From Candidatus Nitrospira nitrosa (lineage in GTDB: Bacteria; Nitrospirota; Nitrospiria; Nitrospirales; Nitrospiraceae), in NCBI RefSeq assembly GCF_001458735.1, contig NZ_CZQA01000001.1, positions 1,364,001-1,428,000 of the forward strand: a stretch of DNA of 64,000 bases, read 5' to 3'. Positions 1-64,000 of this stretch are shown in pieces. The notes beneath the pieces were generated by a model. The model did no database searches and was not told the DNA's origin. It saw nothing but the letters and a program-made list of their open reading frames with translations. The first letter of the stretch is position 1; each line of letters starts with the position of its first letter. A program made the translations under genes and the position numbers.

Positions 1-450
1 GATTCGCAATGCGATTCGAGCCTTCATGCCGACCGAAGCGGCCACGTCGTTGATCGCACGGATTTCAGCCGCCGACTCGACGTTGAACATGAGGATATTT
101 GCCTTGAGCGCGTCACGAATTTCGTCCGGTGACTTGCCGACACCGGCAAAGACGATTTTGGATGCAGGTACGCCGGCCTTCATGGCTCTGAACAGTTCAC
201 CGCCAGATACAATATCCACTCCGCTCCCTTCTCGTGCCATCAGCCGCAGAATGGCGAGATTGGAGTTGGCCTTCATCGCAAAGGCGATGACATGCGGGAT
301 ATCCTTGAACGCGCTGTCATAAGCATGAAAATGACGGATGAGAGTCTCGTGGCTGTAGATATAACAAGGAGTGCCCAGTTCTTTCGCGATCCGGCTGACG
401 GGCACTCGCTCGCAGTATAGTTCGCCCTGTTGATACTCAAAGCTATTCAT
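1..450 (-). CDS. lysA: Diaminopimelate decarboxylase, N-terminal part (runs off left edge)
   Basis: PLP-dependent enzyme converting meso-diaminopimelate to lysine, the last step of lysine synthesis. The minus-strand frame from the ATG at 448-450 is open to base 1, giving about 150 residues (MNSFEYQQGELYCERVPVSR...). It shows the fold-III decarboxylase start: GTPCYIYS, then the PLP-lysine motif AMKANSN, then GSGVDIVSGGELFRAMKAG and KIVFAGVGKSPDEI. It lies about 40 bp downstream of the small LptM-like lipoprotein gene, in the order often seen for lptM-lysA, and is probably the last gene of the arg operon seen here. The rest of the gene lies outside the window. Confidence 0.93.
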   Translation of the reverse strand, partial: MNSFEYQQGELYCERVPVSRIAKELGTPCYIYSHETLIRHFHAYDSAFKDIPHVIAFAMKANSNLAILRLMAREGSGVDIVSGGELFRAMKAGVPASKIVFAGVGKSPDEIRDALKANILMFNVESAAEIRAINDVAASVGMKARIALRI

Positions 451-491
451 CGTCTCAATCCTTACTCAAATGGAGGTTCGTCCGCTCAGCA

Positions 492-719
492 TCACCGAGT
501 CCCCACTGGTTGCGAAGATGGAAGGCCCATGTCGTGCGCGTCCATAGACAGGTCAGGAGCTCCTGTCTCTACTGCCTCGTGTTCTGCCTGGAGGGCATGT
601 TGTTTCTTTTGCTTTTCAATGGTAGGGGCAACGCCCACATACTCAGGAGGAACAGGGGACCCCACGGCGCCACAGGCGCTCAACAGCCCTGTAGAGATCA
701 GAATCACCAGTGCTCTCAT
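492..719 (-). CDS. Small LptM/YifL-like lipoprotein
   Basis: A 75-residue lipoprotein. It has a short hydrophobic signal ending in a lipobox (LLSAC, Cys about 16), followed directly by GAVGSPVPP, which resembles the CGxKGPLxxP signature of the LptM/YifL family. In other bacteria LptM helps maturation of the LPS translocon protein LptD. The tail is polar and low in complexity. Its ATG overlaps the argH stop codon by a few bases, so translation is probably coupled, and lysA follows. The family call rests on the short motif and on position beside lysA; function here is inferred. Confidence 0.7.
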   Translation of the reverse strand: MRALVILISTGLLSACGAVGSPVPPEYVGVAPTIEKQKKQHALQAEHEAVETGAPDLSMDAHDMGLPSSQPVGTR

Positions 720-2128
720 GAGAGGTGCTTCTCCAGCTCTTTGATCCGTTGCTCCACTCGAGCTCGGGCGGTACCGCCAACTTGCCCTTTGTGATCGATC
801 GCAGCCACGGTAGTCAATCGGGCGAACACGTCCTGTGTGATTCGCCCGGAAAATCCTCGTAACTCTTCAAGCGAGAGATCGGTCACCTCACAGCTTCGAT
901 CGAGAGCCGCTCGAACGATCCGTCCCGTAATGCCGTGTGCCTCACGAAACGGCACGCCCTTCATGACCAAGTAGTCAGCCAGCTCGGTGGCCAGCAGTCC
1001 GCCCCCTTGCAATGCGCTTATGAGCCTTTCTCGGTTGACTTGTATATGGCGCATCAATTCGGCCATCACCTCAAGCGAGGAAGCTACCGTATCCAGGGCG
1101 TCAAAAAGGGCGGGTTTATCTTCCTGTAAGTCCCGATTATAGGTAAGAGGCAGGGCTTTCAGTACGGTCAACAGGTTGAGCAAGTGCCCGTATACACGAC
1201 CTGTCTTTCCGCGAACCAGCTCGGGGATATCCGGGTTCTTTTTCTGCGGCATCATACTGCTTCCCGTGCAGAAGGCATCGGGCAAATCGACGAATTGGAA
1301 CTCTTGCGAGGCCCACAGGATCAATTCTTCACTGAGCCGTGACAAATGCATCATTACGATGGAAAGGGCCGAGGCCACTTCAATCATGAAATCGCGATCA
1401 GACACGGCGTCCATACTGTTCGCGGTAACGGCAGGGAAATCTAATAACTCCGCCGTATACCGCCGATTAATCGGATAATTCGTGCCGGCCAGGGCACCGG
1501 ATCCCAGCGGCATGACATTGAGTCGGCGTCTTGCGTCATGCAATCGCCCCTTGTCCCGTTCGAGCATCTCGACATAGGCTAATAGGTGGTGAGCGAACAA
1601 GACCGGTTGAGCTCGTTGGAGATGGGTATAGCCAGGCATCACCACCGTACGGTTCTCCGCAGCCTTTTCAACCAATGCACGTTGCAGATCGAGCAGCCGT
1701 GAGTGGAGTGTGTCCAAATGGGCGCGTAAATACAGCCGAATGTCCAACGCAACCTGATCATTCCGGCTTCGACCGGTGTGCAATTTCCCTCCCAAGGGGC
1801 CGATGATCTCCGTTAATCGCCGCTCGATCGCCATGTGAATATCTTCGTCGTGCGCAGTAAAGGCAAACTGACCACGGTCCAGCTCTCTTTTCACAGTGTC
1901 CAGCCCACGAATGATTTTTCGGGCTTCTGTTTCTGTCAGGACCTTTGCTTTTGCAAGGGTTTTACAGTGTGCAATGCTTCCGGCAATATCCTCGGCATAG
2001 AGCCGACCGTCCACCGTCACCGAGCGTGTAAAGGTCTCTACCAAGCGATGAGTCTTCTCCCGAAACCGACCATCCCAGGCTTTCCCTGCCTGGTCAGGGG
2101 CCTTCGGAGGTTGTTTGCGTTTGGCCAT
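716..2128 (-). CDS. argH: Argininosuccinate lyase
   Basis: Cleaves argininosuccinate to arginine and fumarate, the last step of arginine synthesis, in the cytoplasm. At 470 residues it has the usual length. The fumarase/aspartase signature GSSMMPQKKNPD is present, as are the TGRSRNDQVALD and HLQRAQPV segments of the active site. An N-terminal lysine/proline-rich extension of about 15 residues precedes the conserved WDGRF start. It begins 1 nt inside the end of argG and its own end overlaps the lipoprotein gene, so the arg genes form one compact operon. Confidence 0.97.
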   Translation of the reverse strand: MAKRKQPPKAPDQAGKAWDGRFREKTHRLVETFTRSVTVDGRLYAEDIAGSIAHCKTLAKAKVLTETEARKIIRGLDTVKRELDRGQFAFTAHDEDIHMAIERRLTEIIGPLGGKLHTGRSRNDQVALDIRLYLRAHLDTLHSRLLDLQRALVEKAAENRTVVMPGYTHLQRAQPVLFAHHLLAYVEMLERDKGRLHDARRRLNVMPLGSGALAGTNYPINRRYTAELLDFPAVTANSMDAVSDRDFMIEVASALSIVMMHLSRLSEELILWASQEFQFVDLPDAFCTGSSMMPQKKNPDIPELVRGKTGRVYGHLLNLLTVLKALPLTYNRDLQEDKPALFDALDTVASSLEVMAELMRHIQVNRERLISALQGGGLLATELADYLVMKGVPFREAHGITGRIVRAALDRSCEVTDLSLEELRGFSGRITQDVFARLTTVAAIDHKGQVGGTARARVEQRIKELEKHLS

Positions 2129-3342
2129 CAGGACGAGGCTTTCTTTCGTTGCGCGCGGATCTTGAGCCGCAATGCGTTCAATCGGATGAACCCTTCGGCA
2201 TCCTTCTGGTTATAGACATCATCTTCCTCGAAGGTGGCGATGTCCAATCGGTACAGTGACCGCTTCGATTTGCGCCCCGCCAATGTACAACTCCCCTTAT
2301 AGAGCTTGACCCGTGCAATACCGCTGACGTCTTTCTGGGCGTCATCGATCGCGGCTTGCAGCATCTCACGCTCCGGACTGAACCAATAGCCGTTGTAGAT
2401 CAAGCCGGCAAACCGTGGGATCAAACTATCGCGGAAATGCAGGACCTCACGGTCCATCGTCAAGGACTCGATTCCTCGATGCGCCACATGGAGAATCGTG
2501 CCTCCCGGTGTTTCGTACACTCCGCGCGATTTCATCCCGACATAGCGGTTTTCTACCAGATCAATGCGGCCAATTCCGTGTGCGCCACCCACCGTATTGA
2601 GATGGGCAAGTAAGGCTGCGGGACGCATCTTCTTTCCATCGACGGCAACCGGATTGCCCGCTTGATATTCGATCTCGATTTCCAGAGGCTTATTCGGCGC
2701 TTTTTCCGGAGAGACGGTCAATTGGAAGATTTCGTCCGGTGGCGACTCCCAGGGGTCCTCGAGAATACCGCCCTCATAGCTGATATGGAACAGATTGGGG
2801 TCGGTGCTGTACGGTTTAGCCTTGGTTGCGGTCACAGGGATGCCGTGCTGTTCGGCATACTCAATGAGTTCACGGCGAGACCGCATGGTCCACTCACGCC
2901 AGGGAGCGATGATCTTGAGCTGCGGGGCGAGTGCCATGTAAGTGAGCTCAAAGCGCACCTGGTCGTTGCCTTTTCCCGTGGCTCCGTGCGATACGGCTTC
3001 GGCGCCTTCTTTTAGCGCGATCTCGGCTTGTCGGCGGGCAATCAACGGGCGAGCGATCGATGTCCCGAGGAGATAACAGCCTTCATACAGGGCATTGCCG
3101 CGCAACATCGGGAAGACATAATCTTTGACAAAGGTCTCTCGTAGATCCTCCACGTAGACTTTCTTGACGCCGAGCGCTTGGGCCTTGGCCTTCACGGCTT
3201 TCAGATCTTCTCCCTGCCCAAGATCGGCACAAAAGGCGATGATCTCGGCATGATAGGTTTCCTGAAGCCACTTGAGGATGACCGAGGTGTCGAGTCCTCC
3301 GGAGTAAGCCAAGACGATTTTCTTGAGTGATGTGGGTCTCAT
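2128..3342 (-). CDS. argG: Argininosuccinate synthase
   Basis: ATP-dependent ligation of citrulline and aspartate to argininosuccinate. The 404-residue protein is full length. The N-terminal PP-loop ([16 protein letters not shown], about residues 11-26) binds ATP, and the conserved [12 protein letters not shown] segment binds citrulline and aspartate. Located between argF (10 bp upstream) and argH (1-nt overlap), as expected for consecutive steps of the pathway. Confidence 0.97.
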
Positions 3343-3352
3343 GGTGAAATCG

Positions 3353-4330
3353 CTATCGAGCGCCTTTCTTGCGGGTAAGAAGTTGAGTCAAAATCGCTTT
3401 TTGCATATGCAGCCGATTCTCTGCTTGATCGATGACAACAGACTGCGGGCCATCCAACACATCGGCGCTAATCTCCTCTCCTCGATGGGCCGGCAAGCAG
3501 TGCATGACGATCGCATCGGGTTTGGCCCGTTGCAGGAGTCGCTGATTGAGTTGGTAGGGGGACAGGATGCGTAACCGTCTGGCTTGTTCCCGCTCGCGCC
3601 CCATACTGATCCATACATCGGTGTAGACGACATCCGCTTCCTTCACGGCCACAAGTGGATTCTCTACCACCTCAACGGCGGCTCCGGTAGCCTGTCCATC
3701 CATCCTGGCACGGTCGATGACACGCTGATCCGGCTGATAGCCGGAGGGACATCCAATGACCACGTGCATCCCTACCTTAGCACCTGCTTCGATGAGTGAG
3801 TTGGCGACGTTGTTGCCGTCTCCGATGTAGGCCAGACGGAGTCCCTTGAGCCGTCCCTTGAGTTCTTGAATTGTCATCAGATCGGACAAGGCCTGACAGG
3901 GGTGACTGTGATCGGTAAGCCCATTGATGACCGGCATGGTGGCTTCCGTCGCCCATTCCTCGACGATCGCATGGTCATAGGTACGGATGACAATGCCGTC
4001 GAGATACCGGGATATGACGCGGGCCGTGTCTGCAACCGTCTCTCCGCGAGACAGTTGAATGTCGCTCATCGGCAGTGCCAGGGCGTGGCCGCCGAGTTGG
4101 TTCATGCCTGCCTCAAAGGACACGCGAGTTCTCGTCGATGGCTTTTGGAAGAGAAGCCCCAGCGTCTTCCCGCGAAGCAACCGATGTGGGATACCCTGGT
4201 GCTGCTTCTTCTTCAGGGTGCTTGCCAGTCGTAAGAGCGCAAGGACTTGCATCCGTGGCATGGTGGCCACGTCAAGCAGATCTTTGGCGTATCCTTTGGT
4301 ACCGCGTGGATGTTGTGTTCGTCCGCTCAT
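3353..4330 (-). CDS. argF: Ornithine carbamoyltransferase
   Basis: Transfers the carbamoyl group from carbamoyl phosphate to ornithine, giving citrulline. The 325-residue protein carries the carbamoyl-phosphate motif STRTR (in [11 protein letters not shown]), the HPCQ motif (in [11 protein letters not shown]) and the ornithine motif [11 protein letters not shown] basic N-terminal extension ([17 protein letters not shown]) precedes the usual DLLD start, so an alternative start slightly downstream cannot be excluded. The start overlaps the argD stop by 1 nt. Confidence 0.96.
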
Positions 4331-5547
4331 CAGTGATGAGAATCTTTTTCCGCAGTCTGGCGTTGGGTAAAGAGGGCTGCGAGGAGATCCAAGAGTCGGT
4401 CGATCTCCGGCTGTGTCATGATCAAGGGTGGGACCATACGCAGCACATGCTCATTCGCGGCATTCAATAGCACGCCACGCGCCAGCGCATCGGCCACCAC
4501 CGTCCTGGCATCCACCGTCAATTCCATGCCTTGCAACAGGCCAAGCCCTCGCACCTCTTGGACGACTCGAAACCGGTTCTTACAGTCGGCTAACCCCTTG
4601 GCCAAATATTCTCCCATCCGCTTCGCGTTCTCCAAGACAGGTCCTTCAAGCAGCACGTGGCAGACGGCGAGCGCGGCTGCACAAGCCAGTGGATTCCCGC
4701 CGAAGGTTGAAGCATGGGAGCCAGGGGTGAATGCCGCCGCCACCGCGTCTTTGGCGAGGCATGCGCCGATCGGGACTCCTCCAGCGAGACCCTTGGCCAA
4801 GGTCATGATGTCGGGTTGGACCCCAAGTTGCTCATAGGCGAAGAGGGTTCCGGTTCGTCCCATGCCGGTTTGAATCTCATCAAAAATCAGGAGGATGTCT
4901 TTTTGAGTACAAAGCTGCCTGAGGTTTCTTAAATACTCTCGATCGGCAACATGGACCCCGCCTTCCGCTTGGATCGGCTCCAGCATGATGGCCGCTGTTC
5001 TCTCAGTAACGAGAGACTCGATGGCCGTGAAGTCATTGAACGGAGCGTAGGCGAATCCGGGCATCAAAGGTTCAAAGCCCTTTTGAACCTTTTCTTGACC
5101 GGTCGCTGTGACCATGGCGAGGGTTCGTCCGTGGAATGAATTCTTCATCGTGATAATTTCAAAACGAGCAGCGCCATAGCGCTCATGTCCGTAGCGGCGG
5201 GCCAACTTGATCGCGGCTTCGTTGGCTTCGGCGCCGCTGTTACAGAAGAATGCGCGGTCTGCGAATGAATGGTCGACCAGCAAGCGGGCCAACTTCACTT
5301 GAGGTTCGGTGTAATAAAGATTCGAGGTATGGATGAGCTGAGCGGCTTGGCGTTGGATCGCCTGGACAAGATCCGGATGCCCATACCCGAGAATATTCAC
5401 TGCGATTCCAGCCACAAAATCCAGGTACTCGCGCCCCTCCAGATCATAGACTTTCGTACCTCGCCCCCTCACGATCGAGAGTGGTTGGCGGTTGTACGTC
5501 TGCATCAGATATTTGGCCGCGTCGTCTTTCAATTCTTCAGTCGGCAT
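4330..5547 (-). CDS. argD: Acetylornithine aminotransferase
   Basis: Class-III PLP aminotransferase, 405 residues, that makes N-acetylornithine from N-acetylglutamate semialdehyde. It may also serve in lysine synthesis as succinyl-DAP aminotransferase. Visible features: GAEANEAAIKLAR, the FDEIQTGMGRTGT loop and the PLP lysine in TLAKGLAGGVPIGA. It is the first gene of the minus-strand arg cluster. About 60 bp upstream is a short run of A/T-rich sequence where the promoter should lie; no operator could be recognised. Confidence 0.96.
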   Translation of the reverse strand: MPTEELKDDAAKYLMQTYNRQPLSIVRGRGTKVYDLEGREYLDFVAGIAVNILGYGHPDLVQAIQRQAAQLIHTSNLYYTEPQVKLARLLVDHSFADRAFFCNSGAEANEAAIKLARRYGHERYGAARFEIITMKNSFHGRTLAMVTATGQEKVQKGFEPLMPGFAYAPFNDFTAIESLVTERTAAIMLEPIQAEGGVHVADREYLRNLRQLCTQKDILLIFDEIQTGMGRTGTLFAYEQLGVQPDIMTLAKGLAGGVPIGACLAKDAVAAAFTPGSHASTFGGNPLACAAALAVCHVLLEGPVLENAKRMGEYLAKGLADCKNRFRVVQEVRGLGLLQGMELTVDARTVVADALARGVLLNAANEHVLRMVPPLIMTQPEIDRLLDLLAALFTQRQTAEKDSHH

Positions 5548-5724
5548 ATGACGTATCCCCTTATAAAGAAAGGAAAGCTAGCACAGGGTCAGTAGGAAGA
5601 GCAATAAGTGAGCAGGGAAGTAGAGGGCCTCAAAAGAGCGGTAGGGTCGGTACTCAAGCTGGGAGCGCAACATCGTTTCAAATCATCCTCTCTTCCATTT
5701 CGGAGTGTGGTAAGCTGCCATGCC

Positions 5725-6381
5725 ATGACGATGTGTGGGCAGTGTCAGCAGCAGAATCCCGATGATGCCAACTTCTGCCATCAGTGTGGCGCGAAGTTGA
5801 TGGACGTGAGGGCCTCCTCCGACGAGACAGCCGCTGGGAGTACCACGGCTCAACCGATTCAGGACGAAGAGACGCGCTGGCGTCGATTTATCGGACCCAA
5901 TGCCGATTATTATTTAAGAGTCTTCAAGAAATTTTCGTTGAACGGGCAACCGCGGTTTGCCCTGTCATGGAACTGGCCGGCGTTTCTCTATATCTCGTTT
6001 CTTTGGTTTCTGTATCGGAAGATGTATCTCCACGCGTTCGTCTATGCCGTCGGCCCGATGGTCTCAACCTATCTCACGGGGGATGTGTCAGCCGGGATCA
6101 TCTGGAGCGTCATGGCGGGCGCGACGGCCAACTATCTCTACTATTGGCATTGCCGGGAACATATCGGGGAAATAAAGCAAACGGGTCGGATGGACCCTGT
6201 GGCTCAAGACACCGCGCTGAAAGAATCCGGCGGCGTGCAACCCTACGTCATTTGGGTCGGTGTCGTCTTCTATCTCATTTTCCTGGCGACATTGGTCAAA
6301 ATGGTTCAGGAAGGGCCACCTGATACTGACCAGCCACCTGGTCGGCCGGCAAAGCACGCGGTTCTATCGCCACAAGCATGA
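5725..6381 (+). CDS. Zinc-ribbon DUF2628-type membrane protein
   Basis: About 218 residues from the ATG at 5725, chosen because the family starts with a zinc ribbon. An N-terminal CxxC...CxxC zinc ribbon (MCGQCQQQNPDDANFCHQCG) is followed by a polar linker. A soluble segment (YYLRVFKKFS...) and FALSWNWPAFLY lead into two or three membrane segments, with another near the C-terminus (VIWVGVVFYLIFLATLV). The NWPAF(L)...FLWFLYRKMY pattern is typical of the DUF2628 family. Function is unknown. It is divergent from argD and has no obvious operon partner. Confidence 0.75.
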   Translation: MTMCGQCQQQNPDDANFCHQCGAKLMDVRASSDETAAGSTTAQPIQDEETRWRRFIGPNADYYLRVFKKFSLNGQPRFALSWNWPAFLYISFLWFLYRKMYLHAFVYAVGPMVSTYLTGDVSAGIIWSVMAGATANYLYYWHCREHIGEIKQTGRMDPVAQDTALKESGGVQPYVIWVGVVFYLIFLATLVKMVQEGPPDTDQPPGRPAKHAVLSPQA

Positions 6382-6435
6382 CCTTCAAGGACCGTGAGTA
6401 TCCAGTGGTCACCTTGATGTAAGAGAGGAATTACG

Positions 6436-7041
6436 ATGGCTCGATTAGTCTTGCTGCGTCACGGGGAATCGCAATGGAATTTGGAAAATCGGTTTACGGG
6501 GTGGGTGGACGTGCCGCTCTCTCAAAAGGGAGTGGAGGAGGCCAAGCAAGCCGGTGAAAAGCTTCGGGGATTTACCTTTCATCGCGCCTTTACCTCGGTC
6601 CTCATGAGGGCCAATGAGACCCTGCGGATTGTATTGGAGACGATCGGCCAGACACAGATCCCCATAGAAAAGGACAAAGCCTTGAATGAACGGATGTACG
6701 GGGAGCTCCAGGGACTGAATAAGGCAGAAACGGCCCAAAAGTACGGCGATGCGCAGGTAAAAATCTGGCGGCGGAGTTATGACGTCAGGCCGCCTGGCGG
6801 GGAGAGTTTGAAAGATACGGCAGAACGAGCCTTGCCCTATTATGAAACGATGATCAAGCCGCACCTCTCGAAGGGCGAGACGATCATCATTGCTGCGCAT
6901 GGTAACAGTCTACGCGCGTTGGTCATGCAGCTGGATCAACTCTCGAAAGAAGCGGTCTTGGAGCTGAATATTCCGACTGGAGTGCCGCTGTTGTACGAGC
7001 TTGATGAGAGCGGTAAGGTCTTGTCGCATCGGTATCTGTAA
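6436..7041 (+). CDS. gpmA: 2,3-bisphosphoglycerate-dependent phosphoglycerate mutase
   Basis: Interconverts 3- and 2-phosphoglycerate in glycolysis and gluconeogenesis. It is 201 residues, shorter than the roughly 250 of E. coli GpmA, as in the compact bacterial forms. It has the RHGES phosphohistidine motif at the N-terminus, [22 protein letters not shown] and the second histidine in [12 protein letters not shown] Shine-Dalgarno (aagagagga) lies just upstream of the ATG. Confidence 0.95.
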
Positions 7042-7243
7042 CAGAGCCGCAGAGCAGCATTGAGAGTTGTGTGGAGCTCAGAGTACCGCAGATGATGGCA
7101 GGTCGTGTTGGTAGGGCTTTTCCTCTCAACATGTTACGAGGCCGGCTAGCGTGGGTAGTGGGTTTTCGCTTTGCTCGTGTGTCTAGCCGATTCAATCGCT
7201 CAACACTTCAAACGTGGGAAGACTGAGTCGAATTCTTAGGTAG

Positions 7244-7726
7244 CTATCCACTCTGGTCCAGCAGTCTGCCGTACTCCGCAGCAGGCGCATAGTCGATCAA
7301 TAACACAAGCAGCTTCTCGCGATCTCCTGATTCAATTAGGCCCAGGTCTTCTATGAGGCCTGCTGTCTCGGCACAGATTCCCGTGGGGTTGATCCCTTCC
7401 TGATCCACCAGATGCGCATAGCGTTCACGCCGTTGAGTCAATTCCGGTTGATACTCTACCCACGTGCCTGTCCCTAGCTGACCTGAAGGCCACCACTGAG
7501 CCTGGATAGACTCGAACAGGTCTTCGGTGATGAGGGCTCTGTACTTGGAAAGGATATGGGCGTCGATCGCCGCGAGGACCCAGTAGAGATTCAGGGAGAG
7601 AATCTCTCTGGCGATGTGGGGGACTTGGGACTCAGCGACCTCGATACCATATTCCCCCAGCTGTGAGGGAGTAATGGGGGGAGGGATCGTCTTGAATAGT
7701 GCCGTCGCGGCTTCTGCTGATGTCAT
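7244..7726 (-). CDS. Hypothetical protein
   Basis: A minus-strand ORF that I do not recognise. From the internal ATG at 7726 it encodes about 160 residues, acidic and helical, without signal peptide or membrane segment (MTSAEAATALFKTIPPPITP...). The frame opens further upstream to 7798 but the extension looks less protein-like. No clear ribosome site was found for either start. It stands alone between gpmA and the OmpA-like gene. Confidence 0.5.
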   Translation of the reverse strand: MTSAEAATALFKTIPPPITPSQLGEYGIEVAESQVPHIAREILSLNLYWVLAAIDAHILSKYRALITEDLFESIQAQWWPSGQLGTGTWVEYQPELTQRRERYAHLVDQEGINPTGICAETAGLIEDLGLIESGDREKLLVLLIDYAPAAEYGRLLDQSG

Positions 7727-8007
7727 AGCTTTTGGACAGCATACTGCACCAGATATTTCCTCCTCAAGCGGTGCCGGAAAGCCTGTAGATGGATCCATCC
7801 GATATCGATGAAGTTGAATACCTAGTCTCTAGAGGCCGGAGCAATATCCGGATCCAAGAAATGCGAACCCTATGCCAGCGAGCAATTGGTCGCATGAATT
7901 GGTGCAATGGGGAGAATTTGGCCGAAGAAACGCGGAGAAGCTATGGAGAGGAATGTAACTCAGCCCTCCCGACTCATCAAATGGCCGGGAGGGGACATGT
8001 TGCGAAT

Positions 8008-9438
8008 TCAGCGAGTTGCGACTTTTTGAACCACGGCCCCTAATGGGGCGGCAGCTCGGGTTCCGGAAGGCTGCTCGTCTGAGGAGGCGATCGGCGGGCC
8101 TGATTGAGTCACGATGATCTCAACGCGCCGGTTCTTGGTCCGGCCTTCCTCCGTATCGTTCGTCGCAACGGGTTTGGAGTCAGCATAGCCGATGGCCCTG
8201 ACGCGATCGGCACCCAGTCCACCTTTGATCAACGCGCGGCTGGCGTTTTCAGCGCGAAACTGGGACAGCTCAGCGTTATCCTTAAACGGACGCTTAGGAT
8301 TATATTTGACGGGGATACTGTCGGTATGCCCGGCCACTTCGATGCTCTCAGGACGGAATTTACGCAAGGCTACACCGATGCGCTTGACCAAGGAGGCGCC
8401 TGCCGTCGTCATGGTCACTCGTCCTACGCCGAAGAGTTCTCCTGAAGCCAATGCGAGCGTAAGCTTGTCACCGCGTTGCTCCATCACCACGGTGCCTCGT
8501 TTCAGTTCCTCCTTGAGGGCAGCCGTCAACTGTTCATTAACCTTGGTGAGCCCAGGTGAGAGGCGCGCAACGGCCTGTTGTGGAAAGGCATTCTTCATAG
8601 AGGGCGTTATCTTAGCCGGTTTCGGCAGGCTCTTCCCCACGCTTGCCAAGATGCGCTTGGCCTGGACGAGTTGCGAGTCGCGGCTGGCGAGTTCCGTTTT
8701 CAACTCTTGGTCCTTGGCCACCAACTGCAGGTCGAGGTCTGCGATACGCTGCATGGCAACATCAAGCTGGTCGTTGCTGATCGAAAATTGGCGATCGATA
8801 TCGGCGACCTGTTGCCTGGCCAACTCCAGACTGCTCTTGGTCCGGTTCAGCTCCTGAGACATCTGTTGGTGGGTGTCTCGCTGCGTGCAGATTCCCGAGA
8901 GTTCCTGCTCTTTCTGATTGAGTTGCGCTTCCAAGGCCTCCGCACGGGTTTTTTCCGCATTCAACTGAGTGGCTGCTGCGGTGGTCTTTTCTCGTAGAAG
9001 AGACAGTTCCTTTTCCTTAGCCGTCAGCTGTTGCAGGAGCAGTTCAAGGCGAGCTTTTTCCTGCTCGATGTCCGCGTCAGCCTTTTCCTTCTCTTTTGCC
9101 GCCGCGGCCTCCGCTTCCTCCGGTTGACTCTGGGGGGGTACATCGATGGTAATGGACGTCATGGGGGTAATGGCCGACACAAGGGCAGGGTCATCAGAAG
9201 AGGCAACTTGTTGAGCAGAGGATGTCTTCTGGCCGTCTTGCTGCCCAGGAGGTGCGTCTCCCGGCATCACAAGGGTCACGAGCGTGGCGAGAAGAGAGGG
9301 CTGCCCACCATCCGATCGAACATCAGCCGGCTGCCTCTCCTCCAAGGAATGAGTGGCTGCCGCCAGGCTCGACACATGTCCATTCACCGCAAGGGCGACG
9401 AGAAAGGCACAAGAGAGAATTTTCGTTGTCCTTATCAT
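8008..9438 (-). CDS. OmpA/MotB-domain envelope protein with long coiled coil
   Basis: About 476 residues from the ATG at 9438, which has a GAGGTGG ribosome site 3 nt upstream (a GTG four codons earlier lacks one). A signal peptide (ILSCAFLVALAVNG...) is followed by a low-complexity Q/P/A-rich stretch, then a coiled coil of about 170 residues rich in E/K/L/Q heptads. The C-terminal peptidoglycan-binding OmpA domain carries VAGHTDSIPV...FRAENASRALI and the end motif NRRVEI. It probably spans the periplasm and anchors to peptidoglycan. Domain order resembles YiaD/MotB-like proteins; partners are unknown. Confidence 0.85.
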   Translation of the reverse strand: MIRTTKILSCAFLVALAVNGHVSSLAAATHSLEERQPADVRSDGGQPSLLATLVTLVMPGDAPPGQQDGQKTSSAQQVASSDDPALVSAITPMTSITIDVPPQSQPEEAEAAAAKEKEKADADIEQEKARLELLLQQLTAKEKELSLLREKTTAAATQLNAEKTRAEALEAQLNQKEQELSGICTQRDTHQQMSQELNRTKSSLELARQQVADIDRQFSISNDQLDVAMQRIADLDLQLVAKDQELKTELASRDSQLVQAKRILASVGKSLPKPAKITPSMKNAFPQQAVARLSPGLTKVNEQLTAALKEELKRGTVVMEQRGDKLTLALASGELFGVGRVTMTTAGASLVKRIGVALRKFRPESIEVAGHTDSIPVKYNPKRPFKDNAELSQFRAENASRALIKGGLGADRVRAIGYADSKPVATNDTEEGRTKNRRVEIIVTQSGPPIASSDEQPSGTRAAAPLGAVVQKVATR

Positions 9439-9494
9439 GACCCACCTCACAAAATGATAAAAGTCGGCAATCCGAAAAAATCCAGTTTCAAAAT

Positions 9495-9776
9495 ATGAAC
9501 ACCCAATACCTGGAGCATCCCCTTGTCCTGTTCACACGGCCTATGCCGACACCGAAACAGAAAAAAGCGATCCAGCCACAGCACGGGATCTGGTACGAAA
9601 TACAGGCTCGCGAAATTTGGATGGTGCGAGGAAACGCTACTATGTCCTATACGCTCTCTTGTGCCCGTTTGCAACTGGTGAATAGTGAGGTGAGTGCGCG
9701 CCCTGTAAGGGTTGCAGGGGAGTTGGGCAAGAGAAAGCACGTGGCACTCGTGCTAGAAGCAGTACCTAAAAAGTAA
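9495..9776 (+). CDS. Possible small hypothetical protein
   Basis: A 93-residue basic ORF (MNTQYLEHPLVLFTRPMPTPKQKK...) starting at an ATG without a convincing ribosome site, just upstream of and divergent from the OmpA-like gene. It has no signal peptide, membrane segment or recognised motif. It could be real or an accidental ORF; the opposite strand has an ORF of similar length. Confidence 0.25.
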   Translation: MNTQYLEHPLVLFTRPMPTPKQKKAIQPQHGIWYEIQAREIWMVRGNATMSYTLSCARLQLVNSEVSARPVRVAGELGKRKHVALVLEAVPKK

Positions 9777-9960
9777 TAGTACATACGAAGACCGGTCACA
9801 CTACATGTAGGGATGGAGAGGGAGACTGTGGATTCGGATTGAGAAGAAGCGGGAATATTTTGAGTGGGTCATGACGAAGCGATCAGACCAGTTGGTATCC
9901 CCACCAATGATCGGCCTAGACGGTTCACGTTAGCTTGAGGATGTATGCGGCATCCCCGCT

Positions 9961-9996
9961 GAATCGTATTGGATTCACTGAATCGAAAAAGATACG
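9961..9996 (+). repeat. Dispersed repeat copy A
   Basis: A 36-bp stretch ending in GATTCACTGAATCGAAAAAG and then ATACG. It nearly repeats at 10666-10701, about 705 bp away, with only a few differences, and lies about 260 bp upstream of a small membrane gene. No gene is seen in the surrounding 9777-10224 apart from this repeat. Confidence 0.7.
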
Positions 9997-10224
9997 CTCT
10001 TTTCTGCCTCCCATGTAGATGATCGAAAATGTCATCCTTAAAATCTGAGGACTTTTTCAGGATTCAATGCGGCACAGTCTTTGTGTAGAATCGCTCTAAG
10101 CTGATTCGTTACTGTCTAGTAGAGTTCCTAGTTGTTTAGGAGACCTTATTATGCAATATGGTCAAACTCATTCAATCAGCCATACGTAAGCGTGCACGTA
10201 AGGCGCACGCGGAAGGAGGGTCTG

Positions 10225-10467
10225 ATGATCACAGCCAAGAGCCGGTTCGGCCACCTGACGGTGGAAGCCATCACGTTCGTGTTTGTGCTTGGAGCGCTCG
10301 CGATGATTTGGCCCGCCGTTATCGCTGTTTTCCTTGGTGTCCTTCTGGTGATCCAATGGTTGAGTGCCGAGCCAGAGGTTGTGATGCTGGTGTGGACTGA
10401 GATTGAAAATATGCCGGTCGTCGTTGCCTCTCTCCGTCGCCCCGGTGTTCCGACGATGCTCTCGTGA
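10225..10467 (+). CDS. Small membrane protein
   Basis: An 80-residue protein starting at 10225 after a strong GGAGGG ribosome site; the frame extends upstream but that part is not protein-like. One or two hydrophobic segments (AITFVFVLGALAMIWPAVIAV, then FLGVLLVIQWL) are followed by a short acidic and then basic tail. I do not recognise a family. A degraded copy of the same gene lies about 740 bp downstream, and a shared repeat lies upstream of both, so the unit was duplicated. Confidence 0.65.
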   Translation: MITAKSRFGHLTVEAITFVFVLGALAMIWPAVIAVFLGVLLVIQWLSAEPEVVMLVWTEIENMPVVVASLRRPGVPTMLS

Positions 10468-10660
10468 TGAGCTTGGGCGGCGGGTTTATCGGTTGAGCGT
10501 ACCGCCCGAAAGGGTGGATTCCGGGGAGAGCAGGAACGCCAACGCGGAGTTTTGAATCGGATGAGACGGGCGAGGTAAGCCTGTGTTTCTCAGCGACCGT
10601 AAGTCAATGCTCATGTCTGACCTCAAATATATTGTGACTCAAGTTTGTGAACGTTCCCTC

Positions 10661-10701
10661 CACTGAATCCAATCAGATTCACTGTATCGAAAAAGATTCG
10701 C
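10661..10701 (+). repeat. Dispersed repeat copy B
   Basis: CACTGAATCCAATCAGATTC followed by ACTGTATCGAAAAAGATTCG. The second half matches copy A at 9976-9996. The first half (GAATCCAATCAGAT.CACTG) matches a third, partial copy at 20191-20210. It lies about 300 bp upstream of the decayed gene copy. Nothing else is recognisable in 10468-10966. Confidence 0.7.
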
Positions 10702-10966
10702 CTTCTTGGGCTGGTACTGGGCTGGTAGCGGTCCAATCCTTCGAAATTCGCGGCATCCTCCCCGGATCTTTTATGGTCTGTTCTTTGCTAAGTACATTTC
10801 CTACACGAGAAGGAAGCTGGCGGCACAATGAGCTGGTAGAGATGAATGGCTCTGGTCCATTAGTTGCGAGGCGATTACGATCGCGGAATGCATCAATGCA
10901 TGGAGTAATGGCACTCTTCGCATTCTGACAGACGTCTCAGTAGGGCACTCTAGCGAGGGAGGGCTT

Positions 10967-11234
10967 ATGATGACAGTCAAAACTCTCCTCGGTCAGCAAA
11001 TGTTAGCAGTGTTCATGATGGTCCTTGTGCTTGGTGCTCTATCGATGATCTGACCCGCCATCATTGCCGTGTTACCAGTGTGATCTTACCGCTCCAATCG
11101 TTCACCGCTGAACCGGAGCTGGTGCTGCTGTCATGGGCTGAGATAGACAATGTATCGGTCGTCGTTGCCTCACTTCGGCGGTCGGATCCTTCGGCATTTC
11201 TGCATGAAGGGTTTCGGGGTGAGGGCATGGGGTA
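10967..11234 (+). pseudogene. Decayed copy of the small membrane gene
   Basis: Starts with a good ribosome site (gagggaggg) and ATG. It reads MMTVKTLLGQQ...VFMMVLVLGALSMI, which matches the gene at 10225 (FVFVLGALAMIWP), but the Trp codon of that gene is replaced by TGA here. After another few codons the frame also shifts. Downstream nucleotides still match the parent: a tract near 11155-11185 that encodes VVVASLRR in the parent gene. A stop plus frameshift indicates a dead paralogue. Confidence 0.75.
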
Positions 11235-11246
11235 AGATCACTCCGT

Positions 11247-11281
11247 TAGGGGCAAAACTCAATAATTAAGCTTTGCCCCTA
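11247..11281. terminator. Inverted repeat, possible terminator
   Basis: TAGGGGCAAA (11247-11256) pairs perfectly with TTTGCCCCTA (11272-11281) around a 15-nt loop. It lies between the decayed gene and the first DUF805 gene. There is no clear T-run, so it may be a weak terminator or a protein-binding site. Confidence 0.45.
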
Positions 11282-11373
11282 GTAGATTCGTTACAAACTG
11301 TGAGGAATGGTGCGAGTGAAGTCAATAGCCGGGCCTGACACCAAACTCATAAAGAGGCATCTCGCTGACTCAA

Positions 11374-11895
11374 ATGAATGCTGACATCGGAGAGGCTGAC
11401 ATCAATACCGGGGATCGCATTTCGCGTTCATCACGTGAGCTGGCAATCCAATTGGCATGGCTGCTATTTTCAATTGAGGGCAGACTGGGTCGTCGCCAGT
11501 ATTTCTTGTCCATATTTTTTGTCTCGGGCGTCCCTTTATTGGGATATTTCGGTTTTATCTCCTTTGCTGGTTCTGGTATTACCACCATATCAGACCCATT
11601 TAATTCAAATAGGTCAGCTGACGAATGGCTAACTTCGGTGGCATTTATTCCAGCAGCTGCAGTGTGGGCTTGGGCAAGCCTAGCTACTACGTTCAAGCGG
11701 CTTCATGATTTTGGAAAGTCCACTGGAACCTTCATGGTCATAGCCGTTATCAGCTTGATCCCTGGTGCTAGCGGATTAGCATTTTTCTATTTGCTTCTCA
11801 ATCCGGGCGACTCGCATGCCAACAAATATGGGGAAGGGCCTGGATGGAATAGCTGGAGCAGAGAGAGGGATTTTGGAACTCGGTCATGGCTATAA
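11374..11895 (+). CDS. DUF805 family inner-membrane protein
   Basis: 173 residues. After a polar N-terminus of about 30 residues comes the family start LLFSIEGRLGRRQYFLS, then about four hydrophobic segments. The RLHDFGKSTG motif precedes the third, and a NKYGEGPGWN tail closes the domain, all typical of DUF805. Function is unknown; family members are often near stress or conflict genes. A tandem paralogue follows at 12088, and the leader of each gene carries the similar string ACTCAnAAAGAGGCAT, which also serves as ribosome site. Confidence 0.8.
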   Translation: MNADIGEADINTGDRISRSSRELAIQLAWLLFSIEGRLGRRQYFLSIFFVSGVPLLGYFGFISFAGSGITTISDPFNSNRSADEWLTSVAFIPAAAVWAWASLATTFKRLHDFGKSTGTFMVIAVISLIPGASGLAFFYLLLNPGDSHANKYGEGPGWNSWSRERDFGTRSWL

Positions 11896-12087
11896 GTTGA
11901 AGACTGGCTTCATCGAAGGGGGTAGCGCGATTAAACAAACGCGTGGGAATTCAGGCACAACTTTGGGGCTGAGATGGTATTGGCAACGGTGAAAGGTGAC
12001 AAGACGACGAAGGGGGCATGGAGTAATTCTCCGGTCAATTTGAAAAATAACGTTGTTTGATACTGAACTCACAAAGAGGCATTCCAG

Positions 12088-12657
12088 ATGAATCATGCAG
12101 AAACTAACACTGAGGTTGTAGATGTCAATACCGCAGATCGCGTTTCTCGTTCATTAAGCGAACTGGCGAAGCAGTTGGGATGGCTGCTCTTCTCGTTTAA
12201 AGGTAGATTGGCTCGCGCCCCATACTTCTTGTCCACTTTCCTCCTTTACGGTATCATCCTTTTCACATATTTCGTTATTCCCTCCTTTATCGATTCTGGT
12301 CTAATAACGATTTCGGAGCCGTTTAGTTCTGGGGAATCCTCTGGCGGCTGGTCTGATTCTGCAAAGGTTGTAGGTTTCATTCTCGGAGCGGTAGTGGTGG
12401 TTTGGGCAAACTTCGCAATCACGTTCAAGCGGTTCCATGATTTCGGTGAGTCTCTTGGAACCTTCATTATATTTTGTCTCGTCGGCCTTATTCCTTATGT
12501 CGGTGGTTTTGTGTGGCTCTATCCGCTGATCAGGTCGAGTGACTTACATCCCAACGAGTATGGGCAAGGACCTGGATGGAACAACTGGAGCAAACCCCAG
12601 GTAGCTGATGCCGTTCGCTCGGATACAGCGACAGTTTCCTATAAGGATCTTATTTAG
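12088..12657 (+). CDS. DUF805 family inner-membrane protein (second copy)
   Basis: 189 residues, clearly paralogous to the gene at 11374. It has the same N-terminal pattern (NTADRVSRSLSELAKQLGW against NTGDRISRSSRELAIQLAW), FKGRLARAPYF, FKRFHDFGESLG and NEYGQGPGWNNW. The two genes are separated by about 190 bp with no ORF of note. Copies have diverged well beyond recent duplication. The gene sits at the 5' side of the TIR/MoxR operon, but whether it belongs to it cannot be told. Confidence 0.8.
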   Translation: MNHAETNTEVVDVNTADRVSRSLSELAKQLGWLLFSFKGRLARAPYFLSTFLLYGIILFTYFVIPSFIDSGLITISEPFSSGESSGGWSDSAKVVGFILGAVVVVWANFAITFKRFHDFGESLGTFIIFCLVGLIPYVGGFVWLYPLIRSSDLHPNEYGQGPGWNNWSKPQVADAVRSDTATVSYKDLI

Positions 12658-12664
12658 CACTTAG

Positions 12665-12997
12665 TTGAGTTGTGCTGTGCTGATACTTCGACTCTACTGG
12701 AGAGGGGAAATTGATTTGCCAGTTGCCTTCTGGGGCGGCTGCATATTTGCCAATCTTGTGCTCGTCGATAAGATTGGCGTCACGCTAATTGGGCTCACCA
12801 AGAGCACTTTCCTTATTCGCTTCTACATTGCGTTGGTAGTTGTGTTTAACTGCTTCGTTATCCCTGGGGTATGGCGAAGTGCGCGTTACTGGCAACTGAA
12901 TCCGGTCTGGGCTCACCTTGCGAGGATTGCTTGCGTGGCGTTGGCAGCACGTGTGGCGTACACTTTTATTGTCAGATGGACACAGCCTTTTATGTGA
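12665..12997 (+). CDS. Small multi-spanning membrane protein
   Basis: A 110-residue ORF with about three strongly hydrophobic segments (VAFWGGCIFANLVLVDKIGV; FYIALVVVFNCFVIPGVW; ARIACVALAARVAYTFIV). It begins at a TTG 7 bp after the second DUF805 gene; the exact start is uncertain. It ends 32 bp before the TIR gene. No family recognised. Its position and spacing suggest cotranscription with its neighbours. Confidence 0.5.
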   Translation: MSCAVLILRLYWRGEIDLPVAFWGGCIFANLVLVDKIGVTLIGLTKSTFLIRFYIALVVVFNCFVIPGVWRSARYWQLNPVWAHLARIACVALAARVAYTFIVRWTQPFM

Positions 12998-13029
12998 GCC
13001 CACGTCTCGGTCGACAAGGGTAAAGTGTC

Positions 13030-14421
13030 ATGCATGAAGTGTTCGTATCATACTCGAGCGTGGATGAGAATGCGGTACGGAAACGTCTACAGCTGCTGAA
13101 ATCGCGCGGCATTCCTTACTGGTTTGCACCCGATGCAGAGATTCCAGGAGGTGAAGACTTTGCTAGCTTTATTGAGACAGCAATCAGCAATAGCAAGGTA
13201 TTTCTTTTAATGGCCAGTGAAAGTGCGCTGGGGAGCGAGGAAGTCAAGAAAGAACTTGCGTTGGCGGACAATGAAAAAGTACCTATTATCCCGTTGTTCT
13301 TGGAGACCGAACTGTCCTTCCCCCCTGGTTTTAGGTATCGACTTCTCTCTAGGCAGTATATTTCCGCCACTGAAGAAGAGAATGAGGAGTGGGTATACAG
13401 ATTACTTAAGACGCTAAGGTACCACGGTGTCGCTATCAGCAATGATGAGGTTCAGACGTCTGCAGCAGGGTCGCGTGAAAAGCCAAAAATCAGCAGCGGC
13501 CTGATGCCATATCTCGCAGATCGAGATCAGCAGGAAGCTCTCATTCAAAAACGGCTAGAGCAACATCTTGAACAAACACCGCACCGTCCCATTCTTTTCA
13601 TAATTCACGGGGAGGAATCGCATTGTTGTGACATGTTTGTCGAACGTCTATGTAAGTACTCTATCCCTAGGCAGCTGAAGCCGATAAAAAGGTCAGACCA
13701 ACTCGAATGCAAATCTGTGCGTTGGCCCGATTATTCTCCTGCCGCCCAGACATCCACAATACGGGCCCAACTATACTGGCGGGGAGTGCTCAATCGATTG
13801 GAGCTGCCACTAAGTGCGCCACATCAAAAAGTTACGCAGCGCATTGGTGCAATTCGGAGGCCCGTTTTGTTCTGGAGTAACTTGGGCAGTGATGCCTGGC
13901 AGCTCTACGAGGGTAACTTGATTGAGGAGGTCGTGCGCCTGTGGTCTGCTTTATCCGATGTGCCTGCGCCTTCGCAACCTATTATCATCCTCCTTGCCAT
14001 TTCCTATCCTTCGCACACTCCATCTTTGTTTGAACGCTTGCGAAATGTAAAGCCTGACTCCCCCGTTGCTCAGAAGCTGCGAGGCCTGGTGCTTCCAAGT
14101 GAAACCGCTATATCGGTGACGGTCCTGCCAGAGCTTACAAGTCTCTCACAATCAGATATCGAAGAGTGGGTGCGCGAGATTATGCAGCCTAATGATACGG
14201 ATGACGTTCTCCGTATAGTGCGAGCGGTCTTTTCAGGATCACGCAACGATGCAGAGCAACGTATTCGGGAACTGCTCGGGCATAAAATGGAAGACAAGAT
14301 TTTGACCCTCCTTGAGGATGTATTTCTCAGCCGTGGTCGTTCAGGGCGATTACCCATAGGGCCTCTTGCACCACTGATGAAGACTCTGCTACGAGCGGAA
14401 GATATATTGAGGAGCATCTAA
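13030..14421 (+). CDS. TIR-domain protein with inactive-STAND-like C-terminal region
   Basis: 463 residues. Residues 1 to about 130 form a TIR domain: EVFVSYSSVDENAV, GIPYWFAPDAEIPGGEDF, then NSKVFLLMASESALGSEEVKKEL, in which Glu75 is in the place of the catalytic glutamate of NADase TIRs. After a linker, residues about 160-440 begin YLADRDQQEALIQKRLE and carry ILFIIHGEESHCCDMFVERL, a degenerate P-loop without Gly-Lys-Ser/Thr. This resembles the inactive STAND modules described in bacterial conflict proteins. The stop codon directly abuts the MoxR start, so the three genes 13030-17993 are one operon. Inferred role: effector that depletes NAD or makes a signal when the module is triggered. Confidence 0.8.
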   Translation: MHEVFVSYSSVDENAVRKRLQLLKSRGIPYWFAPDAEIPGGEDFASFIETAISNSKVFLLMASESALGSEEVKKELALADNEKVPIIPLFLETELSFPPGFRYRLLSRQYISATEEENEEWVYRLLKTLRYHGVAISNDEVQTSAAGSREKPKISSGLMPYLADRDQQEALIQKRLEQHLEQTPHRPILFIIHGEESHCCDMFVERLCKYSIPRQLKPIKRSDQLECKSVRWPDYSPAAQTSTIRAQLYWRGVLNRLELPLSAPHQKVTQRIGAIRRPVLFWSNLGSDAWQLYEGNLIEEVVRLWSALSDVPAPSQPIIILLAISYPSHTPSLFERLRNVKPDSPVAQKLRGLVLPSETAISVTVLPELTSLSQSDIEEWVREIMQPNDTDDVLRIVRAVFSGSRNDAEQRIRELLGHKMEDKILTLLEDVFLSRGRSGRLPIGPLAPLMKTLLRAEDILRSI

Positions 14422-15411
14422 ATGACTGAACTGCCGTACTCGGAATCGCCTCCAGCATCAAGGCCAACCTACAAGGAGTTAGCACCTCCAATACTCGGTG
14501 GAACAGACGATCCAGCGGGATATCTAGCAGATCGCGGGTTGGTCGATGCGGTTAATGTAGCCCTCCTTCTCCGTCAGCCACTGCTTGTAACGGGTGAGCC
14601 TGGGACAGGCAAGTCGCAACTTGCCTTCAGTGTTGCGTACCAGCTCGGACTAGCTCCCCCTTTGACTTTCGAAACTAAGTCAACATCGGTGGCACGTGAC
14701 TTGTTCTATACGTTCGATAACATTGGTCGTTTTCGGGCAGCCCAAACGACGGCAACAGAATTGCCGGTGGCTGAGTTTATCTCCTTCAACGCACTGGGTA
14801 GAGCTATCCTTCTGGCTAATCCGCAGGAACAGGTGCAAGAATTCTTACCCGGGGGATACACCCACTTTGAGCAGCGGCGTTCTGTTGTGCTGATTGATGA
14901 AATTGACAAAGCTCCACGAGATTTTCCTAACGATATACTGAATGAAGTGGAGCGGTTCTTTTTTCGAGTACCTGAGGCCGGTGGCAGGATAATTTCTGCC
15001 CCTGCCGACTTTAAACCAATCGTCATCATGACTAGCAACTCCGAAAAGGCTTTACCTGAGGCGTTTCTCCGGCGCTGTATCTTTTACAGTATTCCATTCC
15101 CTGATCCTGAGCGCCTCGAAGAGATTGTCTTTTCCCGTCTGATCGGGAAAGTTGAAAAAGGAGCTCCGTTGCTCCAAGAGGCACTCGAGTTCTTTCTTGA
15201 GCTGCGACATCCGGATAGCGGGTTCAGGAAAAAACCCGGGACGGCTGAGCTATTGAATTGGTTGGTCGCAATGTTGGAGTTTGGCTGTGATCCAAACACG
15301 TCATTACGGCCTCAGTACCGCACAGTAGAAGCCACTCTTTCTGCCCTATCGAAGCTAGTCGAGGACCAGGGGCGTCTAAGGGATGATTTTAGACAGTGGT
15401 TGAAAAAGTGA
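14422..15411 (+). CDS. MoxR-family AAA+ ATPase
   Basis: 329 residues. Walker A GEPGTGKS (58-65), Walker B VVLIDEIDKA (155-164), sensor-1 TSN (204-206) and the LPEAFLRRC arginine segment (211-219) are all intact, so it should hydrolyse ATP. An N-terminal extension of about 25 residues precedes the AAA+ core. MoxR ATPases typically work with a vWA-domain partner, here probably the next gene, 14 bp downstream. The start codon follows the TIR stop without a gap. Confidence 0.9.
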   Translation: MTELPYSESPPASRPTYKELAPPILGGTDDPAGYLADRGLVDAVNVALLLRQPLLVTGEPGTGKSQLAFSVAYQLGLAPPLTFETKSTSVARDLFYTFDNIGRFRAAQTTATELPVAEFISFNALGRAILLANPQEQVQEFLPGGYTHFEQRRSVVLIDEIDKAPRDFPNDILNEVERFFFRVPEAGGRIISAPADFKPIVIMTSNSEKALPEAFLRRCIFYSIPFPDPERLEEIVFSRLIGKVEKGAPLLQEALEFFLELRHPDSGFRKKPGTAELLNWLVAMLEFGCDPNTSLRPQYRTVEATLSALSKLVEDQGRLRDDFRQWLKK

Positions 15412-15425
15412 ATATGTCTTGAGGA

Positions 15426-17993
15426 ATGTTTAAGTACGAACTGTTGCACGCTTTCTATGCTGATCTTCGCGCTCATGGGTTTACCGTGGGAGTGTCGGAA
15501 CAGATGCGTGTTAACCACTTGCTGCTACAACTTCATGCAGCCGATGCGTTTCCTGAGTCTCAGATGTCCCTCTGCAATATGCTCAGTTCAGTTCTATCAA
15601 CCAATGATGAGCAGCAGAGGTACTTCCGTCAAAGATTTCATCATTGTTTTGGAGCCATAACGTCAGCAAAGACAAGCCACGCTGAAGCAGTCTGGTTGAC
15701 CGATTTAAGCTTGGGGGCTGATAACGCTCAGATTGCGAAAGCGCGTATAAAGACAATACGCCGAGAAACTGAGTACGACGCCAGACTGTTTCGGGCAAAG
15801 ATGCTCGTCGCAATGATTGCAACAGCGCTGTTGCTCGTGATTCTGCCGCACGTGGCAATGTTCTTTCTAATAGACAATATCATCACATCATCCCCTCTGG
15901 ACGAAGGTAGGGGACCTTTAAAGCCAATGCCTCCTGGGGATTCTAAATCGTCACAGCACAAGTCATCGGGATCGGTCTTTGGTGGGAACGCTCAGGGATG
16001 GCTTTCTCCATTAAAGATGGACGTCTCCAGCATCCCGCCACCGGAGTCTTGGATCGGGACAGGCATGCTAGCTCTGACATTCCTCCCCTTCGCCGTGCTT
16101 GCCCTGTGGGCGGCCATCCCATCACGACGCAAGGATGCGTTTGTCAATCGCAGAAAGACCGAAGGGACTGCTGAACTGAAGAATCTGCTTCTTTCTGCCC
16201 CAATGTATAACCCATTCGACCAAGCTAACGTACACCGCACCATACAGGGTTTGCGTCGTCCTAGAAAGGTGGAATCTGAAGATCTAGACGTTGACCTCAC
16301 GCTGGATGCTACGCTACGAAATGCTGGCATGTTTACACCAGCCTATGCGCGGCATCCTGTTGCACCCGAGTATCTAATCCTTGTGGAGCGTAACAGTCGA
16401 GAAGACCACGTCGCGCGATATGCAGAATCCCTTGTATCAGTCCTGAAGAGATCTCAAGCCTATTCCGATGTTTTTTATTTCGAGGGTGATTTCCGGCGCG
16501 TCTTCCGCAGTAGCGACAGCCCGAGAATCGCAATTGAGGAACTGGTTGGACGCTATCGTGCGCACCGTCTCATTCTGATTACTAACGGCAATGGGCTAAT
16601 TGATCCTGTGTCAGGCAAGGTTTGGGAATGGGCGGCCGCGGTGGCACAGTTTGAAAGACGGATCTGTCTGACCCCCACTTCTCCTGGGCTGTGGGGCTAC
16701 CGAGAGGCTTCCATTTCGACTTTACTTGAAATTGCAATTTTACCTCTTCTTCCCGAGAGTATGGAGTTAGTAGTTCAAATGCTCACGAGTGACCAAGTGG
16801 ATCTATCACATAAAGTTTGGGAGCCACCTGCTTCTTCGGAACGACGTGAGGATCTAAACAGATTAGCAGACTTGCTAGAGGATCGACGCAACCTTTGGTT
16901 ATCATCGAGTCGTCCTGCAGAAAACAGTCTTAGAGCGATGGAAGTGGCAGCTCGGTCAGCATTGACCCTAGACGGTTATCGATGGCTGGCTGCATGTTCT
17001 GTCTATCCTGAGTTGAACTGGAATTTGACCCTGTATATTGGCTCCACGCTGAAAGGGGATGACGGTGTCCCCTTGATTGGTCCCAAACGCTTGCTGCTGC
17101 TCGCGATGCTGCCTTGGTTTCGCGAGGGGAGCATGCCCATATGGCTCCGCTTGCACTTAGCCAGTTCAATGTCTCCGTCTGAATTAAGGCAAGTACGGGC
17201 TCTTGTCTCAAAACTCTTGTTGAGCATCTTCGAGTTTGCGGGTAAGACGGTGCCGCTACAGTTGGCCATGGAACATGGCCAACTAGGGAGCAGGCACGAT
17301 TCGGATGCAGAAAGCGTGGAATTGGAAGATTCATTACTCGCCGAGTTTTTATCCAAGCCTCCACGCAGTGACCAAGGGCTGTTTAAGCTTCCTGCTGCTA
17401 TAGCAAAATACCTGCGGACTGGTCGGATACCCAAGATCATGCGGAGAGCCACCCCGGATACCACGGTACAAGAGACGAGAGCCAACGCAGAAGCTCTGAC
17501 AGCCACGCTCAAACATGCCGGGGTAGATAGCGTGACGGTGCTGCGAGGGGCGCATGCCGAGCTGGGGGAGCAGGCAGGATATCGACCTGTGCAATCCTTC
17601 ATTAAGCGAGATGGGGATCAGATCATCTTACGGGATGAATACTTTCTCTTTTTACCAACAGATTCGCTGACGGGTAGGTTGCTTGATGTAGAAACAGTTA
17701 CCATTCTCCTCCATCGGACCCGGTTGGTTACCCGCATGGCGCTGCTTAATCTTGTGTTGATGTCAGTATCAGCCTTTTATTTTTCTGAGAACATCCTGAA
17801 TTTGTACAATAATGACGCAATATCAGTTGGGATTATCTGCTCTTGGATCTTATTGCCATCCTCCCTCTTGAACTTCTTGGTTCTTCATCGATTCAAGAAC
17901 TGTCTCCGGCACTTCCCTATCTTTGGGCCTATTAATGGTGTACGACACAAAGCAACACAGTTCAAGTTGGTAACTAACCAACCCAACGGTTAG
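15426..17993 (+). CDS. Membrane protein with degenerate vWA-like domain (MoxR partner)
   Basis: 855 residues. The N-terminal part (YELLHAFYADLRAHGFTVGV) looks like the start of CoxE/vWA partners of MoxR ATPases. Hydrophobic segments are near 127-149 and 210-231. Residues about 314-440 resemble a vWA fold (YLILVERNSREDH, then YRAHRLILITNGNGLIDP, then LTPTSPGLWGYRE) but lack the DxSxS metal site. The C-terminal third ends with two further membrane segments (about 765-830). The ribosome site GAGGA is only 0-1 nt from the ATG. Probably the membrane-bound sensor or effector scaffold of the TIR/MoxR module. Confidence 0.75.
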   Translation: MFKYELLHAFYADLRAHGFTVGVSEQMRVNHLLLQLHAADAFPESQMSLCNMLSSVLSTNDEQQRYFRQRFHHCFGAITSAKTSHAEAVWLTDLSLGADNAQIAKARIKTIRRETEYDARLFRAKMLVAMIATALLLVILPHVAMFFLIDNIITSSPLDEGRGPLKPMPPGDSKSSQHKSSGSVFGGNAQGWLSPLKMDVSSIPPPESWIGTGMLALTFLPFAVLALWAAIPSRRKDAFVNRRKTEGTAELKNLLLSAPMYNPFDQANVHRTIQGLRRPRKVESEDLDVDLTLDATLRNAGMFTPAYARHPVAPEYLILVERNSREDHVARYAESLVSVLKRSQAYSDVFYFEGDFRRVFRSSDSPRIAIEELVGRYRAHRLILITNGNGLIDPVSGKVWEWAAAVAQFERRICLTPTSPGLWGYREASISTLLEIAILPLLPESMELVVQMLTSDQVDLSHKVWEPPASSERREDLNRLADLLEDRRNLWLSSSRPAENSLRAMEVAARSALTLDGYRWLAACSVYPELNWNLTLYIGSTLKGDDGVPLIGPKRLLLLAMLPWFREGSMPIWLRLHLASSMSPSELRQVRALVSKLLLSIFEFAGKTVPLQLAMEHGQLGSRHDSDAESVELEDSLLAEFLSKPPRSDQGLFKLPAAIAKYLRTGRIPKIMRRATPDTTVQETRANAEALTATLKHAGVDSVTVLRGAHAELGEQAGYRPVQSFIKRDGDQIILRDEYFLFLPTDSLTGRLLDVETVTILLHRTRLVTRMALLNLVLMSVSAFYFSENILNLYNNDAISVGIICSWILLPSSLLNFLVLHRFKNCLRHFPIFGPINGVRHKATQFKLVTNQPNG

Positions 17994-18104
17994 GCTATAG
18001 TTCTCCGCTTCACGATATTCTTGAACACATCAATTGGGGCATACTGCTCCCTGATGAATGGATCTTGGGGGCTGGCAGTATTATTGGCTTAGTGGAGACT
18101 GCGA

Positions 18105-18173
18105 TCACCCATATCCATTGAAGCTGAGGATGATCACGGCACGGGCACGGTGATCGATCCAAGATTGAGTCTT
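18105..18173 (-). pseudogene. Remnant of a lipoprotein gene related to 22157-22546
   Basis: On the minus strand the last 22 codons read TQSWIDHRARAVIILSFNGYG, closely matching the end of the lipoprotein at 22157 (IQSWLDHHGRAVLIRSLDGNG). The upstream part of the frame (18174-18356) does not resemble that protein. This is therefore a short 3' fragment left after loss of the rest. Confidence 0.6.
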
Positions 18174-18651
18174 GACAATAGTAAGGGGTCGCCCATCTCG
18201 AAGGCTCCGGTCAAGAGGGCACAGCCGATCATGCCCTCCGTATCCTACAAACGGGGCGAGGTCTCCGACGACGTCTTCCCTCGCCATGGTGGTCGCGTGA
18301 CTCCGTCGCATCCCGGTTGTCGTCGTCAGCAGTGTCAGCTCGGATTTGAGCCGCACCAGTCACCCATCAGGATCAAGGCGTGGGAGCGAGCCCCGTCGGG
18401 GATCCACTCCAGCCCCTGGCACCTCGTGCCCCAGACAACCGTCGGTTCCCGGCCGTGTCCAGCATACCTACGCACAGGACGTCTGGCTACCAGCGGGCTG
18501 GCGCCAACCCCATCATGGCTCACGGTCGAGGCGTCTCAGTCCCCACGCCAGTGGCGAGGGAGTTGAAGGGGGAAGACCGGGGCTAATCGGGAGTGCGAGG
18601 TGTGGCCTCAACCCCTTTGCGAGCTCCCAGCTCCCCCCAGCTCTGCCGCGC
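18174..18651 (-). other. Noncoding 3' flank of the IS110-family transposase
   Basis: About 480 bp with only overlapping shadow ORFs between the lipoprotein remnant and the transposase stop. The GC-rich part from about 18360 probably belongs to the insertion sequence. IS110-family elements encode a bridge (seek) RNA in a noncoding end, downstream of the transposase in the IS1111 group. The size and side of this region fit that arrangement, but no RNA structure was demonstrated. Confidence 0.4.
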
Positions 18652-19668
18652 CTAGCCAAAAGCGCGGGACAGATCGAATGGCACCTGCGCACGGAGCATG
18701 TGATAGCAGGCCCGCGCCAATTTATGGGCCACGGCCTTCAGCGCCACAAGGGGATGCGTCCGTGCCTGCTTGCGCTGATAATACGTGCGAATCACGGCCT
18801 CATAGCGAATGGCGAAGTGCGCCGCCTCGATGAACGCCCAGCTTAAATACTTGTTGCCGTTCTTCGTGTTGCCAGCCCCTTTGCGTTTGCCGTTACTCAC
18901 ATGTTCGCTGCCGACACAGCGACAGTAGGAGGCGAAGTGTCCCACGGTCGCAAACCGCCGCAGGTCACCGGCTTCCAGGAGAATGGTGCCCGCCAAGATC
19001 GGCCCGATTCCGGGGACGGTCTGTAAGAGCACATAGCCCGGCTGAGTCCGCCCCGCTTCCCGAACCGTGCCCTCAATCGTGTGAATCTCGTGCTCCAGAC
19101 ATTGCAGCACAGCCAACGAACTGCTGACCGATTGCACATGTTCGGGAAATGGCACAAGTGCCTGAATGCCCTCTGGGGTGAGCTGTCGAAGCCGAGGGAG
19201 GGAGAGCCGATTGCCAGTCAGTCGTGTCAGCAGGCTTTGTAGGCTCAGCACGACCATGGTCTTGTGCCGAACCAACTGACTGCGCTTCCGCAACAAGTCC
19301 CGCACGGCCCGTTCCGCTTTGGGGTAAATGTACCCGGTAGGGAGCAAACCTAGCCGGAGTAAATGGGCTAACCACTGCGCATCGTGTTGATCGTCAACAT
19401 GCTTGAGCCCACTATACTGCGGCAGGGCTGGTGCATGAGCGAGGTGGACCCGGTACCCTGCTTCCATGAGCCCGTCGACTAACCAGTACCAATTATAGGT
19501 GGACTCAACGACCACGCCCTGCAGCGTGGTCTGATACGGTGTTAAGGCCGTGAAGATCACGGCCAGGTCATTGCGGAGGCGTTTCTGATACAGCACTCGA
19601 TCCGCTTCATCAATCACGACCAGCACACTATTCGTGGCATGGAGATCAATGCCCGCATAACACATCAT
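18652..19668 (-). CDS. IS110-family transposase
   Basis: 338 residues from the ATG at 19668, chosen because GAGGAGG lies 5 nt upstream; the frame opens further but without a ribosome site. The N-terminal DEDD/RuvC-like domain begins MMCYAGIDLHATNSVLVVID and continues with VVVESTYNW and HVDDQHDAQWLAHLL. The C-terminal Tnp_20 domain has the helix-hairpin-helix PGIGPILAGTILLEAGDLRRF and the SNGKRKG segment expected to carry the catalytic serine. It appears full length. Insertion seems to have truncated a PIN-domain gene on its right side (19799-20036). Confidence 0.93.
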   Translation of the reverse strand: MMCYAGIDLHATNSVLVVIDEADRVLYQKRLRNDLAVIFTALTPYQTTLQGVVVESTYNWYWLVDGLMEAGYRVHLAHAPALPQYSGLKHVDDQHDAQWLAHLLRLGLLPTGYIYPKAERAVRDLLRKRSQLVRHKTMVVLSLQSLLTRLTGNRLSLPRLRQLTPEGIQALVPFPEHVQSVSSSLAVLQCLEHEIHTIEGTVREAGRTQPGYVLLQTVPGIGPILAGTILLEAGDLRRFATVGHFASYCRCVGSEHVSNGKRKGAGNTKNGNKYLSWAFIEAAHFAIRYEAVIRTYYQRKQARTHPLVALKAVAHKLARACYHMLRAQVPFDLSRAFG

Positions 19669-19798
19669 CGCAACCTCCTCGGTTAAAGTGGATGAGCCCG
19701 TCGCGTTAGCAACGACTCTACTCTTCAAGAGAGGAGCCTTCGAGATGATTATCGGGAGTCTTTATCTTCATTCTGCGTTCAGCCGCTGCCGATTTCTG

Positions 19799-20036
19799 AC
19801 GCCTGGTAATTGAAGAGTTGTTGGCCTGTTCGGTCGTGTGGATTCCCGAGCCTACTGAACGCCACCGAGAGGTTTTAGGATCCTTACTGACCGATACGCT
19901 CACTCGCTCGAACCTGGTCCCAGACGCGCACCTAGCGGCACTGGCGATCGAGCATGGGCTGACGCTCTGCTCCGCTGATCGTGACTTTGCACGGTTCCCA
20001 AGTCTCCGCTGGGAGGACCCTCTCCAGCAGAAATAA
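19799..20036 (+). pseudogene. C-terminal half of a PIN-domain (VapC-like) toxin, truncated
   Basis: After an in-frame stop at about 19795, the frame reads RLVIEELLACSVVWIPEP... and then NLVPDAHLAALAIEHG and LCSADRDFARFPSLRWEDPL. These are the characteristic second half of PIN ribonucleases, with the DAHLAALA and SADRDF acidic residues. The N-terminal half with the first catalytic Asp is missing and the IS110 element lies immediately to the left. No antitoxin gene is next to it. A toxin function is unlikely in this state. Confidence 0.75.
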
Positions 20037-20387
20037 TCCTCATAGTAAAAGTTTGAGCGTTGTTCTTGCTCTGAACGTTAGCCTAGATTCCCACCACCAG
20101 GCCGATCGCGATAACCTCTTTAACGAGAAGGCCAGTGCCAGAACGTGCTACGTACATCTGTACAGTGAATCAATTGGGATCTCTCTAGAATCCAATTAGA
20201 TACACTGGCGAGGTCCTTTCCCCTTATGATGCTGCACAATCCGCGATAGGGTGAGGCACAATTGTGGTTTTCTCACGGCCCATTCCTTGCTGGTAAGATA
20301 TCGTCAACGCGTCAGTCTCGTCTCATGCACCATTTTATGGTGGGCTTTGTGTCGCCTCGTGTTACAACTCCGTATCTGGGAGGATGT
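20037..20387 (+). other. Intergenic region with partial repeat copy C
   Basis: No gene seen. At 20191-20210 GAATCCAATTAGATACACTG matches the first half of the repeat at 10666. An imperfect mirror (GTGAATCAATTGGGAT) precedes it at 20166. The remainder up to the DUF2167 gene has no clear structure. Confidence 0.5.
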
Positions 20388-21245
20388 ATGACATTCATGA
20401 TTCTTCGCATCTGTCTGCTTAGCGTGGTTGCGGTACTGGGGATAGGGGGGCCCGTCTGGGCTCAGTCCACCGAACGTTCGTACGCGTGGCAACAGGGGCC
20501 GCTCGACGCGCCGCTTGGAGAACAAGCGACGCTCACGCTGTCGGCCGACTATCGGTTCTTGGGGCCACAGGATACTCAACGGTTGTTGAAAGAGATGGGG
20601 AATTTCCCCTCGGGTGCTGAGCTAGGACTGGTAACCGGGGGCTCAGGGGACAGTGAGTGGTTTGTCGTGATTCGATTCATTGATGCAGGGTATGTCGAGG
20701 ATGGTGATGCCTCAAACTGGGACGCTGATGAGATGCTGACGTCCATTAAAGAAGGAACTGAAGAAGCCAATGCGAAACGGCGTGAGATGGGAATGCCGAC
20801 CCTCAATATTCGTGGCTGGGAAGAGAAACCGCATTACGATAAGGCCACCAACAAAGTAGTGTGGGCCATTTCGGCCGAAGGTGGCCAAGGGACGACAGTC
20901 AATTACAATACCCTCGCCCTTGGCCGTCATGGATACATGAGTATGAATCTTGTAGCCAATTTGGCTCAGTTGCCTACACTCAAACCCCATGCGGCGAACC
21001 TCTTATCAAATCTGAACTTTGTGCAAGGCAAGCGGTACGTAGATTTCGACAGTACGACCGACAAGGTGGCGGCGGTTGGGTTGGCTGCACTCGTGGCCGG
21101 TGCCGCCTTTAAGTCTGGATTGTTTGCGAAGCTACTCTTGCTCATCATTGCATTCAAAAAGGTCATTCTTCTTGCGGGAGTGGCTGTGGTGGGTTGGGTG
21201 TGGAAGATCGTGAAGGGCCGCTCTACTCCAAGGCCATCGGCCTGA
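20388..21245 (+). CDS. DUF2167 membrane protein
   Basis: About 285 residues from the ATG at 20388, preceded by GGGAGG. A signal peptide (ILRICLLSVVAVLGIGGPVWAQ) is followed by the DUF2167 periplasmic domain: WQQGPLDAPLGEQATL, SEWFVVIRFIDAGYVEDGDASNWDADEML, WEEKPHYDKATNKVVWA. Hydrophobic segments near the C-terminus (VAAVGLAALVAGAAF, LLLLIIAFKKVILLAGVAVVGWVW) anchor it. Function of the family is unknown. The M50 peptidase gene follows after 10 bp and is probably cotranscribed. Confidence 0.85.
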   Translation: MTFMILRICLLSVVAVLGIGGPVWAQSTERSYAWQQGPLDAPLGEQATLTLSADYRFLGPQDTQRLLKEMGNFPSGAELGLVTGGSGDSEWFVVIRFIDAGYVEDGDASNWDADEMLTSIKEGTEEANAKRREMGMPTLNIRGWEEKPHYDKATNKVVWAISAEGGQGTTVNYNTLALGRHGYMSMNLVANLAQLPTLKPHAANLLSNLNFVQGKRYVDFDSTTDKVAAVGLAALVAGAAFKSGLFAKLLLLIIAFKKVILLAGVAVVGWVWKIVKGRSTPRPSA

Positions 21246-21255
21246 TGGAGGCGAG

Positions 21256-21960
21256 ATGAAGACCCTGCTTGCCCTGCTGGCTGGAGCGAAGTTCGGTAAG
21301 GTGTTGCTGACCTCCGGCACGATGCTCTTGTCGGTCATTACCTATAGCTTCATCTATGGGTGGTGGTATGCCGCAGGCTTCGTTGGACTGATCTTTTGTC
21401 ATGAAATGGGGCATTTTATTGCAGCTCGACAACGTGGATTGGATGTCGGGGCTCCGACCTTCATCCCATTCGTCGGAGCCTGGATTCAGCTGAAAGAACA
21501 ACCGATGGATGTGGAAACAGAAGCCTATGTGGCCATGGCTGGACCGGTGGTCGGAACCATTGCGGCCATGGGGTGCTACTATGCCGCTGATTTCTTACAG
21601 AGTCCGCTTCTCCGGGCTCTGGCTTATGCGGGGTTCATGCTGAATCTCTTCAATCTGATCCCGCTCGCTCCGCTGGACGGCGGGCGCATTACGTCGATCA
21701 TTTCGCCAAAAACATGGTGGATTGGAGCACCCTTGATCGTGGCCCTTTTTCTTTGGAACCACAGTCCCATGCTCTTGCTCCTGGCGCTTCTGTCGATTCC
21801 CCACCTGCTCTCAACGTTCCGACGGACTGGTTCAGCGATGCCTGAACGGTATTACGATGTCTCACCGTCGACGCGGTGGAGCTATGCCGCCTACTATCTG
21901 CTGCTCGCGGGCTTTTTAGGCGTGATGACGTACGAGACCCATCGGGCTGTGGGTCTGTAG
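21256..21960 (+). CDS. Site-2-type (M50) intramembrane metalloprotease
   Basis: 234 residues with about six membrane segments. The zinc-binding HEMGH (HExxH) lies in an early helix (LIFCHEMGHFIAARQRG) and the third-ligand motif NLIPLAPLDGGR in a later one, both as in site-2 proteases. It has no PDZ domain, so it belongs to the compact Rip/SpoIVFB-like branch. It is coupled to the DUF2167 gene. The substrate is unknown. Confidence 0.88.
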   Translation: MKTLLALLAGAKFGKVLLTSGTMLLSVITYSFIYGWWYAAGFVGLIFCHEMGHFIAARQRGLDVGAPTFIPFVGAWIQLKEQPMDVETEAYVAMAGPVVGTIAAMGCYYAADFLQSPLLRALAYAGFMLNLFNLIPLAPLDGGRITSIISPKTWWIGAPLIVALFLWNHSPMLLLLALLSIPHLLSTFRRTGSAMPERYYDVSPSTRWSYAAYYLLLAGFLGVMTYETHRAVGL

Positions 21961-22156
21961 TCGCGGTTCTGAAGTTCTGTGCTGCCCCGTGGAATACGTC
22001 TGGCCTCAGCGTAAATGCCGGATTTAGACAAACTCGTTTTTGTGGAGTGACAGGAAGGGAGGGAACTGGTCAGTGAATAATGCCGAATCGCCAAACTTTG
22101 CGTGATGGTGATGTGGTTTCGATGGAGGCGATGTCGACAAGCATGAGTCCGAATGG

Positions 22157-22546
22157 TTAGTATCGTCCGTTTCCATCAAGACTCCGAATGAGGACGGCGC
22201 GGCCGTGATGATCGAGCCAGGATTGAATCTGATCACCTACATGGGCTGGGCGGTCAATTCTGGTGTTTTCATCGTGCGGAATCCGGAGTTCTCTTCCATG
22301 GGTATCTCGAATCAAGTAGGCCGCACCTTCCACGGACTGGACTTGGCCGACCACCGATGTGGACGACAGCTCCCGAGTCGATAGCCCTTGACGTTTTTGT
22401 TCACCCAACGTTCCAGACACAATCCCCAATCCCAGATATTCCTGTGATGACTGTGCTGGTGAGACGGTCTGTGCGCAGCTGGTTGCCAGGATCAGTAGAG
22501 CAGGGAGCCACAGGGTAGGTCGGCAAGTTATGAGCGCTGGTATCAT
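22157..22546 (-). CDS. Hypothetical lipoprotein
   Basis: 130 residues from the ATG at 22546, with GGAGG 8 nt upstream. The signal LWLPALLILATSCAQ ends in a lipobox Cys. The mature part contains VVGQVQSVEGAAYLIRDTHGRELRIPHDENTRIDRPAHVGDQ, a small beta-rich fold like those of short periplasmic OB-type proteins. Unknown function. A 3' fragment of a related gene is at 18105. Confidence 0.65.
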   Translation of the reverse strand: MIPALITCRPTLWLPALLILATSCAQTVSPAQSSQEYLGLGIVSGTLGEQKRQGLSTRELSSTSVVGQVQSVEGAAYLIRDTHGRELRIPHDENTRIDRPAHVGDQIQSWLDHHGRAVLIRSLDGNGRY

Positions 22547-22753
22547 TCGGTGTGCCTCCAGGGGAAAAAGGGATGGGAGTTGGCTCAAGTGGGAAGCAAT
22601 CTGTACTCTGCTGTCACTATTTCATAGAGAGCTGGAATGCTCAAGGAAGTGAGGGAAATGGACATGCTGAATCGGACGAGAACCGGGCGCAGCTACAGTC
22701 CTGTGTGAATCTCACCAGGGCATGGTTTTCAACAGTCAGATTTGGTGGGGAGA

Positions 22754-23776
22754 TCATGCCGCTTTGGCAGGGCGCCAGCGGAGTCCGACGTTCAGGAGTT
22801 CTTGCAGCAGTTCAGTGTAGGCGTAGCCTGTCTCCTTGGCCGAATCGGCGAAGTCTTCGTCTTCTGCAATTTGAGGATTCGGATTGGCTTCCAGGACATA
22901 GAGTTGCCCCTCGGCGTCCATTCTCATATCAATTCGAGCATAGCCGCTCAATCCAAGCGCACGGTAGACTCGCTTGGTCAAATCTTGAATTTCCTGAGCT
23001 TTGCCATCCGGCAGGTGGGCGGCTTCTCGTGAGGTAATGCCATACTTCTCCTGATACTTCGGACTCCATTTCACCCGCTCGGTTGCAATGCGTTTGGCGT
23101 CCTCTGGTAGCTTGTCCATGATCAATTCCCATACAGGCAACACTTGGAGATGTCCGTTACCGATGATGCCCACGTACAGCTCACGACCTTCGATATAGCG
23201 TTCCACCAAGGCCCCACTCCCTACGCTGTTATGGATGAAGGCAACGCGCTCACTCAGCTTGTCGTCGTCTTCCACGATGGAGGCTTGAGAAATCCCCAAC
23301 GAGGCTTCTTCGCTGACTGATTTGACGATTAGTGGGAAGGTCAGCTGTTTTGGTCGTTTGGCGACCCGTCCTTGTGGGACATCCATGAAGTCGGGGTAGG
23401 GGATCCGATGGAAGGCCAATACTTTCTTAGTCAGGACCTTGTCCCGTGCCAGCATGAGGCCCCGGGGGTTACAACCGGTGTACGGCATGTGCAGCAGTTC
23501 CAGGTACGACACCACGTGCTGATCATAGACCGCCACGCCGTCAAACTCCTCCAGTAGATTGAAGGCGATATCCGGTTTCCACTGATCAATGGCAGCCTGG
23601 ATCACACTGAGATCGCTCTTGACGCCGAGTGGATATACATCATGGCCCAGTTTCTTCAACGTCGTGACGACATCATATTCCGTTCGCCAGGCAACCGACT
23701 GGAGATCGTGCCCACTCACCTGCTCGGGTGGGACGAGATCCTCATGCATCAGGACGAGTACGCGCAGTCGCTTCAC
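22754..23776 (-). CDS. ATP-grasp ligase, D-Ala-D-Ala ligase-like
   Basis: About 340 residues from a GTG at 23776 that overlaps the preceding stop as GTGA; the longer frame to 23896 would overlap the metallopeptidase gene by 124 bp. The start KRLRVLVLMHEDL is the pre-ATP-grasp Rossmann segment. LEEFDGVAVYDQHVVSYLELL, YTGCNPRGLMLARDK, PLIVKSVSEEASLGI and the metal site VLEANPNPQIAEDEDFADSA are those of Ddl-type carboxylate-amine ligases. It has not the full Ddl signature set, so it probably joins another amino acid or peptide. It works with the coupled zincin gene. Confidence 0.8.
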   Translation of the reverse strand: MKRLRVLVLMHEDLVPPEQVSGHDLQSVAWRTEYDVVTTLKKLGHDVYPLGVKSDLSVIQAAIDQWKPDIAFNLLEEFDGVAVYDQHVVSYLELLHMPYTGCNPRGLMLARDKVLTKKVLAFHRIPYPDFMDVPQGRVAKRPKQLTFPLIVKSVSEEASLGISQASIVEDDDKLSERVAFIHNSVGSGALVERYIEGRELYVGIIGNGHLQVLPVWELIMDKLPEDAKRIATERVKWSPKYQEKYGITSREAAHLPDGKAQEIQDLTKRVYRALGLSGYARIDMRMDAEGQLYVLEANPNPQIAEDEDFADSAKETGYAYTELLQELLNVGLRWRPAKAA

Positions 23777-24834
23777 AAGGCCACCCGATGTCGTCCACTT
23801 CGGAGAAAGTTCATGGTATGGACCGTCAGTAAAATCGTAAAATCGAGTTTGGCCTGTTCTTCCGCCATGGGGACTCGAAGGTTGAGTTCTCGACAACGTC
23901 GAATCATATCCTCCAGCACTTGATCGATGGTGTATTGATATTCGCCGGTCCAGCTCGCAACTTTTTTTCGTACCTCTCGGCGGAAGCGGTTGAGAAAGGT
24001 GGCGGCGCTCATCTTATGGGCATGATTCGGTAAGGTGGAGAAGAGTCGTTTGAGATCGGGGTCATATTGGAGATGCCGATCGACTCCATAATGTCTCCGT
24101 TTGCGTTCGTAATGCTCTCTCAGTGTCTTCTTGATGGTGGGCAGCGCATCTACTTCTTCTTGCGTGGTCACACAGGGCGGCGCGTCGGCGATCTCCTTCA
24201 TGAGCCCGTCCACATATCGAAGTTTTTTCAGGACCGGCCATCCTCGATAGCGCTCCTCCCAGAGCGAGTCCGGCGTCAACCAGACGGCGAAGGTCTCAGC
24301 GAAATCCTCATCGGGATGGCTTTGTGCGTACCACAAATCGAGATGACGGACGAAACTGCGGCTGTAGGGCCGTGGCGAGTAATAGAGCGGATACCGTTGC
24401 GAGGACTTTCCAAACATATCCTGCCTGGTTTTCCGGCGGCGGATCTTGTAGGCGTTCTCGATGGCGTGTCCGGCTTCATGGCGGAGAATCCGCAAACACC
24501 ACTCGGTTGTCCCGCCTTCCACTTCCAACATCTGTGTTTGTTCAAGTTTCGCCAATCGCGGATGAGCGAGGTAAAAGGGAACGGCAATGCCGGGCACTCC
24601 GTCGGGGGTAAACCACTCATTCGACAGCCAAAAGTGAGGGCGGAATTGAAGTCCACGCTGTCCCAGTTCTTGGATCAGCTCTGCGATCGGTTGCTCGACA
24701 AAACTGCCCTTCAGCCCGATCTGTAAATCACACATCGGCAGATCCAAGAGCGCCTCGTCGGCCCATGATGCCCACGGGGCTTCATCATGGCTGGTGACCG
24801 GAGTCTTGAGTATGTCGGATATCATGCGGTCCAT
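23773..24834 (-). CDS. Putative zincin metallopeptidase
   Basis: 353 residues. HEAGH at residues 119-123 (ILRHEAGHAIENAY) is a zincin HExxH site, and DEDFAETFAVWL about 55 residues later supplies acidic residues that could give the third ligand. No signal peptide, so probably cytoplasmic. A GGAAGG site lies about 8 nt upstream of the ATG. Four-base stop-start overlap with the ATP-grasp gene argues that the two act together, for example in making and trimming a peptide. I do not know a characterised homologue. Confidence 0.7.
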   Translation of the reverse strand: MDRMISDILKTPVTSHDEAPWASWADEALLDLPMCDLQIGLKGSFVEQPIAELIQELGQRGLQFRPHFWLSNEWFTPDGVPGIAVPFYLAHPRLAKLEQTQMLEVEGGTTEWCLRILRHEAGHAIENAYKIRRRKTRQDMFGKSSQRYPLYYSPRPYSRSFVRHLDLWYAQSHPDEDFAETFAVWLTPDSLWEERYRGWPVLKKLRYVDGLMKEIADAPPCVTTQEEVDALPTIKKTLREHYERKRRHYGVDRHLQYDPDLKRLFSTLPNHAHKMSAATFLNRFRREVRKKVASWTGEYQYTIDQVLEDMIRRCRELNLRVPMAEEQAKLDFTILLTVHTMNFLRSGRHRVAL

Positions 24835-25007
24835 ACGAAAAGCCTTCCATTATGGCCTGTCGGTAGACTGCACGAAAAACTATAGTAATCAGCCGCTGGG
24901 CCAACGATGATTGTCCTGTCGGGGTCTGAGGAAGCGTGAAAAGAGGAAGAAATTGTCCGAAGACGTACCAGTTTGAACCGGGGCGACGGCTCGCGAGGAT
25001 ATTCCTG

Positions 25008-25481
25008 TTAGGGGAATTGGGAGAGCCGAGCCATCAGAGCCGGTGTGGAGTCCCAGATGTGGTCGATGACCGACTCCACATATTCCCGCGCTTCGACGAT
25101 ATCCCGTTCCCAGTTCGGCAGGGCTTCGTGGAGGTCGAGAATCGGCGAGTCTTCGCCGAAAGCGATCTCATTAAACAGCGGGGCATTCACCCCAAACTTG
25201 GCCTGAATAAATTCGCGATGGCCCAGACCCATGGCGATCACGAGATCACTCCGTTGAATCAATTCCTTTGTCAGTATTTGGGGGACATGGGCGGATGCAT
25301 CGGTGCCTTTGAGGCGCAGCCGGTTGAGAATCACGGGATGAATCTTTTGGGCCTTGGCGTCGATGCCCGCTGATTTGACGTGATAGCCGGATGTTTGACC
25401 GAGTTGAGCTCGCAACGCATATTCGGCGGCCACGCTTCGGAAGACATTACCGGTACAGACGAAGAGAATCGATGGGGCCAT
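25008..25481 (-). CDS. Low-molecular-weight protein tyrosine phosphatase family
   Basis: About 158 residues from the ATG at 25481; the longer frame upstream is not conserved-looking. The P-loop CTGNVFRS (C-x5-R-S) is close to the N-terminus as in LMW-PTP and arsenate reductase folds, and the general acid region is in FGEDSPILDLHEALPNW. Could dephosphorylate tyrosine or low-molecular substrates. It is divergent from ttcA with about 70 bp between. Confidence 0.85.
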   Translation of the reverse strand: MAPSILFVCTGNVFRSVAAEYALRAQLGQTSGYHVKSAGIDAKAQKIHPVILNRLRLKGTDASAHVPQILTKELIQRSDLVIAMGLGHREFIQAKFGVNAPLFNEIAFGEDSPILDLHEALPNWERDIVEAREYVESVIDHIWDSTPALMARLSQFP

Positions 25482-25551
25482 AGATGATCTGTTTACCTCT
25501 CCAGGAGTTGAGGAGTCGACAGCACTGCAACGGGACCGGTACAATTGACGG

Positions 25552-26460
25552 ATGAGCATACCACTGGTTTCAAAAGCTGTCCCTAAACTAGACGAAGCGA
25601 CGGAGAAGATGCAAACACGCCTGTGCCGACTGGTCGGACAGGCCATTGCCGACTATCGCCTCATTGAGGAAGGCGATAAGGTGATGGTGTGCTTGTCCGG
25701 TGGAAAAGACAGTTATGGGTTGCTGGATATCCTGATCATTCTCCAGCAACGGGCGCCGATTCGGTTCGACCTGATCGCAGTGAATTTGGACCAACGTCAA
25801 CCCGGCTTTCCGGAACACGTGCTTCCACAGTATCTCACCAGCCGAGAAATCCCCTTCCATATTGAAGCACGCGATACCTATTCGATCGTCAAGCGGCTTA
25901 TTCCCGAAGGGGAGACGACTTGTTCACTCTGTTCCCGCCTCCGGCGAGGCCATCTCTATCGCATCGCAACGGAACTCGGCGCCACGAAGATTGCGTTAGG
26001 CCATCACCGGGACGACATCGTTGAAACCCTGTTCTTGAATCTCTTTTATACCGGCAAGCTGAAGGCCATTCCACCGAAGCTGCGCTCGAAGGACGGCCGA
26101 CATCTCGTCATTCGCCCATTGGCTTTCGTCAAAGAAGCGGATCTGGCTCGATATGCGGAGTTGCGGGCCTTTCCGATCATTCCTTGCGATCTCTGTGGGT
26201 CACAGGAAGATTTGAAACGAAAAAAAGTGAAGGCGTTTCTCCGGCAATGGGAACAGGAGTCACCCGGTTGCTCCGACAGCATCGCGGCGGCTATTTCTAA
26301 TGTTGCGCCGTCACTCCTGATGGATTCGCGCCTCTTTGATTTTGCTTCATTGACCTCAACGGCGACCGATCAATCTGACGGTGATGTCTGGCTGGATCAT
26401 GAACCAGCTCCGCACGAGCCAGTCGAGGCCTCTCCACAGCCGCTTGAGTTTCTCCGTTAG
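25552..26460 (+). CDS. ttcA: tRNA 2-thiocytidine biosynthesis protein
   Basis: 302 residues. PP-loop SGGKDSYG activates the cytidine-32 of tRNA; CSLC (in [15 protein letters not shown]) and the later Cys in [14 protein letters not shown] bind the Fe-S cluster needed for sulfur transfer. [17 protein letters not shown] is the family signature. A C-terminal tail of about 50 residues is extra and low in conservation. It stands alone. Confidence 0.93.
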
Positions 26461-26597
26461 ATCCGGGTCACTCTCATTCCCGAACTCCGTTGCCCCTGTG
26501 TGCCTCGTCGGTCTTCGGGGCGTTGTGTCTGAGTGATGCGAACAGCGTAGGGAAGACCATCGCCTGTGGTTTCGCATCAAACGGAGATGGCAAAGAA

Positions 26598-27515
26598 TCA
26601 ATGAAACGCGCGCTGGTGGGTTGAGAGAAGATTTGCGAGACGGGTGTGAAGTGCTCCGAGATCATCAAGCAGCTCGATGCTTGTATCCTCCAAGAAGTGC
26701 TTTATTGCACAGGCCCCCTGACCACCCACGGCGACAGGCCAGCGTTGAGAGAGCGTTCGTAAGCCATGGAGCAAGTGATGTACTCCTCCCTCTGGTTTTG
26801 TTTCAGTTACGGACAAGAGAATGAGGTCAGGACGCACGCGTTCGCATAGCGTCTCCAAATCCGCCAGCGGGAGATTGGGGCCTAGGTAGTACACATGGCA
26901 GCCGCGAGCGGCAGCGAGGTAGGTGGCGGCCTGCGCGCCGATTTCATGATACTCGCCTTCGGGACAAGCCACTACTACGCGGGGGCCAAACTCATTAACC
27001 GGCAGTTGGTTCATCACAGAGAATAATTTCTGCTGGATGACCTTCGTCACGTAATGTTCTACCGCGATATTCACCCGTCCTTCATGCCACAGTTCTCCCA
27101 CTCGTCGCTGTAGGGGGAGAAGAATCCGCTGTACGGCCTCTTCGAACGGGATTACCGCGATCGCTGCGTTCAGTTGCTGTTCAAATCGACTTTTATCAAG
27201 CGGATCAAGGCGAGAGATCAGCTCATCGAGCAGCGAGCGGTGAGGGACAAGCTCCTGCTGTTTTGGGATTGCACTGACGTGCATTCGCTGAAGGAGCGAG
27301 TCTCGTCCCTCCATCGCAAGCCCGCCGATTGTCTGACCGCGATCCAACTCCTCTTTCAGGAAACGGAAGAGAGAAACGTCCTCATCGGTGTATTCTCGAT
27401 AGCGATTGGCGCTTCGTGAAGGTTTGACGAGGCTATACCTCCGTTCCCAAACCCTGATCACATCCTTCGAAAGTCCCGTGAGTTTCGCAACTCTATGAAT
27501 TCTATGTTTATTCAT
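26598..27515 (-). CDS. CarH/LitR-type MerR regulator with B12-binding photoreceptor domain
   Basis: 305 residues. Residues 1-75: MerR winged helix (RVAKLTGLSKDVIRVWERRY, then NRYREYTDEDVSLFRFL). Residues about 90-170: helical bundle with W143-x9-E153-H154, the light-sensing motif of CarH. Residues about 178-300: cobalamin domain with E188-Y-H190-E-I-G193 (ExHxxG), His190 being the expected lower ligand, and LSVTET. All key positions are present, so adenosylcobalamin-dependent, light-released repression is likely by family knowledge. Its own promoter carries the tandem operators, so it probably represses itself and the divergent cassette. Confidence 0.92.
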   Translation of the reverse strand: MNKHRIHRVAKLTGLSKDVIRVWERRYSLVKPSRSANRYREYTDEDVSLFRFLKEELDRGQTIGGLAMEGRDSLLQRMHVSAIPKQQELVPHRSLLDELISRLDPLDKSRFEQQLNAAIAVIPFEEAVQRILLPLQRRVGELWHEGRVNIAVEHYVTKVIQQKLFSVMNQLPVNEFGPRVVVACPEGEYHEIGAQAATYLAAARGCHVYYLGPNLPLADLETLCERVRPDLILLSVTETKPEGGVHHLLHGLRTLSQRWPVAVGGQGACAIKHFLEDTSIELLDDLGALHTRLANLLSTHQRAFH

Positions 27516-27525
27516 ATCGATTCAT

Positions 27526-27554
27526 AATTTAGATCACTGTCCAATGTTTGTCAA
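27526..27554 (-). promoter_or_regulatory. Promoter and operator of the CarH-type gene
   Basis: Read on the minus strand: TTGACA (27554-27549), 17 bp, TAAATT (27531-27526), about 11 bp before the ATG. The -35 is directly followed by a second operator half, TGGACA, with an 11-bp spacing (TTGACAAACATTGGACA). Autoregulation is inferred from the shared motif. Confidence 0.7.
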
Positions 27555-27573
27555 ATATTATAACCTATAACAG

Positions 27574-27633
27574 TTGACACATTGGACATATTAGGCTATA
27601 CATTGGACATAGCATGAGTCATACATTAGACAT
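27574..27633 (+). promoter_or_regulatory. Promoter with tandem CarH-like operators
   Basis: TTGACA (27574-27579), 17-bp spacer, TATACA (27597-27602). TTGGACA at 27582 and 27603 and TTAGACA at 27626 place the ACA core at about 27577, 27586, 27607 and 27630. The spacing is near multiples of 11 bp, with degenerate units between. It overlaps both the -35 and the -10, as a repressor site should. It drives the SUMF1 cassette. Confidence 0.7.
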
Positions 27634-27652
27634 GTGGAGTGGGGAGGACGTC

Positions 27653-27940
27653 ATGATTATCACGAGCACGAGTACAAATAGCCACACCGCCGCATTCCAG
27701 AGTTCCCGAGTCACGTCGCAACACACCTGCACGAGGTGTGGCGGCCTCATGGTGGGCGAAATGTTTATTGAGCTCTGGAGCGTCGCAAGTAAGCACGACG
27801 AAGGCGCAAGACGCTGTGTGCAGTGTGGTGATGTCATTGACGGGGTCATATTGAGGAATCGACGGATCGGAGTCGTTTCAAACTCTCTTCCATCAACGGC
27901 AACAGCAGTTTCTGAACTGGAGCCTCGAGTCGCAGCCTGA
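27653..27940 (+). CDS. Small zinc-ribbon protein
   Basis: 95 residues from the ATG at 27653, whose GGGGAGG site decides the start. Two CxxC pairs, CTRCGGLMVGE and CVQCGDVIDGVI, form a treble-clef or rubredoxin-like zinc ribbon. A paralogue with the same pattern (CARCDGLMV, CTNCGEFIDQMVL) is at 38506 after the second cassette copy. Function unknown; first gene of the promoter at 27574. Confidence 0.7.
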   Translation: MIITSTSTNSHTAAFQSSRVTSQHTCTRCGGLMVGEMFIELWSVASKHDEGARRCVQCGDVIDGVILRNRRIGVVSNSLPSTATAVSELEPRVAA

Positions 27941-27982
27941 AACGTTATTACCTGGGTAATGGGATAACCAAGGAGGGTAAAA

Positions 27983-28935
27983 ATGCGGAGACCAGCGCTC
28001 AGACAATTAGCCGTGGGGGTCGTCCTTACGGCCGGGACGATCACTTTGGCCACAGCCGCCGACCTACCGACCAGCGACAAGGATATGGTGCTCATCCCGA
28101 AGGGCGAGTTCACCATGGGGAGCAGCGAACATGCGGATGAAGCCAAGCATCAGGTCGTCCTCGACGCCTATCTCATCGACAAGTATGAAGCCTCCAATGC
28201 CCGGTACAAAGAGTTTATGAAGGCCACCAGTCATCCCGCCCCCGCCTATTGGGACGATCCCCGTCTGAGTAAGCCCACCCAGCCGGTCGTCGGCGTCAGC
28301 TGGACCGACGCCCATGCCTTCTGCAAGTGGGACGGCAAGCGCCTGCCCACGGAGGCCGAGTGGGAACATGCGGCCAAAGGCCCCGACGGGGACAATCACT
28401 ATCCCTGGGGCCACAAGCTGGACCCGAAGAAAGCCAACTATGGCCAGAACGTGGGCCGTACGATGCCGGTCGATTCATATCCGGAAGGGGTGAGCGGGTT
28501 TGGGGTGTACAACATGGCCGGCAACGTCTTCGAGTGGGTCGAGGATTGGTATGACCTGACCTACTACAAGGACAGTCCGGCGCTCAATCCCCGCGGGGCG
28601 GAGAAGGGCTACAACTTCGCCAATCAAGGGCCTGTGAAGGTCCTGCGGGGCGGGTCGTGGCTGGCCCCGGAGACCTCCCTGCATACGAGCCATCGCTTCT
28701 GGAATCAGCCGGACAACAACTCCTATGGGGTCGGATTGGGGTTCCGCTGTGCGAAGTCGGTCGTAAGCATCTCGGACGAAGCGGTGCAATCGGGCCGGGA
28801 GGCCTTCATCCAGGCGCTCGTCGCGATGGGGGCGGAAAAGCATGCCGAAGCCCTCGCGGCCATCGACAAGGCCTTGGCGGCTGATCCCGGCAACCCGGAA
28901 TATCTGGCCACCAAAGAACTCATCAATAAAAGTCT
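27983..28935 (+). repeat. 953-bp duplicated gene body, copy 1
   Basis: No difference was found on visual comparison with 35069-36021 (offset 7086 bp). Identity begins exactly at the ATG and stops a few codons before the stop; flanks differ on both sides. It covers almost only the coding region. Confidence 0.9.
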
Positions 28936-28948
28936 GAAGAAAAAATAG
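27983..28948 (+). CDS. Periplasmic SUMF1-fold protein, copy 1
   Basis: 321 residues with signal peptide (VGVVLTAGTITLATAAD). Residues about 33-258 form a formylglycine-generating-enzyme (SUMF1) fold: MVLIPKGEFTMGS, KRLPTEAEWEHAAKG, GNVFEWVEDWY, LRGGSWLAPE, GFRCAKS. The paired cysteines that catalyse formylglycine formation, normally right after the GGSW/Y motif, are absent, so it is not a classical FGE. Residues about 265-321 look like one TPR-like helical pair. An exact gene-body duplicate is at 35069. Start has GGAGGG 5 nt upstream. Confidence 0.88.
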   Translation: MRRPALRQLAVGVVLTAGTITLATAADLPTSDKDMVLIPKGEFTMGSSEHADEAKHQVVLDAYLIDKYEASNARYKEFMKATSHPAPAYWDDPRLSKPTQPVVGVSWTDAHAFCKWDGKRLPTEAEWEHAAKGPDGDNHYPWGHKLDPKKANYGQNVGRTMPVDSYPEGVSGFGVYNMAGNVFEWVEDWYDLTYYKDSPALNPRGAEKGYNFANQGPVKVLRGGSWLAPETSLHTSHRFWNQPDNNSYGVGLGFRCAKSVVSISDEAVQSGREAFIQALVAMGAEKHAEALAAIDKALAADPGNPEYLATKELINKSLKKK

Positions 28949-29016
28949 TCTCTCGATCCGCTGGAAAAACCGGGTTGCCGTTTGCGTCCAGCGAACCACT
29001 ATTCGTGGAGGACAGT

Positions 29017-30066
29017 ATGAGAAGAGCCAAGGCGGCGATAGGATTCATGCTGATAGTAGGATGTCTGTCGATCACCATAACGGCACAGGCGGATGATTCC
29101 CTGATCCCGGCGAATATGGTGTACATAGGCTATGTCCCGTCGGTGATGGGTCTCGACGGAGGGGAGCCGGCGACAGCCAGCAATAGTTCTGCGGCGTACT
29201 CTCAACGCAATAGGACGCCTGCGAGCACATTTCATGACGAGAGTCCGGCTCATATGGTGTTTCTAGACCCGTACCTCATCGACAAGTACGAAGTCTCGAA
29301 CAAGAATTACAAAGACTTCATCAAGTTGACGGGGCATTCCGCCCCAGCCTATTGGGATGATCCCCGCCTGAATCGTCCGGAACTGCCCGTGGTCGGAGTC
29401 AGCTGGAACGACGCAAGAACCTATTGTGAGTACGTAAGCAAACGACTCCCGACGGAAGCCGAGTGGGAGAAGGCGGCCAGAGGGCCACACGGCAACCTCT
29501 ATCCCTGGGGGAATGATTTTGATCCGGCCAGGGCCAATTTCGGAAAGACCCACGAGGCAACCATGCCGGTGGACTCGTATCCTGACGGGGTCAGTTTTTA
29601 TGGTCTCCACCACATGGCAGGGAACGTATTCGAATGGGTCTCAGATTGGTACGATCCTCGTTTCTACAGCCGGTTGGAACCGATGGTGAACCCCACGGGG
29701 CCACCGAAACCTGTATGGATCGGAGGCACGGGAACCTATGTGGATTTTCTGACGCTGGATGAAAAGCGGGTAATCCGTGGCGGCTCGTGGATCGCCCCTG
29801 AAGCTACACTGAGAGCCACCCATCGATTCTGGAATCATCCAAGCAACAACAGCTACGGCGTCGGTCTTGGATTTCGTTGTGCCAAGAGTGCTCCGTCTGA
29901 AATCGAACTTCAAATCAGACAGGCTCATACCACGGCCCTTATGGAAATGGGGCGGGAACACTTTGTCGAAGCTCAGGAGGCGGTAGCCCGAGGATTATCG
30001 ATTGATCCGAAACATGCTGAATTGCAGGAGCTACGATTGATGATTGAGCGGGCGAAGAAACCTTGA
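29017..30066 (+). CDS. Periplasmic SUMF1-fold protein, second type
   Basis: About 349 residues from the ATG at 29017 (GGAG 7 nt upstream). Signal peptide (AAIGFMLIVGCLSITITAQAD), then a SUMF1 domain with AHMVFLDPYLIDKYEVSNKNYKDF, KRLPTEAEWEKAARG, GNVFEWVSDWY, IRGGSWIAPEATLRATHRFWNHPSNNSYG and GFRCAKS. No FGE cysteines after GGSW. The C-terminal tail again resembles a TPR pair (ALMEMGREHFVEAQEAVARGLSIDPKHAE). Similar in architecture to 27983 but clearly diverged. Next gene follows closely. Confidence 0.87.
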   Translation: MRRAKAAIGFMLIVGCLSITITAQADDSLIPANMVYIGYVPSVMGLDGGEPATASNSSAAYSQRNRTPASTFHDESPAHMVFLDPYLIDKYEVSNKNYKDFIKLTGHSAPAYWDDPRLNRPELPVVGVSWNDARTYCEYVSKRLPTEAEWEKAARGPHGNLYPWGNDFDPARANFGKTHEATMPVDSYPDGVSFYGLHHMAGNVFEWVSDWYDPRFYSRLEPMVNPTGPPKPVWIGGTGTYVDFLTLDEKRVIRGGSWIAPEATLRATHRFWNHPSNNSYGVGLGFRCAKSAPSEIELQIRQAHTTALMEMGREHFVEAQEAVARGLSIDPKHAELQELRLMIERAKKP

Positions 30067-30101
30067 AGGGCCTGGCGCAGTTATCAGTAATGGAGGCGGA
30101 C

Positions 30102-30470
30102 ATGAGATCTTACACTCTTTATATCCTTGGTATCTCCTTCAGTGCGCTACTGATGGCCGAGGGGACCCAGGCTGGCCCTCTTGAATCAACTGATCACCCA
30201 CACGAAGAAAGTGTGTCGGCCGTTCACGAAGCAGAACATGAGGTGGACCATGCATGGGAGGTGTATCACCGGGCGGCTCTCGGAGGGACGGTGGCATCCC
30301 CGAAACTGCAGGCCAAGATCGAAGAGCATTTGCATCAGGCACGTACGCTCATTACCCAGGCTCAGGAGGCCGCTGATCAAGGCGACACCGACCAAGTAGA
30401 GCGTCTCGTCAAGCAAGTGCGGACCCATACGATCCACGCCATTGAAGGGAGCAAGGAGTCAAAGCAATGA
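30102..30470 (+). CDS. Small periplasmic helical His-rich protein
   Basis: About 122 residues from the ATG at 30102 with GGAGG upstream. After a signal peptide come HEAEHEVDHAWEVYHRAAL and HLHQARTLITQAQEAADQGD. The repeated histidines on helices suggest metal binding, as in SmbP, but no family was recognised. Its C-terminal part is closely repeated in the tail of the fusion gene at 36083. It overlaps the next SUMF1 gene by 4 bp. Confidence 0.7.
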   Translation: MRSYTLYILGISFSALLMAEGTQAGPLESTDHPHEESVSAVHEAEHEVDHAWEVYHRAALGGTVASPKLQAKIEEHLHQARTLITQAQEAADQGDTDQVERLVKQVRTHTIHAIEGSKESKQ

Positions 30471-31312
30471 AGACCGCGTTGTGGAACCGCCGAACTCAAC
30501 TAGCACCCATGACCATATCAATGGTTGCCCTTGTGGCCATCACCCCATGGTTCTCTACGGAGGCGATGTCCGCACCGAAAGAAGTCGATCCCGTGGCGAT
30601 GATCGCCATCTCAGCCGGGGAGTTCTTGATGGGCTCTCCGGAAGGACAGGGCCGGGCCGATGAGCACCCACAACGAGCCGTGTATCTTGATGCGTTTGGC
30701 ATCGACCAAGTCGAAGTGACGAATGAACGGTATATGGCCTTTGTGAAATCCACCGGCCATCGCACACCTCCGAATCCGTACGGCACCGGCCCCCTTACAT
30801 TGCTCACCGGCATTGAGCATCTTCCAGTGGTGCAGACGACCTGGTACGACGCCAAGGCCTACTGCACATGGGCGAAGAAGCGATTGCCGACCGAGGCGGA
30901 ATGGGAAAAGGCGGCACGGGGGACTGATGGGCGAGTATATCCTTGGGGGAATGACCCTCCCACGGCGAGGCATGCAAACTTTGATCGAGAATGGGACGAG
31001 GAGCGCACGCTGCACGCCGTCGGTTCACTGCCTGACGGGGATTCTCCGTATGGCGTGAAGGATATGGCCGGCAATGCCCGAGAGTGGGTGGCGGACTGGT
31101 ATGACGCGGACTACTACAAGGACGCGCCACCACGCAATCCGCTGGGGCCGGACAAGAAAGGTGTGGTGCGGTCCATTCGTGGCGGGTCCTGGCACAGTCC
31201 GGTCTCCGATCTGACGACCACCGCTCGTGGGCGGGGTGGATTTGCGCTCCAGACCCATGGCACCGGATTTCGCTGCGCCCGTAGCCTCGAGACAGAAAGT
31301 CAGAAGAAGTAG
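30467..31312 (+). CDS. Periplasmic SUMF1-fold protein, third type
   Basis: 281 residues; the ATG overlaps the end of the previous gene (AAGGAG upstream). A signal-like hydrophobic stretch precedes the SUMF1 domain: MIAISAGEFLMGSPEGQGRADEHPQRAVYLDAFGIDQVEVTN, KRLPTEAEWEKAARG, GNAREWVADWYDADYYKD, IRGGSWHSPVSDL, GFRCARS. No catalytic FGE cysteines near GGSW. The family resemblance is to nonheme-iron or sulfoxide-synthase-like SUMF1 proteins, but the substrate is unknown. Cotranscribed with the other cassette genes. Confidence 0.87.
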   Translation: MKTALWNRRTQLAPMTISMVALVAITPWFSTEAMSAPKEVDPVAMIAISAGEFLMGSPEGQGRADEHPQRAVYLDAFGIDQVEVTNERYMAFVKSTGHRTPPNPYGTGPLTLLTGIEHLPVVQTTWYDAKAYCTWAKKRLPTEAEWEKAARGTDGRVYPWGNDPPTARHANFDREWDEERTLHAVGSLPDGDSPYGVKDMAGNAREWVADWYDADYYKDAPPRNPLGPDKKGVVRSIRGGSWHSPVSDLTTTARGRGGFALQTHGTGFRCARSLETESQKK

Positions 31313-31551
31313 GAGGTCTCTCGCGCGATACGAAGATTTCAACGGCCGGTGAAGGCAGGCAGGTTCGCTTGAGGAGGAGCCCTGTTGGCTAGCACATCAT
31401 CGATACCACGTGTGCAGCTTGTGAGAGGGAGGCCCGTATGACCCCCAGTACCGTGTCCATAGCACTACCGGCCATCAACCGTGCGATGGGGAGTGTGAAC
31501 ATGAGGCAGCACGTCGTGGGTAGGCCTCGCCATCGGGGGAGGGGATAGTAA

Positions 31552-32754
31552 ATGAACAGAAGCACAATTGGGCCACTCTTCCTGGTGATCGTATTGAGCC
31601 TCACGCTCGCTGAGCCATCGGCCCAGTCGGAGCAACTCATGCCGCTGGATCCGGTTCCTCCCGACTATGCAGACAAGCGCATGCCCACCGGCTGGTGGAC
31701 GGATCTCAAAATCATCAAGGAGGGCAAAGATATTTATTTTGGGGATGTCCATCCACTTGTCGCTTGTAATTCGTGCCATGGTCAAGATGGACGCCCCGTC
31801 AATAGTGGAGGGGGACTCCGAGACCAGAAACACACCAGCCGTTTTTCAGACAGCTACTGGTATTGGCGAGTGGCGGAGGGGATTCCTAAAACACCTATGG
31901 TGCCCTGGAAAGCGCTCCTCTCGGAGGATCAGATCTGGAAAGTGATCGCGTTCGTCCATACCTTTTCGCATAAAGGGAAACCCTCCCAACATACGGAGTT
32001 TAAGGCAGAGTCACGACCGAAGAAAGTCACCATCAAGGATCCGGCTCCAATGGTCCTCGTACCGGCTGGGGAATTCCTCATGGGAAGCAATGAAGGCAAT
32101 GTCGATGAAAAACCGGCGCACCAAGTTTATCTTGATGCCTACTACATCGATAAGCACGAAGTGACGATCGGACAATACGGAGAATTCTTGGACGTGAACA
32201 GTTTCGACCCTCCCCCTCTATGGACGACCATGGCCCAGCCGTCTTATGAGAACCGCCCTGTTGTCAATGTCGATTGGAAGGATGCGAGCAACTATTGCAA
32301 GTGGGCCGGCAAACGGCTGCCGACGGAAGCGGAATGGGAGAAGGCTGCGCGGGGGACGGACGGGCGGCTCTATCCTTGGGGTAATGATCCACCCAGTCCA
32401 GCCCGAGCAAATTTCGGCAAGGAGCGGGACAAGTGGAACAACCATGAGGCGCTCGTGCCGGTGGGGCAAATGAAAGAGGGAAAAAGCCCATACGGGGTCT
32501 ATGATCTGGCGGGAAATGTTTGGGAATGGGTGAACGACTGGTATGACCCCGACTACTATGCGGCCAGCCCATCGCGAAACCCGCAGGGGCCGGCAAATGG
32601 AAAATTTAAGGTCATTCGAGGTGGCTCCTGGGACCTCGCCCCAGAACGGCTGCGCTCAGTACAGAGGGACCTCAACATCCCTACGACCACCGACTATGAT
32701 TCACCGGCGTACCGCAACTTCAATAGCGGGTTTAGGTGTGCAAGGAATCCCTAA
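31552..32754 (+). CDS. Cytochrome c - SUMF1 fusion protein
   Basis: 400 residues. Signal peptide, then a monoheme cytochrome c domain with CNSCH (VACNSCHGQDGRPV) and a methionine ligand candidate in VAEGIPKTPMVPW, ending near QIWKVIAFVHTFS. A short linker follows, then a complete SUMF1 domain: MVLVPAGEFLMGSNEGN, KRLPTEAEWEKAARG, GNVWEWVNDWYDPDYY, IRGGSWDLAPERL, GFRCARNP. FGE cysteines are absent. The heme next to the SUMF1 fold suggests that this periplasmic fold takes part in electron transfer or a redox reaction. AGGGGA 7 nt upstream of the ATG. Confidence 0.9.
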   Translation: MNRSTIGPLFLVIVLSLTLAEPSAQSEQLMPLDPVPPDYADKRMPTGWWTDLKIIKEGKDIYFGDVHPLVACNSCHGQDGRPVNSGGGLRDQKHTSRFSDSYWYWRVAEGIPKTPMVPWKALLSEDQIWKVIAFVHTFSHKGKPSQHTEFKAESRPKKVTIKDPAPMVLVPAGEFLMGSNEGNVDEKPAHQVYLDAYYIDKHEVTIGQYGEFLDVNSFDPPPLWTTMAQPSYENRPVVNVDWKDASNYCKWAGKRLPTEAEWEKAARGTDGRLYPWGNDPPSPARANFGKERDKWNNHEALVPVGQMKEGKSPYGVYDLAGNVWEWVNDWYDPDYYAASPSRNPQGPANGKFKVIRGGSWDLAPERLRSVQRDLNIPTTTDYDSPAYRNFNSGFRCARNP

Positions 32755-32853
32755 TGAGATCGTGGCTCTGCCATCGCCGTCTAATTTGGCCAGCCCATGC
32801 TGGCAAGGATTCCTATCTCCGTTCTGGTCGGCAGAGCCGAGTGAGGAGGAATC

Positions 32854-33459
32854 ATGGCAGGCAAATTGCCGCACTATCTCAACCTGTCCAGAGGGTCTCT
32901 GCTGATCGGCGCCCTACTTATGGCCGGAGTGATCATTGTGGTCTTCGGCGGGGAACATGCGCTCTCCAGAACCGAGTTTTGTGTCAGCTGCCACTCCCAA
33001 ACCTATCCTTATGAAGAGCTGAAAAAGTCTTCCCACTATGGCGCACTGGGAGCTGATCCTGGCTGTAAGGACTGCCACGTGCCTCAGGGTTTGGGGAACT
33101 TCCACTTGGCTGTGTGGACCCACGTCTATGATGGAACACGGGCTGTGCTCGCAGAGATGAAGTATGACTACTCGACGATCGAGAAATTCGACGAGCGGCG
33201 GCAGATCATGGCCCACTATGCGCGCATGTCGCTCAAAAATTGGGACAGCGTCACGTGCCGGGAGTGCCACAAGAATACCAAGCCGCCTGGTGTATCGGCA
33301 AAAGCCACCCACAAGAAGATGGAAACAGAGGGTGCCACCTGTATCGATTGCCATCAGAACCTTGTGCATAAAAAGGTGCCGGAGATGGACCTCAACGCCA
33401 GTAAAGCGCAGGGCGTCATGATATTGAGAGAAACAAAGGACTCAAAAGAGGAAGACTGA
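32854..33459 (+). CDS. Membrane-anchored tetraheme cytochrome c, NapC/NirT type
   Basis: 201 residues with one N-terminal membrane helix (SLLIGALLMAGVIIVVFGGE) and four CxxCH heme sites: CVSCH, CKDCH, CRECH, CIDCH. This is the NapC/NrfH/CycB architecture that passes electrons from quinol to periplasmic partners, or the reverse. In ammonia oxidisers a related protein, cytochrome cM552, carries electrons from hydroxylamine oxidation to quinone. Here it ends the SUMF1 cassette and may reduce the cytochrome-SUMF1 fusion. Ribosome site GAGGAGG. Confidence 0.9.
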   Translation: MAGKLPHYLNLSRGSLLIGALLMAGVIIVVFGGEHALSRTEFCVSCHSQTYPYEELKKSSHYGALGADPGCKDCHVPQGLGNFHLAVWTHVYDGTRAVLAEMKYDYSTIEKFDERRQIMAHYARMSLKNWDSVTCRECHKNTKPPGVSAKATHKKMETEGATCIDCHQNLVHKKVPEMDLNASKAQGVMILRETKDSKEED

Positions 33460-33568
33460 CATACCCGGCAAATTGACGCGGTGAATCAGCAACGATGACC
33501 ATGACGACACCTCATGGGGTGTCCTCCTAGAGTATTTTCTAACGGCTTTAACTAAAGGAGGAATGGAT

Positions 33569-33946
33569 ATGACACACCAGAACCCACGACGAGCTGCGGC
33601 GCTGACAGGAGCACTCGTCATGCTCTTTACCGCCACCCTGCCTCTTCAGCCGACCTTCGGCGAAGGGGGCGCACGGCGGGATACCGTACGGCAAGAACAA
33701 ACCGTCAAAGACATTCTCAAGCATGCGATGGAAGCGGTGGACCATGGCAAGCAGGGGCATACTGAGAAGCTTGTAACTTCTGCGGAGGCCTCGCTGCAGC
33801 AGGCGGTGACGGGAGGGCGGGACCCGCATGTGGCAGAAGCGATTGCGAATCTAAAAGCGGCGATTGAGCAGGGTAAGGCTGGTCATCCTGACGTAGCTAC
33901 AAAACATGCCGAAGCTGCCGTCGCACATCTCTCTCAAGGCAAGTGA
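33569..33946 (+). CDS. SmbP-like small metal-binding protein
   Basis: About 125 residues from the ATG at 33569; an ATG 6 bp earlier is too close to the AAGGAGG site. After a signal peptide it reads LKHAMEAVDHGKQGHTEKLV... and KAGHPDVATKHAEAAVAHL, the pattern of SmbP, the periplasmic copper/nickel-binding four-helix bundle of Nitrosomonas. Fewer histidines than in SmbP, so affinity may be lower. Last gene of the cassette, after the tetraheme cytochrome. Confidence 0.8.
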   Translation: MTHQNPRRAAALTGALVMLFTATLPLQPTFGEGGARRDTVRQEQTVKDILKHAMEAVDHGKQGHTEKLVTSAEASLQQAVTGGRDPHVAEAIANLKAAIEQGKAGHPDVATKHAEAAVAHLSQGK

Positions 33947-34057
33947 AGGATGAACGCCTTTAAGAGAAGGCTGGTTTCGACGAACGGGTAGGTGAACGTA
34001 ACCCTGCCCGTTCCGACCGTATCATTTCTCGACCATGAGACATAGGGCGCAAAAAAC

Positions 34058-34459
34058 TCACGGACTGTGCCGCTCTGATCTGCATGCGTCTCCAGCACAG
34101 GGGTATGAGCGACCGGTGAGCCTCAGGCGGTTGCGTGCGAACCACGTGTAGGCCCTCACGACCATCGGTTCGACGAAAGAAAAACGAGTGACCTTCGCCA
34201 GGAATCCCAGGCCCACAGCCTCCCACATGGCGCGGAAAACATCCACGCCGGTAATGACGGTTCCATCAGTCCAACGGGCATGAATGATTCTCCCAAGTTC
34301 AGTGGGGGATATGGCTATGGATGCTGGATCATAGTCCGGCCGGGAGAAGTCGCAAAATATCAGCCGCTGGTGTCTGTCTAGTCGCCTCATGAGGGCGATT
34401 TCTCGATCGCAAATAGGACACGCTCCATCGAAAAATACTGTGAGTGGGTAGGATGCCAT
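34058..34459 (-). CDS. DUF393 (DCC1-like) thiol-disulfide oxidoreductase family
   Basis: 133 residues beginning YPLTVFFDGACPICDREIALMRRLD, with the conserved DGxCPxC motif of DUF393. It lies opposite in strand between the two cassette copies. In other bacteria this family is often near light-induced genes such as photolyase. No operator of the CarH type was seen in its 5' region. Confidence 0.8.
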   Translation of the reverse strand: MASYPLTVFFDGACPICDREIALMRRLDRHQRLIFCDFSRPDYDPASIAISPTELGRIIHARWTDGTVITGVDVFRAMWEAVGLGFLAKVTRFSFVEPMVVRAYTWFARNRLRLTGRSYPCAGDACRSERHSP

Positions 34460-34612
34460 CTGATCGATCTCATTGCGTCAGCGGCGAGAGGCGGTTTGCC
34501 TCATCAATTGATCCAGCCTGTGATCCAACTCGGAGAAATTATCAAGGGCCCTGATTCATGACCAAGAGAATTTTTTATTGAATGTACCTTATGACGCAAT
34601 GCTGGATGACCA

Positions 34613-34875
34613 TCATGCCAGAGCTGCCCCACCTATGCCGGGAGTAGGAATTAACAACTCCTCTCGAGCCAATTTTGACCGCTCTCCAATGGAGGCTCCG
34701 GTATTCAGCTGCTGCTTGAAGAACCGCAGCAACGCGACATCTTCAGCAGAGTAATTACTGTAACGATTGGTTGTTCTCGTTGATTTGAGGATCTCAAACC
34801 GCCACTCCCATACTGGAACTAAATCTCTTAAGATGACGCAAGTTTTCTAACTACATGAATTATATGAAGATTAAT
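34613..34875 (-). pseudogene. Decayed second CarH-type MerR gene
   Basis: The minus strand keeps fragments of the MerR domain. One reads IHVVRKLASS after a former start codon, now ATT. The next, in another frame, is PVWEWRFEILKSTRTTNRYS followed by NYSAEDVALLRFFKQQLNTG, against VIRVWERRY...NRYREYTDEDVSLFRFLKEELDRG in the intact gene. Lost start codon, frameshift and in-frame stops are visible. The stop at 34613 removes the whole photoreceptor and B12 domains. The promoter and operator are still recognisable. Confidence 0.85.
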
Positions 34876-34902
34876 ACTCAGTGACTCAATCATACAATAA
34901 GA

Positions 34903-34919
34903 TGTTCAATGTTTGTCAA
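34903..34919 (-). promoter_or_regulatory. Operator of the decayed regulator
   Basis: Read on the minus strand: TTGACAAACATTGAACA, nearly the same as the 27538-27554 site, with the two halves again 11 bp apart. A degenerate -10 (TATGAT) follows. It now controls only a pseudogene. Confidence 0.65.
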
Positions 34920-34938
34920 TTGATTTAGAAAATAACAC

Positions 34939-34997
34939 TTGACAGATTGGACATATTTGCTTATACGGTAGACATACATTGGACACACAGTGGACAT
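34939..34997 (+). promoter_or_regulatory. Promoter with tandem CarH-like operators, second cassette
   Basis: TTGACA (34939-34944), 17 bp, TATACG (34962-34967). ACA cores lie at 34942, 34951, 34972, 34983 and 34994, the last three exactly 11 bp apart (TAGACATACATTGGACACAC and onwards). This is the cleanest operator array of the window. Confidence 0.75.
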
Positions 34998-35068
34998 TCT
35001 GAAGCGATCAAATAACATCTTTGCTCTACCAGGATTAGCCTGGTGACATTTCACAGAAGGGGGCCATC

Positions 35069-36021
35069 ATGCGGAGACCAGCGCTCAGACAATTAGCCGT
35101 GGGGGTCGTCCTTACGGCCGGGACGATCACTTTGGCCACAGCCGCCGACCTACCGACCAGCGACAAGGATATGGTGCTCATCCCGAAGGGCGAGTTCACC
35201 ATGGGGAGCAGCGAACATGCGGATGAAGCCAAGCATCAGGTCGTCCTCGACGCCTATCTCATCGACAAGTATGAAGCCTCCAATGCCCGGTACAAAGAGT
35301 TTATGAAGGCCACCAGTCATCCCGCCCCCGCCTATTGGGACGATCCCCGTCTGAGTAAGCCCACCCAGCCGGTCGTCGGCGTCAGCTGGACCGACGCCCA
35401 TGCCTTCTGCAAGTGGGACGGCAAGCGCCTGCCCACGGAGGCCGAGTGGGAACATGCGGCCAAAGGCCCCGACGGGGACAATCACTATCCCTGGGGCCAC
35501 AAGCTGGACCCGAAGAAAGCCAACTATGGCCAGAACGTGGGCCGTACGATGCCGGTCGATTCATATCCGGAAGGGGTGAGCGGGTTTGGGGTGTACAACA
35601 TGGCCGGCAACGTCTTCGAGTGGGTCGAGGATTGGTATGACCTGACCTACTACAAGGACAGTCCGGCGCTCAATCCCCGCGGGGCGGAGAAGGGCTACAA
35701 CTTCGCCAATCAAGGGCCTGTGAAGGTCCTGCGGGGCGGGTCGTGGCTGGCCCCGGAGACCTCCCTGCATACGAGCCATCGCTTCTGGAATCAGCCGGAC
35801 AACAACTCCTATGGGGTCGGATTGGGGTTCCGCTGTGCGAAGTCGGTCGTAAGCATCTCGGACGAAGCGGTGCAATCGGGCCGGGAGGCCTTCATCCAGG
35901 CGCTCGTCGCGATGGGGGCGGAAAAGCATGCCGAAGCCCTCGCGGCCATCGACAAGGCCTTGGCGGCTGATCCCGGCAACCCGGAATATCTGGCCACCAA
36001 AGAACTCATCAATAAAAGTCT
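35069..36021 (+). repeat. 953-bp duplicated gene body, copy 2
   Basis: Partner of 27983-28935. Both copies lie on the same strand 7086 bp apart, so recombination between them would delete the SUMF1, cytochrome, SmbP and DUF393 genes. Confidence 0.9.
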
Positions 36022-36034
36022 CAGCAAAAAGTAG
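35069..36034 (+). CDS. Periplasmic SUMF1-fold protein, copy 2
   Basis: Same 321-residue protein as at 27983 except for the end (LSKK against LKKK). Signal peptide, SUMF1 fold without FGE cysteines, and a TPR-like tail. Preceded by AAGGGGG and the operator array at 34939, and followed after about 50 bp by the SDR fusion gene instead of the other SUMF1 genes. Confidence 0.88.
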   Translation: MRRPALRQLAVGVVLTAGTITLATAADLPTSDKDMVLIPKGEFTMGSSEHADEAKHQVVLDAYLIDKYEASNARYKEFMKATSHPAPAYWDDPRLSKPTQPVVGVSWTDAHAFCKWDGKRLPTEAEWEHAAKGPDGDNHYPWGHKLDPKKANYGQNVGRTMPVDSYPEGVSGFGVYNMAGNVFEWVEDWYDLTYYKDSPALNPRGAEKGYNFANQGPVKVLRGGSWLAPETSLHTSHRFWNQPDNNSYGVGLGFRCAKSVVSISDEAVQSGREAFIQALVAMGAEKHAEALAAIDKALAADPGNPEYLATKELINKSLSKK

Positions 36035-36082
36035 ACGACAGGCGAGGGCAGAAGTTGGTGCCGTATCGTTCAGTCGGCAGGC

Positions 36083-38098
36083 GTGATGGGGGGGGCTCAA
36101 GTGAATACAGGCAGCACCGTGGACAGAGGACAGTCGAATGAGAGCCCAGCGGCGACTCCCAGAGCCTCCCTCATCCTTCTGACGGGAGCCAGCGGCTACA
36201 TAGGTGGACGTCTCCTGCCGTCGTTAGAGCAACAGGGATATCGCTTACGCTGTTTGGCGAGACATCCCGAGATTCTGAAACCGAGAGTCGGCCCCTCTAC
36301 GGAAGTTGTCGCGGGTGATGTTCTTGATCGAGCGAGTCTGGAGCATGCATTGCGCGGGGTGGACGTGGCGTACTACATGGTCCACTCCATGAGCTCAATC
36401 GGTTCTTTTGAAGACACGGATCGGAGGGCTGCTAGAAACTTCGGTGAGGTTGCGAAAGCGGCGGGGGTCAAGGGCCTCATTTATGTTGGTGGCCTTGGAC
36501 GAGACGATGAACAACTTTCGGCTCATTTGCGCAGTCGGCATGAGGTGGGGGACATCCTGAGGCAGTCAGGATTGCCTGTATGTGAATTTCGTGCATCGGC
36601 GGTCATAGGCTCCGGCAGCGCCTCGTTTGAGCTGATTCGTGGCCTGGTCGAGCGTCTCCCGATCATGCTCACGCCCAAGTGGGTCAAGGGAAAGGCGCAG
36701 CCGATCGCCATCGATGATCTGTTGGACTACCTGATGGAAGCGCTTCGGATTCCCGTCGCCGAATACCGGATCTATGAGGTGGGCGGTGCCGACCAAGTAT
36801 CCTATGCGGACATGATGCGTGCATATGGTCGTCAACGTGGCCTCAGTCCTCTGATCATCCCAGTTCCAGTCCTCACACCGTGGTTGTCTGCGCTCTGGCT
36901 TGGACTGGTCACGCCGCTCTACGCTCGAATCGGAAGAGCGATCATTGCAAGCATCGTCCATGTCACGGTGGTGCGGGACCGTACTGCGCTGACGACTTTT
37001 CCTGTGCGACCGATGGGCATTGATGAGGCGATTCGCCGAGCCCTTGCCCAGGAAGAAAAACATTTTTCGGCTACGCGCTGGTCAGACGCTATCTCATCAT
37101 CGGGGCGGTTGCCATCGTGGGGAGGAGTTCGATTCGGTACACGCATTGTTGATTCACGGACCCTCACCGTTCATGCACCTGCATCAGCGGTGTTCAAGTG
37201 TATTGAAAGGCTTGGCGGGGACCATGGTTGGTACGCATGGAACTGGCTGTGGCATCTTCGTGGCTTTATCGATCTGCTTCAAGGGGGGGTGGGCATGAGA
37301 CGCGGACGGCCATCGGCCTCGTCTCTCCGCGTCGGCGATACGGTCGACACCTTCCGGGTTGAGGCGATTGAGCCGAATCGCCGCCTGCGGCTGAAATCCG
37401 AGATGGCACTGCCGGGACGGGCTTGGTTGGAGTTTGAGGTGACTGAGCTCGGCTCAGTCACCCAGATCCGCCAAACGGCGATCTTTGATCCGGTGGGACT
37501 GAAAGGGCAACTTTATTGGTACTCCCTCTATGTCCCCCACGAATTCGTATTCAACGGGATGATACGTGGGATCGCACGAGCTGCCTTGCGCGAAGTAGGC
37601 GCCATCGACAACAGGCGTATTCAGTCTAGGATCGGCCGTTCATACGGAATTTCGAGCGATACTCAATCAGCGGATCATTCCAAATCTCCCGGTACTCTCA
37701 ACCACGCAAGTCAGAAGCCTTCTGGAGTCACCACTAAGATGACGCTACGCCTGGGGATCCTCCTGCTCAGCATACTCCTGACAGCCTCATTTCTGCAGGC
37801 TGGTCCCATCGACATCCCAGACCATTCTGATCAGAGCACGTTTCGCCTGGTTCACGAAGTGGAACACGAGGTAGATCATGCGTGGGAGGTGTATCACCGG
37901 GCGGCTCTGGGGGGAACGGTAGCCTCCCCCAAGCTGCAGGCCGAGATCGAAGAGCACTTGCACCAGGCGCGCACGCTTATTACTCAGGCCCAAGAAGAGG
38001 TCAACCAGGGGGACACCGGTCGGGTGGCGTCACTCGTCAAACAAGTGCGCATCCATACGACCCACGCGATTGAAGGAAGCAGGGAGTCGAAGCAATGA
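36083..38098 (+). CDS. SDR/DUF2867 protein fused to a small periplasmic protein
   Basis: 671 residues in one frame. Residues about 29-330: NAD(P)-binding NmrA-like SDR (LILLTGASGYIGGRLLPSL, VDVAYYMVHSM). Residues about 340-520: DUF2867/SRPBCC-like domain (WYAWNWLWHLRGFIDLLQGG ... YSLYVPHEFVFNGMI), the usual end of this family. After a linker, residue 553 onwards reads MTLRLGILLLSILLTASF, a signal peptide, followed by a close copy of the protein at 30102. Either a fused membrane-tethered protein or, since GGAG lies 11 nt before the ATG at 37739, a second gene after loss of a stop. Confidence 0.8.
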   Translation: MMGGAQVNTGSTVDRGQSNESPAATPRASLILLTGASGYIGGRLLPSLEQQGYRLRCLARHPEILKPRVGPSTEVVAGDVLDRASLEHALRGVDVAYYMVHSMSSIGSFEDTDRRAARNFGEVAKAAGVKGLIYVGGLGRDDEQLSAHLRSRHEVGDILRQSGLPVCEFRASAVIGSGSASFELIRGLVERLPIMLTPKWVKGKAQPIAIDDLLDYLMEALRIPVAEYRIYEVGGADQVSYADMMRAYGRQRGLSPLIIPVPVLTPWLSALWLGLVTPLYARIGRAIIASIVHVTVVRDRTALTTFPVRPMGIDEAIRRALAQEEKHFSATRWSDAISSSGRLPSWGGVRFGTRIVDSRTLTVHAPASAVFKCIERLGGDHGWYAWNWLWHLRGFIDLLQGGVGMRRGRPSASSLRVGDTVDTFRVEAIEPNRRLRLKSEMALPGRAWLEFEVTELGSVTQIRQTAIFDPVGLKGQLYWYSLYVPHEFVFNGMIRGIARAALREVGAIDNRRIQSRIGRSYGISSDTQSADHSKSPGTLNHASQKPSGVTTKMTLRLGILLLSILLTASFLQAGPIDIPDHSDQSTFRLVHEVEHEVDHAWEVYHRAALGGTVASPKLQAEIEEHLHQARTLITQAQEEVNQGDTGRVASLVKQVRIHTTHAIEGSRESKQ

Positions 38099-38240
38099 CG
38101 ACCATGGGATGCTTCCATTTGTCTCAAATCTCCCGCATGGCGCTGCAAGGGATTGGACTAGACGCAACAGATTGCCGGAGGCCGGTCTCATATTCTGTTC
38201 AGGTGACGCTGAACTCCGCACGGCGTCACCCGCTGAGGCA

Positions 38241-38271
38241 GGCAGGTCCCCTCGTGATAGAGGGGCCTGCC
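38241..38271 (+). terminator. Strong hairpin between genes
   Basis: GGCAGGTCCCCTC (38241-38253), loop GTGATA, then GAGGGGCCTGCC, giving 12 pairs with one bulged T. It is not followed by a long T-run, so it may terminate partly or protect the upstream transcript end. Confidence 0.55.
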
Positions 38272-38336
38272 TCCTTGGCGAGCTGGAAGCTCTATAAAGG
38301 GCAGTTTCCGTTTTCGACAGGTGAAAGGAGTGCATC

Positions 38337-38465
38337 ATGGATATGAGCGTTGTCTTTTTGGTTGCCATGGGATTCTTGACCTGTGCACTGGTGGCCGGGC
38401 TCTTTCAGACTCTGAGCGCGGCAGTGATTCGGCGGGAGAAAGACAGAAGGTCCACGCGGAAGTAA
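38337..38465 (+). CDS. 42-residue single-span membrane protein
   Basis: A short gene starting at the ATG at 38337 with AAGGAG 7 nt upstream. It begins MDMSVVFLVAMGFLTCALVA, so most of the N-terminal half is one hydrophobic helix, and it ends in a basic tail (RREKDRRSTRK). The strong ribosome site and classical small-membrane-protein layout support it. Function unknown. Confidence 0.6.
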   Translation: MDMSVVFLVAMGFLTCALVAGLFQTLSAAVIRREKDRRSTRK

Positions 38466-38505
38466 GAAATGCCCGAGTGTCATGTTATCCCTATCGGGGG
38501 TTCCC

Positions 38506-38760
38506 ATGGAGATCATCGGGAAGCCAAACAAGGTATCGGCTCTCTCTGATCCGACGAGGCACGATATATGTGCGCGGTGCGACGGGCTGATGGTTGTCGC
38601 GCACTATGTGGATTTGCAGGGCCATGCAGGCGGGGTTATGTTCAAAGAATTACGCTGCACCAATTGTGGAGAATTCATCGATCAGATGGTACTGGCGAAT
38701 CGACTGAAGCCGGCGCCTCAGGCCCTCGAAGGCCCGAAACAAAGGAAGTTCGCACGATAG
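38506..38760 (+). CDS. Small zinc-ribbon protein, paralogue
   Basis: 84 residues if started at 38506 (GGGGG 5 nt upstream); an ATG at 38482 is also possible. CARCDGLMVVAHYVDL and CTNCGEFIDQMVLANR match the zinc ribbon at 27653 (CTRCGGLMV, CGDVIDGVILRNR). It belongs to the second cassette region, as its paralogue belongs to the first. Confidence 0.65.
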   Translation: MEIIGKPNKVSALSDPTRHDICARCDGLMVVAHYVDLQGHAGGVMFKELRCTNCGEFIDQMVLANRLKPAPQALEGPKQRKFAR

Positions 38761-38880
38761 GTGAGTCACAATAAATCGGCTACGCACAAATGAGATAAGA
38801 GGGCTACGGATCGGACTCGGTTGCGCACATGTCTGAAATATCGACAATGTTGAAGGAGAGTAGTACCGAAGGATAAACCC

Positions 38881-39804
38881 ATGAAGATTGTTATCGCTGG
38901 AGGTACAGGATTCATTGGTCGAGCTCTGTATGCCGCGCTTAACCAGGGAGGCCATAGGGTTACGATTTTGACTAGGCAAGCAAGCCGGGTCCATTCTCGT
39001 CGTGAGCTGCCGGTGCAAGCTGTCGAATGGAACGCACGGGACTCAGGCCCCTGGGAGCAGGTCCTTGAAGGAGTCGATGCGGTCATCAACCTAGCCGGTG
39101 CATCCATCGCCGACACGCGCTGGACGGATGTGCGCAAGCAACTCATTACCGATAGCCGAATCCTGACCACCCGTTTACTGGTTCGGGCGCTGTCACGCTG
39201 GTCGTCGAAACCCACTATCTTCATCAGCGCATCCGGCATCGGATATTACGGTGCCACCGACGATCGCCGCCTGGATGAAGGTGCGGCGCGAGGCGATGGC
39301 TTCTTGGCCGATCTCTGTCTTGCATGGGAATCAGAGGCGTTGCAGGCTGCAGAATGTGGGGCGCGGGTCGTCATGCTACGCACTGGAATGGTGCTGGAGC
39401 AAGACGGAGGGGCTTTGCCCAAGATGCTGTTGCCCTTCCGATTCTTTGCCGGAGGTCCCATCATGCCGGGGAATCAGTGGGTCTCCTGGATTCACCGCTA
39501 TGATCATGTTGGTCTGATCCAGTGGGCGCTCAGTACACCGACGGTTTCTGGTCCGATCAATGCCGTGGCTCCAGAGCCCGTGATGATGAAGACGTTCTGT
39601 GAAGTTCTTGGACAGGTGCTTCACCGACCGTCTTGGCTTCCTGTTCCGATGTTTGCGTTACATGTACTTCTTGGCGAGTTAGGCACATTGATGACAACCG
39701 GACAACGAGTCATTCCGGCGAAAGCCGTGGCGGGAGGGTATTGCTTCAAATATCCAACGTTAGAAGAAGCATTGCGGGATGTGCTCATGCGATCGGCAGC
39801 ATAA
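38881..39804 (+). CDS. TIGR01777-family NAD-dependent epimerase
   Basis: 307 residues. The Rossmann start MKIVIAGGTGFIGRALYAAL is followed by VDAVINLAGASIADTRWTDVRK, SASGIGYYG, LRTGMVLEQDGGALPKM and the C-terminal DUF1731 segment with LPEV-like ending (YPTLEEALRDVL). This is the YfcH/TIGR01777 family, common in light-response clusters. Substrate is unknown. Confidence 0.9.
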   Translation: MKIVIAGGTGFIGRALYAALNQGGHRVTILTRQASRVHSRRELPVQAVEWNARDSGPWEQVLEGVDAVINLAGASIADTRWTDVRKQLITDSRILTTRLLVRALSRWSSKPTIFISASGIGYYGATDDRRLDEGAARGDGFLADLCLAWESEALQAAECGARVVMLRTGMVLEQDGGALPKMLLPFRFFAGGPIMPGNQWVSWIHRYDHVGLIQWALSTPTVSGPINAVAPEPVMMKTFCEVLGQVLHRPSWLPVPMFALHVLLGELGTLMTTGQRVIPAKAVAGGYCFKYPTLEEALRDVLMRSAA

Positions 39805-39822
39805 TAAATAGGAGGTACGCGT

Positions 39823-40272
39823 ATGCGAATCCCAAGCATTCTTATCGCGTTAGGATTGGTGATGAGCCTTATCGTCTCCGGTATAGCCATGGCCGACCAA
39901 CACACGAGCCAGGCTCATCACGGGTACAAAGACGATGTAAAACTTCCTCACGGTGTCATCGGCATTTCTCTCCAGGTAGGGGCAGAGCGAATCGGCGATC
40001 CGGCCATCCTGTATGTCGGCATGGTTCATCCTGAGGGACCAGCTCAGCAGGCGGGGCTTGGACATGGGGATGAGGTGGTGAGTGTTGATGGGGCATCGGT
40101 GAAAGGAAAACGGTATGAAGAGGTGGTTGGCATGATTCGAGGAGAGCCAGGAACCGCTGTGAAAGTCGGCGTAAAGGGGGAAAACGGTCTTCGTGAGCTG
40201 TCGATCACGCGTGTGGCCGGCGACAAGCTACCGAAAGGACCAGCCGGAACGCACGGAAACCCTGCACGGTAA
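39823..40272 (+). CDS. Secreted PDZ-domain protein
   Basis: 149 residues with signal peptide (ILIALGLVMSLIVSGIAMAD) and one PDZ domain (GVIGISLQV ... HPEGPAQQAGLGHGDEVVSVDG ... VVGMIRGEPGTAVKVGV). No protease domain. It could tether or modulate a periplasmic protease or serve as scaffold. AGGAGG lies 6 nt upstream of the ATG. Confidence 0.8.
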   Translation: MRIPSILIALGLVMSLIVSGIAMADQHTSQAHHGYKDDVKLPHGVIGISLQVGAERIGDPAILYVGMVHPEGPAQQAGLGHGDEVVSVDGASVKGKRYEEVVGMIRGEPGTAVKVGVKGENGLRELSITRVAGDKLPKGPAGTHGNPAR

Positions 40273-40296
40273 CCACATAGGGAAGTAGGACAGCAC

Positions 40297-41742
40297 ATGC
40301 GTGGAATCGTCTGGTTCAGAAGAGATCTTCGCCTTGCCGACCAATCGGCATTCATCGCGGCCTGTGAAGAATGTGACGAGGTCATTCCACTGTTCGTGTT
40401 CGATGAGCCGTTACTGCAATCGCATGAGTTCGGGGCGGCCTGCGTGAACTTCATGCTGGGGTGTTTGGAGGAGCTTCAATCATCGCTTGCGGAGCTCGGA
40501 CTGGTGTTGCAGTGGCGGCGTGGGGTCCAAGTCGACGAAGTGTTACGAGCGGCGCTCGAATGGGAAGCTGATGCCGTGTATTGGAACCGAGATTATGAGC
40601 CGCGTGCGCTCATACGAGATCAAGGGATGCAGGAGCGATTGGCTCGGGAAGGTATCGTTGCCAAGAGCTTCAAAGACCACGTGGTGTTTGAGGCAGAGGA
40701 AGTGCGGAGCGCCACTGGAGAGCCGATGCAGCGCTATAGCGCGTATCGTGCTCGCTGGTGGGCCAAGTGGCATGCGGTCAAACCGACAGTCCGTGCCATC
40801 CCACATCCCTCAATAACGACAAGGAAAGCCGTCCGGTTATCTCCATCGGTCCTTCCAACCGCCGAGGAGCTGGGCTACGAGCATCTCGTTCCGTGGGTTG
40901 CACCGGGAGAGCGTCATGCCCGCAAACAATTGCAGTGGTTCATCGAGAGCCCCATTCACCGGTATGCCGATGGTCGGAATCGTCCTGCGATCGATGGGAG
41001 CGCAAAGTTGTCTCCTCACTTGCGGTTCGGAACCCTCTCCCCGAGGGAGACTGTACAGACAGCGCTACACAGTCTCTCCCAGAGAGGTCCGGTCTCTCGA
41101 ACAGACGTGTTTACCTGGATCGATGAATTGATCTGGCGTGAATTCTTTCAGCAAGTCTTAGCGGCATTTCCGCATGTCGTTGAGGGACCATTCCGTCGGA
41201 CAGCCGTGCCTCCGCCGCGAGACCATAGCGCGGAGCGTGATGTCTTGTTCCAAGCGTGGTGCAGTGGACGGACGGGGTATCCGATTGTCGACGCCGGTAT
41301 GCGGCAGCTCAATCAGACAGGATGGATGCACAATCGCGTCCGCATGATCGTGGCGTCCTTTCTCATCAAGGATCTTCGGATCGACTGGCGGAGTGGTGAG
41401 CAGTACTTCATGCGCCACCTGCTCGATGCTGATGTGGCGGCCAATAACGGGAATTGGCAGTGGTGTGCCTCAACCGGCACAGACAGCATGCCGGGCTATC
41501 GGATTTTTAATCCTGCGCTTCAGAGTAGGAAGTTTGATCCTGATGGGGGCTACATTCGTCGATATGTCCCTGAACTTGCTTCGGTCTCGTCGAAAAGGAT
41601 TCATGAGCCACATCTCATGACTCCTGAGGAGCAAGAACAGGCACATTGCAGAATCGGGATAGAGTATCCGTCACCGGTGGTGGATCATCAACTTGCGCGT
41701 CAGGAATATCTCAACCTCGGACGGCAGGAGACAACAAGATGA
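40297..41742 (+). CDS. phrB: Deoxyribodipyrimidine photolyase
   Basis: 481 residues. N-terminal photolyase alpha/beta domain (MRGIVWFRRDLRLADQSAF) for the antenna chromophore, and the C-terminal FAD domain with LSPHLRFGTLSPRE, TGYPIVDAGMRQLNQTGWMHNRVRMI, DADVAANNGNWQW and STGTD. Repairs UV-induced cyclobutane dimers using blue light. Last codon overlaps the start of the DUF523 gene, so they are translated together. Presence here supports a light-responsive regulon. Confidence 0.95.
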   Translation: MRGIVWFRRDLRLADQSAFIAACEECDEVIPLFVFDEPLLQSHEFGAACVNFMLGCLEELQSSLAELGLVLQWRRGVQVDEVLRAALEWEADAVYWNRDYEPRALIRDQGMQERLAREGIVAKSFKDHVVFEAEEVRSATGEPMQRYSAYRARWWAKWHAVKPTVRAIPHPSITTRKAVRLSPSVLPTAEELGYEHLVPWVAPGERHARKQLQWFIESPIHRYADGRNRPAIDGSAKLSPHLRFGTLSPRETVQTALHSLSQRGPVSRTDVFTWIDELIWREFFQQVLAAFPHVVEGPFRRTAVPPPRDHSAERDVLFQAWCSGRTGYPIVDAGMRQLNQTGWMHNRVRMIVASFLIKDLRIDWRSGEQYFMRHLLDADVAANNGNWQWCASTGTDSMPGYRIFNPALQSRKFDPDGGYIRRYVPELASVSSKRIHEPHLMTPEEQEQAHCRIGIEYPSPVVDHQLARQEYLNLGRQETTR

Positions 41743-42692
41743 CAACCTCCCTGCTTCGCCTCGGTATCAGCCGTTGCCTCCTTGGTGATGAAGTCCGCTT
41801 TGACGGAGGGCATAAGCAGGACCGATTCTTGACCGATGTATTGGGCCGCTACGTCGAATGGGTGCCGGTTTGTCCTGAGGTCGAGGCAGGATTGGGTATC
41901 CCTCGGGAAGCCATGCGGCTAGTCGGGGATCCGCGGCACCCGCGACTCATGACCATTACGAGCAAGGACGATCACACCTCAGCCATGGAGACCATGATTG
42001 ACGAGCGTCTCAAGTCGCTCGGCGAATTGGATCTCTCCGGCTTTGTCTTCAAGCGAGGCTCTCCCAGTTGCGGGGTTGAACGGGTGCGTGTGTACACGGC
42101 ACAAGGAATGCCGAGTCACAGCGGCATCGGAATTTTTGCAAAAGCCTTTATGGCGGAATTTGCGTTGATTCCTGTCGAGGAAGAAGGCCGACTCTGTGAC
42201 CCGTCACTTCGAGAGAACTTTATCGAGCGAGTGTTTTGTTATCGTCGGCTGCAGGACCTCCTGCAGAGTGGGCTCAACAGGCAGGAGCTCATTCGCTTTC
42301 ACACCATCCATAAGTACTTGCTGTTGTCCCATAGTCCACAACATTACAAGACGCTGGGACAGCTCGTCGCTCAGGCCGAACGGTATCGACCCAAGGACCT
42401 GACGGTGAAATATGCGGATCTCTTCATGAAGACGTTGGCCGTGAGAGCGACAGTCTCTAAACACGTGAATGTCTTGCAACATATCGTGGGCCACTTCAAA
42501 AAGCTGATGAACCCATGTGAGAAGGCCGAGCTGATGGGCGTGATCAATGATTATCATCAAGGGCTGACTCCGTTAATCGTCCCGCTGACGCTTATCAAGC
42601 ACTATGTCCATGTATTCGACATGAGTTACATCCGTGACCAGGTGTATCTCAACCCACATCCCAAGGAACTGATGTTACGGAATCACGTGTAG
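41739..42692 (+). CDS. DUF523-DUF1722 protein (YbgA-like fusion)
   Basis: About 317 residues from the ATG at 41739, in an ATGA overlap with photolyase. N-terminal DUF523 (LGISRCLLGDEVRFDGGHKQD, VPVCPEVEAGLGIPRE, GSPSCGVERVRVY), then DUF1722 (FHTIHKYLLLSHSPQHYKTLGQL ... HVLQHI-type segment). The two-domain form is widely linked with photolyases. Function is unknown; the DUF523 cysteines suggest redox or metal chemistry. Confidence 0.9.
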   Translation: MTTSLLRLGISRCLLGDEVRFDGGHKQDRFLTDVLGRYVEWVPVCPEVEAGLGIPREAMRLVGDPRHPRLMTITSKDDHTSAMETMIDERLKSLGELDLSGFVFKRGSPSCGVERVRVYTAQGMPSHSGIGIFAKAFMAEFALIPVEEEGRLCDPSLRENFIERVFCYRRLQDLLQSGLNRQELIRFHTIHKYLLLSHSPQHYKTLGQLVAQAERYRPKDLTVKYADLFMKTLAVRATVSKHVNVLQHIVGHFKKLMNPCEKAELMGVINDYHQGLTPLIVPLTLIKHYVHVFDMSYIRDQVYLNPHPKELMLRNHV

Positions 42693-42704
42693 AAAGGGAC
42701 GCAC

Positions 42705-43079
42705 ATGCCGCACGTTGTCATCGAAGAAACCGGAGAACTTCAGGCGTTGTATCAGAACTTCACACCGACGCTTCAGCGGACGGGAGCCGAGATACTCAAA
42801 ATTCAGGAATTCTACATGTCCAGAAACGGGAAGGATGCCTTGCTCGAGTGTGTGGCGATCGAGCAAGGCACGTCGAGCAATTTCTTTGTCCAGCTCAAGT
42901 TACACGACAAGGCTATCACCGTTCGGTTGCTGCCCGCGACCGATCCTGAAAAAACTCCGGGAGTCAAGAAGGTGATGGCCCTCGTAGCCAGGTTTATCCG
43001 AACCGTCTATCCGGAGAGTCGCTATGGAAAGACAAATCTCCAGGAATACTTAACGATGATGGACTCTCCCAAAGCGTGA
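42705..43079 (+). CDS. Hypothetical protein in photolyase cluster
   Basis: 124 residues: MPHVVIEETGELQALYQNFT, IQEFYMSRNGKDALLECVAIEQ, FFVQLKLHDKAITVRLLP. Soluble alpha/beta protein without signal. I do not recognise a named family. It follows DUF523-DUF1722 after 12 bp with AAAGGGA upstream, so it is in the same operon. Confidence 0.65.
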   Translation: MPHVVIEETGELQALYQNFTPTLQRTGAEILKIQEFYMSRNGKDALLECVAIEQGTSSNFFVQLKLHDKAITVRLLPATDPEKTPGVKKVMALVARFIRTVYPESRYGKTNLQEYLTMMDSPKA

Positions 43080-43167
43080 AGACGTAGCCTCGATAGATCG
43101 GAACCTGGTAAGAATGGCCAGGGTAATTGTGAGAACCGGTGTTGGTTGCCCAAGACGGCATTGAAAT

Positions 43168-43504
43168 ATGGTTCACTGGAAGTCATCAGTGATGAGCGTG
43201 ATGCACACATCTGCTTTGGGTAGGGAGCATGGCTTTCCGTATCATTTAGGGCAGCACATCAGGATTTATCAGGTGGTCAACGGTGTGAGGCATATGATCC
43301 AAAACTTTGACCATGTGATCGACATCCGCCAGTGGCACGCGCCTCCGCGTCCAGATGCGCGGGTGCGATGTTCGTGTATGGTTTGACGAGCAAGCCGTCT
43401 TTAGACTCTGTGATCACACGTTTGCCAAAGGGCGTGTCGGGCTCTGGGCGAAATCCGATGCCGTGACCTATTGTGATGATGTGCCTCTCCAAAAGACGCG
43501 TTGA
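43168..43504 (+). pseudogene. Decayed DUF1080/LamG-like gene
   Basis: Two frames carry consecutive parts of one domain. The first reads IYQVVNGVRHMIQNFDHVID then IRQWHA; after a frameshift near 43340 the second reads DVRVWFDEQAVFRLCDHTFA and KGRVGLWAKSDAVTYCDDV, ending in a stop at 43502. The pattern (Wh.LRV, V.FD, F..G.VGLWTKADSVTYFDD) is typical of the concanavalin-like domain DUF1080. The 5' part is not recognisable. It fills most of the gap 43080-43588. Confidence 0.7.
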
Positions 43505-43588
43505 CGTGTGTGGTACAGAATCGGTCAGTCCTCCCACAATTGCGCGGCCACGAGACGCCGTGCGTACTAGCTATAGGAGAAGAAACTC

Positions 43589-44098
43589 ATGAATGATTCA
43601 ATGAAGGGGGTTGTCCTCGTAGGTCATGGTGGCATCCCAAAGGACTGCCCGCAAGATCTGGTAACGAAATTGAAACGATTGGAAGCTCAACGGCGTGCGG
43701 CCAAACAGCAGCCGTCCCAGGAAGAACTTGAATTGGATCAGAAGATCCGTCGTTGGCCACGAACCAAAGAGACCGATCCCTACCAATCGGGCCTGGAAGC
43801 CGTGGGGGCCATGTTGCGTCCACACCTGAATGGGGCGTTGTTTGCCATGGCCTACAATGAATTCTGCGCGCCGACATTGGAAGAAGCCGTGGAGGATTTG
43901 GTGAAACAAGGCGTGACATCCATCACCGTCCTGACGACGATGTTCACGCCGGGTGGCTCTCATTCGGAGGTCGAGATACCGGAGATCTTGGACCACTTGC
44001 GACCGCTGTATCCCGCTGTTGAACTGCGCTATGCGTGGCCGTTCGATTTGCAGCTGATCGCAAAGACCCTATCAGAGCAGCTAAGGAGATGGGCATGA
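43589..44098 (+). CDS. CbiX/sirohydrochlorin chelatase-like protein
   Basis: 169 residues. VLVGHGGIP at the N-terminus and TMFTPGGSHSEVEIPE further on give the two histidine regions of the CbiX/ferrochelatase fold. An insertion (residues about 25-60, charged) separates the first strand from the core. It may insert metal into a tetrapyrrole; it is part of the light-regulon-like gene set. AGGAG 8 nt upstream. Confidence 0.8.
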   Translation: MNDSMKGVVLVGHGGIPKDCPQDLVTKLKRLEAQRRAAKQQPSQEELELDQKIRRWPRTKETDPYQSGLEAVGAMLRPHLNGALFAMAYNEFCAPTLEEAVEDLVKQGVTSITVLTTMFTPGGSHSEVEIPEILDHLRPLYPAVELRYAWPFDLQLIAKTLSEQLRRWA

Positions 44099-44184
44099 TA
44101 TGAACTTCTGTGGTAAAGCAGGGCGAGGGTGACGGCCTAGGAGACTTCATGTCCGCAACGGCTCAAAAGGTGAAATAACTCATC

Positions 44185-45441
44185 ATGGCTGCAACTCCCA
44201 ATGTGCTGATTGTCGGTGCCGGCCTTGCCGGATTGGCCTGTGCGCGTCGCCTGACGAACGCTGGTCTCGCGTGCACGGTCCTTGAAGCGTCCGACGGCAT
44301 TGGGGGGCGTGTCCGCACGGATCGTGTCGAAGGATTTCAACTCGATCGCGGATTTCAGGTCTTCCTTGCCGGATATCCGGAAGCGCGGGAAACGCTCAAC
44401 TATCCTGCGTTGGCGCTCATGCCGTTTCATGCCGGAGCGCTCATTCGTCACGCGGGACGCTTTCATGTGATGAGCGATCCCTTTCGCCGGCCGCAAGACG
44501 TTCCACAGATGATGCTCAGTCCCATCGGCACGCTTGCCGACAAGTTCAGGATGCTGCGTATGCGACGGGACACCCTGCGGCAGCATCTCTGTGCTGTGAT
44601 GAAGGACCCCACAGGGCCGACTCGTGCTGTGCTGCAGGCCTATGAGTTTTCTGACGCCATGGTGATGCATTTCTTCCGACCGTTTCTCAGTGGTGTGTTC
44701 TTGGAGACAGAATTAAAAACCCCTTGCTGGATTTTTGAACTGGTCTGGGGGGCGTTCTGCCGAGGAGTCACTGCTGTACCACGAGACGGTATGGGCGCTA
44801 TCGCACAACAACTCGCGGGTACGTTACCGCCTGGGACGATTCGCCTGAACCACGCCGTCCAACAGATTCATGCTGCGAGCGTGGTATTGGAGTCCGGGGA
44901 GTCGCTCCGGACCGATGTGTTGGTATTGGCGACTGATGACGCGACCGCCGCACGATTGCGTGGAGAGAATGGATCAAACGCCCTAGCTCGCGGCTCGGTG
45001 ACGCTCTATTTTGATGCGCCGGCTGCTCCACAACGCGGACCTTGGTTGATGGTGAATGGGGAAAACGATGGGGTGGCCCGGACTGTCTGTGTTCTGAGTG
45101 AGGCAGCGCCATCATACGCGCCGCCTGGGCGAGCCTTGATCTCAGTGACTGCGACTGAACAGGTTGGTGCGCAGGGTGATATTTCTCAAGCGGTACGACA
45201 ACATCTTCAATCCTGGTTTGGCTCGCAAGTCAACGAGTGGCGTCATCTACGAACGGATTGCATTCAACGTGCGCTGCCCCCACTCGACGTACTATCAACC
45301 GGGAACCGCACCACCTCACCGCGCCTGGCTGCAGGGCTGTATCTTTGTGGGGATTACCGGGAAAGTGGGACACTCGATGGCGCCCTGCTGTCGGGACGGA
45401 AAGCGGCGGAAGCCATACTGGCTGATTTCGGCTTGTCGTGA
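44185..45441 (+). CDS. FAD-dependent amine oxidase / phytoene-desaturase-like protein
   Basis: 418 residues with N-terminal dinucleotide fold NVLIVGAGLAGLACARRL and GIGGRVRTDRVEGFQLDRGFQVFL, a C-terminal FAD motif in LYLCGDYRESGTLDGALLSGRKAAEAI. It resembles carotenoid desaturases and monoamine-oxidase-like enzymes; substrate not determined. It ends the plus-strand run starting at 35069. Two adhesin-E-like genes point towards it from the other strand. Confidence 0.88.
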   Translation: MAATPNVLIVGAGLAGLACARRLTNAGLACTVLEASDGIGGRVRTDRVEGFQLDRGFQVFLAGYPEARETLNYPALALMPFHAGALIRHAGRFHVMSDPFRRPQDVPQMMLSPIGTLADKFRMLRMRRDTLRQHLCAVMKDPTGPTRAVLQAYEFSDAMVMHFFRPFLSGVFLETELKTPCWIFELVWGAFCRGVTAVPRDGMGAIAQQLAGTLPPGTIRLNHAVQQIHAASVVLESGESLRTDVLVLATDDATAARLRGENGSNALARGSVTLYFDAPAAPQRGPWLMVNGENDGVARTVCVLSEAAPSYAPPGRALISVTATEQVGAQGDISQAVRQHLQSWFGSQVNEWRHLRTDCIQRALPPLDVLSTGNRTTSPRLAAGLYLCGDYRESGTLDGALLSGRKAAEAILADFGLS

Positions 45442-45524
45442 CTTGAACGGTCGGTGTTTCCTTGGTGTATCTGATCAGCAGCCGGAGCCTCCGTGGATTC
45501 TGATCCAAAGTCTTGCGTAACTCT

Positions 45525-45950
45525 TCAACGCCCGCAGGCGATTGTCATGAGCGCGGCAGTAGCCGTGCCGGTGGCCGACGTTGTCAATTGGCCTGTTGCT
45601 CCGGTAGTGCGCCCTGCAGCTCCTGAACCCATATGCTCCGCATACCAAGTGGTTTTCACCGGTTGGCTTTTGCGGTTCTGACAGTCATATTCTCGCAGTG
45701 TGATTTTTGAGAGTGCTGAGTTGCCAGCTTCCGCCTGAGTCGTCTTATAGTCGAAGAGATCCGACATCATGACGGTCTCGTCTGCCTTCCGAATACTGCC
45801 GTGATCCGCATAATAGAGGTAGGTTTCCGTCTCTCCGATCTTCGTCCATTCCGCTGCGGCACTGGGTGAGGAAGCGGACGGCGTCTCACTTCCCGTACAG
45901 GCGGTCATCATCCCACAAGAGAGCGCGATCAGCATCAATAGTCGTTGCAT
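45525..45950 (-). CDS. Surface-adhesin-E-like lipoprotein
   Basis: About 141 residues from the ATG at 45950, with GGGGG 4-5 nt upstream. Signal MQRLLMLIALSCGMMTAC carries a lipobox. The domain WTKIGETETYLYYADHGSIR, then LFDYKTTQ and YDCQNRKSQPVKTTWYAEHMG has the layout of the small beta-rich adhesin-E family. Two other members are in the window (45952 and 49295). Confidence 0.75.
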   Translation of the reverse strand: MQRLLMLIALSCGMMTACTGSETPSASSPSAAAEWTKIGETETYLYYADHGSIRKADETVMMSDLFDYKTTQAEAGNSALSKITLREYDCQNRKSQPVKTTWYAEHMGSGAAGRTTGATGQLTTSATGTATAALMTIACGR

Positions 45951-45951
45951 A

Positions 45952-46398
45952 TTACCCCCTGTTATTTGAATGCAGCGTCGACGGAACCGTACGACAGGCA
46001 ACCTGCATTTCTGTAGCATCGTCGCTGCCGGGAACCACCCGTGACCACTCACGCGTGGCCGGCGCCGCGTAGAGGACCGGGCCTTGTGCCAAAGCTTGCG
46101 GGTAGTACCGAACATGGAGCGGTCGGCTTTTTCTCTGGTCGCAATGGTATTGACGTTTGATCTTCACTGACCGGTAGGGACCGCCTGGGATAGCTCGCTG
46201 CACACGAAAGTCCCGAAGCGTCCAGAGGGTAACCGTTGGGCCCCACACTCCAATACTGGTCATATTCACGTAGCGGTCGTATTTATGGGTTCCCCCCACT
46301 CGCACCCATTCATCCGCTGCTAAGCCAGCAACTGGTGCCTGACAGAGAAAGAAGCCGAGGCTAAGACCAATTAAGAGATGTCGCTGATTCATCCGCAT
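45952..46398 (-). CDS. Secreted adhesin-E-like protein
   Basis: 148 residues with a signal peptide (LLIGLSLGFFLCQAPVAGLA). WVRVGGTHKYDRYVNMTSI, then LWTLRDFRVQ and YHCDQRKSRPLHVRYYPQAL match the neighbouring 45525 protein in layout, with the conserved C and KSRPL region. The two genes are adjacent and probably cotranscribed. Role unknown; possibly envelope stress or surface attachment. Confidence 0.7.
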   Translation of the reverse strand: MRMNQRHLLIGLSLGFFLCQAPVAGLAADEWVRVGGTHKYDRYVNMTSIGVWGPTVTLWTLRDFRVQRAIPGGPYRSVKIKRQYHCDQRKSRPLHVRYYPQALAQGPVLYAAPATREWSRVVPGSDDATEMQVACRTVPSTLHSNNRG

Positions 46399-46424
46399 GC
46401 ATTTTCCCTTATGGGTGCAGAACG

Positions 46425-47045
46425 TTAGCTTGCCGCCAAGGCTTTTTCGAGATCGGCCAGAATGGTGGGCGACAAGGGATTCATTCCTGGGTCATATTTC
46501 CCGATGACGTTGCCTGAGCGATCGACCAAGTATTTTTGAAAGTTCCACGTCACACGGCCAGGGAAGGCGCTTTGCTCGGTCAGGTAGCGGTAGAGTGGAT
46601 GTTTATCTTTCCCAACCACGCTGATTTTTGAGAACAGGGGGAAACTGACGCTGTATCGTGTGTAGCAGAATCCTTTGATTTCTTGATTAGTCCCCGGCTC
46701 CTGCTGCCCAAAATCATTCGCCGGAAATGCGAGGACTTCGAACCCCCGCTCCTGATATCGCTCATACATTTCCTGGAGGCCGGCGTACTGCGGCGTATTG
46801 CCGCACATGCTCGCGGTATTCACGATGAGCAGCACCTTACCCTTGAATGTCTTGAGATCGACGGGTTGGCCATCAATGTCCGGGAGGCGAAATCCATATA
46901 GAGGTGCCATCGTGGCACCGGTGCGTGAGGGCGCAAGGGGTTGTTTCTCCAGTGCGTAGGTTTGCGAGGTGGACAGTGCGATGAATCCAAGTTCGAGCAG
47001 GACGAGGCCGGAGAGGGCAAAGAGAACTTTTGAGTAGATCGGCAT
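46425..47045 (-). CDS. Secreted glutathione-peroxidase-family protein
   Basis: About 206 residues from the ATG at 47045, with AGGAGG 8 nt upstream. A signal peptide or anchor (VLFALSGLVLLELGFIAL) precedes a GPx fold: GKVLLIVNTASMCGNTPQY with the peroxidatic Cys, FPANDFGQQEPGTNQEIKGFC and TWNFQKYLVDRSG. It reduces peroxides, probably with thioredoxin-like partners in the periplasm. Its promoter lies in the inverted operator at 47103-47144, so it belongs to the CarH-like regulon. Confidence 0.88.
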   Translation of the reverse strand: MPIYSKVLFALSGLVLLELGFIALSTSQTYALEKQPLAPSRTGATMAPLYGFRLPDIDGQPVDLKTFKGKVLLIVNTASMCGNTPQYAGLQEMYERYQERGFEVLAFPANDFGQQEPGTNQEIKGFCYTRYSVSFPLFSKISVVGKDKHPLYRYLTEQSAFPGRVTWNFQKYLVDRSGNVIGKYDPGMNPLSPTILADLEKALAAS

Positions 47046-47102
47046 GGTGAAGGCCTCCTTATCTATGGTTAGCAACTGGGATGCTTCCCAAGATAACCTT
47101 AG

Positions 47103-47144
47103 TGTCCATGGTTTGTCAATTATAAACTTGACAAACCATGGACA
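47103..47144. promoter_or_regulatory. Perfect inverted repeat of CarH-like operators with divergent promoters
   Basis: TGTCCATGGTTTGTCAA (47103-47119) and TTGACAAACCATGGACA (47128-47144), 17-bp arms, 8-bp centre. In each direction the arm reads TTGACA-5 bp-TGGACA, the 11-bp operator spacing of the other sites. Leftward it is the -35 region of the glutathione peroxidase gene (TATCTT 18 bp on); rightward, TAGTAA follows after 17 bp and points to the 47463-amoC pair. Confidence 0.75.
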
Positions 47145-47372
47145 TCGTGATAGTAATACATCCAGACATTCCTCATTATGAAAACTGGTGTGGCTTAACT
47201 GACGAAATGCAGGGGGGGGGCCACCAAATGCTCTGGTGTCAGCAGTTATGCAATAGATTTCGATCTGCTCAGACGTCGCTATTACAAGAGCGTGATCGTC
47301 CGATTAATGAGACACCCAGAGCGATAGGTGAAGCGGGCTGCCACCGTAAAATAGATTCAGCTTGAACCCATG

Positions 47373-47394
47373 CTCATGAAGAATTCTTCATGAG
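47373..47394. promoter_or_regulatory. 22-bp perfect palindrome upstream of the amoC operon
   Basis: CTCATGAAGAA and its exact complement meet at 47383/47384. It lies about 70 bp before the start of the 47463 gene. The symmetry without loop suggests a dimeric protein site rather than an RNA hairpin. Confidence 0.55.
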
Positions 47395-47406
47395 AATCTA
47401 AGGGGG

Positions 47407-47434
47407 CCTTCATCTTGTGAAGGGTATGCTTCAC
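47407..47434 (+). promoter_or_regulatory. Competing hairpins in the leader
   Basis: CCTTCA (47407-47412) can pair with TGAAGG (47418-47423), while GTGAAG (47417-47422) can instead pair with CTTCAC (47429-47434). The two pairings exclude each other, as in attenuators. The stems are short, so the case is weak. The ribosome site AAGGAGGTG lies just after. Confidence 0.35.
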
Positions 47435-47462
47435 GAGTAGGTGTGGAAGGAGGTGAAAATCG

Positions 47463-48125
47463 ATGCTGACGATCTTCATTGCAATTGTTGCTCTGAGCAT
47501 TATCACCGCGATCATATATCGGCCGACCGTCACTCTTGTCCCCATCAAACTCAAACGAGTAACACAATTCCAAAAACTGTGTAGCGTACTCGTGGTTTTT
47601 CCACTGATGTCACCCGGTCTGGCTGGTGCGCATGGCAATGTGACTCTAGAGGAAGATGTTTGTGTTCAACGCGTCGGGGGGAATCTCGTCCATTTCAACG
47701 CCTATCAGCCGCAACATGCCGCAAAGGCTCAGTATTGTACCGACATCCCGGCTGAAGGGGACACCTTTCTCGTGCTGGATCTCGTCGATCCGATCCTGCG
47801 AAATCTCCCAATAGGAGTGCGGGTGATCAAGGGAATGAGTGAGGCCACAGAGGAGGCGACCGTTGCCTACTGGCCACCCAGGATCCATCCGGACGGAGTC
47901 CTACGAGGAGAAGCCAAATTAGCCAAGGGGCTCTATCGGGTAATCATCACGCCAGAAGGGTTCAGCCCCTCGTCGTATCTATTACGAGTCCAGCAGATTG
48001 ATTATGCAAATGTGGCAAAAACAGCGATTGGACCTTTGACCGTACTCCTGCTGCTCATCGTGATCGGCTATGAGGTCTCAAAATCAACGCGACTCAGAAG
48101 CTGGTGGGCTTCCAGTCGTGCCTAA
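47463..48125 (+). CDS. Membrane-anchored periplasmic protein next to amoC
   Basis: 220 residues. A hydrophobic N-terminus, then a signal-like stretch (FQKLCSVLVVFPLMSPGLAG) ending before AHGNVTLEEDVCVQRVGGN. The periplasmic domain carries two cysteines (67 and 92) that could form a disulfide and several histidines. One C-terminal membrane helix follows (GPLTVLLLLIVIGYEV) with a short basic tail. The layout resembles AmoD/AmoE/PmoD-type accessory proteins, but I cannot claim homology. 41 bp before amoC, in the same direction, with GGAGGTG upstream; so likely cotranscribed. Confidence 0.7.
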   Translation: MLTIFIAIVALSIITAIIYRPTVTLVPIKLKRVTQFQKLCSVLVVFPLMSPGLAGAHGNVTLEEDVCVQRVGGNLVHFNAYQPQHAAKAQYCTDIPAEGDTFLVLDLVDPILRNLPIGVRVIKGMSEATEEATVAYWPPRIHPDGVLRGEAKLAKGLYRVIITPEGFSPSSYLLRVQQIDYANVAKTAIGPLTVLLLLIVIGYEVSKSTRLRSWWASSRA

Positions 48126-48166
48126 ACTAGTCTGCGGAGAAGTGCGTCTAACAAGGAGGTATCATC

Positions 48167-48985
48167 ATGGCAGCATCAAGTGAGCGAGGGTATGACGTCT
48201 CGCAGTGGTACGATTCAAAGCCGGTGAAGATCGGCTGGTTTGCGATGTTGGCGATCGGGGTGTTTTGGGTCCTGTACCAGCGAACCTTCGGGTATTCGCA
48301 TGGGCTGGATTCCATGACCCCGGAGTTTGAGTCGGTGTGGATGGGGCTGTGGCGGTTTAACATTTTGGCCAACGCCATCTTCTTTGCCGTCTCGATCGGG
48401 TGGATCTGGGTGACGCGGGATCGGAACCTGACGAACCTGGACCCGAAGCTGGAGCTGAAGCGGTATTTTTACTGGATGGGCTGGTTGGTGTGCTACATCT
48501 GGGGCGTGTACTACGCGGGGAGCTACACGTTGGAGCAGGATGCGGCGTGGCATCAAGTGATCATCCGGGACACGAGCTTTACGGCGAGCCACATCGTGGC
48601 GTTCTACGGGACGTTCCCGCTGTACATTACGTGCGGCGTGTCGAGCTACCTGTATGCGCAGACGCGGTTGCCGCTGTATAGCCAAGCGACGTCATTCCCG
48701 TTGGTGGCGGCGGTGGTGGGGCCGATGTTCATTCTACCGAACGTGGGGCTCAACGAGTGGGGCCATGCGTTCTGGTTTGTGGATGAGCTGTTTGCGGCGC
48801 CGTTGCACTGGGGCTTTGTGACGTTGGGTTGGTGCGGGTTGTTCGGCGCAGCGGGCGGCGTGGCGGCGCAGATCGTGAGCCGGATGTCGAATCTGGCGGA
48901 CGTGATCTGGAACAACGCCCCGAAGAGCATCTTGGATCCGTTCCCGGCCCAGGTGCAGAGCGCCAGCGCCAAGAGCGTGTACTAA
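48167..48985 (+). CDS. amoC: Ammonia monooxygenase subunit C
   Basis: 272 residues, the usual length of bacterial AmoC. Six or so membrane helices. D125-x3-H129-x12-H142 (in [13 protein letters not shown] ... SH) and N196-x3-H200-x13-H214 (in GLNEWGHAF ... LHW) match in spacing the two copper sites of the homologous PmoC (Asp156/His160/His173 and Asn227/His231/His245). Also typical are [14 protein letters not shown] and [19 protein letters not shown]. AmoA and AmoB are not in the window; single amoC copies away from amoCAB occur in ammonia oxidisers. Codons are richer in GCG, GTG and TTG than those of the neighbours, and an AAGGAGG ribosome site precedes it. Confidence 0.95.
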
Positions 48986-49010
48986 GCGAGAAGGATTCAG
49001 TCGGATCGAG

Positions 49011-49042
49011 CGGCCCGGCACTCCTCAAGGGGTGCCGGGCCG
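49011..49042 (+). terminator. Rho-independent terminator after amoC
   Basis: CGGCCCGGCAC (49011-49021) pairs perfectly with GTGCCGGGCCG (49032-49042); TGTCGTTT follows. It closes the amoC transcript. From here to 49294 no gene or further structure is seen. Confidence 0.8.
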
Positions 49043-49294
49043 TGTCGTTTGTGGACCATGCGATACTGGAGTAACGAACACACTCTGGACGATGGGTGGT
49101 GTGGAGTTTTGATGGGATGGACTCAGAAAGCTTGGTTGGTTGCGGGGAGGCGATTCGGCCACGATTTAACCCTTCGGTGACCATCGCGTTGACGGAGTGA
49201 AGACCTTACTCTTTCACGGTCAATCCCAAGAGGATCAAGCCCAGACCGAAAGGTGTTCAGGCTGATTGGGTTTCATCGAGCTATAGCTTAAGAC

Positions 49295-49714
49295 TCAGAT
49301 GGGCCGTTCATCTTTGCTGCATGCAATGTTCCATAGAATGGCAGCGGTGCTTTTTGGTGCAACCGGACTCCACTTGTTGCTTTCGTCATCACCTGCGAGC
49401 ATGACCTTCCCATTTCCCATGTTGTCTGAGTGATACCTAAAGGAAAGCTGACGGGAGCGGTGTTCTGCGCAGTTGAACTGCTGCTGCCATGTGGAAGATA
49501 AATATGATTTGTTTTTAATGGTTTGTACAAACCTGAAGTCATACAGCACCAACATCTTCACAAGGTCTCCTTGACGAACAACCGCGGCAGGGTCGATGTA
49601 GATCGAAAAGCCTCCAGAGCCTGCGGCGTAACTAATCGGACGCCACTCTGCATGGGCTGGAACACAATTCAAGAAAATGAAGGCGAGCAGCGACCAAACA
49701 ATAGTGATGAACAT
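49295..49714 (-). CDS. Secreted adhesin-E-like protein (third)
   Basis: 139 residues with signal peptide (IVWSLLAFIFLNCVPAHAEW). WRPISYAAGSGGFSIYIDPA, then VLYDFRFVQ and FNCAEHRSRQLSFRYHSDNMG matches the layout of the proteins at 45525 and 45952, with the central Cys and the final IAC. No close gene partner. Confidence 0.65.
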   Translation of the reverse strand: MFITIVWSLLAFIFLNCVPAHAEWRPISYAAGSGGFSIYIDPAAVVRQGDLVKMLVLYDFRFVQTIKNKSYLSSTWQQQFNCAEHRSRQLSFRYHSDNMGNGKVMLAGDDESNKWSPVAPKSTAAILWNIACSKDERPI

Positions 49715-49946
49715 GAGGATCCCTCGCAGGGTGGCACAGTCTAGAAGGCTACGAACAAAAGGGCAAGTCTGGGCCCACAGGGGAGAGATGGTTTCTGTGC
49801 CGAGGCTCGCGTTGCAACATCATCTCTCTCAGGTGCCGGAAGCACGGAAGTTTCTGTCACTTAGCTTCCTTTCTTCCGTAGCTTCTCCACGTTGGAAGAA
49901 TATGAATTGCATTTGCGAAAGGCGAATTGTTGAATCCATCTAGCTT

Positions 49947-50921
49947 TTGATGAGTGATATGAGTGAAGCGCTGGAAGAGCACAAAGAGCTGATGCACTAC
50001 ACCGGTGCGGGTGGCCTGCATGGAATAATTTCAAGCAGGACACTTTGGGCTAGCCATACATCATTTATGAATGACACAGAGGAAATACTGGGCTTTTATA
50101 ACCGTGTTCTTCCAATGCTTCTAAAGCAGGAGCTTGAGCAATTAGTCATCGACTCTGGGGATTTTTCTGGGAACGTCAAAAATGCGAGTCGGCTAGGAAT
50201 AGACTTGATCGATTATACAGTGAAAACATGGATTGAAAGACTTAAGGAATTGGCAAGGGCACAAGATTACTTCGTGACCTCTTTTTGCACCACAACTAAT
50301 GATTGGATTTCCCGGAATGGGCTTCTTAGTCAGTGGCGAGCGTATGGGGAGGATGGGGGATACGCCATCGTATTCGATGCTGAGAAGTTGCATTCCTTAC
50401 TCATAGCTGAAGGCAAGCTATATTATGAGGAACAACTGAATGAGACTGAGGTTGAATACAACCTTGCCCAGTTTTCAGACATAAAGTCGGTACAAACCAG
50501 GAAGTGTATTGTTGATTTGCAGAAGACTGTATATGCCCAATTAAGGAATCAGCGCATAGATTATGCGGACGCTGCTGAGAATGTGTGCAAGTTGTCGATG
50601 CTCTGCAAACACAGAGGTTTTGAAGAAGAGAAGGAGGTTCGAATAGTAGTCAGGGAACCTTCTCTTAATATGGGTCAGGATATCCAGAGTCAAAGTGGAC
50701 GGCCTTATCGTAAAGTGTGGAGCTACATTCGAAACGGTGTGTCGGTGCCTTGTATTCACCTGTTTGAGGATCAGAAGTTGGATGCCTTACCAATACGCCG
50801 CGTCATAGTTGGCCCTCATTCAGATAAGGTGGATCGAAAAAGAGCCGTCGAACTTCTCCTCCGGGAGCACACTGTCAATGCGGAAGTGCTTACTTCCGAG
50901 ACACCATATCGTGGGAAGTAG
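49947..50921 (+). CDS. DUF2971 protein
   Basis: 324 residues. HYTGAGGLHGIISSRTLWAS, then HTSFMNDTEE at the N-terminus and SFCTTTNDWISRNGLLSQWRAYGEDGGYAIVFD in the middle are hallmarks of DUF2971; HRGFEEEKEVRIV is the third conserved block. Cytoplasmic. The family is of unknown function and often found near defence genes. The gene looks AT-richer than its neighbours, which suggests transfer. No good ribosome site was found before the ATG. Confidence 0.85.
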   Translation: MMSDMSEALEEHKELMHYTGAGGLHGIISSRTLWASHTSFMNDTEEILGFYNRVLPMLLKQELEQLVIDSGDFSGNVKNASRLGIDLIDYTVKTWIERLKELARAQDYFVTSFCTTTNDWISRNGLLSQWRAYGEDGGYAIVFDAEKLHSLLIAEGKLYYEEQLNETEVEYNLAQFSDIKSVQTRKCIVDLQKTVYAQLRNQRIDYADAAENVCKLSMLCKHRGFEEEKEVRIVVREPSLNMGQDIQSQSGRPYRKVWSYIRNGVSVPCIHLFEDQKLDALPIRRVIVGPHSDKVDRKRAVELLLREHTVNAEVLTSETPYRGK

Positions 50922-50986
50922 ATTTTTGCGCCGTATTACCCATCTTTTCTTCCCTGTTTCCCTTTCGCGAATCCCTACGCTATAGT

Positions 50987-51045
50987 CCGCGCCGAGGCCG
51001 CAGGTGGCGCTCCCGATGAATCGGCTTTCTCCTCGGTTCGCGCGG
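50987..51045 (+). ncRNA. Structured intergenic element, possible small RNA
   Basis: CCGCGCCGAGG (50987-50997) pairs with CCTCGG (51031-51036) and CGCGG (51041-51045), leaving a TTCG bulge. Inside, CCGA-TGAA-TCGG (51013-51024) makes a small hairpin. TATAGT (50981-50986) could be a -10 just before it. No named RNA family was recognised. The surrounding 50922-51210 has no gene. Confidence 0.35.
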
Positions 51046-51210
51046 CTTCAATATTTCCCCGGAAAAGCGTCACGGAGAAAGGACGCACCTGTATCTTCCA
51101 ATCCGAACCCGCCCGCTACTTTTTTGCATAGCGAGATTTGAACGGAAGAATTCTTCGGCTTTGCTTTGGCAGCTGATCTTGAATCAGGATAAAGAGAACA
51201 GGGTAAGATT

Positions 51211-51287
<77 letters not shown>

Positions 51288-51326
51288 AAGGGAGACTAAC
51301 AAAGCGTTGAATGACAAGTCAAGTTC

Positions 51327-51481
51327 ACCCGCATTATTCATGAACACTTCTACTGCACCCGCCAAGACGCTGCTGCGGTAAGGCTGGCGCGCGTGTGCAG
51401 CGGCCAGGCTCGTCCCTCTGCCTGACCGTCTTGCAAGGCGTCTTGTCGGTTTCGTGATGAACCGCCATGAATAATGCGGGT
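51327..51481. repeat. 155-bp element with 16-bp perfect terminal inverted repeats
   Basis: ACCCGCATTATTCATG (51327-51342) and CATGAATAATGCGGGT (51466-51481). The interior has no ORF but several short self-complementary strings (GACGC, GCGTC). It sits between tRNA-fMet and fmt. It resembles a miniature inverted-repeat element; no clear target duplication was seen. Confidence 0.6.
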
Positions 51482-51531
51482 CAAGCTGCTGCCTGATTGC
51501 ATTCCTAGAACCACGATGTTAAAGCCATAGC

Positions 51532-52485
51532 ATGCGTATCGTCTTCATGGGCACACCAGAGTTCGCGGTCCCGTCGCTTGAAGCACTCCTGAGCTCAAGC
51601 GATCAGGTCGTAGGGGTCGTGTGTCAGCCGGATCGTCCCAAAGGGCGGGGGCATCAGCTGGTCGCGCCGCCTGTGAAACTGGTGGCAGAACGTGCCGGGA
51701 TTCCTGTGCTGCAGCCGCTCAAGATTCGGACGCCGGAGTTCTTACAATCCTTGGCATCCTGGCAGCCGGATGTGATTGCGGTTGCTGCGTATGGTCGCAT
51801 TTTGCACGCGCCGATTCTTCAGCTCCCTCCCATGGGTTGTGTGAACGTGCATGGGTCGCTCTTGCCGAAATATCGCGGAGCTGCTCCGGTGCAATGGGCC
51901 GTCATCAATGGGGAGACCGAGACGGGTATTACGACGATGCTCATGGACGAAGGCATGGATACCGGTGCCATGTTGCTCCAGGAGAAGTTGGAGATTCTGC
52001 CAGAGGATACGGCCGGCACATTGGCCCCACGCCTGGCTGCGCTGGGTGGACGTCTGCTCATCGAAACGCTCACACAGTTAAAAGGCGGAATATTGGTGCC
52101 GACAAAACAAGACGACCAGCAGGCGACGATGGCCCCGCTCCTCAAAAAAGAAGACGGGCTCATCAATTGGACGCTGAGTGCTACGTCGCTGGCCAATCGG
52201 GTGCGAGGACTGTCTCCCTGGCCTGGGGCTTATACATTTCTGGGTGATGAGCGGTGGAACATTTGGAAGGCGGTCACACAGGTGAGTGCGACCACTGATA
52301 CACCAGGGATGATCGTCGCGGTCCATAAACAGTCAATCTTGGTGGCGACGGGCGAGGGGCTTCTTGAGATCCGCGAAATCCAGACGGCCAATTCGAAACG
52401 TATGGCGGTAGCCCAATTTCTGGCGGGCCATCGGGTGGTGGTCGGACAACAGTTGGGCTCCTCACCAACGCCCCCGCTCGGATAA
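51532..52485 (+). CDS. fmt: Methionyl-tRNA formyltransferase
   Basis: 317 residues. Uses formyl-THF to formylate initiator Met-tRNA. MRIVFMGTPEFAVPSLEALL start, VNVHGSLLPKYRGAAPVQWAVINGE with the catalytic Asn/His, and the C-terminal OB-like domain (TPGMIVAVHKQSILVATGEGLLEIREIQ). First gene of the fmt-rsmB-rpe-pheST run. Confidence 0.97.
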   Translation: MRIVFMGTPEFAVPSLEALLSSSDQVVGVVCQPDRPKGRGHQLVAPPVKLVAERAGIPVLQPLKIRTPEFLQSLASWQPDVIAVAAYGRILHAPILQLPPMGCVNVHGSLLPKYRGAAPVQWAVINGETETGITTMLMDEGMDTGAMLLQEKLEILPEDTAGTLAPRLAALGGRLLIETLTQLKGGILVPTKQDDQQATMAPLLKKEDGLINWTLSATSLANRVRGLSPWPGAYTFLGDERWNIWKAVTQVSATTDTPGMIVAVHKQSILVATGEGLLEIREIQTANSKRMAVAQFLAGHRVVVGQQLGSSPTPPLG

Positions 52486-52517
52486 GCTTTCCCTCGACTC
52501 GACTTCGTCCACATCCT

Positions 52518-53930
52518 ATGCCAGGCACCAGCAAGCCATTGAATTCCGCTAAATCTTCACCACGGTCTGTCGTACTGTCCATCCTTCTCGCAAGTCAGCG
52601 ACAAGATCGTGCTCTTGATGAGGTGATGGATCAACGGGTGAAGTCGGTGTCGGACCCGCGTGATCGTTCGCTGATCATGGAGCTCGTCTATGGGGTACTT
52701 CGAAGGCAGGAAACTCTCGATTGGCGACTGAGCGCAGTGCTCACCAAGCCGCTTCCTCGGCTTCCGGTCTTGCTCCAGATGCTGCTTCGGATCGGCGCCT
52801 ATCAACTTCTCTTTCTCGATCGTATCCCCGCGTCGGCTGCGGTTCATGAAACCGTTGAGCTGGCCAAGGTCTCGACACAACAGCTGGGACGGGATTGGAG
52901 TGCGCTCGTGAACGCGGTCTTGCGCAACCTCATTCGGTTGCCCGTACCAAACCTTCCTGATCCAGCTATCCATCCGGCGGAGCATCTGTCGATCAGCTAC
53001 GGCATCCCGCTGTGGCTGAGTCAGCGGTGGCTGACACGCCTGGAATATACAGAGGCAGAGTGCGCTTGTCAGGCCGCGAGCGCGATCCCCTCAATTACTC
53101 TCCGGGCTAACCGGATTCGACAGACGAGGGAGAGTCTCTTGGAGCAGCTCGTGAAAGCAGGAATCACAGCCCATCCAACGGCTATCAGCTCAGTGGGAGT
53201 CAAGCTGGACAAGGGGCAGGATGTTTCCTCGCTCCCGGGATTTGAAGCCGGTGACTACTATGTCGAAGATGAAGCCGCACAACTGATTCCATCGATCCTT
53301 GCCCCGCAGCCCGGTGAGTCGATTTTAGATGTTTGTGCCGCTCCCGGAGGGAAGGCCACTCATCTTGCTGAGCTTATGGGGGATCGGGGAGCGATTGTCG
53401 CATTAGATCTCAAGCCCTCGCGGCTGGAACTGCTCCGGGACAATTGTCGAAGGCTGGGGTTGCACTGTATTGTCCCGATCGTAGGTGACGCGAGGCGACC
53501 ATCCGACTGGCCGATTGAACGTACGGTGTCTCGTCATGCAGGATTACCCATCTTCGACCGTATTCTGGTCGATGCCCCGTGCAGTGGGCTTGGCGTCTTG
53601 CGTCGTCATCCAGACTCGAAAGGTCAGCGACAGGAATCCACACTCGCTCGACATCAGATATTACAGAGTCAGATTCTTGAATCGGTCGCTCTCTGCTTGC
53701 GGCCCGGCGGGGTGCTAGTCTATAGTACGTGTTCAAACGAACCTGAAGAAACCGAAGAGGTCGTGAGCCGGTTTTGCAAGGCCTATCCAAGATGGATACG
53801 TGAATCTGTGGCTCCCTGGCTGCCTCCCGCTGCGCTTCCTTTCGTGACGGAACAGGGGGCGCTCTCCACCATGTGTAATCGCGTTGGAATGGACGGATTC
53901 TATGCCGTTCGGTTGAGGAATATGAGCTAA
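52518..53930 (+). CDS. rsmB: 16S rRNA (cytosine-967-C5)-methyltransferase
   Basis: 470 residues. N-terminal NusB-like RNA-binding domain (VVLSILLASQRQDRALDEVM, VNAVLRNLIR). C-terminal SAM methyltransferase: SILDVCAAPGGKATHLAELM, catalytic Cys in VDAPCSGLGVLRRHPD and the second Cys in VYSTCSNEPEETEEVV. Overlaps rpe by 1 nt. Confidence 0.96.
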   Translation: MPGTSKPLNSAKSSPRSVVLSILLASQRQDRALDEVMDQRVKSVSDPRDRSLIMELVYGVLRRQETLDWRLSAVLTKPLPRLPVLLQMLLRIGAYQLLFLDRIPASAAVHETVELAKVSTQQLGRDWSALVNAVLRNLIRLPVPNLPDPAIHPAEHLSISYGIPLWLSQRWLTRLEYTEAECACQAASAIPSITLRANRIRQTRESLLEQLVKAGITAHPTAISSVGVKLDKGQDVSSLPGFEAGDYYVEDEAAQLIPSILAPQPGESILDVCAAPGGKATHLAELMGDRGAIVALDLKPSRLELLRDNCRRLGLHCIVPIVGDARRPSDWPIERTVSRHAGLPIFDRILVDAPCSGLGVLRRHPDSKGQRQESTLARHQILQSQILESVALCLRPGGVLVYSTCSNEPEETEEVVSRFCKAYPRWIRESVAPWLPPAALPFVTEQGALSTMCNRVGMDGFYAVRLRNMS

Positions 53931-54631
53931 TGGCGCAACCGATCCTTATCGCTCCATCGATACTCTCAGCCGATTTCGCCAGACTGGCGGAAGAAATCGC
54001 CGCCGTGGAACAGGCCGGCGCCGATCTCTTGCATGTGGATGTGATGGATGGCCATTTCGTGCCCAATCTGACAGTGGGGCCCCCCATCATTGAAAGCCTG
54101 AAGAAAGTCACGAAGCTCCCGCTTGATGTCCATCTCATGATCACCAATGCGGATGCCTTCATTCCTGAATTTGTAGACGCCGGGGCTGACTATCTGACCG
54201 TGCATGTTGAGGCCTGTCCGCACCTCCATCGCACGATTCAGTCGATCAAGGAGCGGGGGATCAAGGCTGGGGTGACCCTGAATCCAGCCACTCCCATTTC
54301 CTTCCTGCACGATATCCTGGGCGATGTGGATCTCGTCTTGGTCATGTCCGTCAATCCGGGGTTCGGCGGGCAGAAATTCATCCCGTCGGTCCTCAAGAAA
54401 ATTGCCGACGCACGGACCATGCTGGATCGGATCAACAGCCACGCACTGCTCGAAGTCGACGGCGGAGTGAAGGTGGATAATACGAGGGAGATCGTGGCGG
54501 CCGGCGCAACGACGTTGGTCGCAGGGTCAGCGATTTTCTCCCAGCACGACTATAAGGCGACGATCGCAGCCCTGCGGGCGGCCGCCCAGACAGCCGGTCC
54601 CTCCACGCTGCCTACGGCAGTCAATCGATAG
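53930..54631 (+). CDS. rpe: Ribulose-phosphate 3-epimerase
   Basis: 233 residues. TIM-barrel enzyme interconverting ribulose 5-phosphate and xylulose 5-phosphate. IAPSILSADFARLAEEI, LHVDVMDGHFVPNLTVGP with metal-binding His and Asp, VMSVNPGFGGQKFIP and LEVDGGVKVDNTREIVAAGA are all standard. Start abuts rsmB. Confidence 0.97.
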   Translation: MAQPILIAPSILSADFARLAEEIAAVEQAGADLLHVDVMDGHFVPNLTVGPPIIESLKKVTKLPLDVHLMITNADAFIPEFVDAGADYLTVHVEACPHLHRTIQSIKERGIKAGVTLNPATPISFLHDILGDVDLVLVMSVNPGFGGQKFIPSVLKKIADARTMLDRINSHALLEVDGGVKVDNTREIVAAGATTLVAGSAIFSQHDYKATIAALRAAAQTAGPSTLPTAVNR

Positions 54632-54641
54632 GTCATTCAGC

Positions 54642-56207
54642 GTGGAAATCTCCAACATCATCGACAGCCTGCATCCCCTCGAGATCAAAGTCTTGATGAC
54701 TTTGGGTGCGCGTCAGCCTGCCGTCGCGTTCAAGAGCGAAGAATTAGCCGTTGCCGCCGAATTGGAGCCGTCTCAACTTAGTATGGCGGTTGAGTGGCTC
54801 TTGGCGAAAGCCTTGATCGAGATCCAAGCCGAGATCGTCACGCCGGTCGTCTCGCTGACAAAGATCGGGGAAGAGTACTATCAAACGGCCGCTCCGATCG
54901 AACGCATTTTGGCGGCCGCACGCGATGCAGCCGGCACAGGAAAGCGACTCACGATCGGCGATCTTCAAGCTCAACCGGGATTGGAATCCTCTGATGTCAG
55001 CAAAGCCGTGGGGCGGCTGAAAAAGGAAGGAGTCTTGCTGATCATTCAGGGCGGGTGCATCGAGACGACAGGACGTTCGAGCCCGACTACTGAAGCGCTT
55101 CGGCCCCTCTTGGAGGAGGTTCATGGGTCCTCTCGCGAACTGACGAGCTTTTCACCCGAGCGTCAACAACTGATCGAAGACTATTCGGTGAAGCGTGGGA
55201 ACGCCAAGGAGCCTTTCCGCGTCGATGAACGTGTGACACGCTCCTTTGTCTTGTCCCCTTCCGGGACCAGCGCCGTTGAGCAATTGATGAACCAAGGACT
55301 GGTGGAGGAAGTCTCCCAACTGAGCCCCGAACTGCTCAAGGACGGCAGTTGGCGTCAGAAGCGATTCCGGAAGTACACCATCAGCCTTCGAGCGCCACGT
55401 GTCGGAACTGGGAAAAAGCATCCGTATCGAGAGTTTCTCGATACCGTCAAGGCGAAGCTTGTGAGCATGGGCTTCCAAGAGATGCGCGGAGCATTAGTAG
55501 AGACTGAGTTTTGGAACATGGACGCGCTGTTCATGCCGCAATTCCACCCGGCTCGCGACATTCATGACGTGTATTTCGTGAAACAGCCGACCCATGCGGC
55601 TATGGCTGATGAATCGATTCTGTCGAAAGTCGGCAAGGTACATGAAAACGGTGGCAAGACGGGTTCCTCCGGGTGGGGCTATGGGTTTGATCTGCAGCGC
55701 GCCAAACGGCTGGTGTTGCGCAGTCAGGGGACGGCGGTTTCAGCGCGTACGTTGGCGGCCTCGCCCAACATCCCAGGGAAGTATTTTTCGATCGCCCGAT
55801 GTTTTCGTTATGACCAAGTGGATGCCACCCACGCGACGGACTTTTTCCAGGTGGAAGGGATCGTGCTTGGGGAGGACATCAACTTCCGTACGCTCTTGGG
55901 ACTGCTCAATTTGTTCGCCCATGAGGTGGCGCAAGCGAAAGAGGTCAAGTTCTTGCCTGCGTACTTCCCTTTTACCGAGCCATCTGTTGAGCTCCACGTT
56001 CGCCACCCGCGTTTGGGTTGGATGGAACTAGGGGGAGCCGGGCTATTCCGACCGGAAGTGACCGTACCGCTTGGCGTCACGGCACCAGTGATTGCCTGGG
56101 GACTCGGGCTGGATCGGATGGCGATGGTGGCTCTCGGGATTCATGATATTCGAGAGCTTTTCACGGATAATTTAGAGTTGATTCGGACCACCCGAGGATT
56201 GTTCTAG
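54642..56207 (+). CDS. pheS: Phenylalanine-tRNA ligase alpha subunit, archaeal type
   Basis: 521 residues, starting at a GTG. The usual bacterial PheS has about 330-350 residues; this one has three N-terminal winged-helix segments (LHPLEIKVLMTLGARQPAVA; LTIGDLQAQPGLESSDVSKA) as in archaeal and eukaryotic enzymes. The catalytic core is complete: MGFQEMRGALVETEFWNMDALF, HPARDIHDVYFVK, FSIARCFRYDQVDATHATDFFQVEG and the motif 3 GLGLDRMAMVALGI. Paired with a pheT of matching type. Confidence 0.93.
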   Translation: MEISNIIDSLHPLEIKVLMTLGARQPAVAFKSEELAVAAELEPSQLSMAVEWLLAKALIEIQAEIVTPVVSLTKIGEEYYQTAAPIERILAAARDAAGTGKRLTIGDLQAQPGLESSDVSKAVGRLKKEGVLLIIQGGCIETTGRSSPTTEALRPLLEEVHGSSRELTSFSPERQQLIEDYSVKRGNAKEPFRVDERVTRSFVLSPSGTSAVEQLMNQGLVEEVSQLSPELLKDGSWRQKRFRKYTISLRAPRVGTGKKHPYREFLDTVKAKLVSMGFQEMRGALVETEFWNMDALFMPQFHPARDIHDVYFVKQPTHAAMADESILSKVGKVHENGGKTGSSGWGYGFDLQRAKRLVLRSQGTAVSARTLAASPNIPGKYFSIARCFRYDQVDATHATDFFQVEGIVLGEDINFRTLLGLLNLFAHEVAQAKEVKFLPAYFPFTEPSVELHVRHPRLGWMELGGAGLFRPEVTVPLGVTAPVIAWGLGLDRMAMVALGIHDIRELFTDNLELIRTTRGLF

Positions 56208-56215
56208 TTGCCGCC

Positions 56216-57934
56216 ATGCCCACGATCAGCATTTTTAAAGACGATTTCGAATCCCTGTTGAAGGGAACTCGTGCCACAAATCGCCCGGTCTCGATTGAGC
56301 AGGTGGAAGAGTGGTTGATGCTCGTCAAGGGTGAACTCAAGGGCCACAATCCTGAGACCGGAGAATTGCGCGTCGAGCTGCAAGACAGTAATCGACCGGA
56401 TTTGTGGTGCTGTGAGGGTATCGCACGGCAGATTCGGATCAAGCAGCAGGGAAAGAGTACGCCATATCCCTTCTTGACCGGGAAGGTAAAGCCCAAAGCA
56501 AAGGTCATCGTGAAGCCTGGTATGGAACAGGTTCGTCCCTATGTGGCCGCCTGTGCAGCCAGGGGGTATCAGGTGACGTCGCAAGGGTTGGCCCAGTTGA
56601 TTCAAACACAGGAAAAATTGGCCGAAATCTTCGGCCATAAACGCAAAACAGTTTCCATCGGCATCTACCAACTGCCCAAGATTACCTTCCCTGTGACCTA
56701 TGAATTGGTGAAACCCGGTGAGACTCGCTTTACTCCCTTGGGAATGGAGACCGTGATGACCCTGGCGGAGATGCTCATGGTCCATCCAAAGGGGGTGGAA
56801 TATGGGGGCATCCTGGCGGGAGCGAGTCTGGTTCCGATCTTGCGGGACGCGGCCAACCAACCGCTGTCCTTCCCTCCCATCATTAATAGCCGGGAAGTCG
56901 GTGAAGTGCAGGTGGGTGACGATCAGCTGTTCGTCGAAGTCACCGGGACGGACCTGCCGATGGTGGTGTTGACCTTGAACATTTTTGCGACCAACCTTGC
57001 CGACCGCGGGGCGACGATCGAGCCGATCATTGTGGAGTACTCCAAGGGTACCTCGATGGGCAAACGCGTGACCACGCCACAGGATTTGAGGAGGAGCAAG
57101 ACGATTCCAATTCCGACGATTGAGCATGCGCTTGGCCAAGAACTTGGCCTCAAGGTCGTCAAGAAAGCACTTGAGGACTACGGGTATGAGGTGTCGGCTG
57201 GGAAGGGCTCGGTTCGGGTCAAACTACCGCCCTATCGTCAGGATCTGATGCACACGATGGATGTGGTAGAGGACGTCGCGATGAGCCGTGGCTATGCCGA
57301 ATTTACACCCGTCATGCCGGCACAGTTTACCGTCGGTGGGTTATCTCGTATTGAACAAGTCTCGGATCGCGCCCGAGAGTTGATGGTAGGGTTAGGCTTT
57401 CAGGAGATTATTTCTAATATCCTTGGTTCACCAGAACAGTATTCTGGGCATATGCGAATTGATGAGACGGAATGGGGGCAGGCAGTGACGGTCGACAATG
57501 TGATGACGTTGAGCTTCTCTTGCCTACGACAGTGGATGTTACCCTCGCTGTTGCGCATCGAAGCCGCTTCGAGCCGCGCCTTCTATCCTCACCGCCTCTT
57601 TGAGGCCGGCGATGTTGCTATTCCGGACCCTACTCACGAGGTGGGGTCTCGAACCGAGACCGTCTTAGGGGCAGTGATTGCCCATGCCTCCGCGCATTTT
57701 TCGGAAATTCATTCATGCTTGGATACGCTGTTTTATCACCTGGGGAAGGAGTATCGGTTGGAGCCGGTCCCGCATCCCTCGTTCCTGGAGGGGCGCGCAG
57801 GGCGTATCCTGATTGAGGATAAGCCCATCGGCATTATCGGTGAGGTCCATCCAGAAGTGCTCGAGCGTTGGCAGATCGCCATGCCGGTTGTAGCCTTCGA
57901 TCTCAACCTCTCGCAGCTGATCGGTCAAAGATGA
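56216..57934 (+). CDS. pheT: Phenylalanine-tRNA ligase beta subunit, archaeal type
   Basis: 572 residues, as in archaea (about 550), instead of about 800 in most bacteria; the N-terminal tRNA-binding OB domain and the C-terminal anticodon domain of bacterial PheT are missing. MPTISIFKDDFESLL start, EEWLMLVKGELKGHNPETGELRVELQDSNRPDLWCCEGIARQIR, the B3/B4 editing region (VTYELVKPGETRFTPLG) and YRQDLMHTMDVVEDVAMSRGY. Nine base pairs after pheS. The whole heterotetramer is thus of archaeal origin. Confidence 0.93.
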   Translation: MPTISIFKDDFESLLKGTRATNRPVSIEQVEEWLMLVKGELKGHNPETGELRVELQDSNRPDLWCCEGIARQIRIKQQGKSTPYPFLTGKVKPKAKVIVKPGMEQVRPYVAACAARGYQVTSQGLAQLIQTQEKLAEIFGHKRKTVSIGIYQLPKITFPVTYELVKPGETRFTPLGMETVMTLAEMLMVHPKGVEYGGILAGASLVPILRDAANQPLSFPPIINSREVGEVQVGDDQLFVEVTGTDLPMVVLTLNIFATNLADRGATIEPIIVEYSKGTSMGKRVTTPQDLRRSKTIPIPTIEHALGQELGLKVVKKALEDYGYEVSAGKGSVRVKLPPYRQDLMHTMDVVEDVAMSRGYAEFTPVMPAQFTVGGLSRIEQVSDRARELMVGLGFQEIISNILGSPEQYSGHMRIDETEWGQAVTVDNVMTLSFSCLRQWMLPSLLRIEAASSRAFYPHRLFEAGDVAIPDPTHEVGSRTETVLGAVIAHASAHFSEIHSCLDTLFYHLGKEYRLEPVPHPSFLEGRAGRILIEDKPIGIIGEVHPEVLERWQIAMPVVAFDLNLSQLIGQR

Positions 57935-57994
57935 TCAGCGGAGAGCAGACATCGATCGGCTGAGCCTCATCCGAATCTTAGACACTGGAAAATT

Positions 57995-58031
57995 AACAAG
58001 GGGGAGCAACCGGATGTTGCTCCCCCTTGTT
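57995..58031. terminator. Bidirectional terminator
   Basis: AACAAGGGGGAGCAAC, loop CGGAT, GTTGCTCCCCCTTGTT: 16 perfect pairs, followed by T-rich TCTGTTTCTG on one side and preceded by A-rich sequence on the other. Ends both the pheT and rplT transcripts, which converge here. Confidence 0.9.
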
Positions 58032-58060
58032 CTGTTTCTGGTCGAGATTGAAAGGCTGGT

Positions 58061-58426
58061 TTATGCCGCTGCGGGCACGTGTTGCTTTGCTACGCCGACC
58101 AATTTCTCAAACCCGGTCGCGTCCTTGATGGCCATGTCTGAGAGAACCTTACGATCCAACAGCACATTGGCTTTCTTGAGGGCGTTAATAAACCGGTTAT
58201 AGGTCAGTCCGTGATTTCGTACAGCGGCACTGATGCGGGCGATCCACAATTGCCGGAAATCCCGCTTCCGGTTCTTGCGACCGGTGTAGGCATAGGTTAA
58301 GCCTTTATCAACGCTTTCCGTGGCTGAACGAAACAATCGGCTTTTCCCGCCGTACTGGCCTGATGCTAGCTTGATCCGCTTCTTTCGTCGAGCTCTTGTT
58401 TTTGGTCCACCTTTTGCGCGAGGCAT
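58061..58426 (-). CDS. rplT: Ribosomal protein bL20
   Basis: 121 residues: MPRAKGGPKTRARRKKRIKLA start, RDFRQLWIARISAAVRNHGLTYNRFI signature and a C-terminal helix domain. Binds 23S rRNA early in large subunit assembly. End of the thrS-infC-rpmI-rplT operon. Confidence 0.97.
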   Translation of the reverse strand: MPRAKGGPKTRARRKKRIKLASGQYGGKSRLFRSATESVDKGLTYAYTGRKNRKRDFRQLWIARISAAVRNHGLTYNRFINALKKANVLLDRKVLSDMAIKDATGFEKLVGVAKQHVPAAA

Positions 58427-58478
58427 GGTTCAGTACTCCTTTGGGGTCTTAAAATTCACAACACTGCACAATCGCCGT

Positions 58479-58673
58479 TTATGCGTACGGCAAGAGTCGA
58501 TTCAATGTCAAAACAACCGTGGAATCCACCACTGCAGTTCCGCTCAGGCGTCGCTTCCGATCGTGCCGTTTGCTGGTCAGTATGTGCCGCTTCCCTGCCT
58601 TGCGGCGGACAATCTTGCCGCTTCCCGTCTTGCTGAATCGTTTGCTCGTCCCTGAGTGCGTCTTCATTTTCAT
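58479..58673 (-). CDS. rpmI: Ribosomal protein bL35
   Basis: 64 residues: [20 protein letters not shown] and [16 protein letters not shown] are the family signature. 50S component; between infC and rplT in the usual order. Confidence 0.96.
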
Positions 58674-58705
58674 ATCGAAATTCCTTTTGTTGAGCTAGTT
58701 GTCTG

Positions 58706-59197
58706 TCAATGTTTTGGAGCGACAATCATGATCAAACTACGGCCTTCCATCCGAGGAGCATACTCGATCGTGCCGGCTTGAGCCAACTGTTCAATGACGG
58801 AATTCATCACAGCACGGCCCATCTCTTGGTTCGCCATTTCTCGTCCACGATACGTGAGGGTGACTTTGGTCTTGTTGCCCTCTTCAAGGAACGTTTTCAT
58901 CTGTCGGACTTTAATTTCAAGATCATGCTTATCGGTCCGTGGGCGCAACTTGATTTCCTTCACCTGCGTGGACTTTTGGTGACGACGGTTTTGATGATCC
59001 TTCTTGCTCAGCTCATACTTGTACTTCCCAAAGTCCATAATTCTACAGACCGGGGGGACCGAAGTAGGAGCGACTTCCACCAAATCGTGGCCGGTCTCTT
59101 GGGCCTGACGAAAGGCATCCGCCGTCTGAAGGATACCGAGCTGTTCTCCCTCTGGGCCAATGACACGAACTTCTCGGACTCGAATTTCACGGTTCAC
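58706..59197 (-). CDS. infC: Translation initiation factor IF-3
   Basis: 163 residues from a GTG start. N-terminal domain NREIRVREVRVIGPEGEQLG, VCRIMDFGKYKYELSKK linker and C-terminal ribosome-binding domain (RQMKTFLEEGNKTKVTLTYRGREM). The rare AUU start known from E. coli is not used here. It prevents premature subunit joining and checks the start codon. Confidence 0.96.
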   Translation of the reverse strand: MNREIRVREVRVIGPEGEQLGILQTADAFRQAQETGHDLVEVAPTSVPPVCRIMDFGKYKYELSKKDHQNRRHQKSTQVKEIKLRPRTDKHDLEIKVRQMKTFLEEGNKTKVTLTYRGREMANQEMGRAVMNSVIEQLAQAGTIEYAPRMEGRSLIMIVAPKH

Positions 59198-59229
59198 GCG
59201 TAATTTGGGGACGATAGGCCACCTCTCTC

Positions 59230-61158
59230 TTATTGAGTGTGTTGAAGCTCATGTTGCGTCTGCTTGAGTTCAGATTGCAACAGATTCACGATCTCAGTCA
59301 CGGTCATATTGCCTAACGTGGCTCCACTTCGGCCACGAACCGAGAGCGTTCCATTCTGGACTTCTCGATTCCCTGCCACCAGCATAAAGGGGGTTTTCGC
59401 TTTTTCAGCTTCCCGGATCTTGAACCCAATCTTTTCATTTCGAAGATCCGCTTCGGCTCGGAAGCCGGCTGCTTTTAATTGCGCCGTCACGGCACTGACA
59501 TAGTCCTGTTGCTGATCAGTGATGTTGATGACCACTGCCTGTACGGGTGCCAACCATGTCGGAAAGGCGCCGCCATAATGCTCAATCAGAATGCCGAAAA
59601 ATCGTTCAATCGATCCCATCAGGGCACGATGGATCATGATCGGGCGATGGGCTTTCCCGTCTTCTCCGATATAGCTCAAGTCAAACCGCTCGGGATTGTT
59701 GAAATCCACCTGGACTGTGGAGCATTGCCATGAACGGCCTAATGCGTCTTTTATCTTAATGTCGATCTTGGGGCCATAAAACGCCCCACCTCCCGGATCC
59801 AATTGAAAGGCAATCAGACGGCTCTTCAGTGCGGCTTCCAAGGCGTTGGTGGCCAATGTCCAATGCTCATCTCCGCCGACCGATTCCTTCGGTCTTGTGG
59901 AGAGAAACACTTCGAATTCAGTAAATCCAAATGTCTGAAGCACAAAAAACGTAAAGTCCAGTACCCGGCTGACCTCAGCTTCCATTTGATCGGGTCTGCA
60001 GAAGAGGTGCGCATCATCCTGCGTGAATCCGCGCACTCGCATGAGGCCGTGGAGGACTCCGGTTCGTTCGTACCGGTAGACGGTGCCAAGCTCGCCATAT
60101 CGAATGGGGAGATCTCGATAGCTTCGTAGGTGAGATTGATAGATCATGATGTGGTACGGGCAATTCATCGGCTTGAGTTGGTACTCGCTGCCCTCCAGCT
60201 TCATGGCGGGAAACATGTTTTCCCGATAGTAATCGAGGTGTCCGCTGGTTTTCCAAAGATCGAGACGGGCCGTATGCGGGGAATAGACCAGGTTGTACCC
60301 ATCGCGAATATGTTGCTCGCGCCAAAAGTTTTCGATCAACAGACGGACGACCGCCCCCTTTGGATGCCAGAGCACGAGACCAGGGCCGATTTCATCCTGA
60401 ATACTGATCAAATCCAGTTCTTTCCCGACTTTCCGGTGGTCACGGCGCTTAATCTCTTCCAACCTGGCGAGATAGGCATCGACCTCGGCTTTCGTCGGAA
60501 AAGAGGTTCCATAGATTCGCTGTAACATCGGGTTCCGCTCGTCCCCGCGCCAGTAGGCGCCGGCGAGATTGAGCAGTTTGAGGGCACCGATGTGGCCTGT
60601 CGTTGGGAGATGGGGACCTCGGCAAAGATCCACGAAATCACCCTGCGTATAGGCGGTGATCGGCTCGTGATCGGGAAAGCCTTGAATCAACTCTACCTTA
60701 TACTGCTCACCACGAGCAGTGAAAAAATCGATGGCCTCTTGCTTGGAGAATTCTCTCCGTGTAATGGGGAGGTTCCGTTGAATGATGTCCGCTGCACGAG
60801 CTTCGATCTTTTCCAGATCTTCCGGCGTGAAGGGACGGTCGAAGGCGAAGTCATAGTAGAAACTATCGTCCAACGCGGGACCGATCGTCAGTTGAGCCGA
60901 AGGGAACAGCTCTTTCACCGCTTGAGCCATGACGTGGGTACTGCTGTGGCGGTAGACCTCCCGACCTTCTGCGCTATCAAACCGAAGCGGCTCGATCAAT
61001 CCACCACCAGCAAGAGGTCGCGACAGGTCCACAACGGCCCCGTCAACCTTGGCTGCGAGCACATCCGGTCCCGACACCCCCAACGCAGAAAGGGCAGTTG
61101 CTGCGGTGTCGCCCGCTTTCGTATCGGTACTGTGGCCGTCCTTGAGCGCGATCTTCAT
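59230..61158 (-). CDS. thrS: Threonine-tRNA ligase
   Basis: 642 residues: TGS domain at the N-terminus, editing (SAD) domain with HSSTHVMAQA, class-II catalytic core with MNCPYH, RYGELGTVYRYERTGVLHGLMRVRGFTQDDAH, and a C-terminal anticodon domain (TDQQQDYVSAVTAQLKAAGF). First gene of the IF-3/L35/L20 operon. tRNA-Val lies just upstream. Confidence 0.97.
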   Translation of the reverse strand: MKIALKDGHSTDTKAGDTAATALSALGVSGPDVLAAKVDGAVVDLSRPLAGGGLIEPLRFDSAEGREVYRHSSTHVMAQAVKELFPSAQLTIGPALDDSFYYDFAFDRPFTPEDLEKIEARAADIIQRNLPITRREFSKQEAIDFFTARGEQYKVELIQGFPDHEPITAYTQGDFVDLCRGPHLPTTGHIGALKLLNLAGAYWRGDERNPMLQRIYGTSFPTKAEVDAYLARLEEIKRRDHRKVGKELDLISIQDEIGPGLVLWHPKGAVVRLLIENFWREQHIRDGYNLVYSPHTARLDLWKTSGHLDYYRENMFPAMKLEGSEYQLKPMNCPYHIMIYQSHLRSYRDLPIRYGELGTVYRYERTGVLHGLMRVRGFTQDDAHLFCRPDQMEAEVSRVLDFTFFVLQTFGFTEFEVFLSTRPKESVGGDEHWTLATNALEAALKSRLIAFQLDPGGGAFYGPKIDIKIKDALGRSWQCSTVQVDFNNPERFDLSYIGEDGKAHRPIMIHRALMGSIERFFGILIEHYGGAFPTWLAPVQAVVINITDQQQDYVSAVTAQLKAAGFRAEADLRNEKIGFKIREAEKAKTPFMLVAGNREVQNGTLSVRGRSGATLGNMTVTEIVNLLQSELKQTQHELQHTQ

Positions 61159-61243
61159 CGAGTCTAATACACAACCGAGAGCACGAGGAAAAACACAGAC
61201 GCTGAGCGTCGGTTACGACACGTCGAATCGTTCATTTCAACTA

Positions 61244-61319
61244 TGGTAGGCGCGGACGGTCTTGAACCGTCGACCTCTACCGTGTCAAGGTAGCGCTCTC
61301 CCCCTGAGCTACGCGCCTA
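61244..61319 (-). tRNA. tRNA-Val (GAC)
   Basis: Minus strand: TAGGCGCGTAGCTCAGGGGG, CTACC-TTGACAC-GGTAG with anticodon GAC, GGTTCAAGACC, GCGCCTA-CCA. Acceptor, anticodon and T stems all pair. CCA is encoded. Confidence 0.95.
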
Positions 61320-61452
61320 TCAAGAAGAGGAGGCATGCTAATATAGCCCCAAGGACACTGTCAAGAAAACGAAAGAGAAGACAGTCGCCCTTCAGGGAAC
61401 TGAAGGAGCCACTACCTTCTCTTTCTCCTATCGTCGGCACCCCCGGGAAAAT

Positions 61453-61728
61453 CTACTTTACTGCGATGCGCAGCTCTTTTCCGGCTGAAAACTTTGGTAC
61501 TTTCGCCGCCGGTATCCGAAGTGACGCGCCTGTTCTCGGGTTTCTTCCCATGCGTGCTTTTCGCTTGGAAATCGTAAAGGTGCCAAAATTGACGAGGGAG
61601 ACACGTTGCCCCTTCTTCAGTGAGGAGGTGACTGCACCGGTGAATGCTTCAAGGGCAGTTCCCGCCGCGACTTTGGTAATTCCAGCCGAAGCGGCCATCT
61701 TCGCGATCAGCTCTTCCTTTGTCATCAT
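61453..61728 (-). CDS. HU-family DNA-binding protein
   Basis: 91 residues from the ATG at 61728 (AAGGAGGG a few nt upstream; the frame extends further but without support). MTKEELIAKMAASAGITKVAA, VNFGTFTISKRKARMGRNPRTG and the beta-arm are typical of HU/IHF. Bends DNA; homodimer. The gene is convergent with no other, upstream of thrS/tRNA-Val. Confidence 0.92.
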   Translation of the reverse strand: MMTKEELIAKMAASAGITKVAAGTALEAFTGAVTSSLKKGQRVSLVNFGTFTISKRKARMGRNPRTGASLRIPAAKVPKFSAGKELRIAVK

Positions 61729-61792
61729 GTCCCTCCTTAATGGGTAGTGAAGAAATGGAGAAAATGACTGCGGTGACACTGCATTGGCACAC

Positions 61793-62383
61793 TCACGCAC
61801 TACGACTTGCCCTCAACTTGGTCTGTTTCAGCGGGATATGCAGATTCACGATCTTTTTTCGCAACGTGTTCCGGTTCAGTCCAAGCAACTCGGCCGCCTG
61901 AATCTGGTTGCCTCGCGTTTCTTGTAGTGCCGATGTGATGAGCGGGCGCTCCACGGCGGAGATGAGGATGGGGTGAAGGTTTCTTGCGGCCCCGTTGCGC
62001 ATCCCTTTGACGAATTCGCCCATTTTCACTTCCAAATAATTTTCGAGAGACCCGTCACGGGTTTTGCTCACCTCAGGGTTGGTTGATGTGAGCATGGTTT
62101 GGATCATCGTCAAGGTTTGTCGTAAGACGGCGCGTGAACCCTGAATGAAAAGGGTACGAGTGAAATCAAGGTGATCGGGTTTTGGAGCGACAGGTCCTTG
62201 GGTGTCGGATACTTCCTCAATGAGGACATCCATCTGCTGATGGTTCGATGCTGCGCTGTGAAAGGTGGCGGCATCAGGGAACATGCTGATGGAGGAGTTC
62301 ATAAAAATTTGTTGAACCTGCGCATGGACGGACGTGTCCGTCGTAAGCAATACGATATTGTAAGTCGCTGGTGATGTTGGCAT
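61793..62383 (-). CDS. Fis-type helix-turn-helix regulator
   Basis: About 196 residues from the ATG at 62383; an alternative start at 62440 is possible. The C-terminal 45 residues are a Fis-like HTH (ERPLITSALQETRGNQIQAA, ELLGLNRNTLRKKI). The N-terminal part (NIVLLTTDTSVHAQVQQIF) resembles a degenerate receiver-like domain without the phospho-Asp site. There is no AAA+ domain, so it is a nucleoid-type or one-component regulator, not an NtrC activator. Confidence 0.75.
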   Translation of the reverse strand: MPTSPATYNIVLLTTDTSVHAQVQQIFMNSSISMFPDAATFHSAASNHQQMDVLIEEVSDTQGPVAPKPDHLDFTRTLFIQGSRAVLRQTLTMIQTMLTSTNPEVSKTRDGSLENYLEVKMGEFVKGMRNGAARNLHPILISAVERPLITSALQETRGNQIQAAELLGLNRNTLRKKIVNLHIPLKQTKLRASRSA

Positions 62384-62692
62384 GAAGACACCATGGAGAA
62401 GAAGAGCGCGGATTATTGCCCGGGGCATAATCGATGTCAATCTGATTTTCGGCCAGGGCCTTCTGCCGGACAGCGTCGAGAAAGACGTGATGTGTGGAGA
62501 ACGGTCAAGTTACTGCGGGGTTGGAGATCGGCATAGGCATGGAAGTGGGAGGCGGTTATCACGCAAGGTCGAAAGGTAGAAATACTTACAATGCAGGTCG
62601 TTCACGAGGCCGATGTGAAGGGATCAGCCTTGACAGCTCCCTGACCAGGCAGGTAGAGTGTCGAGCTCTAATTCCTACAGGAATTGTAAAGA

Positions 62693-63142
62693 ATGAAGAT
62701 GTCCAAGCGCGCAACCTATGGGATTTTGGCAGCTGTTGATATTGCAATCAATGCCACTGAGGCGCCCATTCAAGCGAGGGCTGTCTCACGACGTCAGGGG
62801 ATCCCACTTCGCTTTCTTGAGCAGGTTCTTCATGCCATGAAGAACGCCGGTCTTGTAGAAAGCCATCGAGGGGCACAAGGAGGCTATCTTCTGTCGCGCG
62901 AGCCGGCAGCCATCTCACTTGCCGACATATTCGAATCCTTGGAAGGGCCTGTTTTTCATCGAACCCTTGGCGATCCGCGAGCACGAAACCGGCATGTGAC
63001 AAGGCCTGAACTTCTGCTGGATGACGTGTGGGAGAAGGTGCAAGAGGCAGAGCGAAAAGTTCTGGAAAGCGTCACGATCGAACAGCTGGCTACGAACCAA
63101 CGGTCTATCGATGCTCAACGCAATCCCATGTACCACATTTGA
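62693..63142 (+). CDS. Rrf2-family transcriptional regulator
   Basis: 149 residues: MSKRATYGILAAVDIAINAT start, wHTH with RRQGIPLRFLEQVLHAMKNAGLVES and RGAQGGYLLSREPAAISLADI. The cysteines that bind Fe-S in IscR/NsrR are absent, so it is more like CymR/CysR-type sulfur regulators. The reductase gene follows 42 bp downstream in the same direction, which it probably controls. Confidence 0.88.
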   Translation: MKMSKRATYGILAAVDIAINATEAPIQARAVSRRQGIPLRFLEQVLHAMKNAGLVESHRGAQGGYLLSREPAAISLADIFESLEGPVFHRTLGDPRARNRHVTRPELLLDDVWEKVQEAERKVLESVTIEQLATNQRSIDAQRNPMYHI

Positions 63143-63184
63143 TTGGAGAAGCTGATTCCTAATCGGTGACGAAGGAGTAGAGCT

Positions 63185-64000
63185 ATGAATCGGGTCGATT
63201 CTCTTACCATTCCGCACATTGAAACGAAACCCATCCCGCCTGCCATCCTGGAGGAAATCGAAACCTTTGAAACCGAGGCGATGCGGACGTTGGCAGGAGA
63301 CATTTCGACGGACCTGTTTAAACCCTTCCGGCTTCAATATGGCATCTATGGTCAACGCCAGCCGGGGGTCCAGATGGTGCGGGTCAAGATTCCGTTCGGT
63401 GGAATTACGGCGAACCAACTCCGCCGAGTGGCAGAACTAGCAGACCGCTACGCGACGGGCGTTGGTCATGTCACAACCAGGCAAGACATTCAGCTGCACT
63501 TTGTCGAGCTCAAAGATGTGCCGACCATCATGCGCGGTCTGGCTGAAGTCGGCCTGACCACTCGCGAGGCCTGTGCGAATACCGTACGAAATGTGACCGC
63601 ATGTCATCTGGCGGGTGTGTGCCAAGGCGAAGTCTTCGACGTGACGCCGTATGCAAAGACGGTTGCGTACCATTTACTGCGTAACCCATTAAACCAAAGT
63701 TTGCCGCGAAAGTTTAAAATCGCCTTTTCCGGCTGTGCCCACGATTGTGCCCTCACGCCGATCCATGACATCGGTTTACTGGCGGTGAAGCGAGCGGACG
63801 GTATCATCGGCTTTCGTATGGTGGCCGGTGGAGGCCTGGGTTCCACGCCTCGGATTGCCCAGCTGCTCAGAGACTTCACCCCGATGGAGGAACTGATTCC
63901 AAGCATCGAGGCGGTCATCAAGGTCTTCGATACCCTCGGCAACCGGAAGAACCGGAACAAAGCCCGCATGAAGTTTGTGATCGATAAACTAGGTTTTGAT
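63185..64000 (+). CDS. Siroheme sulfite/nitrite reductase, N-terminal part (runs off right edge)
   Basis: 272 residues up to the window edge, from the ATG at 63185 with GAAGGAG 6 nt upstream. First ferredoxin-like half domain (FRLQYGIYGQRQPGVQMVRVKIPFGG), VGHVTTRQDIQLHFVELKDV, then ACANTVRNVTACHLAGVCQG and FKIAFSGCAHDCALTPIHDIG. The C-terminal Fe-S/siroheme cysteines lie outside. It could reduce sulfite or nitrite; the Rrf2 neighbour favours sulfur assimilation. Confidence 0.9.
   Translation, partial: MNRVDSLTIPHIETKPIPPAILEEIETFETEAMRTLAGDISTDLFKPFRLQYGIYGQRQPGVQMVRVKIPFGGITANQLRRVAELADRYATGVGHVTTRQDIQLHFVELKDVPTIMRGLAEVGLTTREACANTVRNVTACHLAGVCQGEVFDVTPYAKTVAYHLLRNPLNQSLPRKFKIAFSGCAHDCALTPIHDIGLLAVKRADGIIGFRMVAGGGLGSTPRIAQLLRDFTPMEELIPSIEAVIKVFDTLGNRKNRNKARMKFVIDKLGFD

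Follow-up and report, generated by a model that had tools for sequence, protein, structure and literature searches.

The 64,000-nucleotide stretch of Candidatus Nitrospira nitrosa DNA that was analysed here (the window) carries a perfect inverted repeat between a peroxidase gene and one of the amoC copies of this genome. This raises the question of which regulator binds the repeat and which of the two neighbours it would control. An earlier interpretation (the sequence-only reading) had described the site as an inverted operator with divergent promoters and had placed amoC under the same regulator as the CarH-like sites. The locus contains the following features:

46425-47045, minus strand: gpx, glutathione peroxidase family (Pfam GSHPx, 2.9e-39), with an N-terminal signal-like segment
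47090-47119, minus strand: candidate leftward promoter TTGACA-18-TATCTT, pointing to gpx, consensus match 10/12
47103-47119, minus strand: left arm, two 11-bp CarH-type repeats (TTGACA, TGGACA) reading leftward
47128-47144, plus strand: right arm, two 11-bp CarH-type repeats (TTGACA, TGGACA) reading rightward
47128-47156, plus strand: candidate rightward promoter TTGACA-17-TAGTAA with an extended TG at 47148-47149, pointing to amoD-amoC
47370-47455, plus strand: conserved amoD-amoC leader of about 86 bp, present before amoD with or without gpx and operator
47463-48125, plus strand: amoD/E-like gene (220 aa), about 60% identical to genes in the amo clusters of the genus
48167-48985, plus strand: amoC, one of four copies in the genome, which are 99-100% identical

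The element at 47103-47144 (TGTCCATGGTTTGTCAA-TTATAAAC-TTGACAAACCATGGACA, arm-spacer-arm) is a perfect inverted repeat of 17 + 8 + 17 bp, and its arms are, as previously claimed, exact complements (100%) lying 8 nt apart. With spacers of up to 14 nt allowed, the window contains no second inverted repeat of 17 perfectly paired bp, the chance expectation being about 6e-5. This expectation and the conservation of the element in relatives rule out a chance palindrome. Each arm comprises two TnnACA repeats spaced by 11 bp, with TTGACA doubling as the -35 hexamer. The full pattern TTGACA-N5-TGGACA occurs three times without mismatch in the window, namely in both arms and at 27538-27554 upstream of a carH gene, which bears out the statement that each direction reads as at a CarH-like site. 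If one mismatch is allowed, the window contains six matches versus 0.43 expected. Elsewhere in the whole genome only one more exact copy exists (C9:108548); as it is located within a coding gene, it was ruled out as a promoter site.

In studied CarH operators, repeats of 11 bp with TnnACA cover the -35 or -10 hexamer, three in tandem in Thermus and four in Bacillus megaterium (PMC9304148, PMC8156234). The element resembles them in its 11-bp TnnACA repeats, which overlap the -35 in both arms. Unlike the studied operators, in which three or four repeats or pseudorepeats follow one another in the same direction and which serve mainly carotenoid genes, it has two repeats per direction, inverted and 8 bp apart, and is placed between the predicted promoters of gpx and amoD-amoC. 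Regulator and operator repeats are known; the target and the inverted 2+2 layout are new. The element at 47103-47144 is very likely a CarH operator.

The candidate regulator is encoded 20 kb from the operator:

26598-27515, minus strand: carH, with MerR DNA-binding and B12-binding domains and the motifs Wx9EH and ExHxxG
27538-27554, minus strand: 17-mer TTGACAAACATTGGACA upstream of carH, the same as the arm sequence

The carH product matches the Pfam families MerR_1, B12-binding_2 and B12-binding in the MerR-then-B12 order, and its translation includes WHEGRVNIAVEH (Wx9EH) and EYHEIG (ExHxxG-type), the two motifs that define CarH (PMC8156234). Residues 5-269 are similar to CarH of Thermus thermophilus (5C8D, E 5e-31), with the motif aligned to the Thermus motif. 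In architecture and in both motifs the protein is like the AdoCbl-dependent photoreceptor repressors of T. thermophilus, B. megaterium and myxobacteria. Its best NCBIfam match is the CarH equivalog NF052513, at 139 bits and thus below the cut-off of 400; as this model is narrow, the score limits the name "equivalog" and not the family-level match. In the literature searched, no description of CarH in Nitrospira was found. A search for the 17-mer around carH orthologues (loci of about 2.6-3.9 kb) revealed that 28 of the 30 orthologues in the genus have exactly one copy (up to one mismatch) upstream and close to the carH start. As the 17-mer lies just upstream of these 28 genes, CarH is the likely binder of 47103-47144, and this position ties the site to the predicted regulator more firmly than the resemblance to known operators does. 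The gene occurs in 24 of 27 genomes with a gpx of this type versus 30 of 52 others (p 0.005, uncorrected for relatedness). Some genomes contain two carH-like genes, and in genome G068 (RSF12) the element is present with no carH detected.

CarH-type repeats also precede both copies of a duplicated gene in the window, which encodes near-identical FGE-sulfatase-domain proteins (27983-28948 and 35069-36034). Near the second copy lie:

34903-34919, minus strand: further CarH-type half-site
34969-34996, plus strand: 11-bp repeats, three in tandem, before the second copy of the FGE-sulfatase gene

Both -10-like hexamers that had been proposed for the element could be recognised. The leftward one belongs to a promoter whose spacing in the window's clade is usually TTGACA-18-TAnnnT. 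The rightward one is weak by hexamer consensus, and the promoter scan did not list the rightward promoter, but 26 of 28 loci share TTGACA-17 with TG-n-TA at a fixed distance (related sequences, so that the counts are not independent). In the window's clade, the 29-bp stretch that spans the rightward -35 and -10 reaches a conservation of 0.823, narrowly above the maximum of 0.816 for other 29-mers up to the amoD leader. The idea of divergent promoters at a CarH-type operator is supported, since relatives conserve both arms as well as both -10 hexamers and carH itself has the 17-mer in front of it.

On the left side, the element sits 55-100 bp upstream of most gpx orthologues of this type, with one arm sometimes being degenerate. 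In relatives, gpx always flanks one side of the element, and either a sigma gene or amoD-amoC is found on the other; the nearest relative by gpx is UW-LDO-01, a Ca. Nitrospira nitrosa strain. The operator site travels with gpx, and amoD-amoC copies without gpx are without the site. It is very likely that gpx is a target of the putative CarH operator.

On the right side, the amoD/E-like gene and amoC follow on the plus strand, which confirms the placement of the operator between a peroxidase and the amoC operon. This amoC lies outside the amoCAB cluster, with no adjoining amoA or amoB in the window, and the amoD/E-like gene has no match in Pfam or NCBIfam. The start codon of amoD is 318 bp from the operator in this species and in the window's clade. 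The leader that intervenes contains a palindrome of 20 bp (47374-47393) and repeats spaced by 11 bp at 47386, 47397 and 47408 (CTTCAT/TCTAAG/CTTCAT), which end 11 bp before a TATGCT at 47425-47430. Within the clade its mean identity is 0.81 versus 0.62 for the preceding interval. The layout of 47370-47455 presumably resembles that of OmpR/PhoB-type activator-driven promoters, and the leader probably holds the own promoter of amoD-amoC. As a genome-wide ammonia-oxidation motif the leader is not supported, since at up to three mismatches only the window site and one match with three mismatches were found. An operator common to all amoC copies is ruled out as well, as the other three copies in the genome lack the 17-mer. 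Since amoD copies that have no CarH site share this leader, the operator would contribute a further, light-derepressed input, and CarH is probably one input to amoD-amoC rather than its sole control.

Comparison with relatives shows what else the rightward promoter may serve. In six loci (L021, L033, L035, L036, L038 and L082) an RpoD-like sigma gene lies opposite gpx and faces the rightward promoter; under a CarH-type operator it would possibly act as a light-controlled sigma factor. The one counterpart in the window's genome, with 54% identity, is a more distant sigma gene at a different location, and in the window's clade the promoter faces amoD-amoC. As the promoter faces a sigma gene in relatives, it either predates the amoC link or is independent of it. 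In other loci amoD is positioned directly at the operator promoters. In L028 the distance from the rightward -10 to the amoD start codon is 41 bp, which hold a ribosome-binding site but no leader. In L082/L217, gpx is followed on its own strand by amoD after about 64 bp; the sigma gene is divergent, and the contig also carries carH. These two arrangements partly support the amoC link. The tree suggests that amoD-amoC was recruited to the operator independently more than once, with a single clade not being rejected (p-AU 0.053 and 0.068). The earlier claim that amoC is under the same regulator stands as plausible for this species in view of the L028 junction and the L082/L217 tandem, but not in the sense of sole control, given the conserved leader within the 318-bp gap.

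The alternative that fares best is that the operator serves only gpx in this species, the rightward promoter being a relic of an ancestral gpx-sigma layout and amoD-amoC being driven solely by its leader. It would fit with the conservation of the leader both with and without the operator, with the sigma gene that several relatives have on the rightward side and that is absent from this genome, and with genome G075, whose amoD and leader occur without gpx and operator. Yet no other 29-mer of the interval is as well conserved in the amoD-linked clade as the rightward -35 to -10, although the margin is narrow, the left arm is deleted in L014 with the rightward half left intact, and in L028 and L082/L217 amoD lies directly under the operator promoters. 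Restriction of the operator to gpx is rather unlikely.

The preferred reading, which is somewhat favoured by the sequence comparisons, is a CarH operator between two divergent sigma-70-type promoters that drives gpx and adds a light input to amoD-amoC. Light would break AdoCbl, CarH would release the operator and both promoters would fire. The leftward transcript would yield the glutathione peroxidase, and the rightward one would run about 300 nt into amoD-amoC, on top of the leader promoter of the pair. For this species we infer CarH binding, the light response and the read-through; the read-through itself is slightly favoured. The purpose would be the replacement of AMO subunits lost to light damage. 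Counting against the amoC link are the conserved leader of the pair, the lack of the site in gpx-less amoD-amoC copies and in the other three amoC copies, the sigma gene that the rightward promoter faces in relatives and the poor consensus match of the rightward -10. The model as a whole has against it the inverted 2+2 layout in place of three or four tandem repeats, the lost left arm in L014 and the lack of a detected carH in G068.

It is improbable that a regulator of the same family binds the site in response to a signal other than light, for example the AdoCbl level or the redox state, or that a second MerR-type protein does so. Other signals are used within the family by the B12-independent CarA and the LOV-coupled class II LitR; the second carH-like gene of some genomes and the NCBIfam equivalog score far under its cut-off would also fit. 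However, both CarH photoreceptor motifs are present, and photolyase-family and other light-associated genes lie in the neighbourhood. That the rightward promoter yields a short RNA which stops before amoD-amoC is very improbable. In its favour is the interval of approximately 300 nt, which shows no clear gene and has a mean identity of 0.62 in the clade; against it, no terminator-like site was found between operator and amoD, and the interval is shorter or missing in L028, L031 and L032.

A light input to an extra amoC would be of physiological relevance. Light inactivates AMO, which then has to be synthesised again, and the comammox organism Nitrospira inopinata is strongly photoinhibited (PMC9797979). 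All comammox genomes surveyed contain extra amoC outside amoCAB, and singleton amoC copies of ammonia-oxidising bacteria have been linked to stress (PMC6311188); an established control of the comammox extra amoC was not found in the literature searched. The singleton amoC3 of Nitrosomonas europaea is similar in being a non-operonal amoC tied to the stress response (PMC6311188). It differs in that control by a heat-shock-type sigma factor has been reported, whereas here an amoD/E-like gene precedes amoC and the candidate regulator is a light-sensing repressor. The class II LitR/PplR regulons of Pseudomonas likewise comprise a light-regulated set, in which a CarH/LitR-family repressor controls genes that include members of the photolyase family (PMC9758184). 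There, in contrast, the sites read TGTACA-N12-TGTACA, a LOV protein senses the light and no amo genes are included. A CarH operator before one extra amoC would provide a testable link from light sensing to ammonia oxidation. If true, a core energy enzyme would join the carotenoid genes as a target of CarH, and the spare AMO subunit of a nitrifier would be light-induced. More tentatively, a B12 photoreceptor repressor might control a spare AMO module in comammox Nitrospira in more than one arrangement, replacing AMO parts lost to light, with a light-controlled sigma factor holding the place in other species of the genus.

A few relatives deviate from these arrangements. In L056 (G075), amoD and its leader directly follow an amine-oxidase-like gene, with gpx and operator being absent. 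L030 (G081) has kept the operator and a remnant of the leader, and a different gene replaces amoD. In the sand-filter and groundwater relatives L022 and L024-L027, amoD is decayed behind the rightward promoter; their amoC is truncated (L022, L025), masked in part, or incomplete because the contig ends. The decayed copy in these Nitrospira looks as if it were being lost in dark habitats.
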